The notes under the pieces were generated by a model. It was not told where the DNA came from. It ran no database searches and saw only the letters and a list, made by a program, of their open reading frames with translations. Shown piece after piece: positions 1 through 49,866 of a stretch of DNA of 49,866 bases. Position 1 is the stretch's first letter, and every line of letters begins with the position of its first letter. A program made the position numbers and the translations under genes. Source of the DNA: Fidelibacterota bacterium (lineage in GTDB: Bacteria; Fidelibacterota; Marinisomatia; Marinisomatales; SCKK01); contig SCKK01000024.1 in assembly GCA_004124475.1 (NCBI GenBank), positions 1-49,866 on the forward strand, written 5' to 3'.

Positions 1-128
1 AGAAAGGAATGTATGACCAATCAACGCAGATTGCGTAAATTGTATTGGTCAAGTAAAAATCAAATAACCGAAAGTGGCTTGTAGCGAATTAAATTCTGTT
101 TCGCGACATCGATTAAAAATTTCGCCGA
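1..128. repeat. 128-bp inverted terminal repeat, left copy (probable IS end)
   Basis: Bases 1-128 are the exact reverse complement of 49739-49866. The match stops at base 129. Inside lies a strong stem: TGACCAAT pairs with ATTGGTCA, with an inner ACGCA/TGCGT hairpin (about 15-52). The repeat begins exactly where the DUF454 reading frame loses family resemblance, so it looks like the end of a mobile element inserted in that gene. Only one end of the element is visible and no transposase is seen, so the family is not assigned. The contig breaking inside the repeat is what an assembler does at a multicopy element. Confidence 0.75.
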
Positions 129-272
129 GTTATAGAGTCTCTTAGAGCTTCGGATATATAATGCTGCAGCAAGTAAGAGAAAAGGTGTGGTTGGCAAAAG
201 GGGAAGAAACACTCCAAGAGCTCCAAGTCCTACAAATATGGTTCCCGCCATAGTCAGCAACCATCTTCGCAA
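60..272 (-). pseudogene. DUF454 (YbaN-like) membrane protein, 3' end replaced by terminal repeat
   Basis: The frame reads 70 residues. Residues 1-48 match the N-terminus of the small DUF454/YbaN inner-membrane family: MRRWLL start, a glycine-rich first helix, then [17 protein letters not shown], and a residue pair near SKRLYN. Family members are usually about 115-125 residues. After RLYN (codon ending at base 129) the sequence becomes unrelated and stops at 60. That switch falls exactly on the border of the terminal repeat, so the last 22 residues are translated from the element. Function of DUF454 is poorly known. I infer the gene was inactivated by the insertion. It sits downstream of hemL on the same strand, with about 130 bases between. 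Confidence 0.65.
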
Positions 273-405
273 ATTAGTTTAAATGTTTAAAGCCTTTTTT
301 ACAAATAAAACAATCAATTTTTATTTATTTGCCAATCATAACACATCCTTAACTCGCTTTAGAGACAGAGTCTTTATTATCCTATGTCCGGACATTTTGA
401 AATAA

Positions 406-1695
406 TTACTTTAAAACTTTTTCTAAAACGATATCAATACGATCAAGAGTTTCATCTATAACCCTGATGGTATGAGAAAGCGAGATGAACCCTGCTTCAT
501 ATTGACTGGGTGCAATATAAACCCCTCGTTCCAATAACCCATGAAAGTACTTTGTAAATTGGTGTATATTACATGTTTTCACGTCATCATAATTACGGAT
601 TGATCGGTCAGTGAAGAACAGAGAAAACATACTGCCTACTCTATGCGTGAATAACGGATAATCGTGTGCTTTTCTGATCGATTGCAGTCCTCTCTCCATC
701 TGTTCACCCAATTGTTCAAGCTGGTCATAACTTTCTGGTGAAAGATGATTCAATGTTTCAATCCCTGCGGTGACAGCCACCGGGTTTCCGCTTAGCGTCC
801 CGGCCTGGTAAATCGGACCCGAAGGTGAAACTTCCAACATATATTCTTTTTTGCCAGCATAGGCTCCGATAGGTAGTCCTCCTCCGATCACCTTACCAAA
901 CGTCAATAAATCCACATCGACCCCGAACAATTCATTCGCCCCACCACGCGCAATACGGAAACCCGTCATTACCTCATCAAATATCAACAAGGCGTCATTC
1001 CCCGTGCATATATCACGTAAATTCTGAAGGAAATTACCCTGAGGGGGGATACAGCCCACATTGCCATTTACTGGTTCAACAATGACACAAGCAATCTGAC
1101 CTTTAAATTGCTTAAACAGGTTTTCTACCCACTCAGTATCATTGAATGTCGCCAAGAGTGTATCCGCCGCTGTCCCTTTGGTTACACCCGGAGAGTTTGG
1201 TTCTCCCAATGTCAAAGCACCGGAACCGGCTGCAATCAAAAAACTATCTCCATGCCCATGATAGCATCCATCAAACTTGATGATTTTATCACGTCCTGTT
1301 ACCCCCCGCGCCACTCGGATTGCACTCATGGTCGCTTCGGTCCCACTATTTACCAGCCGAACCATTTCCGCCGAAGGGACACGTTCAATAATCATCTCCG
1401 CCAAGGTTATTTCCATTTCTGTCGGGGCACCGAAACTGGTACCGTTATCAATCACCCGTTTTAAGGCGTTGAGTACGTCAGGATGGGCATGCCCCAGGAT
1501 CAAGGGTCCCCAGCTACCTACATAATCTATGTATCGATTCCCGTCTGCATCAACAATATAAGGTCCCTCTCCTTTGACGATAAATGGTGGAGTTCCTCCG
1601 ACGCTTTTAAACGCGCGAACCGGGGAATTCACTCCCCCTGGAATACACGATTGTGCTCTTTCCAACAATAACCGACTCTTTGACAAATCAAACAT
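406..1695 (-). CDS. hemL: glutamate-1-semialdehyde 2,1-aminomutase
   Basis: 429 residues, normal length for HemL. The enzyme is a cytosolic PLP enzyme that isomerises glutamate-1-semialdehyde to 5-aminolevulinate, the second step of the C5 heme pathway. Visible signatures: GGVNSPVRAFK near residue 20, SGTEATM near 118, the nucleotide-side aspartate motif LLIFDEVMTGFR near 237, and the Schiff-base lysine in TFGKVIGGGLP (K268). An SD-like GGAGAG precedes the ATG. It is the last gene of the heme operon, 188 bases after hemB. That spacer holds a low-complexity repeat, so it may have been inserted secondarily or hemL may have extra regulation. With hemA (first enzyme gene of the operon) it supplies ALA from glutamyl-tRNA. 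There is no ALA synthase here. Confidence 0.96.
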   Translation of the reverse strand: MFDLSKSRLLLERAQSCIPGGVNSPVRAFKSVGGTPPFIVKGEGPYIVDADGNRYIDYVGSWGPLILGHAHPDVLNALKRVIDNGTSFGAPTEMEITLAEMIIERVPSAEMVRLVNSGTEATMSAIRVARGVTGRDKIIKFDGCYHGHGDSFLIAAGSGALTLGEPNSPGVTKGTAADTLLATFNDTEWVENLFKQFKGQIACVIVEPVNGNVGCIPPQGNFLQNLRDICTGNDALLIFDEVMTGFRIARGGANELFGVDVDLLTFGKVIGGGLPIGAYAGKKEYMLEVSPSGPIYQAGTLSGNPVAVTAGIETLNHLSPESYDQLEQLGEQMERGLQSIRKAHDYPLFTHRVGSMFSLFFTDRSIRNYDDVKTCNIHQFTKYFHGLLERGVYIAPSQYEAGFISLSHTIRVIDETLDRIDIVLEKVLK

Positions 1696-1744
1696 ACACG
1701 TACACTCTCCATGTTATTTAGTTATGTTTCTGCATCAGAATTTC

Positions 1745-1878
1745 TACATGGTAATTGGTTCTTGGGGTTTGGTTCTTGGTTCCAGGGTCTTGGATATTGG
1801 CTCTTGGTTAAGATAAATCATCGTTCTACCACTTACCACTCACCACTCTACCATTCACAAACCACTACACGCTCTACT
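1745..1878. repeat. degenerate low-complexity repeat in hemB-hemL spacer
   Basis: About 1752-1810 holds imperfect TTGGTTCTTGG-type units (GGTTCTTGG occurs twice, with related GGTCTTGG and GGCTCTTGG). About 1822-1878 holds imperfect CCACT(C/T)ACC units. The complement of the first block resembles 25600-25628, sharing CCAAGA(G/A)CCAATATCCAA. Comparable degenerate arrays flank the four-helix-bundle gene at 20.5 kb. No coding signal is seen. I take it to be a relic of the same repeat class. Confidence 0.5.
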
Positions 1879-1883
1879 ATGTT

Positions 1884-2876
1884 TTAATGTTGATCCTGAA
1901 GTATTTTGGCAGCTTCTTTCGCAAAATAGGTGATAATGATATCCGCACCAGCTCGCTTCATCGAGATCAGGGCTTCCATCATTACCTTATCACCATCAAT
2001 CCATCCATTTTGAGCAGCTGCTTTGATCATACTATACTCGCCACTCACGTTGTAACACGCAACAGGTAAATCAGTTAGGTCCCTTATTCGAGCAATAACA
2101 TCCAGATATGCGAGTGCCGGTTTTACCATGATGATATCCGCACCCTCTTCAATATCCAATTCCACTTCGACCAAAGCTTCACGGATATTAGCAACATCCA
2201 TCTGGTAGCTCTTGCGATCACCAAACCGCGGGGTAGACTCAGCCGCTTCCCGAAAAGGTCCATAAAAACTTGATGCATATTTTACGCTATAACTCATAAT
2301 AGGAATGTCCTGGAAATCGTGCTTATCCAATGCTTCACGAATGGCTCCCACCATACCATCTATCATACCTGAAGGTGCTACCATATCTACCCCAGCCTGA
2401 GCCTGACTGACGACTTGCTTCTGTAAATAGTAGAGCGTAGTATCATTGTGAACATCTCTCTGATGAATAACACCACAATGACCATGATTTGTATATTCAC
2501 ACATACAAACATCCGTAATGATAAAAAGCTCAGGGAAGTGTGATTTCAAAAATCGAATGGCTTGCTGAATGATTCCGTCATTACAAAAACTATCAGATCC
2601 AAACTCATCTTTTTCATCAGGAATACCAAATAAAATCACCCGTTCAATTCCCACCTTCAATAATCCTTCCACCTCCTCGCCTATCCTGTCTATAGAAAAC
2701 TGGTGAATATCCGGCATAGAATTTATTTCTTTTTTCACATTCTTGCCCGCTACAACAAATAACGGCATGATAAAGTCATCCTTTGTTAAATGAGTTTCTC
2801 TGATAAGACTTCGTATGTTTTCATGTTTCCTTAATCTTCGAGGACGAAACAAAAGATCTCTCCGTTCCAATCTCAT
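1884..2876 (-). CDS. hemB: porphobilinogen synthase (ALA dehydratase), zinc type
   Basis: 330 residues, usual length. Condenses two 5-aminolevulinates to porphobilinogen in the cytosol. Zinc-type metal ligands are visible as [14 protein letters not shown] (C124, C126, C134). The two active-site lysines fall in [15 protein letters not shown] (K199) and [12 protein letters not shown] (K252). These separate it from the magnesium-type enzymes, which lack the cysteines. It is followed by hemL and preceded by hemY, with an unusual 167-base gap that carries a possible miniature inverted-repeat element. Same strand as the other heme genes. Confidence 0.96.
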
Positions 2877-2914
2877 AAGACCTCCTACTTATTTGTTTAT
2901 AAGATCTTTACCTA

Positions 2915-3049
2915 ATTTGAGCGATTCTTATAACAACACATTGTTACACAGGAAGTTACAAAAACCAGGAAGGTTGTGTCGTTTTCTAACGCATTTACGT
3001 AAGACAAGTTGGTCCCGAACCTTCGGGATCCTACAGGAATCGCTCAAAT
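2915..3049. repeat. MITE-like element with 13-bp inverted ends between hemY and hemB
   Basis: ATTTGAGCGATTC at 2915-2927 is perfectly inverted at 3037-3049, giving a 135-bp unit. It contains an inner hairpin TCCCGAA/TTCGGGA at 3013-3028. The right arm overlaps the last codons of hemY (stop at 3044). No clear target-site duplication is seen and no protein is encoded. It could be a miniature transposable element or a structured processing or termination site within the operon transcript. Confidence 0.45.
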
Positions 3050-4423
3050 GTAGGAATTAATAATACGCTCGGATGTTTCATACGCATTCACAATGGTATC
3101 CGCTACAGAGATTCCATTCCGGTAATTCCCTGCGAAATACAATCCGGGGTACTGTTTCTCCAGGTCATTTAATTTTTCCTTAAAAGTTCCAAAACCCACA
3201 TCGTATTGAGGTATCGCCTGCTCCCAAAAGGTATGTTTGACAAAAGTAGGTTTGCTACGTACTCCTAACAGGGTCGACATATCTGCCAACGCCATATCAA
3301 TTAGCTCGGGTTCAGACTTTAAGGCATTTTCAGGTTGACGTGAACCACCGATGAAAATTGTTAATGTTACATGGTCCCTTGGAGCCCTGTTCGGGAAAAG
3401 TGTGGATGAAAAAAGAGCACCAAGGGTGTGAAAACCTTCAACTTTGGGAATTAGCATACCAAATCCGTTAAGAGGATGATCAACATCATCCCGTTTAAAT
3501 CCTAACACTAACACAGATACAGGTGGATGATAAATCTTTTGAAAAAATACAAAATCATCTTTTGATTGTTTGGACAATGTCATTTCTTTTAAACCAAAGG
3601 CTGTACCTGCATATACGATAGAATCAATAGTCGCAGTTTTCGTTGTATTATCCCCTTTTTTATAGCTTACCCGCCATCCCACTTTCATTGGTGTAACATC
3701 GTTTACAGTTGTGTCTTTTTGAATACTATCCCCAAGAGCCTTCTGAAAAGCTTCGGGTAATGTTTTTAACCCGTGAAGAAATGAAAACATGCGAGTACGT
3801 TGTTTGGGAGTTTCCCCATGTTTTTTCCGTTCCTTCGCACCAAATATTTGACCTTTTATCAAACTTCCATATTTCTGCTCAAGTTGATAAAGCTTTGGTA
3901 AAGCATGACGAACGCTAAGGTGATCAGGTTCTCCTCCGTACACACCAGCCACAAAGGGGTTGATGGCATAATCCAAAAACTCCTGCCCCAGTCGGCGTAC
4001 AACAAATTGCGAAAGCGACTCCTCATACTGATTGTCCCAAGCTTCAATAAACGGTTCCTTGAATATTCGCAGTTTAGCTACTCTACTAAATAAATTCGTT
4101 CTGAAGAATGACAATGGTGACAACGGCAGTGGAACCGGTTGTTGGTTTTTAACGATAAACCGAGTCTTTGCAGTATCATTTGCATATACTTTTTCACCAT
4201 CCAGTCCCAAATTTCTAACAATCTCAGATACCTTAGGCGAAGTTTCTAAAATGGTATTGGGACCGGTTTCCGCCAGATAACCATCCTCCTCAGTAGAAAA
4301 CATCACCCCTCCTACTCGCAAACTGGATTCAAAAAGAGTTACATCCAAACCTGCTTTTTTCAACAGGAATGCTGTGGTTAATCCAGCTATTCCACCACCG
4401 ATAATAACTACCGTCTTGCTCAT
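3044..4423 (-). CDS. hemY: oxygen-dependent protoporphyrinogen oxidase (HemY type)
   Basis: 459 residues, typical of the FAD-dependent HemY family (also called HemG in some annotations). It oxidises protoporphyrinogen IX to protoporphyrin IX using oxygen, at or near the membrane. The N-terminal dinucleotide fold is clear: VVIIGGGIAGL (glycines 8-10 and 13), the acidic end of strand 2 at FESS, then a RVGG motif. The C-terminal FAD motif reads GLYFAGNYRNGISV near residue 431. Start ATG overlaps the hemH stop by 4 bases (ATGA). As no HemQ is seen and HemF/HemN are present, the classical protoporphyrin route is more likely than the coproporphyrin route. Some HemY proteins can act on coproporphyrinogen, so substrate choice is inference. 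Confidence 0.93.
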   Translation of the reverse strand: MSKTVVIIGGGIAGLTTAFLLKKAGLDVTLFESSLRVGGVMFSTEEDGYLAETGPNTILETSPKVSEIVRNLGLDGEKVYANDTAKTRFIVKNQQPVPLPLSPLSFFRTNLFSRVAKLRIFKEPFIEAWDNQYEESLSQFVVRRLGQEFLDYAINPFVAGVYGGEPDHLSVRHALPKLYQLEQKYGSLIKGQIFGAKERKKHGETPKQRTRMFSFLHGLKTLPEAFQKALGDSIQKDTTVNDVTPMKVGWRVSYKKGDNTTKTATIDSIVYAGTAFGLKEMTLSKQSKDDFVFFQKIYHPPVSVLVLGFKRDDVDHPLNGFGMLIPKVEGFHTLGALFSSTLFPNRAPRDHVTLTIFIGGSRQPENALKSEPELIDMALADMSTLLGVRSKPTFVKHTFWEQAIPQYDVGFGTFKEKLNDLEKQYPGLYFAGNYRNGISVADTIVNAYETSERIINSYI

Positions 4424-5373
4424 GAAACTGTTTCCAGAACTAGTTTCCTAAGGGCCCTAATAAATTCATCATCATCTTGAACGGTATCTACCCTTTCATA
4501 CTGAAGAATGCCTCTATCGATGGCGTAGTCTCGTTTTTGGATATCCAGTTCATATAAGGTCTCCACATGCTCCGATACGAAGCTAATAGGGAAAACCAGT
4601 ATATGTCGCATATCTTTTTCGACCAAATCATTAACAGCTGATTCAAACGAGGGAGACAGCCACTTGATAGGACCTATTTTACTTTGATAGCAAAGGGAAT
4701 AAGTGTAGTCTCGACCGATTCGATCCATGATGAGTTCCATATTGTCTGTCACTTCTTTTTCATAGGGATCGCCAGCAAGAATGCGTTTAACTGGGAGAGA
4801 ATGGGCTGAAAATAAAATATGAGGCTTAATGTCGAAACGCTCTAAGACTGATTGAATTTTTTTTACGCAAGTTTTGAGATATCCCTCTTCTTGATAGAAA
4901 CGCTCTATGATGCGTGGTTCTGGTAAACCATCGGCTTGCCGCCTCCACTCATTGATGAGGGAGAGCGTTGTCGTCGTGGAATAGTGAGGGAAAAGAGGGA
5001 GTAGAGTAATGACATCATAATGGCCTAATCGGACATCTTCCACAACTTCGGAAATAAATGGGTGCCAATAGCGCTGAGCTACTAGGACTGTAAAGTCTCC
5101 ATGCGGTTGAAGAAATGCTTGGAGTTTGTCAGCTTGCATTAGGGTATTGGCATGAATTGGGGAACCATTTCCGATGGGTGCATAATATGACCGAGATTTT
5201 GGCGCTCGAAGTGTTGCAATTAGTGATGAAAAAATGTTCTGTCCAATCCTGCCAAAAGGGAATTTAAAAATGTCAGGATCCTGAAATAGTTGCTTGAGAA
5301 ATGGGCGAACCTCATCAAGGTTGGACGGTCCTCCCAAATTAACAATTACAACAGCATGTCTTTTACCATTCAT
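4420..5373 (-). CDS. hemH: ferrochelatase
   Basis: 317 residues, usual bacterial length. Inserts Fe2+ into protoporphyrin IX, the last step of heme synthesis. Visible hallmarks: AVVIVNLGGPSNLDEV at the N-terminus, the metal-binding histidine in LFSAHSLPVK (H191), and the acidic active-site segment FVSEHVETLYELD (E268, E271). Start overlaps the hemN stop by 4 bases, and its stop overlaps the hemY start by 4 bases, so the three genes are translationally coupled. No cysteine cluster for a C-terminal iron-sulfur centre is seen. Confidence 0.95.
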   Translation of the reverse strand: MNGKRHAVVIVNLGGPSNLDEVRPFLKQLFQDPDIFKFPFGRIGQNIFSSLIATLRAPKSRSYYAPIGNGSPIHANTLMQADKLQAFLQPHGDFTVLVAQRYWHPFISEVVEDVRLGHYDVITLLPLFPHYSTTTTLSLINEWRRQADGLPEPRIIERFYQEEGYLKTCVKKIQSVLERFDIKPHILFSAHSLPVKRILAGDPYEKEVTDNMELIMDRIGRDYTYSLCYQSKIGPIKWLSPSFESAVNDLVEKDMRHILVFPISFVSEHVETLYELDIQKRDYAIDRGILQYERVDTVQDDDEFIRALRKLVLETVS

Positions 5374-6734
5374 ACTGTTTTGGAATACCGTGTTTGTGAC
5401 TTATCCAAATATGCATCAAATGTCATGGAGATATTTCGAACGAACAAACGTCCCTCTTCTGTTATCGTTATTTTATCTTGACTTCGCACCAGTAAACCAT
5501 CGGTTTCAAATTCATCCAATTTTGTCAAATCACTTTTGAAATAGCTGCGAAAATCAATCCCCAATTGGCTTGACATTACGTTGTAATCGAGTTCCATATC
5601 ACACATTAATCGCATTATCACATTTCTACGTGTTATATCATCCTCTGACATTATAAATCCCTTTTCAATAGGTAAAACGCCCTTCTCAATTCGGTTATAA
5701 TAAGTAGGAAGGTCTTTAAAATTTTGAGCATAAATAAAATCCAATTGACTAATAGACGACATGCCCATGGCATAGATATCCACACCGGATTTTGTACTAT
5801 AGCCCTGAAAATTCCTCTGCAAACTTTTTTCCTGTTGTGCGATCGCCAATTCGTCATTTTCTTTGGCGAAGTGGTCCATCCCAATATACACATAACCAGA
5901 CGAAGTCAAGGTTTCAATTACTATCTTCAGTATATCCAATTTTTCCCCCGGAGAAGGCAGTTCACTTTCTTTAATCAGCTTCTGATGTGGCTTCATCCAC
6001 GGAACATGAGCATAATTAAATATGGCAAGACGGTCTGGATTTATTTCTAAAATATCTTGAAGAGTCTTTTCGAAGGAACGGGGAGTTTGTAAAGGTAGAC
6101 CATAGATTAAATCAAGATTGAGAGATTGAAATCCTGCTTCACGTATCCAATCTACCACTTCCTTTACCATTTCTTTTGAATGGATGCGATTCACAGCTTT
6201 CTGAACAGCAGGCTTGAAATCTTGAACCCCCATTGAAGCACGGTTAAATCCCATTTCTCGTAAGGCATTGATATGCTCCTTGGTTATCTCCCTGGGATCC
6301 ATTTCACAACCAAGTTCTGAATCATGTGCAAAGGTAAATGATCGGTGAATTTTTTCCCCTAAACCAAGTATTTGATCGGGAGATAAATAGGTTGGAGTTC
6401 CACCACCAAAATGCAACTGCACCACTTTCCGATTGGGGTGAAGCCGTTTTTTAATCAGGTCTATTTCCGTAAAGAGATAATCTAAATATTCCACAGTTCT
6501 ATCTTGTCGCTTGGTAATTACAACTGTGCAACCACAGAACCAGCATAAGGAAGGGCAAAAAGGGAGATGGAAATAAAGGGACAGATCCCGATTATTAACT
6601 TGATTATTCAATCGAATCTGTTCTTCCCATTCGTTGATTCCTACGGATTCACTAAAATGTGGAACGGTGGGATAACTGGTGTACCGCGGACCTGGTTTAT
6701 TATATTTTTTGATTAAATTGAGATCAACTTGCAT
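5370..6734 (-). CDS. hemN: oxygen-independent coproporphyrinogen III dehydrogenase (radical SAM)
   Basis: 454 residues, the length of true HemN rather than the shorter HemW. Converts coproporphyrinogen III to protoporphyrinogen IX without oxygen. The radical-SAM cluster reads FCPSLCWFCGC, with C60, C64 and C67 as the CxxxCxxC ligands and C69 as the extra cysteine typical of HemN. YFHLPFC precedes it, and the SAM-binding GGGTPTYL motif follows near residue 115. The N-terminal GPRYTSYPTVPHF segment is also HemN-specific. Start lies 19 bases after hemF, and the stop overlaps hemH by 4 bases. Co-presence with the oxygen-dependent HemF suggests life at varying oxygen. Confidence 0.95.
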   Translation of the reverse strand: MQVDLNLIKKYNKPGPRYTSYPTVPHFSESVGINEWEEQIRLNNQVNNRDLSLYFHLPFCPSLCWFCGCTVVITKRQDRTVEYLDYLFTEIDLIKKRLHPNRKVVQLHFGGGTPTYLSPDQILGLGEKIHRSFTFAHDSELGCEMDPREITKEHINALREMGFNRASMGVQDFKPAVQKAVNRIHSKEMVKEVVDWIREAGFQSLNLDLIYGLPLQTPRSFEKTLQDILEINPDRLAIFNYAHVPWMKPHQKLIKESELPSPGEKLDILKIVIETLTSSGYVYIGMDHFAKENDELAIAQQEKSLQRNFQGYSTKSGVDIYAMGMSSISQLDFIYAQNFKDLPTYYNRIEKGVLPIEKGFIMSEDDITRRNVIMRLMCDMELDYNVMSSQLGIDFRSYFKSDLTKLDEFETDGLLVRSQDKITITEEGRLFVRNISMTFDAYLDKSQTRYSKTV

Positions 6735-6753
6735 TTCCAGGGGCCTCTGAGAT

Positions 6754-7653
6754 TCATCCTGAGGTTTTCTGCTCAGCCCAATTACGGGGGGTCAGTATCT
6801 CAAAAAGCCGGGCTTCCTGACTTCCGGGGTCGGGTGTGAAGTTATATGGCCATGCCGCCAGAGGTGGAAGTGAGATAAGAACGGTTTCCGTACGACCCCC
6901 CGTTTCCAGACCGAACACCGTGCCTCTATCGTAGATCAGATTGAATTCTACGTACCGCCCTCTCCGGAGGAACTGAAACTCACGGTGCTCCCGGGAATAG
7001 TGCATCTTGTTCCGCTTCTCAAGAATGGGTACGTAAGCCTTAGGAAAGGTGCGTGCCACCTCGCAGGTAAAGGCAAATACCTGTTCAAGATTTTCTGTCA
7101 GGTAATCGAAAAATATGCCTCCTACGCCCCGGGGTTCATTCCTGTGCTTGATGAAAAAGTACTCATCACACCATTTCTTAAACTTGGGATAATATTGTGC
7201 ATTATGCTTATCGCAAGTTTCTTTTAACGTTTTGTGAAATTGAATGATATCTTCTTCAAACGGATAATAGGGGGTTAAATCAATGCCGCCGCCGAACCAA
7301 CGTTTTTTGCCGTGTTCTAGGTATCTCACATTCATATGCACCGTAGGAACAAATGGATTCTTTGGATGAAGCACCAACGAGACACCTGTGGCAAAAAACT
7401 GACGGTCATTCCCACCTTCTAAACGCCCTGCTATTTTCTCAGAAAGCTCTCCTCCTTCCACACTTGAGAAATTAACCCCTCCCTTTTCAATAATATCTCC
7501 TTCTAACACACGCGTAATTCCCCCGCCCGATCCAGCATGGTAATCCCATACATCCTCTTGAAAGGATTGACCAGTCACCTCTACTAAAGCATTACAAATC
7601 TCGTCTTGGATCAATTTGAAAGAATCAATGACCTTTTGTTGCAGGGTTAACAT
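6754..7653 (-). CDS. hemF: oxygen-dependent coproporphyrinogen III oxidase
   Basis: 299 residues, usual length. Aerobic counterpart of HemN for the same decarboxylation. Family signatures are visible: NPFVPTVHMNVRYLE, WFGGGIDLTPYYP, RGVGGIFFDYL, LRRGRYVEFNLIYDRGT and the C-terminal PPLAAWPYNFTPDPGS. The frame stays open 38 codons upstream to a stop shared with the toxin-antitoxin relic, but the family N-terminus fits the ATG at 7653. The upstream relic separates it from hemE by about 600 bases, so it may have its own promoter. Confidence 0.95.
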   Translation of the reverse strand: MLTLQQKVIDSFKLIQDEICNALVEVTGQSFQEDVWDYHAGSGGGITRVLEGDIIEKGGVNFSSVEGGELSEKIAGRLEGGNDRQFFATGVSLVLHPKNPFVPTVHMNVRYLEHGKKRWFGGGIDLTPYYPFEEDIIQFHKTLKETCDKHNAQYYPKFKKWCDEYFFIKHRNEPRGVGGIFFDYLTENLEQVFAFTCEVARTFPKAYVPILEKRNKMHYSREHREFQFLRRGRYVEFNLIYDRGTVFGLETGGRTETVLISLPPLAAWPYNFTPDPGSQEARLFEILTPRNWAEQKTSG

Positions 7654-7761
7654 GTGTTCTTTACTGTGTTCAGTCGGCTTCAGTGGAGTCAGACGACCCT
7701 TCCCTTCTGCAATATTAATCTCCGCATTGCCATCCTCACAATGTTCCTGAGCCCACTTGAT

Positions 7762-8233
7762 TTAACCTTGAAGTAAAGAGATAACAGTTTTTTCCCAATC
7801 TTGTTGAGATACGTGGGCAGTGGTCCCATAATCACCAACGCTACGCAACTCAAAAAGCCAGTTCAAATTCTTACCATATTCCTTTTCTAATTTTCCTGTT
7901 TTGACGAACCGATGATATATGGAGGCAACAATACTAGTTTCTTGTGAAACTCCAATTCTTCGTGCAGTAACAATGGCAGCAGCAGCATGAAAACTGGTTA
8001 ATAAGCACGTGAAGCAACAAAATCATAGTATTCACCCGAAGACGAATCTTTTGCCGAAGTTCCCGAAGATAGTCAAACGGTTTACTTAACAGAACCAGTA
8101 AATCGACGTCACTCATTGAGTTTGTTTGGTTGCGTGCCATAGACTCATATAAAATCAAACCTTTAAACTGAAAACCGTAATGCCAATCAAGAACATCTTT
8201 ACATCTTTGTGCTATTTCATTTGCTTTTACCAC
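7762..8233 (-). pseudogene. collapsed MNT nucleotidyltransferase/HEPN toxin-antitoxin pair
   Basis: From 8233 the frame reads a short nucleotidyltransferase N-terminus: LILYESMARN, then SDVDLLVLLSKPFDYLREL, with the DxD pair intact and the usual GS motif altered. Near 8035 it runs directly into the middle of a HEPN domain (YYDFVASRAY), as if the NTase tail and HEPN head were deleted together. An in-frame stop and a frameshift follow near 8005. The HEPN frame then continues as AAAAIVTARRIG ... FELRSVGDYG ... ISLLQG, ending at 7762. The pair belongs to the widespread MNT-HEPN type in which the NTase neutralises the HEPN RNase. It is inactive here and sits between hemE and hemF. Confidence 0.75.
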
Positions 8234-8260
8234 CAGGACCTCCTGATTATTCTACTGATT

Positions 8261-9316
8261 TTAAGAAAAGATTTCATCTTTATCCAAAAAGTGAAACTTT
8301 GGACTCTCCTCTTTCACTGTATCCACCAGTACCTGAACAGCATCAAGAGGAACATCAGGAAAAATCCCATGCCCCAAGTTGAAAATATGGCGATGACCTG
8401 TTCCGTAGCTTTTCAGAAGTTCAATCACTTCATTTCTGATGGTGTTTCTGTTGGCATACAATACTGTGGGATCCAGGTTGCCCTGCAAAGATATGTTTTC
8501 CCCAACAATGCTGCGAACCTCACTTAAAGGGATGGCCCAATCTATTCCAATGACATCGCCATTTGTGGACTTTATTAAATCAAGCCAACTGTTTCCTCCT
8601 TTTACAAATAAAATGACAGGGACTTTTTCTTCTTTTACAGCAGCGACAATTCTTTTCAGATAGGGTAATGAAAAACGCTCAAACGTATTCCGAGTCAGAA
8701 GTCCCGCATTCGTATCGAAAATCTGGATGACGTCTACACCGGCTCGTATTTGTTCCTTCACATATTCAATAATTCCACGGGTAAGCTTTTCCATGAGTAG
8801 AGACAAGGAAGCTGGGTCGGAATACATCAATCCTCGAATACGGCGATGGTCTTTATGGGGTCCACCCTCAACAAGGTAAGTGGCTATAGTCCACGGCGCT
8901 CCTGAAAAGCCGATAAGAGCTTTATCTTTGTCCAGTTCATTCCTAACTAAGGAAATGGACTCAAATACATAATTCAATTGTGTTATATCAGCCACAAGTA
9001 ACTTCTCGATGGATTCACAAGAATCCACAGCTTCTTCAAAACAGGGACCTAACCCATCTTTTAATTGAAATGGGTGTCCCATAGCCTCAGGAATCACCAA
9101 GATATCCGAGAATATAATGGCTGCATCAAAGTCAAACCGGCGGATTGGTTGTAACGTAATCTTAGCGGCAAGTTCTGGTGTGTGCAACATGGTCAGAAAA
9201 TCATGCCTTCCCCGAATAGCCTGATATTCTGGCAAATAGCGACCTGCCTGGCGCATGATCCAAATCGGCGTTCGAGGAATCGAGTGTCCTAGACACGCAT
9301 CAACTAACAGAGACAT
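8261..9316 (-). CDS. hemE: uroporphyrinogen decarboxylase
   Basis: 351 residues, usual length. Removes the four acetate carboxyls of uroporphyrinogen III to give coproporphyrinogen III. The substrate-binding signature PIWIMRQAGRYLPEY is at residues 17-31. Other conserved segments are IIFSDILVIPEAMG, GFSGAPWTIATYLVEGG, FDTNAGLL and the C-terminal FNLGHGIFPDVP. Its start lies inside the 3' end of hemD (17-base overlap), which indicates translational coupling. Downstream, the operon is interrupted by the MNT/HEPN relic. Confidence 0.96.
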   Translation of the reverse strand: MSLLVDACLGHSIPRTPIWIMRQAGRYLPEYQAIRGRHDFLTMLHTPELAAKITLQPIRRFDFDAAIIFSDILVIPEAMGHPFQLKDGLGPCFEEAVDSCESIEKLLVADITQLNYVFESISLVRNELDKDKALIGFSGAPWTIATYLVEGGPHKDHRRIRGLMYSDPASLSLLMEKLTRGIIEYVKEQIRAGVDVIQIFDTNAGLLTRNTFERFSLPYLKRIVAAVKEEKVPVILFVKGGNSWLDLIKSTNGDVIGIDWAIPLSEVRSIVGENISLQGNLDPTVLYANRNTIRNEVIELLKSYGTGHRHIFNLGHGIFPDVPLDAVQVLVDTVKEESPKFHFLDKDEIFS

Positions 9317-10073
9317 GTAATTCCTTCTTCATCCTCGTGAATATTGCTGAACAAAGTTCTTCTGCTGTAGGTTTATCTGGAAAAATGTTTGGCTGTTTCC
9401 CTAGCTTTTGCAAGGCCCGGCTCGTCGTTAGACCCAATATTGCAATGCATGCCTCTTCCAGTACGGTAGCTGCCTGATCCGGCGATTCCCAAACATTCAC
9501 CCACCCCTCGACCGCTGAGGGACTTCCAAAAGTTACGATCACGGATTGTTGATCGAGAAATTGTCGGATTTCAGCCCCTTCCTCGTACGTGATGAGAGAG
9601 GGTTCGTAAAGGTCAACAGACTCAACATAGACCCCCTTTTCTTCTAAAAATTTCCATGGTTCCATATCACTTTTTATAGACTTGAGGAAAAGAAGCCGCT
9701 GCCCGGGTGGGACTTTCTCTGCTAACACTTGCGCAAGTCCTCTCCCACTGAAATCCTCCGCAACAAGCGAAGGTGTCAAACCCAGCTTTTGAATTTCCCT
9801 AACAGTGGAAGTCCCAATACAGTGTACAGGGATAGAGAGTTGCAGACCTAAGACTTTTATTCGTTCCCATGTGAACTTAACAGCGTGCCGACTGGTAAAT
9901 ATCATGCCATCATAGGAGCCCAAGTCTCGAAGGCACGAGTCCACCAAGGTACAGTCAGATACTAACTCAACCCTGACAAACGGTACTTGTAACGTCTTGA
10001 TCCCAATGTCTTGAAACCGTTGCACCCAATCTTTAGGACAAGCATGTGTGAGGCTCCAAATTAACGTAGTCAT
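9300..10073 (-). CDS. hemD: uroporphyrinogen-III synthase
   Basis: 257 residues. HemD closes and inverts ring D of hydroxymethylbilane. The family is poorly conserved in sequence, so the call rests on length, fold-typical pieces (DGMIFTSRHAVKFTWER; HCIGTSTVREIQKLG; VTFGSPSAVEGW; IAILGLTTSRALQKLG) and position between hemC and hemE. Start overlaps the hemC stop by 4 bases. It is a single-domain enzyme and is not fused to a methyltransferase or to HemC. Confidence 0.9.
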   Translation of the reverse strand: MTTLIWSLTHACPKDWVQRFQDIGIKTLQVPFVRVELVSDCTLVDSCLRDLGSYDGMIFTSRHAVKFTWERIKVLGLQLSIPVHCIGTSTVREIQKLGLTPSLVAEDFSGRGLAQVLAEKVPPGQRLLFLKSIKSDMEPWKFLEEKGVYVESVDLYEPSLITYEEGAEIRQFLDQQSVIVTFGSPSAVEGWVNVWESPDQAATVLEEACIAILGLTTSRALQKLGKQPNIFPDKPTAEELCSAIFTRMKKELHVSVS

Positions 10074-11008
10074 ATAGATTCACCCACCAGTTCTCTTGCT
10101 TCAGCCAAAATCTCGCGGGCACCTTCCTTTACCAAACGAGCAAATAATTCATCAGCTACTTGTTTGCTAGTAATGGTAGGTCCGGAGACAGTATCCTTTA
10201 GAAGGGTCTTACCGTCCAAAGAAGCAACCATTCCCCACAGTTGAATTGTGGTGTTATGGATTTCAGCATGAGCGCCTGCAGGGACCTTACATCCCCCCTC
10301 TACCAAAGAAATAAATTGCAGCTCTGACTCCACCTCCTGAAATGTTGGATCATATTGAACGGCCGCAAGAATAAGTTTAAGATCTTCTCGTCCTTCAGCG
10401 ACTTCCACCGCGATGGCGCCCTGTCCTGCCGCAGGAATTATTTCATCCAGAGTAAACCGATAGCGAGGGATGTCTGTTAGCTCCAAACGATCCAAGGCGG
10501 CCTCTGCCATGATCAAACCATTCCATCCTTCGAGCTCTAGTTTTTTTAACCTCGTTTCAACATTGCCCCTAACGTCAACAATTCTTAAATCAGGTCGAAG
10601 ATGGAGCAATTGGGCTTTTCTGCGAACACTACTCGTGGCAATCACGGCACCCTCAGGAAGGTTTTTCAAACGAACTCCATCCAATGAAACCAGTGCATCC
10701 ATTGCCGATACACGATGAGGTACTGCCCCGAGTTTCAAACCTTCAGGAAGGTTTACAGGTAAATCTTTTAGGCTGTGAACAGCGAGGTCAATTTCTGCTG
10801 ATCGAAGGGCCGATTCAATTTCTGCTGTAAAGAAACCTTTGTCGCCTACTTGTGGTAAGGGGGTGGTTCCATCTACATCTCCCCGGGTACGAATCGGCTT
10901 AATCGTAACTTTTAGAGAGGGGTTGACGTCAAGAATTAAACCTTGAATGTATTCTGCCTGCCATAGGGCAAGGCGGCTTTTCCGACTACCGATGACCAGT
11001 TCATTCAT
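10070..11008 (-). CDS. hemC: hydroxymethylbilane synthase (porphobilinogen deaminase)
   Basis: 312 residues, usual length. Polymerises four porphobilinogens on a dipyrromethane cofactor. The cofactor cysteine is C240 in SLVEGGCKVPAGAHAE. The catalytic region KGFFTAEIESAL, the VHSLKDLP motif and the arginine-rich ATSSVRRKAQL segment are all intact. It overlaps hemA by 8 bases at its start and hemD by 4 bases at its end. Confidence 0.96.
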   Translation of the reverse strand: MNELVIGSRKSRLALWQAEYIQGLILDVNPSLKVTIKPIRTRGDVDGTTPLPQVGDKGFFTAEIESALRSAEIDLAVHSLKDLPVNLPEGLKLGAVPHRVSAMDALVSLDGVRLKNLPEGAVIATSSVRRKAQLLHLRPDLRIVDVRGNVETRLKKLELEGWNGLIMAEAALDRLELTDIPRYRFTLDEIIPAAGQGAIAVEVAEGREDLKLILAAVQYDPTFQEVESELQFISLVEGGCKVPAGAHAEIHNTTIQLWGMVASLDGKTLLKDTVSGPTITSKQVADELFARLVKEGAREILAEARELVGESI

Positions 11009-12302
11009 TAACGTTTTGATTATCTAAATGGTAAATTGATCTCAGTATCTGAACAATTTCAGGAACGCCATTGTCCGACTCGGCCAGAGCCTTAAGGGTA
11101 GAAATAGGCCTCTTGAGAAGTTTGCGGATCACCCGATCGGATACTTCTTCGATGGCCACCACGGTCTCTGGAGAATATGAACTTTGTACTCTGCGAATTT
11201 CTGCTTTTTTGACCTCATCAAAATGATGCTTTAGTTCTCGAATGGTTGGAGCAACAGCCAGAGTACGTAGCCAGAGAGTGAATTTCTCAAATACTTCATC
11301 AATGATCTGCTCTGCTTTGGGCAGTTCACGCTCCCGCCGCGCGATATTATCGGATACCACACTCTCCAAGTCATCAATAGTGTAGAGAGTTACTCCTGGA
11401 AGACCGCCTACTTCCGGTTCAATATTTCGGGGGACAGAAAGATCGAGTAGAAGCGTAGGAAGTTTTTTATTTGTTAGACATTTTTTCAAGAGCTCAAATT
11501 TCAAGAGGGGGGTCTTGGCACTGGTGCAGGTAACCCCAATCTGAATCTCAGGAAGTACTAGTTCAACTTCACTAAGAGGTACAAAAATACCCTCAATTTC
11601 CTTGGCCAGCTTCATTCCCCGCTTGGCGTTCCGGTTTGATACAAAAAATCGATTTGCACCTCTCTTACGGAAATAAGTAATAGTCAGTCGGCCGGTAGAG
11701 CCGGCACCTACCAATAAAACGGTTACTTGAGATAAGTCGGGAAAGGCCTGACTTGCCTTCTCCACCGCCGCATAACTAACAGATATAGCTCGACCAGAAA
11801 GAGATGTCTCTGTACGGACACGTTTCCCAGCTTCCAAAGACGACTGGATTAGACGATTAAAAATTGGGCCAATCATACCATTTGATTTAGCTTGATTATA
11901 AGCGTCCTTTACCTGTGCTGTGATCTGCGTCTCCCCTAGCATCATGGAATCCATGCCTGCTGATACACGAAAAAGATGGCGAACGGCATTGCTGCCTGAT
12001 TTGACAACTAATTGGCCATCGGCAGAATCGTTATAAGATTGTCCAAGCTCTTTATATCTCTCTGTAACCCACTGAACAATTTTATCCAGTTCATCAGAAA
12101 TGCTGTAAATCTCTGCCCGATTACAGGTGGAGAGTATAAAAAGCTCCCTGGGAAATCTGTTCCTACGAGCTACGCCGTAAAAATGTGAAGCATCCTTGGG
12201 GGGAAGAGCATACTGCTCCCTAATCTCGATGGGCGCCGTCCGATGGCTAATACCAATACAGTGAATGTTATTCAAGAATGAGGAATTACGTTCTTGCATC
12301 AA
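11001..12302 (-). CDS. hemA: glutamyl-tRNA reductase
   Basis: 433 residues, usual length. NADPH-dependent reduction of glutamyl-tRNA(Glu) to glutamate-1-semialdehyde, the committed step of C5 heme synthesis. The catalytic cysteine is C60 in FILSTCNRAEIY. The substrate-recognition HIFRVSAGMDS-like segment (HLFRVSAGMDSMMLGE), the NADP fold VLLVGAGSTGRLTITYF and a C-terminal dimerisation helix are present. It is the first enzyme gene, 26 bases after tetR. The N-terminus shows no obvious heme-binding extension, so feedback control cannot be judged. Confidence 0.96.
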   Translation of the reverse strand: MMQERNSSFLNNIHCIGISHRTAPIEIREQYALPPKDASHFYGVARRNRFPRELFILSTCNRAEIYSISDELDKIVQWVTERYKELGQSYNDSADGQLVVKSGSNAVRHLFRVSAGMDSMMLGETQITAQVKDAYNQAKSNGMIGPIFNRLIQSSLEAGKRVRTETSLSGRAISVSYAAVEKASQAFPDLSQVTVLLVGAGSTGRLTITYFRKRGANRFFVSNRNAKRGMKLAKEIEGIFVPLSEVELVLPEIQIGVTCTSAKTPLLKFELLKKCLTNKKLPTLLLDLSVPRNIEPEVGGLPGVTLYTIDDLESVVSDNIARRERELPKAEQIIDEVFEKFTLWLRTLAVAPTIRELKHHFDEVKKAEIRRVQSSYSPETVVAIEEVSDRVIRKLLKRPISTLKALAESDNGVPEIVQILRSIYHLDNQNVNE

Positions 12303-12328
12303 TAACTCAGTTTAAATAAATGTGATTC

Positions 12329-12937
12329 CTATTCAGTTGCTGGATCGCCAGGCATTGTTAGAAAGCGGGAGAAGAGTTCTTCGATATCTTTTTCCGATAC
12401 TTTGTCATCATTATCCCCAAGAAATAGTAAGCCATGAAATAAACCGCCCAATGCCCGAAAAAACAATTCAGGATCCAGGTTAGGAAATTCCCCTTTTGCC
12501 ATTCCCTCTTCTAAAAGTCCTTGTAAGGCACCATAAAGTCGATTTTGGTAGACTCTCCACGTTTGAAGATTTTCAGGAATATGCGTGATGGCCTTAGGCG
12601 CAGTAAAGAGAAATTGATAAAGATTACGGTCTGTCAAGGTGATTTCTACAATCTTATGCAATATTTTGAGAAATGCAACTCGGGCACTCTCTGAAGAATG
12701 AATCTCGTCTTCAATACCTTCCCATAGGGGTGTCCATCCTTTTTCCATGATATCACAAAAAACCTCTTCCTTTGATGAGAAATAGTAATAAAGTGTCGCT
12801 TTGCCAAATCCTGCTTCCTGAGCAATATGATCCATCGTAGCTCCTTCAAGTCCGTTTTTTTGGAAAACTTGCAAGGCTCCTTCTAAAATACGTTCTTTCC
12901 GTAATTCTCTTTCTTCTAGACGACGGGGTGATATCAT
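12329..12937 (-). CDS. TetR/AcrR-family transcriptional regulator heading the heme operon
   Basis: 202 residues, typical TetR size. The N-terminal helix-turn-helix is clear: ILEGALQVFQKNGLEGATMD, then IAQEAGFGKATLYYYFSSKEEVF (about residues 38-60). The C-terminal ligand-binding domain is not assignable to a ligand. The gene is first in the heme operon and only 26 bases from hemA, so by analogy with self-regulated TetR operons it may repress itself and the hem genes. That is inference. Possible operator-like repeats lie just upstream (see 12944-13077). Other explanation: it regulates a now-lost efflux gene, since an RND relic lies nearby. Confidence 0.88.
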   Translation of the reverse strand: MISPRRLEERELRKERILEGALQVFQKNGLEGATMDHIAQEAGFGKATLYYYFSSKEEVFCDIMEKGWTPLWEGIEDEIHSSESARVAFLKILHKIVEITLTDRNLYQFLFTAPKAITHIPENLQTWRVYQNRLYGALQGLLEEGMAKGEFPNLDPELFFRALGGLFHGLLFLGDNDDKVSEKDIEELFSRFLTMPGDPATE

Positions 12938-12943
12938 TCGACT

Positions 12944-13077
12944 TTTAGTTTTAAGTCTCGACTGTTTAGTTGAAATTTACCCAACGTATCGATTCCCTCA
13001 AAGTATAAAAGTAAAGTAAATTCGGTTTAGGTAATATGGGAAGTCAAATTAAATGTGACTGACTAAACTGACTAAGT
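12944..13077 (-). promoter_or_regulatory. candidate promoter/operator region of tetR-hem operon
   Basis: Upstream of tetR there is an imperfect palindrome, GACTT-8-AAGTC (about 12945-12963), and a perfect tandem 9-mer ACTGACTAA twice in a row at 13058-13075. TATACT on the minus strand, near 12998-13003, could be a -10 box. TetR proteins often bind such short repeats, but this assignment is only by position. Confidence 0.3.
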
Positions 13078-13854
13078 AATAAGCAAGATTTGAATGGTAT
13101 TGAAATTAACTCATTCAACGGTTAAACTTAGTGAAGTTGGATATTAGGCGATTAAGAAAACGCTTAATAAAAGAAAGCAAAAAATAGCCGTATACAAACA
13201 GTAGGTATTGATAATAAGGCGTGTTATAACACGCAAGTTAGGCAGTCTACAATATGGCAAGCGGACGCTCCGCGTCCGCTTAACGGGCTGGCGATAATCA
13301 TCACTGGGTTGAGGCGTCACGGAGCGCTGCTTAACACGCGATTGAAGCATACAGAACCGACGCATAAGGACGGTGGATATTCCACTTATAAAAAGTAATA
13401 GCAAGTAATAAAATTTCCCGTAGCCCTCAAATTTACTGCTTTTAAGGGTATCCATTTTCTTGCTACAAACCCTCATTTATTCCCTTCTATTTTCTCTTTT
13501 TAACTCTTTAACCACGGTAGGTAATCAACGCTATTCTTTAATGTATTAACGGAAATATCCTTTGTCGCTATATTGATGACGAAGATCAACAAAGGTAATA
13601 TACCGTCCACTTATGTGAGACTGATTTCTATTGGAACTGTCTAAACTCTTTCAACCAACAAAAACACCAGCTCCAATAAATAAGAGCTTCAGACTCCTTG
13701 CAGAGAAACGTGCTATGAATTATTTATGAGTCTCTATTCAAACCTTTCAATGTTTTTCCTCATGTAGTTGTTTATTAATTTTCTATGCTATGGAAAGCAA
13801 TAATCAGCAAAGTTTGATACCTTCGAAAATAAAAAGCGGTATTTCTAAAAGCTT
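13078..13854. other. noncoding stretch with two strong hairpins and attC-like boxes
   Basis: No convincing gene. A 110-codon frame at 13144-13476 spans repeats and resembles nothing. GCGTGTTATAACACGC at 13219-13234 is a perfect palindrome followed by GTTAGGC. AGCGGACG/CGTCCGCT (13260-13280) forms a GC-rich hairpin followed by GCTTAAC, and a second GCTTAAC occurs near 13329. These heptamers match the loose integron R-box forms GTTRRRY and RYYYAAC, but their order does not make a full attC site. The remaining sequence to 13854 is AT-rich and I see nothing in it. Confidence 0.3.
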
Positions 13855-14744
13855 ATTTCCAGTAACTCTCTCCTTTCTTCCATATCGTCCACATCGTGGT
13901 TAATATATGCCGAGCAACAATGCGCTTAGTCATCTGGGGACCCTTCCCCTTAATCTCAACTAATTCAATGTATTGACCTCTGATATGGGTTAGCTTTGCT
14001 CATGATAGCACGTTGAGCCTCATCCAGGGCAATGTATTTCAGCCATCGATTAACACGTTTTTATCTCCGTTTTTGTATCGTGTTCCCACTCTCATAACTC
14101 CCCTTACCCAAATGGGCATCCGCCAGCTGGCGGACCCGTTGTTTACGTAAGAATCGGTTGGGATCGTCTATGACAGCATAAAACGTCCAATCGTTCATAG
14201 TAAGACCGTACCACCATATCCCTTGACAACCAACCGGGGAGATACACTACTCCCGCTGCTCCTTGCTGTAAACCGCCTTACTCCTCACTAGAAGACCCTC
14301 GTTGACGATATTGGGCTTAATCTGGTTCTTACACCGCGTGAGCTGCTTAGTCGCATCATGATAGGTAAAAACAAATCGTTTGAAGTCGGCACGACTTTCA
14401 TCATGGGAGTGATGAACAAGTTGAATAAAGCTTCCACGAAATAATTTGGCTAGTTTAAATGCATCCAAATTATCGGTCTTGTTATCGGTAACATAAATAA
14501 AACGATTGTACTAAGGTTCCGCCACTACAATTTGATCTACATCATACACCAAATTGCAGTACAACCATCCAGCTAATTCACATTCCTCGAATACTAAGGC
14601 TATTGGTAGCTTTACTTTATCTATGACATCCCTTACCTTCTCAAGAGATAAAATAAAGGATGAACAATGGATTAAATCCCCTCGTTTACTCATAACCGTG
14701 CATTCAATTGATCTTGTGCTAAGTTCTAACGACATATATTTCAT
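13855..14744 (-). pseudogene. decayed IS110-family transposase
   Basis: The frame starts at 14744 after GGAGG with normal spacing. It reads LSTRSIECTVMSKRGDLIH, then ALVFEECELAGWLYC, an in-frame TAG near 14512, then YNRFIYVTDNKTDNLDAFKLAKLFRG and FTYHDATKQLTRCKNQIK down to SKEQRE. This is the RuvC-like DEDD half of IS110 transposases. The first acidic residue appears as E in MSLEL. Beyond 14247 the resemblance continues only through frame changes (VVRSYYERLDVL; then RWLKYIALDEAQRAIMSKANPYQRS; then IKGKGPQMTKRIVARHILT, ending near 13858), which is the C-terminal transposase_20 region. The element is clearly dead. Confidence 0.85.
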
Positions 14745-14745
14745 T

Positions 14746-14795
14746 CGGGTATCCTCCTTTTTTTCTCCGAAATTACTCCAGTTTTTGGATACCCG
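14746..14795 (-). repeat. inverted repeat at 5' side of IS110 relic
   Basis: CGGGTATCC at 14746-14754 and GGATACCCG at 14787-14795 are perfect 9-base arms enclosing the ribosome-binding site of the transposase. IS110 elements of one subgroup carry a noncoding RNA on this side of the transposase. Whether this hairpin belongs to such an RNA is inference. Confidence 0.45.
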
Positions 14796-14825
14796 TCTTT
14801 TTATTTTACCAGAGTATAACGGTTA

Positions 14826-15080
14826 TCAGACAGATCCCCCCCCCCCCTTCAAAAACAGCACTGGCGCTACGATTAGATTTAGGATTGTGGTTGCAAGTAA
14901 TCCACCCAAAATTACAATAGACATGGGCGACTGAATTTCGCTCCCCGGTTTATCCGCCACCAATGCCAGAGGAAGCAATGCCAATCCCGTAGTTAATTCC
15001 GTCATCAGTACGGGACTTAACTGCTCCATAGAACTTTGAACCACTGTCTCTAACAACGATTTGGTTTCCCCGTCTATCAA
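14826..15080 (-). pseudogene. C-terminal fragment of RND efflux pump (AcrB/CusA type)
   Basis: The frame reads 84 residues matching the end of RND inner-membrane transporters: MEQLSPVLMTELTTGLALLP, LALVADKPGSEIQ, then SPMSIVILGGLLATTILNL and APVLFLK. This is the last two transmembrane helices of a protein of about 1000 residues. The N-terminal nine tenths are absent. At the 3' end the frame runs into a tract of 12 C (14836-14847), read as glycines, and then stops, so the true C-terminus is also lost. The IS110 relic lies immediately beyond and may have caused the break. Confidence 0.75.
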
Positions 15081-15118
15081 TTATTTGACTTCTTGTTACA
15101 CTAAATGATTATAAACTT

Positions 15119-15166
15119 TGGCAGAGGGACTCGAACTCACACAGCCAAACCGCTATCCCAATATTT
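15119..15166 (-). pseudogene. tRNA 3'-half-like fragment
   Basis: On the minus strand the sequence reads GTGTGAGTTCGAGTCCCTCT then GCCA. This is a T-arm and acceptor-end pattern in which the 3' strand of the T stem (CTCAC expected) seems deleted. No partner 5' acceptor strand is found. It lies about 27 bases downstream of the intact tRNA-Leu. It may be a dead second tRNA or a scar left by an integrating element. Confidence 0.3.
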
Positions 15167-15192
15167 TGATGTTGAAATGTATATTCTATTTC

Positions 15193-15276
15193 GTACCGGG
15201 GAAGGGAGTCGAACCCTCACCTCCATTAGAGACCAGATCCTAAATCTGGCGCGTCTACCAGTTCCGCCACCCCGGT
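15193..15276 (-). tRNA. tRNA-Leu (anticodon UAG)
   Basis: 84 nucleotides with a full cloverleaf. Acceptor stem ACCGGGG pairs with CCCCGGT, discriminator A, and CCA is not encoded. D arm GCGGAACTGGTAGACGC. Anticodon stem CCAGA/TCTGG encloses loop TTTAGGA, giving anticodon TAG (reads CUA and related Leu codons). A long variable arm marks class II. T loop TTCGACT. Confidence 0.95.
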
Positions 15277-15460
15277 ATAAATAAGTGTCTGATCACTCTT
15301 ATAATTTTAATCATCTATCCGACAAATCAGAATGCCTGGATTTTACCATTGCGTCATGGTTACATTTTTTGTGGTCAAATTTAACGGATTACAATCATCA
15401 TTAAAAATAAAAGGGGACAATTAAATTTGTTCCCACAGATCAGAAAATATGATTAACTTG

Positions 15461-15904
15461 CTATTTCAAAAGGATCATTTTTTTCGCAGCCATAAACTTC
15501 TTACTCTTTATCTGATACAAGTAAAGTCCTCTGTTCACAGCTTGTCCATTATTATCCCGTCCATCCCAGACTACTCGATAAACACCGGCCTGCTGGTAAC
15601 TATCTACTAATGTTGTAACTTCCTGACCAAGTATATTCTGGATCGTTAAAGTGATATCTCCCGCCTCAAGTAATTCGTAGGGAATAGTGGTGACCGGATT
15701 AAAGGGATTCGGATAGTTTTGATGTAACACAAAATACTCTGGGATTATTTTCCGACTTTCATCCGAAATCCCGGTTGTTCCGATTTCAAACAATCCTATC
15801 ATTCCAAACGAAAAGATTGTAGGATCACCCGCTTCATCAGAGGCGGTGACCTGAGTAAATTTTAACTCAATTCCTCCTTCAAGAGCAGAAGGAATTACTA
15901 TCAC
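15461..15904 (-). pseudogene. C-terminal part of a secreted protein with T9SS/FlgD-like sorting domain
   Basis: The C-terminal 90 residues form a Por-secretion-type sorting domain: HQNYPNPFNPVTTIPYELLE, then ITLTIQNILGQEV, VVWDGRDNNGQAV and GLYLYQIKS. This is typical of FCB-group exported proteins. The N-terminal part (GGIELKFTQVTASDEAGDP) and codons upstream of the nominal GTG start (open to 15961, reading LPSGSGTILVVSV) resemble the last strands of a cohesin-like beta domain. The frame has no start of its own, no signal peptide and no normal ribosome site. It begins just after the secA stop, so it is probably the 3' remnant of a longer gene. Confidence 0.6.
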
Positions 15905-15978
15905 ACTGACTACAAGAATTGTACCACTGCCTGACGGCAGACAGGCAATACAGTTAAATTAAGAAATAATCCATGTTT

Positions 15979-18900
15979 TTACTTACCATGGCACTTTTTA
16001 TATTTTTTCCCGCTGCCACATGGACAAGGATCATTGCGACCCACTTTTTTCTCCACATGAACAGGTCGCGATTTTCCAGCTTTCTGTGCTTGGGGTTGTC
16101 GTCCTCCATCATCGGATCCGGTAGTAAATCCCATACCGGTGGTATCAGAATGCTGGACCCGAATATTCCGTGGTTGACGCCCCCGAGGCAGAGAGGGTGC
16201 TCTTTCCATCCCCTGTAATTGTGTGCGAAATAATCTTTGTACTGTATCTTTATTGATCTGTCGAAGCGTTTCTATAAACATCTGAAAACCTTCTGATTTA
16301 TACTCCAGCAACGGATCTTTTTGTCCATAAGCTCTTAATTGAACCCCCTCCCGTAACTGATCCATAGCATATAAATGATCTTTCCATTTTTCATCAATGG
16401 TCCTTAGTAAGACGTACCTTTCAAAAGCTCGCATGATTCCTGAGGGTACCAAACTTTCCCGGGCACTATAAACTTCCTGTGCTCGATTTTTAATTGCTTT
16501 CCCTAATGAGCTCGGTGAATTACTGTTCTGTAATTCATCATCTGAAGAAATAGTGAGTGTGGAGGTAAGTTCAGTTTCCATCCCCTCCCAATCCCATTCC
16601 GTAGGATCAGTTTCGGAATCTGTATAAGCTTCCAAAATATCAGAAATATATTCATCAAGAATTATCTCGATTTCCTCTCGAATATCCTCATGTTGTAAGG
16701 CCTCATTCCGTCTACTATAGATAATCTCCCGCTGTTGATTCATGACATCATCATACTCCAGCAGTCGCTTACGAATAGAGAAATTTCTTGCTTCCACCTT
16801 TTTTTGCGCCCGTTCGATTGACTTTGTCACCATTTTTGCTGTGATAACTTCGCCTTCTTCAATACCCAATCGATCCATAATACTCGCAATTCGATCACTT
16901 TGAAATAAGCGCATCAGATCATCTTCGAGGCTCAAATAAAAAACAGAAGAACCGGGATCACCCTGGCGCCCCGACCTTCCCTTCAACTGTAAATCGATCC
17001 TTCTTGCCTCATGACGTTCCGTTCCCACAATGTGGAGTCCACCCAGGTCTATCACACCCTCTCCTAATTTGATGTCTGTGCCACGTCCCGCCATGTTCGT
17101 GGCGATGGTAATAGCTTGCCGATGCCCTGCTCGCGCTACGATTTCCGCCTCACTTTGATGCTGTTTGGCGTTTAACACATTATGGGGTACACCCCGGCGC
17201 TTCAACATGCGCGAAAGTGTTTCTGATGCTTCAACCGAGATAGTCCCCACGAGTACCGGCTGACCCCGATGATAACAATCCACAATCTCATCCAACACAC
17301 CGTTGAACTTTTCTCTCTTTGTCTTATAAATAAGGTCTTCATTGTCTTCTCTGATGACCGATTCATGGGTAGGAATAACAGTTACATCAAGTCCATATAT
17401 TGAATGAAGCTCTTCTGCCTCTGTTTCAGCCGTACCGGTCATCCCTGCCAGTTTTTGATACAAACGAAAATAGTTCTGAATTGTGATTGTAGCTAAGGTT
17501 TGGGTTTCTCTTTCAATTTTCACATTTTCCTTTGCCTCGATTGCCTGGTGCAGCCCATCACTGTACCGGCGACCCGGAAGAATGCGCCCTGTGAATTCGT
17601 CTACAATGAGAACCTTACCATCCTGTACAACATATTCAATATCCTTTTCATACAACGAATATGCGCGCAGAAGCTGGCTCAAATTATGGATTCGTTCACT
17701 TCTGTCACTATGTAACAAACGTGCTTTTTCAGCTTCCTTCCGTTTTTCAAGAGGATCTATGGTATCATTTGTCTCGATCTCGTGTAGCAATTCACCCAAA
17801 TCAGGAATCACAAACATTTCCGGATCGTCGGGAGCAAGCGTTTCCCTCCCTTTTTCTGTCAGATCGATAATATGACTTTTCTCATCAATACTATAATAGA
17901 GATCATCATCCACTTCATGTAACCGCTTATCCCGCAGATAATCAGATTCTACTTTGAACGCCAACTTACGGGTCCCCTGCTCCTGGAAAACTTTATGCAG
18001 ACGGCGGTTTTTGGGCGCGCCTCGAGATGCTTGCAACAGCTTGTACCCAGCGTCGTATTCCTCTCCCTTTTCCAAAAAGGCTTCCGCTTCATCGACAATC
18101 TGGTTTACCAACCTGGTTTGATTTCTCACCAGTCGTTCTACAAGAGATTTGGATTCGGTGTACTTTGAATCCGTGGGATGGTCAACAGCCCCGGAAATGA
18201 TGAGAGGGGTTCTGGCTTCATCAATAAGAATGGAGTCAACTTCGTCTATAATGGCGTAGTAATGCGGGCGTTGAGCCTGGTCTTCCTTTGAGAGAGCCAT
18301 ATTGTCACGCAAATAATCAAACCCGAATTCATTGTTTGTGCCGTAAGTAATATCTCTATGGTAAATTTCTTTCCGTTGTTCGTTATCCATCTGGTTCAAT
18401 ATTGATCCGACGGTTAATCCCAGACGTTCAAATATTTTCCCCATCCACTCAGAATCGCGTTGGGCAAGGTAATCATTAACGGTAACAATGTGAACACCCC
18501 GTCCCGTGAGAGCATTCAGGTAAATTGGCATCGTAGCTACCAGCGTTTTCCCCTCGCCCGTCTTCATTTCAGCAATATGTCCCTTATGAAGTACAACAGC
18601 GCCCACAAGCTGAACATCATAAGGGATCATTTCCCAGGGAGTGGGTTGTCCCACAACTTTCCATGTTTCACCACACAAACGACGGCAAGTATCTTTCACC
18701 ATAGCAAAAGCCTCAGGCAATATTTCATCAAGGATTTCCTGCTCCGCCTCGAAAATAAATTTATCTTTTTCTTCCTTAATCAGTCCTTTTTTCTCCGCCT
18801 CAGTTTCTGCCTTTTCCCGATGTTCACGAACCAGTGATTTCAGCTTTTCTGTTCGAGCAACTAATTCCTCATCAGATTTTTCCTGCAATCCTGCATAAAT

Positions 18901-18987
18901 AACATTTATCTCATCCACAATAGGTTGATAAGTTTTGACCTCCCTTTCAGATTTTGTCCTGAATATTTTTTTGAATGTATTAAGCAT
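15979..18987 (-). CDS. secA: protein translocase ATPase subunit SecA
   Basis: 1002 residues, at the longer end for SecA. ATPase motor that drives preproteins through SecYEG. Walker A is [11 protein letters not shown] (residues 144-148 GEGKT). The DEAD-like box reads [20 protein letters not shown]. The central [20 protein letters not shown] segment and the second motor domain [17 protein letters not shown] are complete. The C-terminus carries the zinc SEC-C motif [17 protein letters not shown], which binds SecB or ribosomes in other species. An acidic insertion near residue 830 (ending in NSNSPSSLG) accounts for part of the extra length. The next gene upstream is a phosphoesterase, 68 bases away on the same strand. 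Confidence 0.97.
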
Positions 18988-19055
18988 ATCTTCTTTATTT
19001 AATCCACGATTTTCTATTCATTCTACTCACAGAGTACTTTAGACAATATTCAATT

Positions 19056-19778
19056 TTAAATTCCCAATAGTATTCTTCGAGCATGGAAATATGAAACACC
19101 TTCTGATGAAATTTTGTTCGCAGTTTTTTCCACATCATATGGAACACGAATAAATTCAACAGTTGAATGTTCATGATCGGAAATTACATAACACGCCCGG
19201 GGATCCCTATCCCTCGGTTGTCCCACGCTGCCTACATTAATGATGATTTTGTCATTCACTTGCAAAGGAATTTTACCCTCTCTATATTCGTTTTGATTAT
19301 TGCTCAATGAATAAAAACCAGGTACATGTGAGTGTCCTACGAAGCAGATACTCTGGTCAAAATTATCAAATTGTTCTGCTGCATCAAACCAGTTTGTAAT
19401 GTAATACCAGTCGTCTTGTGGATCCGGTGTACTGTGAACAAAAAGACAGCCGTCCTCAATGTGAGACAACTCAAGTGTCTTCAAATACTCTTTTTCCTCA
19501 TCTGATAATTTTTCACGAGTCCAGAGGGCTGATTTTCTTGCATCTTTATTAAACCAGTGAAGACTAATCTCTGTGGCCGCCGCTTCATCGTGGTTACCAT
19601 ACAGAATAACATTTGCAATACGTCTGACCTTTTCAATGCAATAGGATGGTTCTACACCATAATCTACCAGGTCGCCCAGACAGATGATTTTGTCAACAGA
19701 TTGATTTTCGATTGATGCAAGTACTGTATCCAGCGCCTCTCGATTGGCGTGGATATCGGAGATGATGGCGAGGCGCAT
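19056..19778 (-). CDS. metallophosphoesterase (YfcE/ApaH-like fold)
   Basis: 240 residues. All calcineurin-type metal motifs are in order: AIISDIHANREAL (residues 4-16), CLGDLVDYGVEP, ILYGNHDEAA, LFVHSTPD and FVGHSHVPGF. The family hydrolyses phosphodiester or nucleotide substrates. The substrate here cannot be told from sequence. Its ATG directly follows the nusB stop with no gap, so the two are coupled. Confidence 0.85.
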   Translation of the reverse strand: MRLAIISDIHANREALDTVLASIENQSVDKIICLGDLVDYGVEPSYCIEKVRRIANVILYGNHDEAAATEISLHWFNKDARKSALWTREKLSDEEKEYLKTLELSHIEDGCLFVHSTPDPQDDWYYITNWFDAAEQFDNFDQSICFVGHSHVPGFYSLSNNQNEYREGKIPLQVNDKIIINVGSVGQPRDRDPRACYVISDHEHSTVEFIRVPYDVEKTANKISSEGVSYFHARRILLGI

Positions 19779-20216
19779 TTAATGTGTTGATGCGGTTAAA
19801 TTCTCCAGAGAATGATAAACAGAATCCAGAATCCCATTCACAAAAGCTCCGCTTTCTGCGGTGCTGTATTTCTTGGCAATCTCCACACCTTCGACAATGG
19901 AAACTTTCGGGGGAATGTCGTCCATAAAGACCATCTCAGTGATCATCATCTGGAGTATAAGACGATCCACCAAAGCAACACGGTCATATTCCCAATTCTG
20001 AAGTCGACTGACAATTTCCGCTTTACTCCATTTCAGTTTTTCGATCGTCTTTTTTAACAGTTTACAGACGAAATCGTCTAACTCATTCTCGAACTTTTTA
20101 TCCTTTCTTTGGTCATTGAGGATTTTATCAGGATCATCGTGAGTGAGTTTATATGCATAGAGCGCCTGCAAAACGACCTCTCTCGCCTGGCGACGACTTT
20201 TAACGATGTATTTCAC
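19779..20216 (-). CDS. nusB: transcription antitermination factor NusB
   Basis: 145 residues, normal for NusB. Partner of NusE (S10) in rRNA antitermination. The N-terminal SRRQAREVVLQALYAYKLT motif and the C-terminal LVDRLILQMMITEMVF and EGVEIAKKYSTAESGAFVNG segments are characteristic. It heads the nusB-phosphoesterase-secA run. Immediately upstream is the low-complexity block around the four-helix gene. Confidence 0.94.
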   Translation of the reverse strand: MKYIVKSRRQAREVVLQALYAYKLTHDDPDKILNDQRKDKKFENELDDFVCKLLKKTIEKLKWSKAEIVSRLQNWEYDRVALVDRLILQMMITEMVFMDDIPPKVSIVEGVEIAKKYSTAESGAFVNGILDSVYHSLENLTASTH

Positions 20217-20230
20217 CTAAAAATAACTAT

Positions 20231-20425
20231 GAGTATGAAGCAAGGAGCAAGGAGAATTGGAGTAGTGGAGTAGTGCCTGCTCTCTGCTCCTGGTTCCCTG
20301 CTAAAACCCCGGGAAAGTTTAGGTAACGATGTAAGGGAGCTTGGGTGCGAGGGAGCTGGGGAGCCTCGGAGCTGGGGGGCTTCGGAGTTGGGGAGCAGGG
20401 GAGCGAGGTACCAATAGAGGACGAG
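20231..20425. repeat. G-rich degenerate array, left flank of four-helix gene
   Basis: Imperfect GGGAGC(G/T)(A/G)GG units on the plus strand, with a less regular part from 20231. The segment 20334-20364 is complementary at 27 of 31 positions to 21017-21047 on the other side of the four-helix gene. Frames of 72 and 105 codons across this block are artefacts of the repeat composition. Confidence 0.75.
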
Positions 20426-20525
20426 AACCATTCAATGAGAGCAAGAAAGTGGTGAACGAAAGGCAGACCGAAACGATGCATGAGGTGTTTTGAAGCTATA
20501 GGAGTCTGGAGGAACTTTTTCATGT

Positions 20526-20900
20526 TTACCTCTTTAGCAGCCAAGGATCAGGATTGTTTATCATATTGACCAGCTTACCCAAGATGTTGTCATAGTCACC
20601 AAATAACTTTTTATTGATACCCTCTTCCAAATATCCACAAGCCAACGAAAAGTCGAGCCATGTTTGCGTTTCGGCAGCTTCTGCTTCTGCGTCGTTCAAC
20701 TTTGCCACAAAGGCCGCCACGTATCGTCTTTTTCGCCACGCCTCAGCTATATTTGAACATACAGAACGGGAAGAGCGCCTAATTTGGTCAGTGAGCGAGT
20801 AGAGTTCTTCCTTCGGGTAGCCCTTCGATACTTTAAAGACGGCCATAGCACTTTTAAATGCTATCTGGTAGACCTCCAATTCTTTGTGACTCTGTATCAC
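20526..20900 (-). CDS. four-helix-bundle protein (23S rRNA intervening-sequence family)
   Basis: 124 residues, the standard size of this family. Signature parts: SHKELEVYQIAFKSAMAVF, YSLTDQIRRSSRSVCSNIAE (S/T-D-Q-x-R-R-x-S), AFVAKLNDAEAEAAETQTWL and the C-terminal amphipathic helix. The fold is the pentameric barrel shared with Avd proteins of diversity-generating retroelements. Function of free-standing copies is unknown. The gene is flanked by inverted low-complexity arrays, so the transcript could fold into a long stem with the gene in the loop, like an rRNA intervening sequence. No reverse transcriptase is seen near. Confidence 0.9.
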   Translation of the reverse strand: MIQSHKELEVYQIAFKSAMAVFKVSKGYPKEELYSLTDQIRRSSRSVCSNIAEAWRKRRYVAAFVAKLNDAEAEAAETQTWLDFSLACGYLEEGINKKLFGDYDNILGKLVNMINNPDPWLLKR

Positions 20901-20996
20901 AATGTGGTTTCCTCCTTTGTTCTTATCTTCCCAGCACTATGCTCTTGTTCCCGTACGTTTTACTAAGTCCCGTGTATCCTGAATCTCATCCATATG

Positions 20997-21075
20997 ACCT
21001 GCTCCTCTCCACCTCCGCTCCCCCGCTCCCTTGCACCCTCGCTCCCTGATCCCCCTGTACGCTCTCCCGAAGTTT
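20997..21075. repeat. C-rich degenerate array, right flank of four-helix gene
   Basis: Imperfect GCTCCC units on the plus strand. 21017-21047 forms the inverted partner of 20334-20364 (4 mismatches in 31). The array ends directly at the stop of the aminotransferase gene (21075). Confidence 0.75.
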
Positions 21076-22118
21076 CATTTATACATTGGGACAGGATGAA
21101 CCCATCCAAAAGGATCTTCGATCCTCTCACGCTGAATGCCGGTGAGGATGTCGTATAACTTCCGGGTCAAAGAACCAATTTCACCATCGCCAATTACATG
21201 AAAATCGTCATCGGTTGTAATTTTACCTATGGGTGTAATGACTGCGGCAGTGCCTGTACAAAAAACTTCATCAGCAAATAATACTTCATTGACCGTTACG
21301 TCTGTTTCCAATACCTTCAAACCAAGAATTTCCCGGGCAAGTTGAATGACCGAATCACGGGTGACCCCAGGAAGGATAGAACCTCCTAACTTTGGGGTTT
21401 TGAGTACATTATCTTTGAGAGTAAAAATATTGGCTGAACCAACTTCTTCCACGAGGTTTTCGTTAGTAGCATTCAGATAAATCACTTCATCGAAATCCTG
21501 CTCCTTCGCCAATTTCAGAGGATATAAAGAAGCCGCATAGTTTCCAATCGCTTTGGCATTGCCTGTCCCCTTCGGAGCAACCCTGTGAAAATATCTGGTG
21601 ACCTTTAAATGAAGTGCTCTCATACCCCCTTTAAAATAAGGTCCCACAGGTGAGACATAGATGACAAACGTGTACGATGGAGCTGGTTTAACCCCCAATA
21701 CCGGTCCTGTTCCCAAAATGATAGGTCTTATATACAGACTTCCCTTTCCCACCGGGGGAATATAATCGGCATTGCCCCGGACGGTTTTCTCCACTGCTTT
21801 TAGAAACATTTCCTCAGATACGGGAGGAATGCAAAGTCTTTCTGCGGAATGGATAAATCGTTTTGCGTTTCTATCAGGTCTGAATAATATATCTCTACCT
21901 TTCAAGGTTTTGAATGCTTTGGTTCCTTCAAAAACTCCCTGACCATAGTTTAAAACACCTGCTGCGGGAGATATCTTAAAATCGCCATAAGGCACCAAGT
22001 CTCCCGGTTCCCATTCTCCCCCTAAATCGCATGTAGCAAAATACATGCTTCTGGTTGGTGTTACGCTGAACGTTAGATTGTTCCAGTCAATTTTCTGTTC
22101 AACTTCTAATATTTCCAT
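21075..22118 (-). CDS. ilvE: branched-chain amino acid aminotransferase
   Basis: 347 residues, the longer class IV form similar to eukaryotic BCATs. Transfers amino groups between Leu/Ile/Val and 2-oxoglutarate. The PLP lysine is K189 in GTGNAKAIGNYAASLYPL. GQGVFEGTKAFK near residue 60, FRPDRNAKRF near 80 and the C-terminal EVFCTGTAAVITPIG support the family. It is last in an operon with thiolase and acyl-CoA dehydrogenase, only 3 bases after the latter, which suggests a role in branched-chain amino acid breakdown, though biosynthesis is equally possible chemically. Confidence 0.93.
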   Translation of the reverse strand: MEILEVEQKIDWNNLTFSVTPTRSMYFATCDLGGEWEPGDLVPYGDFKISPAAGVLNYGQGVFEGTKAFKTLKGRDILFRPDRNAKRFIHSAERLCIPPVSEEMFLKAVEKTVRGNADYIPPVGKGSLYIRPIILGTGPVLGVKPAPSYTFVIYVSPVGPYFKGGMRALHLKVTRYFHRVAPKGTGNAKAIGNYAASLYPLKLAKEQDFDEVIYLNATNENLVEEVGSANIFTLKDNVLKTPKLGGSILPGVTRDSVIQLAREILGLKVLETDVTVNEVLFADEVFCTGTAAVITPIGKITTDDDFHVIGDGEIGSLTRKLYDILTGIQRERIEDPFGWVHPVPMYK

Positions 22119-22121
22119 GGA

Positions 22122-23264
22122 TTATTCCTCCAATAATGATCTGGCTATAACCAATTTTTGAATTTCTGACGTTCCTTCGTAAATCTGGGTGATTTTTGCA
22201 TCCCGCATGAGTCTCTCCACACCGTACTCCTGCATGTAACCATATCCACCAAAAATCTGCACACATTCTGTAGATGCACTCATTGCTGTTTTTGAGGCAA
22301 AATATTTCGCCATGGCGCTTTCTTTTGAATAAGGCTGTTTTTTATCTTTACGATATGCAGCATGATAGGTCAACAAACGAGCGGCTGAAATCTCCGTTGC
22401 CATGGTGGCTATCTTTTCACGAATGGCACCAAACTGGGAAATGGATTTACCGAACTGTTTCCGCTCTTTCGAATAACGCACAGACGCCTCCAAAGCCGCT
22501 TGAGCAATCCCCAAGGCTTGCGAAGCAATTCCAATTCTTCCACCGTCAAGCGCCTTTAAAGCTATTTTAAATCCGTCACCTTCTCTACCAAGCCTGTTTT
22601 CTACGGGAATCTCACATTTATCAAAATACATCTCACAGGTATCAGAAGCACGAATACCCAATTTATTTTCTTTTTTTCCGGTAGATATTCCCTTTCGTCT
22701 CTTTTCCACAATAAATGCTGAGATACCTTTATAACCCACACCTTTTTCCGTCACAGCAAAAACAATCACAACATTGGAATGGATCCCATTTGTAACCCAA
22801 TTTTTCGTGCCGTTTATAACGTAATGATCATTTTTTCTTTCTGCAAAAGTAAGGAGATTAGAAGCATCCGATCCTGCCTGAGGCTCGCTTAATGAAAAAG
22901 CACCCAACCACTCCCCTGAAGCAAGTTTTCTAAGATACCTCTCCTTCTGATCATCAGTAGCCCAATCCATCATCAACTGGCAAACCAAGGAATTATTAAT
23001 TGACATAACAACTCCAGTAGCGGCTTCCACTTTTGATATTTCCTCTATCGCCAGACAGTAACTGACGGCGTCTAATCCAGCGCCACCCCATTTTTCAGGT
23101 ACCATTATCCCCATAAAACCAAGCTCACCTAATTCCTTTATCTGTTCAGTTGGGTATATCATTTTATCGTCCCGCTCTATCACTCCGGGAGCCAAGACCT
23201 TTTCGGCAAATTCCCTTGCTGTTTGTTGTACTAAAAGTTGTTCTTCGTTCAGATCAAAATCCAT
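22122..23264 (-). CDS. acyl-CoA dehydrogenase
   Basis: 380 residues, the usual length. FAD-dependent oxidation of an acyl-CoA to the enoyl-CoA. Visible features: GAFSLSEPQAGSDASN (flavin and substrate contact), the arginine-rich RIGIASQALGIAQ helix, the GGYGYMQEYGVERLMRD motif and the catalytic base E363 in IYEGTSEIQK. This base position fits short-chain or butyryl-CoA type enzymes rather than isovaleryl-CoA dehydrogenase, but chain length is not certain. One base separates it from the thiolase. Confidence 0.93.
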   Translation of the reverse strand: MDFDLNEEQLLVQQTAREFAEKVLAPGVIERDDKMIYPTEQIKELGELGFMGIMVPEKWGGAGLDAVSYCLAIEEISKVEAATGVVMSINNSLVCQLMMDWATDDQKERYLRKLASGEWLGAFSLSEPQAGSDASNLLTFAERKNDHYVINGTKNWVTNGIHSNVVIVFAVTEKGVGYKGISAFIVEKRRKGISTGKKENKLGIRASDTCEMYFDKCEIPVENRLGREGDGFKIALKALDGGRIGIASQALGIAQAALEASVRYSKERKQFGKSISQFGAIREKIATMATEISAARLLTYHAAYRKDKKQPYSKESAMAKYFASKTAMSASTECVQIFGGYGYMQEYGVERLMRDAKITQIYEGTSEIQKLVIARSLLEE

Positions 23265-23265
23265 T

Positions 23266-24453
23266 TCATACCCTCTCCAGTATCACAGCGGACGCCTCTC
23301 CACCACCAATACAGATCGCAGCAATTCCTCTCTCAACGTCCCTTATCTGCATGGCATTAAGTAGCGTTACCAGGATTCTTGCTCCACTCGCGCCGATAGG
23401 ATGTCCCAGTGCCACCGCACCTCCATGAACATTCACGACTTCATGATCGAGATTAAGTTCCTTCATCACCGCCATGGTGACTGCTGCAAATGCTTCATTA
23501 ATTTCAAAAATATCAATATCCGAAACGGACATTCCGGCTTTATCTAAAACCTTTCCGATAGCGCCCACCGGAGCAGTGGTAAACCATTCAGGCTCCTGAG
23601 AAAATGATGCTTGCGCTACAATTTTTGCGATTGGTTCCACATTTAACTCTTTCGCCTTTTCTTCGGAAAAAATCACCACACTGGCAGCCCCATCATTTAT
23701 TTTTGAAGCATTGGCAGCGGTGATGGTGCCACCTTTTTCAAAAACAGGTTTTAATTTTATCATCTTTTCAAAATTTGCCCGCTTTGGTTCATCATCTTCT
23801 GTCACCAGGATAACATTTCCTTTACGGTCTGTGATGGATACTCCAACAACTTCTTTCTCAAAAGTTCCATCCTTCTGAGCTTTCAGTGCTCTCGAATACG
23901 ACTCTTTTGAAAACGCATCCTGTTGTTCCCTTGAAAATTGGTATTTCCGAACACAACTCTCAGTACAACTTCCCATATGTTTGTCGTTGTAGACATCCCA
24001 AAGCCCATCCAAAATGACACTGTCAATAAGTTGACCATGTCCCAGTCGTAGTCCGGTTCGCGCCTTTGGGATTAAATAAGGCGCCAAACTCATGCTTTCC
24101 ATTCCACCAGCCACGATGACATTGGCATTATTTAATTGTATAGCTTGAGCTGCCAGCATAATAGCCTTAAGTCCGGACCCACACATTTTATTTACGGTGA
24201 GACATTCCGTGGAATTGGATAATCCTGCAAAAAGCGCTGCCTGTCGTGCTGGCGCTTGTCCCAACCCGGCGGACATGACATTCCCCATGATCACTTCGTC
24301 TACTTCTTTTATGGGTATTCCAACCGCCACCAATGATTCTTTTATCACTGTAGCGCCAAGTTTTGTTGCAGGAACAGAACTGATGGATCCTTGAAAAGCA
24401 CCGATAGGAGTCCTTACCGGACCGGCAATCACAACATTTCCAAAATCAGGCAT
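23266..24453 (-). CDS. acetyl-CoA C-acetyltransferase (thiolase)
   Basis: 395 residues, typical degradative or biosynthetic thiolase II length. The nucleophile is C91 in TVNKMCGSGLKA. The second half has NEAFAAV, GGAVALGHPIGASGARI (H351) and CIGGGEASAVIL (C381). The usual G after CIGGGxG is A here, a small deviation. It cleaves or forms acetoacetyl-CoA-type substrates. Start overlaps phoH by 8 bases. Confidence 0.94.
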   Translation of the reverse strand: MPDFGNVVIAGPVRTPIGAFQGSISSVPATKLGATVIKESLVAVGIPIKEVDEVIMGNVMSAGLGQAPARQAALFAGLSNSTECLTVNKMCGSGLKAIMLAAQAIQLNNANVIVAGGMESMSLAPYLIPKARTGLRLGHGQLIDSVILDGLWDVYNDKHMGSCTESCVRKYQFSREQQDAFSKESYSRALKAQKDGTFEKEVVGVSITDRKGNVILVTEDDEPKRANFEKMIKLKPVFEKGGTITAANASKINDGAASVVIFSEEKAKELNVEPIAKIVAQASFSQEPEWFTTAPVGAIGKVLDKAGMSVSDIDIFEINEAFAAVTMAVMKELNLDHEVVNVHGGAVALGHPIGASGARILVTLLNAMQIRDVERGIAAICIGGGEASAVILERV

Positions 24454-25408
24454 CTATATTATTCTCTCTATCGTTATCCAAGCTATAAGCGCTGATTATT
24501 TCTTTCACAAGTCGATGACGTACGACGTCTTTCTCGGTAAAGTATGTGTAACCGATACCTTCTATACCTTTTAATAATCTTTCTGCATGCAACAGTCCCG
24601 ATTCCTGTCTACTGGGCAAATCAATTTGCGTAACGTCCCCGGTTATAATCGCTTTTGAATTTGGACCCAGTCGGGTGAGAAACATTTTCATCTGCATGGC
24701 AGAGGAATTTTGTGCTTCATCCAGAATGACATAAGCATTATCCAGAGTTCTGCCCCGCATGTAGGCAAGTGGTATTACTTCGATTACCCGTTTGGTCATG
24801 AGTGATTTTAGTGTTGTAGTAGAAACCATGTCGTTCAACGCATCAAATAAAGGTGTTAAATAGGGGTCAATTTTTTCCCTGAGGTCGCCAGGGAGAAATC
24901 CTAATCTTTCACCCGCTTCTACTGCAGGTCTGGTAAGAATGATTCGTTTAACTTCTCTTCGCTTATAAGCTGCGACTGATATTGCAACTGCAAGGTAGGT
25001 TTTTCCTGTGCCGGCCGGACCGATGGCAAAAAGGATGTCGTTATATTTGCTTTTCTCATAAAATTCCTTTTGCCCATTCGTGCGAGGGATGATCTCTCCT
25101 TTTTTTGCATAAAGGATAACAGGTTCGGGACCCTCCTCACTGATATGATCCCCCTCAGAAATCAGCGAAACTAAGGATCTTACATCTCCTGGAGTTAAGG
25201 ATTGTTTTCGGGAATAGGTTTTCATCATTTCAGACAATACTTCTTCCGCCTGTAAAACCACATTTTTATCACCATCCATATATACTGTATTCCCTCTGAG
25301 TAAAATTTTACACGGAAAGGAGTCCTCTAAAACTTTCAGATTAGCATCCGCCACACCGACAATTCCGGCGGGATCAATCCCTTCAATCTCAATTATTTTC
25401 TTCATCAT
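24446..25408 (-). CDS. PhoH-like ATPase
   Basis: 320 residues, standard PhoH length. An N-terminal KH-like part (about 1-65) is followed by a P-loop ATPase: Walker A FAIGPAGTGKTYLAVA (K136) and the Walker B region AYVILDEAQNSSAMQMKMFL, with the TGDVTQIDLP sensor motif. PhoH proteins are linked to RNA metabolism and often sit beside ybeY. Here the partner is instead a fatty-acid or branched-chain catabolic set. The start is one of two adjacent ATGs (25408 or 25405), 4 bases after a terminator-like hairpin. Confidence 0.93.
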   Translation of the reverse strand: MMKKIIEIEGIDPAGIVGVADANLKVLEDSFPCKILLRGNTVYMDGDKNVVLQAEEVLSEMMKTYSRKQSLTPGDVRSLVSLISEGDHISEEGPEPVILYAKKGEIIPRTNGQKEFYEKSKYNDILFAIGPAGTGKTYLAVAISVAAYKRREVKRIILTRPAVEAGERLGFLPGDLREKIDPYLTPLFDALNDMVSTTTLKSLMTKRVIEVIPLAYMRGRTLDNAYVILDEAQNSSAMQMKMFLTRLGPNSKAIITGDVTQIDLPSRQESGLLHAERLLKGIEGIGYTYFTEKDVVRHRLVKEIISAYSLDNDRENNIDA

Positions 25409-25411
25409 ATT

Positions 25412-25479
25412 AAAAAAAGCCTCGTTGAGGCTTCCTGAAAGAGTATCTCTTAATCTAAAATCGGGAGCAAAATAGCTCC
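25412..25479 (-). terminator. hairpin plus rho-independent terminator directly before phoH
   Basis: On the minus strand AAGCCTC-AAC-GAGGCTT (25433-25417) is followed by a run of T ending at 25412, 4 bases before the phoH ATG. A second hairpin GGAGC/GCTCC lies at 25464-25479. There is no gene upstream on this strand, so this is either the end of a small RNA or an attenuator in the phoH leader. Confidence 0.6.
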
Positions 25480-25816
25480 TTGTTTAATTAAGTAAAAAGC
25501 TTCGAAAATCACATCAAAAAGTAAGTTGTGGAGTCTTTACAAACAAGCTGATTCAAGATTCCATGGTAATGCCACAGTGATAAGGAGAGAATAGTCTGAA
25601 AGACCCAAGAACCAATATCCAAATATCCTTGAAAATAAACGAAGTTCGACTTTTGGTTCTTGTCCCGCAATTGCGGGATTGGTTCTTCAATTATGTCCCC
25701 GTTAGTGAGGCATTACCACCTGTGGATGTCCACAGGAGCCTTCGGAAATTTACTTGCTTTTCAATAAATGGTAATTTACATTTCTATTAGGCGCCAACTG
25801 TGGGTAAAAGTTCCGA
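25480..25816. other. intergenic stretch with repeat relics, no gene
   Basis: Contains a CCAAGAACCAATATCC block (25603-25620) related to the hemB-hemL spacer repeat. A perfect palindrome TCCCGCAATTGCGGGA lies at 25663-25678. CCTGTGGATGTCCACAGG, an imperfect hairpin, lies near 25718-25735. No open frame with family resemblance is seen on either strand. Confidence 0.5.
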
Positions 25817-25947
25817 AGGATCCTGCAGATAAGAACTTAAGAGATTAGCGAAAAGGATATTTACCCACATAAAAACAGGGTGGTATGAAGATAAGCTGTC
25901 CCGACAAGCTTGTCGGGATGGCAATTCGGTAGTCTGGTTGAAGTTAG
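25817..25947. repeat. direct repeat copy A upstream of DUF4258/YgiT pair
   Basis: About 131 bp that recurs as copy B at 26658-26786 with roughly 85 percent identity by eye. Both start AGGATCCTGC, contain CGAAAAGGATAT and CGGGATGGCAATTCGGTAGT, and end GTTGAAGTTAG. Copy A holds the perfect palindrome TCCCGACAAGCTTGTCGGGA (25899-25918). Its end reads GTTAGCT, whose complement AGCTAAC reappears just after the YgiT gene. Confidence 0.8.
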
Positions 25948-25982
25948 CTGAAGATGTGTAATTATGAAAGTTGTAATTATAA

Positions 25983-26330
25983 ATGTCAGAATTCGATTTT
26001 ACCAATTTGAGAGATATACTTAAAAATCTACAGTCACAAGCTGATGAAGAGAATATTAGAGTTACTCAGCATGCACAGCAAGGAATGGTTGAGGAGAATG
26101 TCTACATGAATGAAGTTTTTGAAGCAATTGCTTCAAGTGATATTTTAGAGAATTATCCTGAGCATCGCAGAGGACCTTGTTGCTTGCTCAGTGGTACTAC
26201 TAAAGATGGTAAATCATTGCACATCGTATGCACAACAGAGCAACCAGTTTTGATCATTATTACAGTATATAGACCAAAACAACCGAAATGGGTTACTCCA
26301 ACGCAAAGGAGACAAAGAAATGAAATGTAG
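25983..26330 (+). CDS. DUF4258-domain protein (putative toxin of a TA pair)
   Basis: 115 residues. The middle and C-terminal part fits DUF4258, a family thought related to RelE/BrnT-like small RNases: IRVTQHAQQGMVEENVYMNE, then CLLSGTTKDGKSLHIVC and a VYRPKQPKWV end. A histidine in RVTQHA and the HIVC strand are usual family positions. It overlaps the next gene by 11 bases, and the partner is a YgiT-type zinc-finger protein, a pairing that recurs in many genomes. Toxin activity is inferred from that arrangement. It is the first plus-strand gene after the long minus-strand block. Confidence 0.78.
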   Translation: MSEFDFTNLRDILKNLQSQADEENIRVTQHAQQGMVEENVYMNEVFEAIASSDILENYPEHRRGPCCLLSGTTKDGKSLHIVCTTEQPVLIIITVYRPKQPKWVTPTQRRQRNEM

Positions 26331-26544
26331 TGTTAGAGGATGTCCTGGAGAGTATGAAGAACAAAATATTTTTCACACTGTTAGGCACAAAAACCAAGTT
26401 ATAGTTATTGATCATGTTCCTGCGGAAGTATGCTCAGTGTGTAACGATATTTTATTAAAACCAAGGACAGTTCGACATATTGAACAGTTATTAGAAAAAT
26501 CGATTAAGCCAAAGAGTACGGTACCTCTTTATGAATACGCATAA
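26320..26544 (+). CDS. YgiT/MqsA-type zinc-finger protein (putative antitoxin)
   Basis: 74 residues. Two cysteine pairs form the zinc site: C-x4-C near residues 3-8 (CSVRGC) and CSVC at 38-41. Between them is VIVIDHVPAEV, the strand typical of YgiT/MqsA N-domains. The C-terminal DNA-binding HTH of full MqsA is absent, as is usual for partners of DUF4258 proteins. Start lies inside the DUF4258 gene. Confidence 0.8.
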   Translation: MKCSVRGCPGEYEEQNIFHTVRHKNQVIVIDHVPAEVCSVCNDILLKPRTVRHIEQLLEKSIKPKSTVPLYEYA

Positions 26545-26552
26545 AAAATATC

Positions 26553-26786
26553 AGCTAACCATCGAATCAACCTGACCCCTTTACACGGTGCTTAATCGGA
26601 GTTTTGTGGCTTTGTTGCAGGTCTGTTCTTGCTCCTCCGAAGGAGACCCTCTGGGTTAAAGGATCCTGCGGATAAGAACTTAAGAGATTAACGAAAAGGA
26701 TATATAGCCATCTAAAAACGGCGTGGCGTGAAGAAAAATCGTCCCGATCAGTCGGGATGGCAATTCGGTAGTCTAGTTGAAGTTAG
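26553..26786 (+). repeat. attC-like 5' half followed by direct repeat copy B
   Basis: Just after the YgiT stop, AGCTAAC-7-TCAACCTGACC (26553-26577) has the layout of an integron attC R''-L'' arm. The segment 26658-26786 is copy B of the 131-bp repeat and ends GTTAGAC, a GTTRRRY-type box. The total of about 234 bp is longer than normal attC sites, and L' complementarity is weak. The copy contains TCCCGA-TCAG-TCGGGA (26742-26757). I call the repeat confidently and the attC identity tentatively. Confidence 0.45.
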
Positions 26787-26854
26787 ACCGCCTGCATTGA
26801 CTATTCATAAATATTTGAGGTAACAGTAACAGAAGTGGAAAGGAGCAAAAATCC

Positions 26855-27847
26855 ATGAAAGTAAGAACATTAACGATTGGTCTCATCAGCATTTTTCTGA
26901 TATTCCTAGGTTGCGGCAAAAATCCGATCAGCTCTGACGATGAAAATGACAAAAATGATGACACCATAACATCATTTTGGGAACCGACTGGAGAGCTTTC
27001 GAGTGATGTAGTATCATTAGCTACTCAAAACAATGGAATCATTTATGCTGGAACTTGGGGTGATGGCGTATACATCTCTACTGACAACGATAATACATGG
27101 ACACAAATTAATAATGGATTAACAAGTTTCTATATTAAAGCCCTTATTAATTCCCAAGGAAAAATGTATGTTGGAACACATGGTATAAGGATTTACCGCT
27201 ATAATCACAGCGACAAAACATGGAATAAACTTAACTTTCCTGAACCAACAGCGACGTCCCTTACGTCCCTTGCCTCATCACCTAATGGAAATATGTATGC
27301 CGGAACCAGTGATGGCGTATACATCTCTACTGACAACGATAATACATGGGAACAAAATAATCGCGGACTGTTTGACAATGAGCATATACTGTCCATCACG
27401 ATTAGCATTGACCAAGCTGCATATCTTGGTACGCTGAATGGAGTATTCCGTAGAAATGAAGACGCTGATTCATGGACATACATATTCGATGATGATCGGA
27501 TGGATCTTGTCTACGCTCATCCTTTCAAAAAAGAAGCGGTATATGGCGGAAATAGCAAAGGATTTTGGCGTTCCAGCAAGTATGGTCGTATGATGGAATT
27601 AGCTACTAGCGGCTTACCTGATGGAAAGGTCCGTACTATTGTAATTGACCCTGACAATGGAAACATCTACATAGGAATACACGGCGAAGGAGTATTCAAG
27701 TCTACTAATAACGGCGATTCATGGTCAAAACTTAACGACGGACTTACCAATCTCAATGTTAATACTCTGGGGATTTCTCCCGATAGACGCCTCTTGGTTG
27801 GTACGGATGATGGCGTTCTCCGCTCAACAGAACCACTCACGCAGTAG
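26855..27847 (+). CDS. lipoprotein with BNR/YCF48-like beta-propeller repeats
   Basis: 330 residues. Signal peptide of type II with lipobox IFLGC (lipidated C20), then an acidic linker. The rest is about seven repeats with the pattern 'GTxDGVYxSTDNxxTW' (for example YAGTWGDGVYISTDNDNTW and YAGTSDGVYISTDNDNTW, then VFKSTNNGDSW), as in sortilin/BNR or photosystem-assembly YCF48 propellers. Likely anchored at the outer or inner membrane, ligand unknown. GGAGC upstream of the ATG is a good ribosome site. It lies between attC-like sites, as if it were a cassette. Two of the repeats are nearly identical in DNA (27061-27100 and 27312-27350), which suggests recent internal duplication. Confidence 0.85.
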   Translation: MKVRTLTIGLISIFLIFLGCGKNPISSDDENDKNDDTITSFWEPTGELSSDVVSLATQNNGIIYAGTWGDGVYISTDNDNTWTQINNGLTSFYIKALINSQGKMYVGTHGIRIYRYNHSDKTWNKLNFPEPTATSLTSLASSPNGNMYAGTSDGVYISTDNDNTWEQNNRGLFDNEHILSITISIDQAAYLGTLNGVFRRNEDADSWTYIFDDDRMDLVYAHPFKKEAVYGGNSKGFWRSSKYGRMMELATSGLPDGKVRTIVIDPDNGNIYIGIHGEGVFKSTNNGDSWSKLNDGLTNLNVNTLGISPDRRLLVGTDDGVLRSTEPLTQ

Positions 27848-27872
27848 CGATGAGAATATAGTATCGCAGGTG

Positions 27873-28005
27873 GTCTAATCCCTCGCTCAACTTGACGTGA
27901 AAAGCTTTGGCCTGATTTTCAGTTTTTTGGGTTTTGCAAACGTAAATTTGAAAAGGGAAAGTCCAGTGGTAACAAATTTCACGCTGGTTACTTTTTCCGT
28001 TATAC
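27873..28005 (+). repeat. attC-like recombination site after lipoprotein gene
   Basis: GTCTAAT (27873-27879), a 7-base spacer, CAACTTGACGTGAAA (27888-27902), a central part, then TTTCACGCTGGTTAC (27977-27991), a 7-base spacer and GTTATAC (27999-28005). The two inner arms pair, with one extra base (A27895) bulged on one strand, just as extrahelical bases do in integron attC sites. The spacers are symmetric. The R boxes deviate slightly from RYYYAAC/GTTRRRY. No integrase is seen in the window. Confidence 0.5.
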
Positions 28006-28049
28006 CAGAAATAATTTTACAAACACTGCATAAAATACCATAATTAGTT

Positions 28050-28289
28050 ATGAGTCCAACGATTTTCAGATATCATGGATACCGTTTCTTTTTCTTCTCT
28101 CGTGAAGAAAAACGGATTCATGTGCATGTCTATTGTACTGACGGTGAAGCTAAATTTTGGTTAACACCAAAAGTCTCTTTGGCAAACAACTATGGGTTAT
28201 CCAAGAAACAGATAACTGAGCTATTAAAAATTATTGAGGAACGAAAAAATGACATTACAAAAGCTTGGCAAGAACATCTCGGAAGTTGA
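28050..28289 (+). CDS. DUF4160-domain protein
   Basis: 79 residues, complete for DUF4160. MSPTIFRYHGYRFFFFSRE, then HVHVYCTDGEAKFWL, then a GLSKKQITELLKIIEERK helix. The HxHV segment is the family signature. Function unknown. The usual partner is a DUF2442 protein, found here overlapping by 41 bases, and the pair behaves like a toxin-antitoxin module in its distribution, without proof of activity that I know of. Confidence 0.85.
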   Translation: MSPTIFRYHGYRFFFFSREEKRIHVHVYCTDGEAKFWLTPKVSLANNYGLSKKQITELLKIIEERKNDITKAWQEHLGS

Positions 28290-28509
28290 AGTATCAAATA
28301 TCTCAAAGCATGGATTTTGGCTCTTTGTAAATGAAAAAGAATACTTTTTGCCTTACGATGAGTATCCTTGGTTCAAAGATGCAAAAGTGAGTGATATTCT
28401 TAATGTAACATTGTTACATAAATTCCATCTTTATTGGGAAAAACTTGATATTGATCTTGAAGTATCATCCTTGGATAATCTAAATCATTATCCTTTGATA
28501 TATAAATAG
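28249..28509 (+). CDS. DUF2442-domain protein
   Basis: 86 residues from the ATG at 28249 (a TTG 5 codons earlier is possible). The core EVEVSNISKHGFWLFVNEKE, FLPYDEYPWFKDA and the HLYWEKLDIDLEVSSL end match DUF2442, a small beta-sheet family often adjacent to DUF4160. It begins inside the DUF4160 gene, in another frame, so translation is coupled. Confidence 0.85.
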   Translation: MTLQKLGKNISEVEVSNISKHGFWLFVNEKEYFLPYDEYPWFKDAKVSDILNVTLLHKFHLYWEKLDIDLEVSSLDNLNHYPLIYK

Positions 28510-28535
28510 ATTGGGCAGGTAGCTGATAAATCAAG

Positions 28536-28659
28536 GCATAACAAATCGTTCAACCTGACCTCCAGCCACGAGTTCTAATCTTAGGTTTTTGGTATGCATA
28601 GTTTTTCTCATTTTCGGTAGTTGGTTCAGGCCAGAGTCGGGTTAACTCAAACATTAGTT
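28536..28659 (+). repeat. attC-like recombination site after DUF4160/DUF2442 pair
   Basis: GCATAAC (28536-28542), 6-base spacer, TTCAACCTGAC (28549-28559), central part, GTCGGGTTAA (28636-28645), 7-base spacer, ATTAGTT (28653-28659). The inner arms pair when one C is bulged, with one G-T pair. The 3' side GGGTTAACTCAAACATTAG resembles the 3' end of resistance-integron attC sites. The outer right box has lost its conserved G, so the site may be inactive. Confidence 0.5.
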
Positions 28660-28754
28660 AACTTGAAGCTATCACATCAACACTAATTCCTCACCAATCA
28701 AAATTTCTTTGCGATTCGACGGTATGCTTCCCGGAAGGGGATACCTTGTCTTAA

Positions 28755-29125
28755 CTAACTCATATACTTTTTCGGTTGCGAATACCTCATCGTTGAGGGC
28801 TTCTTCGCACCGGTCTCAGCGGTGCCCACGGCTATTACCACAGTTGCCCGAGCCAGAGCCGGGGCATTGTTTATTCCATCTCCCACCATGGCCACAGCTC
28901 CATATTTGTGTTCTAACGCCTCTACATGCTTGATCTTATCCTCAGGCTTGAGATCTGCCCTTACCTCATCTATTCCGAGTTCTCTGGCTGTTGCTCTTCT
29001 CCCGACCAGACAGAAGAGGTATATATTCCTCCGTCCCCTAACGAACTGTACTTCGAGGAGTGTGCAGCCATCATGGAATATAACCTTGGGATTTCCCGAG
29101 CGTAGGGTGATAGGAAAGGAAGCAG
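28755..29125 (-). pseudogene. heavy-metal P-type ATPase fragment
   Basis: On the minus strand the frame reads ATARELGIDEVRADLKPEDK, then YGAVAMVGDGINNAPALARA and VVIAVGTAETGA. This is the hinge and P-domain end of CPx-type ATPases (ZntA/CopA), with the GDGIN(D) motif reading GDGINN. Family resemblance ends abruptly on both sides: before GRRATA and after TAETGA. The phosphorylation DKTG site and all membrane helices are missing. Relic only. Confidence 0.75.
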
Positions 29126-29153
29126 TCCTTCACAGACCTAAAATGTACTTGCA

Positions 29154-29279
29154 AAATGTTTAACAACGTTATACAATACAACCCTGGAAACCAAAGATGA
29201 ATTTATCGCTCTTCGTGTATCCCCATCTCTCAAGAAATCCTTAGAAGTGCTTGCTGAAGTCAATCACCGCGCCCTTTAA
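29154..29279 (+). pseudogene. ribbon-helix-helix-like fragment
   Basis: A short plus-strand frame without a clear start reads ETKDEFIALRVSPSLKKSLE then VLAEVNHRAL and a stop. The pattern (short strand, then K-rich helix) resembles the N-terminal half of CopG/Arc-type antitoxin or regulator proteins, which normally continue for another 20-30 residues. Likely a remnant. Confidence 0.3.
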
Positions 29280-29292
29280 ATTTGGTCAGAAA

Positions 29293-29736
29293 TTACGGCT
29301 CTTTCCAGGGTGAAATTACCTTGATAATCGGATTTAGGGCATAATAGGTCAACTCAAACCGAACCTGATCATTTCCTTTTCCCGTAGCCACATGGGAGAC
29401 ATATTCCGCACCTTATTTGGCTGCAATTTTTATTTGTGCCTTGGACAATAGCGGTCGGGCGAGGGAGGTTTCCAATAAATACCGTCCTTCATAAATGGCA
29501 TTTCCACGCATGGCTGGAAAGATGTAATCGATAACAAATTCCCGGCGGAGATCCTCCACATACACTTTTGAGGCTCCTGTGTCATAGGCTTTCTTTTCAA
29601 CGGCTAAAAATCATCTTTCTGTCCCACGTTGCCTACAAAACAGATCACTTTAAAATCCTTTTTGACTAACCATTTTAAAATAACAGAGGTGTCACATCCA
29701 CCGTTATAAGCTAATACTACTTTTTTTTTGACTCAT
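29293..29736 (-). pseudogene. argG: argininosuccinate synthase, N-terminal remnant
   Basis: Starts with ATG at 29736, only 1 base after the hisI stop. A run of 9 A shifts the frame right after the start. Reading on, one finds [20 protein letters not shown] (the PP-loop, normally SGGLDTS), [40 protein letters not shown] and [20 protein letters not shown], with in-frame stops after KDDF, IAAK and WKEP. About 145 of some 400 codons remain. The gene was evidently the last member of the his operon before decay. Confidence 0.88.
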
Positions 29737-29737
29737 A

Positions 29738-30118
29738 TCAATTCCCTTCCTCAGATTTCAAAATTTTCACACCAAATTCCAATGACTCTGTAAAACAGGT
29801 TCGGGTTTCATTATGACATGCAGCGCCTACCTGTTCCACCTTAATGAGCAGAGTATCTCGGTCACAATCCAATGAAATAGCTTTAACAATCTGCCTGTGT
29901 CCGCTGGCCTCCCCTTTACGCCAAAGCACTTGGCGGCTACGGGACCAGAAACAGGTCCGACCCTCAGTCAAAGTTATTGCCAGGCTTTCCGGACTCATGT
30001 AAGCTAACATAAGGATCTGCCCATTTTCTTCATCCTGAATGATAGCCGGTAATAACCCGCTCTGATCTAATTTCAAATTCAACTCTTCCACATAGGTTTT
30101 TGCGTCATCAATATTCAT
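29738..30118 (-). CDS. hisI: phosphoribosyl-AMP cyclohydrolase
   Basis: 126 residues, so only the cyclohydrolase and not the HisIE fusion. Opens the purine ring of PR-AMP in step 3. [40 protein letters not shown] and the metal-binding [19 protein letters not shown] are all intact. Start overlaps hisF by 11 bases. A separate HisE pyrophosphohydrolase is not in this window, so that step must be encoded elsewhere. Confidence 0.95.
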
Positions 30119-30884
30119 ATTCTTCTCCTATTAACCTCATCGGAATACCCTGTTGGTGCAAATACATTTTCACCTGTGATATGGTAAACGTATTTCGGTG
30201 GAATACAGAGGCTGCCAACACCGCATCCGATTTACCATATAAAAATGCTTCTTCAAAATGGATCAACTTCCCGATTCCACCGGAAGCAATCACCGGTATA
30301 TTTACCACAGTACTAATCCTGCGAGTAATTTCCAAATCGACACCCTCTTGCGTACCATCCGCATCCATACTGGTAAGCAAAATTTCCCCCGCACCCAAGT
30401 TCATGGCTTCCTTTGCCCACCGAACAGCCTCCCAATATGTCTTATTTCTTCCGCCATGGGAGTATACCCGCCAGGTTTCACCATCCTTTTTAACATCCAT
30501 TGCCACGACAATACACTGAGACCCAAATTGTTTGGCTCCTTCTACTATCAATTGTGGTTGGGCTAAAGCAGCGGTGTTGATCGACACCTTGTCAGCGCCA
30601 GCATGCAGGATACGGTCAATATCCATGACACTTTTTATGCCTCCTCCGATCGTAAAGGGAATAAATACTTGCTCGGCAACCTTTTTCACAAGATCAATCA
30701 CATGAGGTCTGGACTCAATACTTGCGGTGATATCAAGAAAAACCAATTCATCAGCGCCGGCATCCGAATATCGAGCCGCTAATTCCACTGGGTCTCCTTC
30801 CCGCACCAAATTGATGAAGTTTACCCCCTTCACCACTTGACCATCCATTACATCCAGACAGGGAATAATCCGTTTGGTCAACAT
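30108..30884 (-). CDS. hisF: imidazole glycerol phosphate synthase, cyclase subunit
   Basis: 258 residues, usual length. (beta/alpha)8 barrel that uses ammonia from HisH to make IGP and AICAR. N-terminal [19 protein letters not shown] includes catalytic D11 (count approximate). The second half has [17 protein letters not shown] with the other catalytic aspartate, then IASGGIG. Overlaps hisA by 7 bases. Confidence 0.96.
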
Positions 30885-31603
30885 TGGCTTAACTCTTCCA
30901 ACGTGATCTTACCATCGTAAAAAGCTTTTCCCACAATCACACCACTCACACCATGCGATGCGTATTCTTTCACCGCCCAAATATCCTCGACCCCGCTAAT
31001 TCCACCAGAAGCAATTACCGGTAGAGACGTATGCTCGACAATTTTCTTTAACTCCTCTAAATTAGGCCCGGATAAAGTCCCATCCCGATTAATGTCTGTG
31101 TATATCACTCGATTAAACCCGGATTTCTCTACTATTTTAATCAGGTCCACAGCACGGATGTTTGTTGTGGCTTTCCATCCGTGAACAGACACAAACCCAT
31201 TCCTTGCGTCAATTCCAGCAGCCAATACCCCAGGGAAGTCTGCTGACCATTCCTTAAGCTCCTTCCTTCCAGCGCCTACCAACAGTGACCCGAGAATCAG
31301 AACGTCCACACCGCTATTGATTGCCAGCAAGAAGTGTTCCTTCCTCCGTAAACCTCCCCCCAATTCCACATGAATCCCAGTGTTGGCAATAGCTTCAACA
31401 GTAGAGAGATTCTCCGGTTTACCCGATTGGGCACCATCCAAGTCTACCACATGAAGCCAATCCAACCCAGCGTCTAAGAACGTTTTCGCCAATTCGACCG
31501 GATCATTTTCATAAACGGTTTTCCGTTCATAATCCCCCTGGACCAGCCTTACGCACCGACCATCCATTAGATCCATGGCAGGAATAACTTTAAAAGATCC
31601 CAT
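30878..31603 (-). CDS. hisA: ProFAR isomerase
   Basis: 241 residues, usual length. Amadori isomerisation of ProFAR to PRFAR. The barrel begins [20 protein letters not shown] (general-base aspartate), and the second catalytic aspartate is in [25 protein letters not shown] and [13 protein letters not shown] close the phosphate sites. Start overlaps hisH by 14 bases. Confidence 0.96.
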
Positions 31604-32186
31604 CAGTAAACCTCTTTAAAAAAGCCGATCCAAATTGTTGGGATTTTTCCGGGTGAAACTGAACTCCAATCACGTTACCAGTTCGAACTACGGATGCAAA
31701 AGAGACTCCATAGGTTGTTTCACCAATGACAGTTTCCGCATTATCCGGTTGACAGGCATAGGAATGGACAAAGTAGGCATACCCTTCACTGGGAATCAGA
31801 TCATTGGAATACCTCGGGCTTACCGTATTCCAGCCGATGTGGATCGAACGGGGGGCATCTTTCAATTTTACGACTTGACCGGAAATCAGATCGAGCCCTG
31901 GCGTTAATCCATTCTCTTCACTAACAGTCATTAATAATTGCATTCCCAAACAAATCCCTAATAAAGGACGTTCTTTTTCCGCCCAATCTTTTAAAAACGG
32001 GACTAAACCGGAAGCATCTAATTTTTCCATAGCGGGTGGGAATGCGCCCACACCAGGCAGAATCAAAGCTTTGCATTGGGATAATTCATCCGGATTTTTG
32101 GATAGAGTGCTTCGTAATCCTAAAAAAATCAGGGCATTTTGTAAACTGCCAATGTTTCCCACGCCGTAGTTTATTATACCGATCAT
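31590..32186 (-). CDS. hisH: imidazole glycerol phosphate synthase, glutaminase subunit
   Basis: 198 residues, usual length. Class I amidotransferase that feeds ammonia to HisF. The nucleophile cysteine is in LLGICLGMQLL, with the His/Glu pair in VIGVQFHPEKSQQFG. The N-terminus IGIINYGVGNIGSLQNAL is standard. Overlaps hisB by 4 bases. Confidence 0.96.
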   Translation of the reverse strand: MIGIINYGVGNIGSLQNALIFLGLRSTLSKNPDELSQCKALILPGVGAFPPAMEKLDASGLVPFLKDWAEKERPLLGICLGMQLLMTVSEENGLTPGLDLISGQVVKLKDAPRSIHIGWNTVSPRYSNDLIPSEGYAYFVHSYACQPDNAETVIGETTYGVSFASVVRTGNVIGVQFHPEKSQQFGSAFLKRFTDGIF

Positions 32187-32755
32187 AGGCTTCCTTTGGT
32201 GGAGGCAATGCCTCCTATCCGGGGAACCAACGCTTTCCGCAGAGCCAATCCCAAACCTTTGAATAAACTTTCGATAATGTGGTGCTCATTGGTTCCAATT
32301 AATGAGTGAACGTGCAGCGTAATCCGCGCTTCAGTGGCAAAAGAACGAAAAAAGTGCTCGGTCATGTAGGTCTCATAATTGCCTATGCGTTCCATGTTGA
32401 ATTCAGCATCAAAAGTACAGTATGGCCGGTTACAAAGGTCTACCACAATTCTGGACAATGCTTCATCCATGGGAACAAAGGCGCAGGCAATCCGCTCAAT
32501 TTCCACATTTCCCTCATTTGCTTCTTTAAACGCCTTTCCTAAAATAATTGCCGCATCCTCTACGGTGTGATGGGTGTCCACATCCAAATCGCCTTTACAA
32601 ATCAGGGTCAAGTCCCAACCTGCCCAAAAGGCTAAGGATGTGAGCATGTGATCGAAAAACCCAATCCCGGTTTCCACCTGAATCTGACGTTTCCCTGATA
32701 GTTCTAGAATCAGACGAATATCTGTTTCTCCAGTCTTACGTTTTAACTCAACCAT
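32183..32755 (-). CDS. hisB: imidazoleglycerol-phosphate dehydratase (monofunctional)
   Basis: 190 residues, the dehydratase alone with no phosphatase domain. Metal-binding motifs: GIGFFDHMLTSLAFW, DTHHTVEDAAIILGKAF and the later EHFFRSFATEA, GTNEHHIIESLFKGLG. Because it lacks the phosphatase half found in enterobacteria, histidinol-phosphate must be hydrolysed by another enzyme, probably the HAD protein encoded next to it. Overlaps that gene by 8 bases. Confidence 0.96.
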   Translation of the reverse strand: MVELKRKTGETDIRLILELSGKRQIQVETGIGFFDHMLTSLAFWAGWDLTLICKGDLDVDTHHTVEDAAIILGKAFKEANEGNVEIERIACAFVPMDEALSRIVVDLCNRPYCTFDAEFNMERIGNYETYMTEHFFRSFATEARITLHVHSLIGTNEHHIIESLFKGLGLALRKALVPRIGGIASTKGSL

Positions 32756-33554
32756 GTCCTCTCCCTATTGTTTGTAAAAATTCTGTCACATTTCTGTAGG
32801 TCAAATCGAAGTCCTGTATCCAATCTCGTGAACCAATAAAACAAAAATCCATTGTCCTGCCCGTATCTTGTCGATAATTCTTTACTAATTCCAGATCATC
32901 CCGTGTATCCCCGATATACACCGGTTTATCAGCGCCGAGGTTGTTGATAATCCTAATCAATTTAATCGGATTTGGCTTATCCAGATCGGGATCGTCGGAC
33001 CATGCTACCACCTTTTCCGGGAGCGACCACCCTAATCGTTCAAACCCGATCTGCAACTCTGCCTCTGCCCGACCGGTAACAATGCCTGCTTTTTTTGAAA
33101 TTGGTTTAATTTGTTCAGGCGCTACCAAAGGTGTTTCACTTTGCCAGTACCCCCGCACCATAATATTCTCAGGATCGAACCCATACAGCTTTTGGCAGGC
33201 AGTGGTTCCGCCATACGCCTCCATCGTTAACCTTGTCAATCTTTGCTTGTATTCGGGTGTTAAATCAGGTACCAATTGTTGCAAGGCTTTCAGCCCTCCT
33301 CCTAACTGGTCTAATCGCTCCACATAAGTCTGAAAAGCTAAATCAGGGAAATAGTCAATCCAGCAAGCTCCCGCAATAGCCACATGCCAATCATTATTAA
33401 ACCCGGGTATGGTTTTCATACGGACACCCTCCGCAGCCGTGAATCTCTTTGTACCTGTAGCATAAGCCACGGCTTCAACTGCTGCTTTAATAAAAGATTT
33501 ACTTGTATCTAACAAAACGCCATCCATATCGAAGATAAATGCATCATACCTCAT
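32748..33554 (-). CDS. HAD-family phosphatase inside his operon, candidate histidinol-phosphatase
   Basis: 268 residues. HAD subfamily IA signatures: FIFDMDGVLLDT (nucleophile D9 and D11, approximate count), the threonine or serine motif in GIVTGR, the lysine in DDPDLDKPNPI, and the final acidic motif YIGDTRDDLELVK. It resembles the TIGR01548-type HAD proteins reported in some his operons of other phyla (recalled, not checked). It is coupled to hisC (4-base overlap) and hisB (8 bases). With a monofunctional HisB and no HisN or HisJ in sight, it is the likely source of histidinol-phosphate phosphatase activity. Substrate is inference. Confidence 0.85.
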   Translation of the reverse strand: MRYDAFIFDMDGVLLDTSKSFIKAAVEAVAYATGTKRFTAAEGVRMKTIPGFNNDWHVAIAGACWIDYFPDLAFQTYVERLDQLGGGLKALQQLVPDLTPEYKQRLTRLTMEAYGGTTACQKLYGFDPENIMVRGYWQSETPLVAPEQIKPISKKAGIVTGRAEAELQIGFERLGWSLPEKVVAWSDDPDLDKPNPIKLIRIINNLGADKPVYIGDTRDDLELVKNYRQDTGRTMDFCFIGSRDWIQDFDLTYRNVTEFLQTIGRGHG

Positions 33555-34615
33555 GTCAGATCCTTGATTGCCTGGTATAGAATTTCATTTTCCTCCGGAG
33601 AACCCACAGTAACACGGAGCATATTTTCACAACGGAGATATCCCGAAACATCCCGTACCAGTATGCCACGGGAAAGAAGAAATTCGAATGTTTTCTTTGG
33701 TCCCTGTGGAGTTTCCAGTAGAAAGAAATTCGCATGAGATGACCAGGCTGTCACACCATCAAGTGTATTCAAACGTGAGATCAATTGCTCCCGTCCACGG
33801 ATGATCTGCTTAACGCGAGCTTGCACCAGAGCACGGTTTTCCAGGATTATTTCCGTTGCAATTAAGGAGGGAAGATCTATATTGAAAGGCAACAATCCTT
33901 TTTGAACTTCATGCGCCAAGGTTTCAGCCATGATGGCATACCCTACACGAAAACCAGCGAGGGCAAACGCTTTGGAAAAGGTACGGGTAACGATCAGGTT
34001 TGGGTAGGATTCAAGCAGAGGCAAAGCGGATACGCCGGAAAAATCAACATAGGCTTCATCCAAAATGACTACTCCCGTCGATTCCCCTGCCACCTCTTCG
34101 ATAAGTCCCAAGGGTAGCAGTGTTCCAGTGGGCGAATTGGGATTACAAAGAATGGTCATCCGTGCTTGACGACTTTTTTTCAGTAGGTCTTTCGCATCAA
34201 CGCGAAATCTCTCATCCAGGGAACTTTCCGCCATTTTCGCCGATCGTTGTTCGGATAACAACCGGTAAACAGCGAAAGTGGGCGCCAGGGTGCACACCGT
34301 ATCTCCAGGGCGTAAAATGACGGTAGCCAAAGCTTGAAGAACTTCATTAGAACCCTTTCCCACAACAATTTGATTTGGAGCTACCCTGACGATTTCGCTC
34401 AATTTATCTTTCAGTTTCTCAGGAACCAGGCCTGGGTAACGGTTCCATGACACACTTGATAAACGCTCCACAATCTTGCGTTTTAATTCCTCTGGCCAAT
34501 CCCAGGGACACTCATTCTGATTCAACTTGATTCGATGCCGGGGAGATTCCACATGATATGCCGGTTGCGATAGTACCTCAGGTTTAATCCAACTTTTTAT
34601 CTGTTTCTCAGGCAT
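33551..34615 (-). CDS. hisC: histidinol-phosphate aminotransferase
   Basis: 354 residues from the ATG at 34615, chosen because GGAGG lies 5 bases before it. An upstream in-frame ATG at 34645 would add 10 residues without a ribosome site. PLP enzyme of fold type I: VGKGSNEVLQAL, LCNPNSPTGTLLP, ILDEAYVDFSG, and the Schiff-base lysine in TRTFSKAFALAGFRVGYAI. C-terminal ENMLRVTVGSPEENE holds the arginine that grips the phosphate. Overlaps hisD and the HAD gene. Confidence 0.95.
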   Translation of the reverse strand: MPEKQIKSWIKPEVLSQPAYHVESPRHRIKLNQNECPWDWPEELKRKIVERLSSVSWNRYPGLVPEKLKDKLSEIVRVAPNQIVVGKGSNEVLQALATVILRPGDTVCTLAPTFAVYRLLSEQRSAKMAESSLDERFRVDAKDLLKKSRQARMTILCNPNSPTGTLLPLGLIEEVAGESTGVVILDEAYVDFSGVSALPLLESYPNLIVTRTFSKAFALAGFRVGYAIMAETLAHEVQKGLLPFNIDLPSLIATEIILENRALVQARVKQIIRGREQLISRLNTLDGVTAWSSHANFFLLETPQGPKKTFEFLLSRGILVRDVSGYLRCENMLRVTVGSPEENEILYQAIKDLT

Positions 34616-35882
34616 TTTCCCTCCGCAGAGCAATGGACTGGGCATGACCGAACAATCCTTCCGCTTCAGCCAAGCTAATCACCTTTTTACCGCTATTCCG
34701 CAACGATTGTTTACTGATTCTGATCACGGAATAAGGCACCATAAAATCAAGAACCGACAAGGGACCCCGTGTGCGCGCTTGTCCCGAAGTGGGGAGTGTG
34801 TGATTGGTCCCTGCCCAGTAATCCCCCCATGCAACTGGCGAATCAGGTCCGATAAAGATTGCCCCGGCTTTTACGTTATCGATCCATAATTCGGGCTCTC
34901 TGACCATTAAAGAAAGATGTTCCGGGGTCAGGTCGTTTGCTATTTCAACACATTCCTCTATCGTATCTGCCAAATAGATAAACCCTTGTTTATTAAGCGA
35001 TTGTTCTGCTGTATGTCTTGTGGGCAAGTCTTTCAAAAAAGTGGGAAGAAGTTCATTTACATCCCTGGCTACTGTTTCACTATCAGTTAATAAGACCGGG
35101 AGCGCCTGGGGATCGTGCTCTGCCTGGGATATCAATTCTACAGCGATTTTCGATGGATCAGCTTCATCGTCTGCAATAATAATCAATTCAGTGGGACCGG
35201 AAATCATATCAATACCGACGACAGCAGAAACCGCTTGTTTTGCCGCTGCCACGTAAACATTCCCCGGACCAGTAATTTTATCAACAGCAGGAATACTTTC
35301 AGTTCCGTATGTCAAAGCCCCAATCGCCTGTACACCCCCAACTCGATAGACTTCCGTAACCCCAAGTAAAAAGCAGGCCGCCTGAATCACGTCAGAGGGC
35401 CAGCCATTTTTTCCCGGAGGGGTACAAATAGCGATTTTACTCACACCCGCCACCTGTGCCGGGATCACATTCATCAGTACAGTGGAAAATAGCGGAAATC
35501 GTCCCCCTGGGATATATACGCCAATTCGTTCTATCGGTCTCCAACGGAATTCCACCTGTGTGCCATCCGGTTGTTCTAAAGCATATCCTGCAGGCTGTTG
35601 CAATTCGTGAAACCTGCGGATATTTTCACCTGCCTCAAGGATGAAAGATTTTAATGAGGTGGATAACCCTTCTTCGGCTTGCTTTAACCGATCAACAGGC
35701 ACACGGAAACCGGTAATCTTTACATGGTCAAACTGTTCAGTAAACGCTCGGACTGCACTGTCACCTTCCTCCCTGATTCTATTCAGGACTTTTTGCACGA
35801 TTGGAATATTAGATTCCAAGTATTTCTGGTTCCGTTGCCAGCGCTGTTTCAATAAATTTTGATCTTGTATCAGTGCCAGCAT
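34608..35882 (-). CDS. hisD: histidinol dehydrogenase
   Basis: 424 residues, usual length. Zinc enzyme oxidising histidinol to histidine in two NAD-dependent steps. Signatures: GVYIPGGRFPLFSTVLMNVI, DKITGPGNVYVAAAKQAV, the ISQAEHDPQALPVLLT zinc and base residues (E, H), and DYWAGTNHTLPTSGQAR. Its ATG shares one base with the hisG stop (TAATG). Confidence 0.96.
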   Translation of the reverse strand: MLALIQDQNLLKQRWQRNQKYLESNIPIVQKVLNRIREEGDSAVRAFTEQFDHVKITGFRVPVDRLKQAEEGLSTSLKSFILEAGENIRRFHELQQPAGYALEQPDGTQVEFRWRPIERIGVYIPGGRFPLFSTVLMNVIPAQVAGVSKIAICTPPGKNGWPSDVIQAACFLLGVTEVYRVGGVQAIGALTYGTESIPAVDKITGPGNVYVAAAKQAVSAVVGIDMISGPTELIIIADDEADPSKIAVELISQAEHDPQALPVLLTDSETVARDVNELLPTFLKDLPTRHTAEQSLNKQGFIYLADTIEECVEIANDLTPEHLSLMVREPELWIDNVKAGAIFIGPDSPVAWGDYWAGTNHTLPTSGQARTRGPLSVLDFMVPYSVIRISKQSLRNSGKKVISLAEAEGLFGHAQSIALRRENA

Positions 35883-36757
35883 TATGGAATTACCTTGTTC
35901 AACGAATATTCAATAATGTCGGTAGCGCCAGCTTCAATCAGTGCGGGAATAATATCCCGAACGATCTTTTCTTCCACAACTACTTCCAGAGCTACACCCG
36001 ACCCGTTGTAAAGTTGGCTGATGGTCGGGGTTTTCATCGCTGGCAGGATAACTAAAACCTTTGGCAGCGCTTCATCCGAAACATTCATTTTTAAACCCAC
36101 CCGTGTGGCGGCATATATACTGCTCTGTAATAGACACGCAATGTTATCGATTTTCATCCGTTTCCAAGGATCCTGATACGCTTTCTTATTGGCAATAAGG
36201 CGGGTAGACGATTCCAGAACCGTATCCACAATACGAAGATTGTTTGCACGTAAAGAGGTACCTGTTTCCGTCACTTCAACTATAGCATCCGACAGCAGCC
36301 CAGGCTTTACTTCAGTTGCACCCCAGGAGAACTCCACTTCTGCCTCAACCCCGTTTTTCTTTAAATAAGCCCTGGTGATGTTTACTACTTCGGTACTGAT
36401 TCGTTTCCCCTGTAAATCCTGAACATTTCGAATGTCTGAGTTCTCATGAACCGCTAACACCCAGCGGATAGGCCGCATATAGGATTTGGCATAGACCAAC
36501 TCACAAACATCCACCACATCGGAGTTGTTTTCCACAATCCAATCCAACCCTGTCAATCCTGCATCAAAAATACCCTGCTCCACGTATAGTGACATTTCCT
36601 GAGCACGAATCAACAAAGCCTCAATTTCCGGATCATCACAATAGGGTTTGTAGGCCCTGTTGGAAATGGTAAAACGCCAACCAGCTTGCTTAAACAGGTG
36701 AAAGGTGGGTTCCTGTAATGAACCTTTCGGTAATCCTAATTTTAGTCTGTTCTCCAT
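35882..36757 (-). CDS. hisG: ATP phosphoribosyltransferase, long form
   Basis: 291 residues, the long HisG with a C-terminal ACT-like regulatory domain (about residues 215-291), so no HisZ partner is needed and feedback inhibition by histidine is expected. The N-terminal part shows [32 protein letters not shown] and the PRPP-loop segment [16 protein letters not shown]. First structural gene of the operon, 75 bases after the leader-peptide stop and just behind an attenuator. Confidence 0.95.
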
Positions 36758-36774
36758 GAAATTCCTTTCATAAC

Positions 36775-36801
36775 AAAAACCCCCAGGAGATCCTGAGGGT
36801 T
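36775..36801 (-). terminator. his operon attenuator terminator
   Basis: On the minus strand AACCCTCAGGA pairs with TCCTGGGGGTT, followed by T residues (36801 to 36775), directly before hisG. The same 3' arm (36780-36789) can instead pair with CCCCAACAGGAG of the leader (36862-36851), giving an antiterminator. A competing pair, ACCGACA at 36890-36884 with TGTCGGT at 36847-36841, spans the antiterminator arm. Confidence 0.85.
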
Positions 36802-36831
36802 GTTATTTTTAATTCTTAAAGTTTCTAAAAG

Positions 36832-36903
36832 CTATTTAATACCGACAGACCTCCTGTTGGGGTTAATGTTACTCAGATGATGATGTCGGTGATATAGTTT
36901 CAT
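36832..36903 (-). CDS. hisL: his leader peptide (23 codons, His-rich)
   Basis: A 23-codon frame begins MKLYHRHHH and ends in TAG. Four of codons 5-9 are histidine (CAC, CAT, CAT, CAT). It lies directly upstream of mutually exclusive hairpins, the last one a terminator before hisG. By analogy with enterobacterial his attenuation, ribosomes stalled at these codons when charged tRNA-His is low would free the antiterminator and allow transcription of the operon. Sequence identity to known HisL peptides is not expected. The call rests on the codon run and the RNA layout. A weak promoter (TTGCTA, 18 bases, TATATT) lies at about 36910-36945. Confidence 0.85.
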   Translation of the reverse strand: MKLYHRHHHLSNINPNRRSVGIK

Positions 36904-36945
36904 TTCGGAATATAATATAGTAAGAGCTCTGTTCTTTTAGCAAGG

Positions 36946-37297
36946 AATTTTTTTAAGTATTCTTGAACATTTCAAAATGACACAAAATCAATCACTAATT
37001 TTTATTTTTAATTGTGGATAAAACGCTTCAAATTTCTTTTGACTCATGACTGTTTACTATTAACATATTCCCCAGTTTTATTCCAACAAATGAACAGTTC
37101 TTATCATCAAACATGAGGAATTATCTAAATTCAGGGCTAAGTAACTTTCTCCATAACCACATCAAATCGATGAAGAAATTGTTTAAGTTTTCCCCAAAAG
37201 AGCTTTGTATACAGATTGTATTTCTTAAATCCAATTTACTTAAATGTGTTACTCCATGTTGGAATAAAACACAGATTGTAAAATAAGAGAGAACGAA
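36946..37297. other. divergent intergenic region between his leader and Na/Pi gene
   Basis: About 350 bases of AT-rich sequence without a gene. ACAGATTGTA occurs twice, exactly 60 bases apart (37211-37220 and 37271-37280), upstream of the cotransporter start. This could be a regulator half-site pair. I see no canonical Pho box. Confidence 0.35.
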
Positions 37298-38395
37298 TTG
37301 AGTTCTAAAACCAAATCAAAGCTACTACAGGCAATCATAATCATTGCTGCGACTTACCTTTTCTTGCTCAGTATCAAGTTACTGGGACATTCTTTCAAAC
37401 TTTTTGGGAAAGAATTTGCAGAAGCTATCATCCAGATGACTTCAAACCCTTTTGCTGGATTAATCATTGGAATTGTATCTACAAGCTTGATTCAGAGTTC
37501 GTCCACCACAACATCAATTGTGGTTGGATTGGTTGCAGGAAATGTATTGACCTTGGGCAACGCCATTCCAATAATCATGGGAGCGAATATCGGAACGACC
37601 ATCACCAATACCCTGGTTTCGCTCGGTCATATTGCCAATCGAATAGAATTCAGGAGAGCGTTCTCTGCAAGCATTGTTCACGACTTTTTCAACATTTGTG
37701 TTGTTATCGTCCTATTTCCCATTGAAATGAAATTTCACATTATAGCAAAATCAGCTTTAATCCTGGAAAAAGGATTCGCAGGCGTAGGGGGATTGAAAAT
37801 GTTCAACCCCCTTAAATTCATATTGGATCCTCCAATAAAGTTTTTCGACAGTATATTCGGTTTTATTCCACATGGAAATATTGTCCTAATGGTCTTTTCG
37901 CTCATTCTCATGTTCGCAGCCCTGACTTTTTTAGTTAAGACAATACGATCTCTTGTGTTGACTAAGATTGAGGTGATAATCGATCGTTATCTCTTTAGAA
38001 ATGACCTGTTGGGGTTTGCACTTGGAATTTTAATGACTGCTATCGTGCAGAGCAGTTCCGTGACAACTTCCCTGATTATTCCTCTCGCCGGAGCAGGTCT
38101 CGTCTCCATCCGACAAATCTTTCCCTACACACTCGGTGCTAATATTGGGACCACTATTACGGCCATCCTGGCAGCTATGGCTACTCAAAGCCATGTTGCC
38201 GTTACGGTTGCTTTTTCACACCTTTGTTTCAACATCTTTGGAATCATGATATTCTATCCACTTAAGTTTATCCCTATCAGATTAGCAGAATATGTGGGCG
38301 AAAAGGCAAGTAGATCGACAAAGAATCTATTGGCATTTATTACCATTTATATACTATTACACTTCATCCCTGTTGTTCTAATATTTTTAATATAA
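37298..38395 (+). CDS. Na/phosphate cotransporter family protein (NptA-like)
   Basis: 365 residues, TTG start at 37298 after GAGAGAACGA. The duplicated signature of PF02690 proteins is visible: STSLIQSSSTTTSIVVGLV near residue 62 and TAIVQSSSVTTSLIIPLAG near 248, each followed by MGANIGTTITN or LGANIGTTITA. About nine hydrophobic segments. It likely imports phosphate or controls phosphate flux with sodium. The C-terminal PhoU-like domain that some members carry is absent, but a separate PhoU-like gene follows, which supports a phosphate role. Confidence 0.9.
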   Translation: MSSKTKSKLLQAIIIIAATYLFLLSIKLLGHSFKLFGKEFAEAIIQMTSNPFAGLIIGIVSTSLIQSSSTTTSIVVGLVAGNVLTLGNAIPIIMGANIGTTITNTLVSLGHIANRIEFRRAFSASIVHDFFNICVVIVLFPIEMKFHIIAKSALILEKGFAGVGGLKMFNPLKFILDPPIKFFDSIFGFIPHGNIVLMVFSLILMFAALTFLVKTIRSLVLTKIEVIIDRYLFRNDLLGFALGILMTAIVQSSSVTTSLIIPLAGAGLVSIRQIFPYTLGANIGTTITAILAAMATQSHVAVTVAFSHLCFNIFGIMIFYPLKFIPIRLAEYVGEKASRSTKNLLAFITIYILLHFIPVVLIFLI

Positions 38396-38526
38396 CCGGG
38401 AAGAATTTATGGGATACAAATTAATCTCTGTGAATAAAACAATAACTCATAAGTAAATATGAATTTGTTTATGATAGTCGTTTCTTATATCATCTTAATA
38501 ACTTACATTTTCATAGCGAGGTAAAT

Positions 38527-39225
38527 ATGTGGAAAGAAATCATAAGTTTGTGGAAATCTGACAATCTTCTTGAGCAAGCGTGGGATCAATCCTACGAAAT
38601 GCTGGAGATCAGTCGCGAAATGTTCCTGGAAGCTGTCCGAATACTCAGGGAAAGTGATGATGTCCAAGTAAATCTTGAAATCAAGAAAAAAGACTGGATA
38701 GTCAATGAGTATGAGCAAGAGGTTCGACGAAAAGTAATGACTCACTGTATACTTCAGGGCGCAGGTGCACTTCCCAGTGGAATGGTTCTTGTCAGCATCG
38801 TTATCGATATTGAGCGGATTGGCGACTATTCAAAGAATATCCTGGATTTGGCAGCAGTACATCCTGAGCGCCTCTACATACCCCCATATGAAAAGACAAT
38901 TACAGAGATTGAACAAGAGATTAAATTGCGATTCGATGAGACTATAGACATCCTGAAAAACCAAGACGTGGATAAGGCGAGAAGGATGATGGAAACCTTC
39001 AAGGCAGAGATTGGTGGGATTTGTGATCATATAGACGATGAACTTGTTCAAGGCAAAGTTGAGGGAATTCCACCAGGCGACTATGCTGCGTTGGCGCTTT
39101 ATGTCCGCTATCTGAAACGAATTAGCGCTCATCTGAACAATATGGTGTCCAGCGTGGTGAATCCTTTCGACAGGATTGGATTCAGGGAATTACCCGTAAC
39201 TGACGTACAAAAAAAATTGGGGTAA
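38527..39225 (+). CDS. PhoU-domain protein
   Basis: 232 residues, all helical. Two PhoU-like three-helix units with the ExxxD-type metal motifs: NEYEQEVRRKVMTHC in the first and VLVSIVIDIERIGDYSKNIL after it, then ALALYVRYLKRISAHLNNMV in the second. Likely a cytosolic regulator of the neighbouring Na/Pi transporter, as PhoU is for Pst. GCGAGG upstream of the ATG is a passable ribosome site. Confidence 0.85.
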   Translation: MWKEIISLWKSDNLLEQAWDQSYEMLEISREMFLEAVRILRESDDVQVNLEIKKKDWIVNEYEQEVRRKVMTHCILQGAGALPSGMVLVSIVIDIERIGDYSKNILDLAAVHPERLYIPPYEKTITEIEQEIKLRFDETIDILKNQDVDKARRMMETFKAEIGGICDHIDDELVQGKVEGIPPGDYAALALYVRYLKRISAHLNNMVSSVVNPFDRIGFRELPVTDVQKKLG

Positions 39226-39234
39226 AAGACTAAA

Positions 39235-39518
39235 AAAGTATGGGAAAATAAATTCGTACACTCTTGGCAACACAGAATTATTAAACACCAATCCCATAGC
39301 TTTATTCTGCTCCGTCAAATGTCAAGGCGACAAAATCTTAGAAACCTATGACCAATGTGTGAAATGGCGGAAAGAAGGGCAGTCTATTATCAGGGGGTTC
39401 TATTCACCCATGGAAAAAAATGTCTGAGGATTCTATTGAAAGGAAGTCAGCCAATAGTAATTTGTTTAGCTCGGGGTATCTGGAAACGATTTCCTCTGGA
39501 ATTGAAGGAAGACGTTGG
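39235..39518 (+). pseudogene. truncated second copy of the DprA-like gene
   Basis: The frame resembles the N-terminal third of the DprA-like protein at 42894-43435: YTLGNTELLNTNPIALFCSV, then KCQGDKILETYDQCVKWRKE and SIIRGFYSPME. From 39282 to about 39505 the DNA is almost identical to 42955-43178 (a handful of differences). It has no start codon of its own, carries the same frameshift in the run of A (39413-39420), and breaks off at 39518, 12 bases before the cytochrome gene. It is a segmental duplication rather than a working gene. Confidence 0.85.
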
Positions 39519-39530
39519 GGAAAATCTTCA

Positions 39531-40514
39531 TTAATCAGCGTGCTCTCCAAGTAGCCGTACGTATTTCAATAGAGGTTTATATTCATTTTCCTCGATGACA
39601 CCCTTCCAGGTTGGCATCTTTGAGTTGGCAGAAAATTGCGACGAATTCTCGATCCATTTTTTCAATTCTTTATCACGTGGGTATATGTGATTTACCTGTC
39701 TCAAATCATAAATACCGATCCCGTCGTCTCCGTGACAAGAATTACACGAGTATTTGTAATATATTTTCTTCCCATCCGAAATATCCTTGCCAGTCAAGCG
39801 GTATTCTTCAGATTTTAAAATAGGTTTTCGGATTTTCGGGACTGTCTGGAGATATTCCCAAATAGCACTGAGTTCGTAGTCAGAAAACTCAACATATCTT
39901 TGCATGGGGAAACGTATGTAGCTTCCATCCGGCCGAAAGGCGTCCCGGGTCGCGCGAATAAAGTCGTCTTCGCTCCATTTCCCTAGGCCAGTTTCTTTAT
40001 CCATGGTCAGATTGGGAGTTAAAATATCCCTGCCGTTAATGTCCACAAACTTACTCCCGCCTCCATAAAACTCGAATGAATTTTCAGGAATGACATGATC
40101 GGCTTTATTGTTGTTACCGGAATGACATCCATAACAGCTTGCGACCCCGTTTGCCAGATACCTTCCATAAGCTATCTTATCTTTCGGATCGGGGGATTTT
40201 ATCTTTTTCTCAGAATATTCCTCCGGCTTCATCAAAAATCTTAGAATAAATTTCGCCACCAGGCTGTATTTAATTTCTTTATTGTCAACATCCGCGGCTT
40301 CAACCAAAGGGTCGTCGGATTTTAAAAAAGCAATCACAGAGTATATATCTTCATCTGATAAAAGCGGTCTCCACATGGTGGGGGCAAATGTTCCATCCCG
40401 CATAATCCCTGTACGCACAAGGTAAAACAATTCGCCATCGGTCCATGTTCCTATACCTTTTACAGGATGCCTGGTAATATTTTTACTGTAAAGCATGCCG
40501 AAAAATTCCGGCAC
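39531..40514 (-). pseudogene. multiheme cytochrome c, main part of a frameshifted gene
   Basis: 327 residues with two c-type heme sites: VASCYGCHSG near residue 132 and YSCNSCHGDDG near 262, each with a fitting distal methionine-containing segment (FPMQRYVEFSDYELSAIWEY; SKMPTWKG). FFGMLYSKNITRHPVKGIGTWTDGELFYLVRTG is the N-terminal cytochrome unit that normally follows a first CxxCH. That first site lies in the other frame (40483-40749). Together they make a three-heme protein of the kind that serves membrane-bound dehydrogenases. A GTG near 40511 could restart translation, but a simple indel is more likely. Confidence 0.75.
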
Positions 40515-40749
40515 CGGTCAGGCGGTGCGTGATGGGATCCATATGACACTGGGCACAAACCATAGTTACAATGTTTTTCCCTCTCGAAACCCGTTGCGGG
40601 GTGAGGGTCACCGTTAAGTCAAGCTTATGCGTCGGGAACTTTGGAAGATCGGTCATCCCCACATACAATAGTATCGAGCCGAGCACCAATATAAAAAGGC
40701 TTATGATGGATCCGGTAGCGATTAGAAATAGTTTAGGTAATTTCTTCAA
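40483..40749 (-). pseudogene. 5' part of the same multiheme cytochrome c (signal anchor and first heme)
   Basis: 88 residues from a TTG start. One hydrophobic helix (LFLIATGSIISLFILVLGSI) acts as signal or anchor, and VCAQCHMDPITHRLTGAG contains the first heme motif CAQCH. The frame then leaves the family pattern (IFRHALQ, stop at 40483), while the neighbouring frame continues it as PEFFGML. The overlap marks the frameshift at about 40500-40512. Confidence 0.75.
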
Positions 40750-40865
40750 TATGATAAGACCTTTACTCTTTGACCACCAAATTATAACTGCCTCGGAGAT
40801 ATTGTCAAATTTTGTGTATGAGGGGTTAAAGCCCCATCTCTGATTTTACAGGTTTTCGGGTGGGG

Positions 40866-41183
40866 TTAAGCTGGTTCCTTCAGCTCCAAACCGTCCTGGA
40901 ATTTTGTTCCGGTTATCACCTCTATGCAAGCCCTATTCGGAGAACTAATCATCCCAAATCGATTACCCTTTTCAATGGCCATCTTAAACGATCGAACCAA
41001 CGATCCAAGGAAAATGGATGCTACAAAAGTAGCATGCGACATATCAATTACGATTGGCAAGTCATGTTTCTCGATTAGTTCGTATGTTATTTCAAATACT
41101 TTGTTGCAATCGCTGGCATTTGATACTATTCCTGTAATTTCTACCCGCAAATGATCTTTTTCGTTTATTGATTTGACCTCCAT
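40866..41183 (-). CDS. STAS-domain protein
   Basis: 105 residues from the ATG at 41183, chosen because AAAGGGG precedes it. The frame extends 8 codons further. Fold elements of anti-sigma-factor antagonists are visible: LRVEITGIVSNASDCNKVFE, then LPIVIDMSHATFVASIFLGS and a C-terminal helix. The serine normally phosphorylated (DxSG/S region) appears as DMSHATFVAS, so phosphorylation control is possible but not certain. It likely belongs to a partner-switching or signalling complex. The partner is not in the window. Confidence 0.7.
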   Translation of the reverse strand: MEVKSINEKDHLRVEITGIVSNASDCNKVFEITYELIEKHDLPIVIDMSHATFVASIFLGSLVRSFKMAIEKGNRFGMISSPNRACIEVITGTKFQDGLELKEPA

Positions 41184-41193
41184 TTTTACCCCT

Positions 41194-41382
41194 TTATTCC
41201 AGCTCACCTATACCCTGGGGTTCATCACTGTTCTCCTTTATCTTTTCCTCCTCTTTCAAATGTCCAGCCCCAAAGCAACTAACATGATAATAGATTTTTC
41301 GCAAACTCCGAACCATGGAGATTGAGGATTCTCCCCTCTGTATTAGCTTTTTGCACCTTGTGCATTTATAGATTACAGCCAT
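41194..41382 (-). CDS. small zinc-ribbon-like protein
   Basis: 62 residues. CTRCKKLIQRGES (Cx2C) and YYHVSCFGAGH (H and C) look like a split treble-clef or LIM-like zinc site. The C-terminal third is charged and disordered. It ends inside the upstream part of the STAS frame, 11 bases before the STAS start, so the two are probably cotranscribed. I do not recognise a named family. Confidence 0.5.
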   Translation of the reverse strand: MAVIYKCTRCKKLIQRGESSISMVRSLRKIYYHVSCFGAGHLKEEEKIKENSDEPQGIGELE

Positions 41383-41526
41383 TTGATTAGAATTGAAATT
41401 ACTTTCTTAACAGTTGTCTTTCACAGACTGGAATCTTAAGGAAATCATTCCTTATCAACAAAATTTAAGCTTTGAATAGAATTTTGGAAGCGGTTCATCC
41501 TCTGTTGTAAGAAAGAATGAGAAAAC

Positions 41527-42187
41527 TCAGTCCGATATCACGATGTTTACCTTTTCAACGACTCCCCAAAGCTTCCGATTGGGGACTTTAACCTGAGCGG
41601 CCAGATGCATAGTCCGAAAGTGAGACAAATAATATGAATTTCGATCTCTATCATCGGTCCGAATTTTAGGCCAAGGCACGGCGTTTCCCATTGAAATCCA
41701 AATCTGCCAACAGAAACTCCTGACGACCATCGGGCAAAATAGTCTTTTCCAATTGCCCTCGGGTCGAAGTCAATTACCAAATCTGCCGTTTCCAACACCC
41801 ATCGGACAAAGGTATTGCTGTTAGGTCCAGGCCATGCGTGATATTGATGCCGAAAAGGATAGACCGATACCTGATCCAAAGCTGCTAAAATCCCTTCAGC
41901 CATTTCGTCTTTCCATTCTTCTGCGATCTGGCATGGTCCTCCTCCTACGTTTTTCTATCTGGGTGCCACAAATCTTTGTAGATATGACCCCAGCTTTTCC
42001 CTCCTGCATTTGCACTCTGCCAAACCTCCCACCGATTCCATTTACGTGCAGCCAAATCATATACGACGAACCAGTAATGAATGCAGAATGGCCTTAAGAG
42101 TTTAGGTAGCGTCGCATATCGGAGCTGAGCAACGGCAGCGGATGGTGTGGACGAAACATCAGTATATTTTTTGATTGGTTGCTCCAT
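41527..42187 (-). pseudogene. DUF3750-family gene with a frameshift
   Basis: The first part (42187 to about 41945) reads FVVYDLAARKWNRWEVWQSA then SWGHIYKDLWHPD. After a shift near 41940 the next frame continues ILAALDQVSVYPFRHQYHAW, PGPNSNTFVRW and RAIGKDYFARW, to the end at 41527. WPGPNSNTF is the DUF3750 signature. Role unknown. One indel is enough to restore a full protein of about 215 residues, so an assembly or sequencing error is possible. Confidence 0.7.
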
Positions 42188-42309
42188 TTCGTTTGAACAT
42201 GGTCAGTATTCATCCCACGGCGTATACAGAACTTCAAAAGAGAAAATTGAGGCAAGGAAATTCTTAAATGATTTTAAACAACTCAATCTTGTCTGAGTGG
42301 TAACGTTTG
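42188..42309. other. short intergenic stretch, nothing recognised
   Basis: Upstream of the DUF3750 gene. No hairpin with a T run and no recognisable promoter motif. Confidence 0.4.
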
Positions 42310-42500
42310 TTAAGGGCTTTCTTCGATATATTTCTTCAAACTATTAAGTAAAGAATCACATACTCCGTCCATCATATTGAACATACTTTCAGATCTTAAA
42401 TTGATTTGTTCCAACTCAAGCTGTGTGCCTTCACGTTTTGGCTCTAAATCATAACTGATTACCAAATGATTCTCTGGTATTCTCTCAGTTCCATGATTGT
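42310..42500 (-). pseudogene. SRPBCC/AHSA1-like C-terminal fragment
   Basis: Minus-strand frame reading RIPENHLVISYDLEPKREGT, then QLELEQINLRSESMFNMMDG, VCDSLLNSLKKYIEE and a stop at 42310. The pattern (beta strand with a G-T turn, then the long C-terminal helix ending in LKKxxE) is that of START-like SRPBCC proteins. The N-terminal two thirds are missing. Confidence 0.5.
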
Positions 42501-42841
42501 CCGAAGGATTCTTTGGATATGGTTGTCCACCAACTGCTGGATGTGATTTCGAAGGTGTTTGTCATCGATTCATCCATTCATTCATGCATCAGTTTTCTTG
42601 GCAACTTCATTGAGTTATCTTTCCTGCCAAATCGCGGAAAAATGAAAATTCCTATACAATATATTTAGATCTTACACATAAAAACAACGCAAACAAACGC
42701 CAATTGTGGTTGGTCAAGAGATTAATCGAAAAAGAGAAAGGTCGTGAAACCAGTATTATCTTAAATCCTGAATGCTCTGATTTTTGATCTTTTGATACCG
42801 GAAGAAAATAGCGGAAATATGTTGAATATTTCTACTTTATT
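42501..42841. other. intergenic stretch without a recognised gene
   Basis: AT-rich, with short open frames only. No family resemblance seen on either strand. Confidence 0.4.
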
Positions 42842-42867
42842 GTTATTGTAACTTATTTTACAATAAC
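42842..42867 (+). promoter_or_regulatory. 26-bp palindrome upstream of DprA-like gene
   Basis: GTTATTGTAA (42842-42851) and TTACAATAAC (42858-42867) are perfect 10-base arms with a 6-base spacer, about 27 bases before the ATG. The size and symmetry suit a dimeric regulator binding site. There is no T run, so a terminator is less likely. Confidence 0.5.
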
Positions 42868-42893
42868 GCCTTATATTTAACATAGTCTTGCTA

Positions 42894-43435
42894 ATGAAAC
42901 CGGAAACAGATATATCTAAATATTATCATCTTGGTAACCCCCAATTACTGAAAACCAATCCCATAGCTTTATTCTGCTCCGTCAAATGTCAAGGCGACAA
43001 AATCTTAGAAACCTATGACCAATGTGTGAAATGGCGGAAAGAAGTGCAGTCTATTATCAGGGGGTTCTATTCACCCATGAAAAAAAATGTCTGAGGATTC
43101 TATTGAAAGGAAGTCAGCCAATAGTAATTTGTTTAGCCCGGAGTATCTGGAAACGATTTCCTCTGGAATTGAAGAAAGCCATCAACCATAATAGATTGCT
43201 CATAATCACAAAATTCCCAAGTGGGATTAATAGAGTGACAAAAAGAAGAGCTATCGAGCGAAATCAGTTTATTGCTCATTTATCAGATACTCTTTTTATT
43301 TCACACGCATCGCCTGGGGGTAAATTGGAATCACTTTGTAAAGAATGGATGACATTGAATAAGTCTTTGTACACCTTTAAAAGAAAATATAATGGAAATC
43401 TTTTGCAGTTTGGGGTCAAACCTTATTGGAATTAG
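42894..43435 (+). pseudogene. DprA/Smf-like Rossmann protein with a frameshift at an A run
   Basis: The first frame reads YYHLGNPQLLKTNPIALFCS, then VKCQGDKILETYDQCVKWRK and FYSPMKKNV before a stop at 43094. The next frame resumes as KKCLRILLKGSQPIVICLAR, then ERNQFIAHLSDTLFISHASP and GGKLESLCKEWM. Together they make a free-standing DprA-like (LOG-fold) protein of about 180 residues, with the G-F-x-S-P-x-E-K segment around the shift. The shift lies in ATG followed by 8 A (43081-43087 region). One more A would restore the frame. The truncated copy at 39.3 kb has the same deficit, so slippage-based expression is conceivable. Confidence 0.75.
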
Positions 43436-43510
43436 AGATATTGCATTATATAATTTTTAGAATTGCTCCACATATTGTACTTTCCTGAAAACAGGAGATC
43501 GATACTCACC

Positions 43511-45322
43511 ATGAAAATCACAAAAATCATTCTCATTCTAATATTGGGATGCTCAACAATTTCAGCAAGGGTCCCTCGCCCTCAGATTACCTATCACCTC
43601 TCCATGCCGGAACCCCATACACATTATTTCCATGTGGAACTGACCATAGAAAATAACACAGAATCCCTTCTCGTACTCAAGATGCCAGTCTGGACACCGG
43701 GATCTTACCTCATTCGGGAATTCTCACGGCATATTCCCAGGGTAAATGCTTCCGCCAACAATAAACCTCTATCCGTCAAAAAGACCGCAAAAAATGAGTG
43801 GACAGTAAAAACAGGAAAGCACCAAACTATTATTATTCAGTATAAGATATACGCATTTGAACAATCGGTCAGGACGAGTTTTTTAAACAGTTCCCGTGGA
43901 TATGTGAATGGAGCTTCCGTCTTTCTATATGTGGAGGGGAGAGAAAATGAACCGGGTATCCTTAAAGTCCGCCCGTTTAAACAGTGGTATACCATTTCTA
44001 CAGGTCTGCCAAAAGTCCGAGGAAAACGACGAACCTATGAGTTTCCTAATTATGATATTTTAATAGATTCCCCCATTTTGGTAGGAAATCATAAAGTATT
44101 GGAATTTACCGTGGATGACATCCCCCACGAAATAGCCGTTTTTGGTCAAGGTAATATGGATGAAAAAATATTAATTACGGATTTCAAAACGATCGTCGAA
44201 TCCAGTCGGGATATTTTTGGCTCTCTACCCTATAATCGATACGTATTTCTCCTATTACTGTTGGAAAAAGGTCGAGGCGGTCTGGAGCATCTCAATTCCA
44301 CAACCCTCGAAATCAACCGCTGGATTTTTACCGATGAAAACAAATATAAAGACTTTCTTACGCTGGTAAGCCACGAGTTTTTCCACACGTGGAATGTCAA
44401 AAGAATCCGACCCATCGCTTTGGGTCCCTTTGATTACGACATAGAAAATTATACGGAAGACCTCTGGATATCGGAAGGCATTACCAGCTACTTTGAACAC
44501 TTGATCCTTCTTCGAGGGGAAATCTTCACAGACTACGACTTTCTCGAATACCTTGGTAAAGATATAAAAACTGTAGAAACCACACCGGGCAGAAAGGTCC
44601 AATCATTGACAGAATCCAGTTATGATACTTGGATCAAATTTTACCGCAAGGATGAAAATTCACCCAATACGCAAATCTCCTACTATTCGAAAGGAAGTTT
44701 GGTAGGTATGATTCTCGACCTTGTCATCCTGGAAAATACCAAAGGAGAAAAATCCCTGATAGATGTATTTCGCACACTTTATACCGGCATTTATGAAAAA
44801 GAAAACAGAGGATTTACCTCCACTGAATTCAAGGAGATATGCGAGTCTATTGCAGGACGGAAGTTAGACGATATATGGAAATACGTATCCGGAACCGAAG
44901 AGATTGACTACAACACATATCTATATCCATTAGGATGTGTATTGGAACCTGGCTACAGTGATGAAATGACTGACTCAACTGCCTATTTTGGATTTAGGAT
45001 GACTTTACATGAGAAATATGTCGTGGTAAAAAATGTATACGACGGATTTCCTGCCTACCTTGGGGGTCTCAATGTTCATGATGAGATTATTGCCATTGAT
45101 GATATTCGTATAAATAACAATATGCTAATTCCTCAATTGAGAGAAAAATCTATAGGAAAACCGGTCAAATTTCTTATTGCCAGAGAAGGCAATATTCAAA
45201 CCATAAAAATAACTCCCGTTCCGGCACCGTATTATTCATTTACCTTAAAAAAATTAGACGAAGCCGCTGACCAGCAAAAAATACTCTACCAAAAATGGAC
45301 ACAGACTCCGTGGGAAGAATAG
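43511..45322 (+). CDS. M61-family (glycyl) aminopeptidase with PDZ domain
   Basis: 603 residues from the ATG at 43511, preceded by AGGAG at a suitable distance. An upstream in-frame start would spoil the signal peptide (KITKIILILILGCSTISA). N-terminal beta domain, then the zinc catalytic part LVSHEFFHTWNVKRIRP (HExxH) and the third ligand in LWISEGITSYFEHL. A C-terminal PDZ domain covers about residues 500-585 (GFPAYLGGLNVHDEIIAIDD). M61 enzymes are secreted or periplasmic aminopeptidases. It ends 28 bases inside the next gene. Confidence 0.92.
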   Translation: MKITKIILILILGCSTISARVPRPQITYHLSMPEPHTHYFHVELTIENNTESLLVLKMPVWTPGSYLIREFSRHIPRVNASANNKPLSVKKTAKNEWTVKTGKHQTIIIQYKIYAFEQSVRTSFLNSSRGYVNGASVFLYVEGRENEPGILKVRPFKQWYTISTGLPKVRGKRRTYEFPNYDILIDSPILVGNHKVLEFTVDDIPHEIAVFGQGNMDEKILITDFKTIVESSRDIFGSLPYNRYVFLLLLLEKGRGGLEHLNSTTLEINRWIFTDENKYKDFLTLVSHEFFHTWNVKRIRPIALGPFDYDIENYTEDLWISEGITSYFEHLILLRGEIFTDYDFLEYLGKDIKTVETTPGRKVQSLTESSYDTWIKFYRKDENSPNTQISYYSKGSLVGMILDLVILENTKGEKSLIDVFRTLYTGIYEKENRGFTSTEFKEICESIAGRKLDDIWKYVSGTEEIDYNTYLYPLGCVLEPGYSDEMTDSTAYFGFRMTLHEKYVVVKNVYDGFPAYLGGLNVHDEIIAIDDIRINNNMLIPQLREKSIGKPVKFLIAREGNIQTIKITPVPAPYYSFTLKKLDEAADQQKILYQKWTQTPWEE

Positions 45323-45948
45323 TATCAACTGAAAATAGTCCCGTTGTAGTACTTGCGAATGGTCCTTTTCCTACTCACCCCATTCCACTGAAAATACTTA
45401 AATCAGCCAATGCTTTAATTTGTTGTGATGGCGCTGCTGATAAAGCATTGAAGAATGGTCTAAAACCAAAGGTTGTTATCGGAGACCTCGATTCTGTAAA
45501 ATCAGATTTATCTGCTCTCGAAGTAGAAGTCGTTCATTTAAAAAGTCAGAATAATACCGATTTAGAAAAAACACTACAATGGTGCGTGGAACAGGGTATT
45601 GACCACGTAGTTGTCATTGGCGCCACAGGTACAAGGGATGATCACACCCTTATTAATTTGATGTTGTTACGATATTTTAATTCTCAATTAAAAATAAGAA
45701 TAGTAACAGATTTCGGAACGATTTATTGCGTTGATGATAAAAAACAATTTAATACGCTACCTGGTCAACGCGTTTCATTAATTCCACTGGATAAAGATGT
45801 TCGTATCACGACAATGGGAATGAAATATCAACTAAAAAACGAAACCGTGAAATCTATTACCCAAGGAATAAGTAACATAGCCGTTAATAATACTATTTCA
45901 GTCACTGTCCATAACGGAAGCGTCCTTGTCTTTATTGCCCATTTTTAG
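45295..45948 (+). CDS. thiamine pyrophosphokinase
   Basis: 217 residues. Transfers pyrophosphate from ATP to thiamine, giving the cofactor TPP directly from salvaged thiamine. Motifs: ALICCDGAADKAL, VVIGDLDSV, NNTDLEKTLQW and VVIGATGTRDDHTLINLMLL are those of the Thi80/ThiN family. The C-terminal beta-sheet lobe (GQRVSLIPL; ISVTVHNGSVLVFI) is complete. It overlaps the M61 gene by 28 bases and the symporter by 1 base. Confidence 0.93.
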   Translation: MDTDSVGRIVSTENSPVVVLANGPFPTHPIPLKILKSANALICCDGAADKALKNGLKPKVVIGDLDSVKSDLSALEVEVVHLKSQNNTDLEKTLQWCVEQGIDHVVVIGATGTRDDHTLINLMLLRYFNSQLKIRIVTDFGTIYCVDDKKQFNTLPGQRVSLIPLDKDVRITTMGMKYQLKNETVKSITQGISNIAVNNTISVTVHNGSVLVFIAHF

Positions 45949-47330
45949 TGGATACACCCCTTCATCTAATAGACGTTGGTATTATTCTTCTCTACTTTGT
46001 GATACTTCTATTCCTCGGTTTATTCCGAAATAAAAAACAGTCCCAATCCGAACATGATTACCTTTTAGCGGGACGGAGATTAAGTCTGATCCCTTTTTCT
46101 GCTTCTCTCGTGGCTACATGGTATGGAGGTATCTTAGGTGTAGGCGAATTCACCTATCTTTACGGCTTTTCTAATTGGGTCGTATTCGGATTACCATATT
46201 ATCTATTTGCAATACTTTACGCCGTATTCATCGCTGAAAAGATCCAGTCGAAACAGGCTATCACCATTCCTGACCGTTTTTATTCCCAATATGGGAAAAT
46301 CCCAGGTGTTATAAGCGCTATCTACGTTATGATCCTCTCGTCCCCTGCCCCCTACATTTTGAGTGTTGGGATAATCCTGGATCTCATTTTTGATTTAGGT
46401 CTTTTATTGTCACTTTTTCTTTCAACCCTTTTTAGTATGGTCTACATCTATCGAGGGGGATTAAAGTCAGTAATCCGGACAGATTTGCTACAGTTTGGCT
46501 TGATGTTTTTGGGATTTATCATCATAGTGGCGTTATCTGCTAAGGAATTTGGAGGATTTAGTACCTTAAAAAATTCGCTCCCACCCGATCATTTCACTTG
46601 GCGGGGAGGCAATTCAACTTTTTACATTTTAGTCTGGTTTTTTATTGCACTTTGGACATTTATCGACCCGGGATTTTATCAACGATGTACAGCTGCTTCT
46701 TCCCCGGCAACCGCAAAAAAGGGGATTCTTCTCTCAATCATATTTTGGGGTATATTTGACTTTCTTACCCTTTCCACAGGACTTTACGCAAGAATGGCGC
46801 TACCTGATTTGAAAGATCCCCTATTAGCTATTCCCACATTTGGAACAGTTATCCTTCCCCCTGTTGCCATGGGGCTATTTTTCGTCGGACTGCTTGCAAC
46901 AATTATGTCTACTATCGATTCCTTTGGCTTCATCAGTGCAATTACCTTTGGTCGGGATATCATGTGGCGAGTCCGGAAAAAAAAGGAGAACCCGATAAAG
47001 TGGACACAAATTGGTTTATTAGTTACAGGAGTAATATCACTTTTATTCGCATGGCTCCTCCCGTCTGTGGTCGATCTGTGGTATGCTATCGGTAGTGTCG
47101 TCGTGCCAGGATTGTTAATCCCGTTCTTAACAACATTTCAAGAACGAAATACACTACCAGGAATGGCTTGGATGATGGCGGTTCCAACAGGAGTAAGTCT
47201 GCTATGGTTTCTGGTTGGTGTCAGCTCGGGAGGTGAACTCCCCGCATACCCATTTGGGATTGAACCCTTTTATCCGGGGATCATTGTTTCATTCATCTGG
47301 TGGATTATTATTCGATCTAAAAGGCAATAG
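45948..47330 (+). CDS. sodium:solute symporter (SSS family), possibly for thiamine
   Basis: 460 residues, GTG start overlapping the kinase stop. About 13 hydrophobic helices. SSS features: RNKKQSQSEHDYLLAGRRL after helix 1, SASLVATWYGG (sodium-site region of TM2), then RGGLKSVIRTDLLQF near helix 6 and the LLATIMSTIDSFGFISAITF segment of TM9. The substrate is not readable from sequence. Translational coupling to thiamine pyrophosphokinase suggests thiamine or a precursor. That is inference. Confidence 0.9.
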   Translation: MDTPLHLIDVGIILLYFVILLFLGLFRNKKQSQSEHDYLLAGRRLSLIPFSASLVATWYGGILGVGEFTYLYGFSNWVVFGLPYYLFAILYAVFIAEKIQSKQAITIPDRFYSQYGKIPGVISAIYVMILSSPAPYILSVGIILDLIFDLGLLLSLFLSTLFSMVYIYRGGLKSVIRTDLLQFGLMFLGFIIIVALSAKEFGGFSTLKNSLPPDHFTWRGGNSTFYILVWFFIALWTFIDPGFYQRCTAASSPATAKKGILLSIIFWGIFDFLTLSTGLYARMALPDLKDPLLAIPTFGTVILPPVAMGLFFVGLLATIMSTIDSFGFISAITFGRDIMWRVRKKKENPIKWTQIGLLVTGVISLLFAWLLPSVVDLWYAIGSVVVPGLLIPFLTTFQERNTLPGMAWMMAVPTGVSLLWFLVGVSSGGELPAYPFGIEPFYPGIIVSFIWWIIIRSKRQ

Positions 47331-47594
47331 AACTATCCTGATTTAAAGATTCCAACTTTTGTTCCCCGTCCTGACAAGTTGAACCAAACCTGTCAGATCG
47401 AGATAAATGTGAATTAAGCATCCATCAATTGACGGACAAATTCCTTACCTGTGTTTCTTAAACATCCGAATTCTAAAGTAGAACAAGATGGTATCTTGTA
47501 GTACAATTCTACCTGATACCTGTGAAAAGTTTAAGAGTTTAAAACTTACTTTTGGAATGCTCTCTCCTGTATTTTCCAGTAAGATTTACTGTAG
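47331..47594. other. intergenic stretch, one weak hairpin
   Basis: CTGACA/TGTCAG arms near 47369-47396 form a weak stem after the symporter stop but without a T run. Nothing else recognised. Confidence 0.4.
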
Positions 47595-47825
47595 ATGAAA
47601 ACGAAGATACTTCAAACAATTATCATTTCTGTTTTTTTATTCAATCATCTTTCCACTGAAATCAATATAAATGGCTGGGTAGTATACAAAAAATACAATC
47701 CAATGGAGACTGTTCTCGTGCAGTACCTTCGAGACGGGATAGTTCTCGATGAGGATTCCACTTCTGTGTATGGAATTTCACATTTCTCCGTTCCCGACCT
47801 TGGAATTAATGAATATATGGAATAG
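47595..47825 (+). pseudogene. N-terminal part of a secreted protein with carboxypeptidase-regulatory-like domain
   Basis: 76 residues. Signal peptide (KTKILQTIIISVFLFNHLST) followed by ININGWVVYKKYNPMETVLV, then a VYGISHFSVPDLGI end, the strand pattern of CarboxypepD_reg/beta-sandwich domains of FCB exported proteins. Such domains need more strands and are usually N-terminal to much larger proteins. The frame ends at 47825, exactly where the opposite-strand SIR2-like gene also ends, so the two are probably cut at one junction. Confidence 0.55.
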
Positions 47826-48183
47826 GGCAACCCTGCATATCCATACCTTTTACTTCAGGTATAAAATAATAATTTATGAGTAAATCCAGATATGAACATA
47901 CAAATTCAATATTCAAGGAATTTAAAAATTCTTCAAAATTACGGTTTAAAATTTTGCTATTATCTTGCTTTTCAAGCCAATCAATTAGATCCTGGACTGT
48001 ATCATGGAAGTATGTCAATAACTTAATAAATGCTGCTCTATCATGCGGCCATCTTCCAGAATGTTTATAATTTTCATCATCATTTAAAGATTTTTGACAT
48101 ATAGCTTTGATGAATCCATTTGCGAGAGGGGCATCTGCAATAGCTTTCGCAAAGCCCGCACCTATAATAAATAATCTTGCCAT
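47806..48183 (-). pseudogene. SIR2-like (or AbiH-like) N-terminal fragment
   Basis: 125 residues. N-terminal nucleotide-binding strand-turn-helix LFIIGAGFAKAIADAPLANG is that of SIR2-like defence effectors (and, less well, AbiH). NRNFEEFLNSLNIEFVC follows, as in the helical part of these proteins. SIR2-like effectors are normally several hundred residues, and the NAD-pocket Asn/His motifs further on are missing. The C-terminus collapses after FIPEVKGMD into sequence shared with the junction. The gene points away from the HEPN gene on the same strand, downstream of it by 94 bases. Confidence 0.55.
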
Positions 48184-48277
48184 TACTTACGTCTGAAAGT
48201 CTACCAAATAATCTATGTTCATATATTTCCTAGACTTTATTATTCGACAGTATATGTATCTGAAGCTTTTATAGTGA

Positions 48278-49738
48278 TCACCATTTGGATAGTATTTCTT
48301 TGTAACGTTCCACGTACTTGTATGGGTACATCACACGTGATAAGTAGTTTTCACTTACTTCAGATTTTTCAATAGACCACCCTAATATATCAAGTATCAT
48401 TCTTTCAGCTGTCCAACGAAGATGTTCAGTTGCATTCATTAGAGCAACATACATTGACTCATCAATTTCTTCGCCATGAATCAACTTATCTCTTATGCCC
48501 TTGAGAGTTATACCATTTCTTGATTTTGTTAGGGGCCAAAGATCATCAAGTTTCGTGGAATAACGCTCACAAAACTTTTCAAACGCAGTTGAAAATGAAA
48601 TACGGTTCAATTCACCTAATTTTTCATAGATCAGTTTTCTATCCTCTTTCTTACTACTTGAAGCCAACACTGATTTCTTTTTTATGAATTCTACGATCTC
48701 TTTTTTTAAAGTACTCCAATCGTCAGACATTAATATTTTGTTAGGCTCATCATGTTCTTGATGAAAGAATAGGACTATTGATTCTACGGCTGTAAATAGC
48801 GACTTAAATGATTCTTCAATGGTACTGATGTTTTGATAGGAAATAGAGAAAATGGCTTGTTTAATGAGATTGTTGTGAGAAAAACCAATATAGTTGCTAA
48901 AAGCCGTCTTAATGAAGTTTTCAAAATCAATTAAATCGATTAGTCCATTTCTGGAACGATCATCCTTTCCTAAATTGTCAACAGATATGTTTCTTCTATA
49001 AAACTTTTTCAAGGTCTTGCCGTCATACAGACTCCAGCCAATACAACTAATTCTTTTGCGTTCCGAAAATGAGGTCAGCAATAAAAAGTCATCTAAGTAT
49101 GAGAGTGTTGAATCTAAACTAAATGATGACGACTTAGATTCAAATCGGGCGAAGAGTTCTATAATGGTGATTGTTTCCTGATCTTCATCTTCGAAGTATT
49201 TATAATCTGTATCGAATAATAGTTCTATGTTGTTGGGTAGCAAGAAGCTAAACGACCGTCCATTTTTTACCTCGACCTCCCCGGTGTATGATTGTATGAT
49301 AGCCTTGCTAGGATATAGAAACTCACTTGGCGATATCCAAAAATCACACATAAGTTTATCATCATTTTTTTCGGAATCATTTATGTAGCTAGTTATTTCT
49401 AAATCGAACGGATTGAGACCAATGACATTATCTTTAATCCTATCAGTCCAAGTCATCTGATTAGCGCTTTTCACATAGACTTCTCTCGCAACGATTCTCT
49501 TTTGAATTTGGCCGTCATAACCCTTAATCACACCCTCAATTCCGAAACGAGATAATCTGGCTATCTCTCCGTACTGCTCAGAATCTGGGAGCAAAACTAA
49601 TTCAATTGGACCTAACGATTTCCTTGGTAAGTATATTTCACATAACACATCCTCATAGCTTTCCCCATAACTATTAACATTTACAAGTAGCTTATAGCTC
49701 GGAATTATTTTCTTAGACATCGTCTGCTTTTTTACCAT
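48278..49738 (-). CDS. HEPN-domain protein, ApeA-like putative antiphage RNase
   Basis: 486 residues. The N-terminal 300 residues are mostly beta (an ApeA-type N-domain; segments LVNVNSYGESYEDVLCEIYL, then ISCIGWSLYDGKTLKKFYRR). The C-terminal part is a HEPN helical domain with the catalytic R-x4-H motif RDKLIH (R416, H421) and a following ALMNATEHLRWTAERMIL helix. ApeA proteins are reported abortive-infection factors that cleave RNA. The call is by pattern, not by alignment. The ATG at 49738 touches the terminal repeat. A second Met (MSKK, 49720) is also possible. No ribosome site is evident at either, so the native leader may have been lost. Confidence 0.72.
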   Translation of the reverse strand: MVKKQTMSKKIIPSYKLLVNVNSYGESYEDVLCEIYLPRKSLGPIELVLLPDSEQYGEIARLSRFGIEGVIKGYDGQIQKRIVAREVYVKSANQMTWTDRIKDNVIGLNPFDLEITSYINDSEKNDDKLMCDFWISPSEFLYPSKAIIQSYTGEVEVKNGRSFSFLLPNNIELLFDTDYKYFEDEDQETITIIELFARFESKSSSFSLDSTLSYLDDFLLLTSFSERKRISCIGWSLYDGKTLKKFYRRNISVDNLGKDDRSRNGLIDLIDFENFIKTAFSNYIGFSHNNLIKQAIFSISYQNISTIEESFKSLFTAVESIVLFFHQEHDEPNKILMSDDWSTLKKEIVEFIKKKSVLASSSKKEDRKLIYEKLGELNRISFSTAFEKFCERYSTKLDDLWPLTKSRNGITLKGIRDKLIHGEEIDESMYVALMNATEHLRWTAERMILDILGWSIEKSEVSENYLSRVMYPYKYVERYKEILSKW

Positions 49739-49866
49739 TCGGCGAAATTTTTAATCGATGTCGCGAAACAGAATTTAATTCGCTACAAGCCACTTTCGGT
49801 TATTTGATTTTTACTTGACCAATACAATTTACGCAATCTGCGTTGATTGGTCATACATTCCTTTCT
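49739..49866. repeat. 128-bp inverted terminal repeat, right copy (probable IS end)
   Basis: Exact reverse complement of 1-128. It starts TCGGCGAAATTTTTAATC at the gene border and runs to the end of the window. Both copies present the same element end toward the interior, so the two elements are in opposite orientation. The rest of the element is not visible. Confidence 0.75.

Follow-up and report, generated by a model that had tools for sequence, protein, structure and literature searches.

Four-helix-bundle genes between matched heptamer or octamer arrays: a probable, very widespread form of mobile DNA not described before

The window, by which we mean the whole 49,866-nt stretch of DNA that was analysed (contig SCKK01000024.1 of a Fidelibacterota bacterium), carries a four-helix-bundle gene between nusB and ilvE, and this gene lies between two octamer arrays in inverted orientation. 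The features of the junction are:

19779-20216, minus strand: nusB (PF01029), one neighbour of the four-helix gene
20239-20303, no strand assigned: second array hairpin, adjacent and without a gene, GCAAGGAGCAAGGAG..CTGCTCCTGGTTCCCTGCT; paired in the fold, weak alone (z -1.5)
20304-20317, no strand assigned: outer 14-nt end AAACCCCGGGAAAG, partner of 21062-21075 in the fold
20334-20404, minus strand: 3' arm in gene sense, an octamer array, C-rich on the coding strand; core 20334-20364
20526-20900, minus strand: PF05635 / TIGR02436 four-helix-bundle gene (23S rRNA IVP, S23p), 124 aa, identified by profile search
21016-21047, minus strand: 5' arm in gene sense, an octamer array, G-rich on the coding strand; core 21017-21047
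21062-21075, no strand assigned: outer 14-nt end CTCTCCCGAAGTTT, pairs with 20304-20317 in the fold
21075-22118, minus strand: ilvE, the other neighbour, named from its own sequence

The 124-aa open reading frame has a GTG start preceded by AGGAGG, and it scored 101.9 bits against PF05635 (23S_rRNA_IVP; cut-off 33.8) and 92.5 bits against TIGR02436 (cut-off 24). The nearest solved homologues of its protein are 2RLD and 2GSC (Xcc0516 of Xanthomonas campestris), the latter with a profile match at E = 5.5e-35. It is the only open reading frame between the arms, and the element has no transposase of its own. No rRNA was found at 15-26 kb of the window, where the element lies at the ilvE-nusB junction.

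We found that the arms at 20334-20364 and 21017-21047 align without gaps as reverse complements along 31 nt, 4 of which are mismatched, for an inverted-arm score of 42 (27 matches x 2 - 4 x 3); every number agrees with the first-pass annotation of this DNA. That annotation had also placed the cores within longer degenerate arrays, and both arms are indeed arrays of period 8 (about 20335-20404 and 21016-21047) that run on, longer and degenerate, around the cores. The fold that it had proposed as a check, of 20231-21075, is predicted to be one long stem closing over the whole element, with a fold energy lower than that of all 20 shuffles on both strands (z = -2.9 for the gene-sense strand and -4.4 for the opposite strand, 20 shuffles each). 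The outer end at 21062-21075 touches the ilvE stop codon (21075-21077) and is conserved in the sister species (G001); the outer end at 20304-20317 is not present at the nusB-ilvE site of G001.

Two further array arrangements in the window lack a gene. The hairpin at 20239-20303 is perhaps a remnant of another element. At 1755-1890, a TTGGTTC array is followed by an ACCACT(C) array; these two are not mutually complementary, and perhaps they are halves of two different elements.

In the source genome (G000; 3.15 Mb, 95% complete), a profile search gave 26 PF05635 matches in about 22 genes, several of which are broken by stops, IS or small palindromic inserts. Most of these genes sit between inverted arrays of a 7-8 nt unit that varies across loci and matches within a locus (GTGTTC.., ACGTTAT.., GTGAGTA.., GTATAGG.., GAAACTTG.., GCAGTGG.. 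and AAGTAAC..). When each left flank was scored against the reverse-complemented right flank, the mean within-locus arm score was 31.6 compared to 20.7 in permuted loci, and 0 of 20,000 permutations reached the within-locus mean. Because the arms differ between loci and are constant only within recent subfamilies, they are not constant terminal repeats of the IS or MITE type. The pN/pS of the protein is about 0.45, with few changes, and selection on the protein looks modest.

As a control, 450 kb of DNA (the window plus 400 kb sampled elsewhere in G000) was searched for array-like inverted pairs and yielded the window pair and one other, which flanks a gene reading as anmK with 1.4 kb between its arms. 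Hence, the window arms are more than chance, since this search gave only one other pair. Together with the permutations within and between loci, the 450-kb control rules out that the arrays are generic low-complexity DNA. Inverted flanks at other four-helix genes, whose lack would have refuted the reading of the first-pass annotation, are present at most copies in this genome and in relatives (below). Flanks at loci without the gene, which it had counted against that reading, are rare as pairs in the 450 kb, and differences between filled and empty sites exist. Its reading is thus supported.

Several side observations concern the surroundings of these genes. At L191 (G000 C25), gene-less arrays at 6954-6978 and 8350-8460 lie on both sides of a gene reading as anmK, and on the right side a G-rich array is directly followed by a C-rich array. 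The sequence CTGCTCAAAGC[CT]ATTTT, with AGGTGAAA after it, occurs repeatedly ahead of unrelated genes, beside the ends of C-rich arrays (L056 at 3573-3595, L064 upstream of nusB, L008, and L095 near 465-490), and this block is perhaps a promoter or leader block or a piece of another repeat. At L010, L058, L008, L017, L024 and L026, arrays and four-helix genes contain inserted small palindromic repeats (CCTGCCCCGTAG..CTACGGGGCAGG; TCCCGAC..GTCGGGA). At L009 / L022 (G000 C15:46.6-48.5k), an IS-like stretch with transposase/integrase-like frames interrupts a four-helix gene.

PF05635 genes were found in 22 of the 41 genomes of the order, with 0-26 matches each. In a scan of GTDB genomes we obtained 80 loci, spread over more than 20 phyla, which include cyanobacteria, Bacteroidota, Chloroflexi, Planctomycetes, candidate phyla, Firmicutes and Proteobacteria, as well as one Methanophagales archaeon. 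We found that the inverted score exceeded all 60 shuffles in 57 of the 78 testable loci of this diverse set, compared to 9 of 78 for direct repeats; the other 21 had no significant arms. The mean arm score of the diverse loci was 37.4 within a locus vs 19.2 between loci, and their outer windows reached the score level of 34 in 1 of 66. Inverted arms were present in 21 of 27 loci of a second, HMM-picked set, which partly overlaps the first, and in 9 of 16 loci of a set of relatives. Of the 57 loci with significant arms, 54 have a G-rich 5' arm (in gene sense), and the array period is 7 in 39 and 8 in 12. No rRNA was found in 40 of the diverse loci.

The cleanest form occurs on Nostoc plasmids, where GGGAACA repeats lie opposite TGTTCCC repeats; units of the Nostocales elements include GGGAACA and GGGTGTA, and two orthologous Nostoc plasmid copies differ by exactly one 7-nt unit. 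Eighteen other genomes reached via the diverse loci, many of them isolates, hold 1-10 copies each. Hence, given its copies in many isolates, the element is not an artefact of metagenome assembly. On plasmids 1 and 2 of Calothrix brevissima NIES-22 (L217 and L218), an identical S23p element adjoins a phage-type integrase gene, and the two show no change across the aligned stretch.

Between co-directional neighbours, the element is in sense orientation in 78 cases and antisense in 1, and all twelve elements inspected singly, including every moved or polymorphic one, are sense to both neighbours (12/12). As a baseline, ordinary gene triples of G000 gave a sense:antisense ratio of 227:15, and 58:9 for short middle genes. 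Since ordinary triples are mostly sense too, the orientation bias is only partly informative, and sense orientation as proof of insertion at the RNA level is weakened by the same baseline. Hence, sense placement is notable mainly because the element has been shown to change position. The 5' array often starts at or within the stop codon of the upstream gene; in starting near the end of the upstream ORF, the elements are like the arrays of Xanthomonas, which average 28 nt from the 5' ORF (PMC4692102).

Changes of position were found by comparison with the sister genome G001, which is ~95% identical to G000 (flanks about 93-97%); these filled/empty differences were read without an outgroup, so that insertion and deletion are not polarised. 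At nusB-ilvE, the element in G001 is another one, a member of the GAAACTTG subfamily, next to a GGGAGC-type C-rich array that has been retained, and the G001 counterpart of the window gene (96%) lies at another site, with GGGAGC-type arrays. The first-pass annotation had pointed to nusB-ilvE for an empty site; the sister site holds a different element and is not empty, and filled/empty differences occur elsewhere. Two elements of G001 are missing from G000: at L055, four right-array units remain, and at L059 no array is left at the empty allele. Conversely, G001 lacks the elements at L003, L006 and L015, with two array units remaining at L003, and the empty alleles of L003 and L055 contain some matching array units. 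Two 'empty' sites (L092 and L210) retain a few array units, and because these units remain, loss by deletion is possible there. A possible target-site duplication, AAAACAT, was seen at L059 and none clear at L003 or L055; across the filled and empty sites compared, there was no consistent target-site duplication. The G001 site matching L026 was sought, and its flank was not found.

Four near-identical copies (L008, L023, L062 and L064, of which L062 is cut by a contig end) have array, ORF and array in common and nothing outside; two of them, L023 among these, lie inside or beside GGGAGC-type arrays. Hence, the differences from the sister genome and the boundaries of these copies show that a unit of array, gene and array moves or is exchanged. 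With presence/absence polymorphism and with copies at unrelated sites that have defined ends, the unit behaves like a mobile element in general, which the first-pass annotation had thought possible, and the direction of change is not polarised.

The arms themselves also change. Arm lengths differ by whole units between orthologues, and in the orthologue pair L016/L067 one arm has changed while the other is unchanged; this uncompensated change contradicts a strictly covarying stem. Copying of the arms from the target, insertion by insertion, is not supported either: recent copies that sit at new sites have retained their own type of array, although there are the matching units in the empty alleles of L003 and L055. 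Within the unit there is neither a transposase or recombinase nor a catalytic motif, and its ends have no fixed sequence.

How such a unit changes position can be read in several ways. It is highly improbable that the arrays are no more than common simple repeats between genes, with no relation to a gene that merely tends to be near them. Heptamer arrays do stand alone between genes in Xanthomonas and Nostoc (PMC4692102), and gene-less arrays exist in G000, but paired inverted arrays are almost confined to four-helix genes in the 450 kb of G000, units match within and not between loci, the arrays travel with the gene (L008/L023/L062/L064), and outer windows attain an equal score in 1 of 66; this reading is already contradicted. 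Recombination without transposition, in which recombination-prone arrays allow elements to be swapped, lost or spread by homologous or illegitimate recombination after horizontal transfer, is favored by the nusB-ilvE site of G001, where a GAAACTTG element stands with a retained GGGAGC-type C-rich array, by the position of L023 within GGGAGC-type arrays, by the units left at two empty sites and by the mixed gene-less arrays at 1755-1890 of the window. We regard it as unlikely, since the empty allele of L059 is array-free, near-identical copies at unrelated sites have nothing in common beyond the arrays, and the distinct copies are all in sense orientation. The unit could also be the passenger of a hairpin-recognising Y1 (IS200/RAYT-type) transposase that acts in trans, with the arms as hairpin ends and the IVP as cargo or accessory. 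In support of this, Y1_Tnp genes occur in 16 of the 22 genomes with IVP genes compared to 3 of the 19 without (Fisher p = 4e-4), small palindromic repeats are plentiful in G000, and Y1 transposase counts follow four-helix gene counts across the 41 relatives (rank correlation 0.64), although this correlation is confounded by phylogeny and by general mobile-element load. However, G034 (11 copies), G024 (6) and G037 (4; only 70% complete) have no Y1 match, and no common short hairpin end was seen; the arms vary by locus. Hence, with up to 11 copies in genomes without Y1, this transposase is at most one possible helper, and we doubt that the unit is its passenger.

Two further readings give the protein or its RNA a larger part. 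An RNA regulatory or processing element that benefits the host, such as an RNase III site that tunes the operon, would be host-kept and not selfish, with the IVP as its cognate RNA-binding factor; the sense position in operons, the predicted stem, some constraint on the protein and the RNase III excision shown for an rRNA IVS (PMC4990558) are consistent with it. We consider it very unlikely, since the elements are patchily distributed and vary even from one sister species to the other, stops, an IS or small palindromic inserts disrupt many copies, and one operon junction (nusB-ilvE) is occupied by different elements. Mobilisation via reverse transcription, as a DGR-like retroelement with an Avd partner, would suit both the resemblance of PF05635 proteins to Avd (PMC10053308) and sense insertion in transcripts. 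It can hardly apply here: no RVT_1 (PF00078) match was found in the 95%-complete G000 with its 26 PF05635 matches, nor in G034 with its 11 copies, and the presence of a reverse transcriptase showed no significant correlation with copies. Hence, since none was found in a genome with 26 PF05635 matches, a reverse transcriptase is seemingly not needed, and mobilisation of this kind is largely refuted for G000, barring an enzyme in the missing 5% or one too divergent for PF00078. The link to Avd that had been drawn for the window gene stands at the family level only (PMC10053308), and working of the DGR type is not supported because no reverse transcriptase was found in the genome.

The explanation that we favor, with moderate confidence, is a mobile hairpin element that includes rRNA intervening sequences as a special case. 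Its unit is a G-rich heptamer or octamer array, a four-helix IVP gene and an inverted C-rich array, about 0.5-0.7 kb in all; it would be co-transcribed with the host operon and presumably lacks a promoter of its own. The arms may pair in RNA, or in single-stranded DNA at replication, to form a long stem with the ORF in its loop. The oligomeric IVP protein may bind its own arms and promote copying or insertion of the unit, for which the chemistry could come from the host's enzymes of replication and repair or, in trans, from a hairpin transposase. The stem would let RNase III excise the element from the message, or would keep the insertion harmless; the arms grow and shrink by whole units, and an rRNA intervening sequence would be the identical element inside an rRNA operon.

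The gene that they carry has so far been studied chiefly within ribosomal RNA, and these gene-plus-repeats units seem to be a very widespread form of mobile DNA that has not been described before. More tentatively, at somewhat less than even chances in our estimate, they may form a distinct, very widespread class of mobile elements of bacteria and at least one archaeon, marked by sense insertion in transcribed operons, by their own RNA/DNA-hairpin-binding protein and by self-matching heptamer-array ends that evolve in concert, with rRNA intervening sequences and many heptamer arrays (STRRs, GGGAATC) as special cases and footprints. If this is true, a family whose members have for decades carried the label '23S rRNA-intervening sequence protein' or the label 'four helix bundle protein' gains a genomic context and hence a testable role, the origin of rRNA intervening sequences is explained, and the heptamer arrays reported separately in cyanobacteria, xanthomonads and Coxiella have a source. 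The ends are unusual in being of low complexity and locus-specific yet complementary within a locus, which raises the question of how both ends stay matched.

Among known systems, the element is like the 23S rRNA intervening sequences with an S23p/IVP ORF (Coxiella, Leptospira) in having a PF05635 ORF in the loop of a terminal-inverted-repeat stem and in being sporadic and horizontally transferred. The rRNA IVS of Coxiella has a 28-bp terminal stem and variable heptamers (GACAGAT) before its S23p ORF and is excised by RNase III (PMC4990558); Warrier and colleagues also recall older proposals that IVSs are mobile (PMC4990558). IVP ORFs were found as well in a survey of rRNA insertions in CPR (PMC11270868). 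Unlike these intervening sequences, the elements described here are in protein-coding operons, with 26 matches per genome, and their arms consist wholly of heptamer or octamer arrays that differ per locus. The first-pass annotation had likened the window copy to a free-standing version of an rRNA intervening sequence; with its PF05635 protein and its stem, the window element probably works like an rRNA intervening sequence and is probably related to it, but by its location, outside rRNA, it is not one.

The same annotation had suggested that such an element may be undescribed outside rRNA, and in the open-access literature (subscription papers and preprints lie outside it) we found no paper that joins free-standing PF05635 genes with heptamer arrays, the heptamers of the Coxiella rRNA IVS apart. 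The free-standing four-helix-bundle proteins (TIGR02436, and 2GSC, Xcc0516 of Xanthomonas) belong to the same protein family; unlike here, they are known only as single proteins, and the surrounding element is absent from the papers found. Avd of diversity-generating retroelements is reported to have a homologous four-helix fold (4DWL against 2GSC; PMC10053308), and the elements differ from it in that no reverse transcriptase was found in G000. Like MITEs, REPs and IS200/IS605-type elements, they are short hairpin-ended mobile units between genes; unlike them, they have no fixed terminal sequence and no transposase, and they hold a conserved protein gene.

For the arrays, Rehm and colleagues described GGGAATC arrays in Xanthomonas, where each genome has 70-75 convergent inverted pairs, and comparable arrays in Nostoc, GGGGA[CT]T, for which the link to a gene was not made (PMC4692102); TAACTGA arrays are reported in Beggiatoaceae (PMC4679880). 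Like the arrays of Xanthomonas and Nostoc and the cyanobacterial STRRs, those described here are degenerate tandem 7-nt G-rich units, intergenic and just downstream of the 5' ORF, although the window copy has period 8 where heptamers are the majority family-wide. Unlike in the array papers, in which no gene was linked (PMC4692102, PMC4679880), the arrays here are the paired ends of a four-helix-gene unit, and the published heptamer arrays in Xanthomonas, Nostoc and Coxiella fit a mobile hairpin element.
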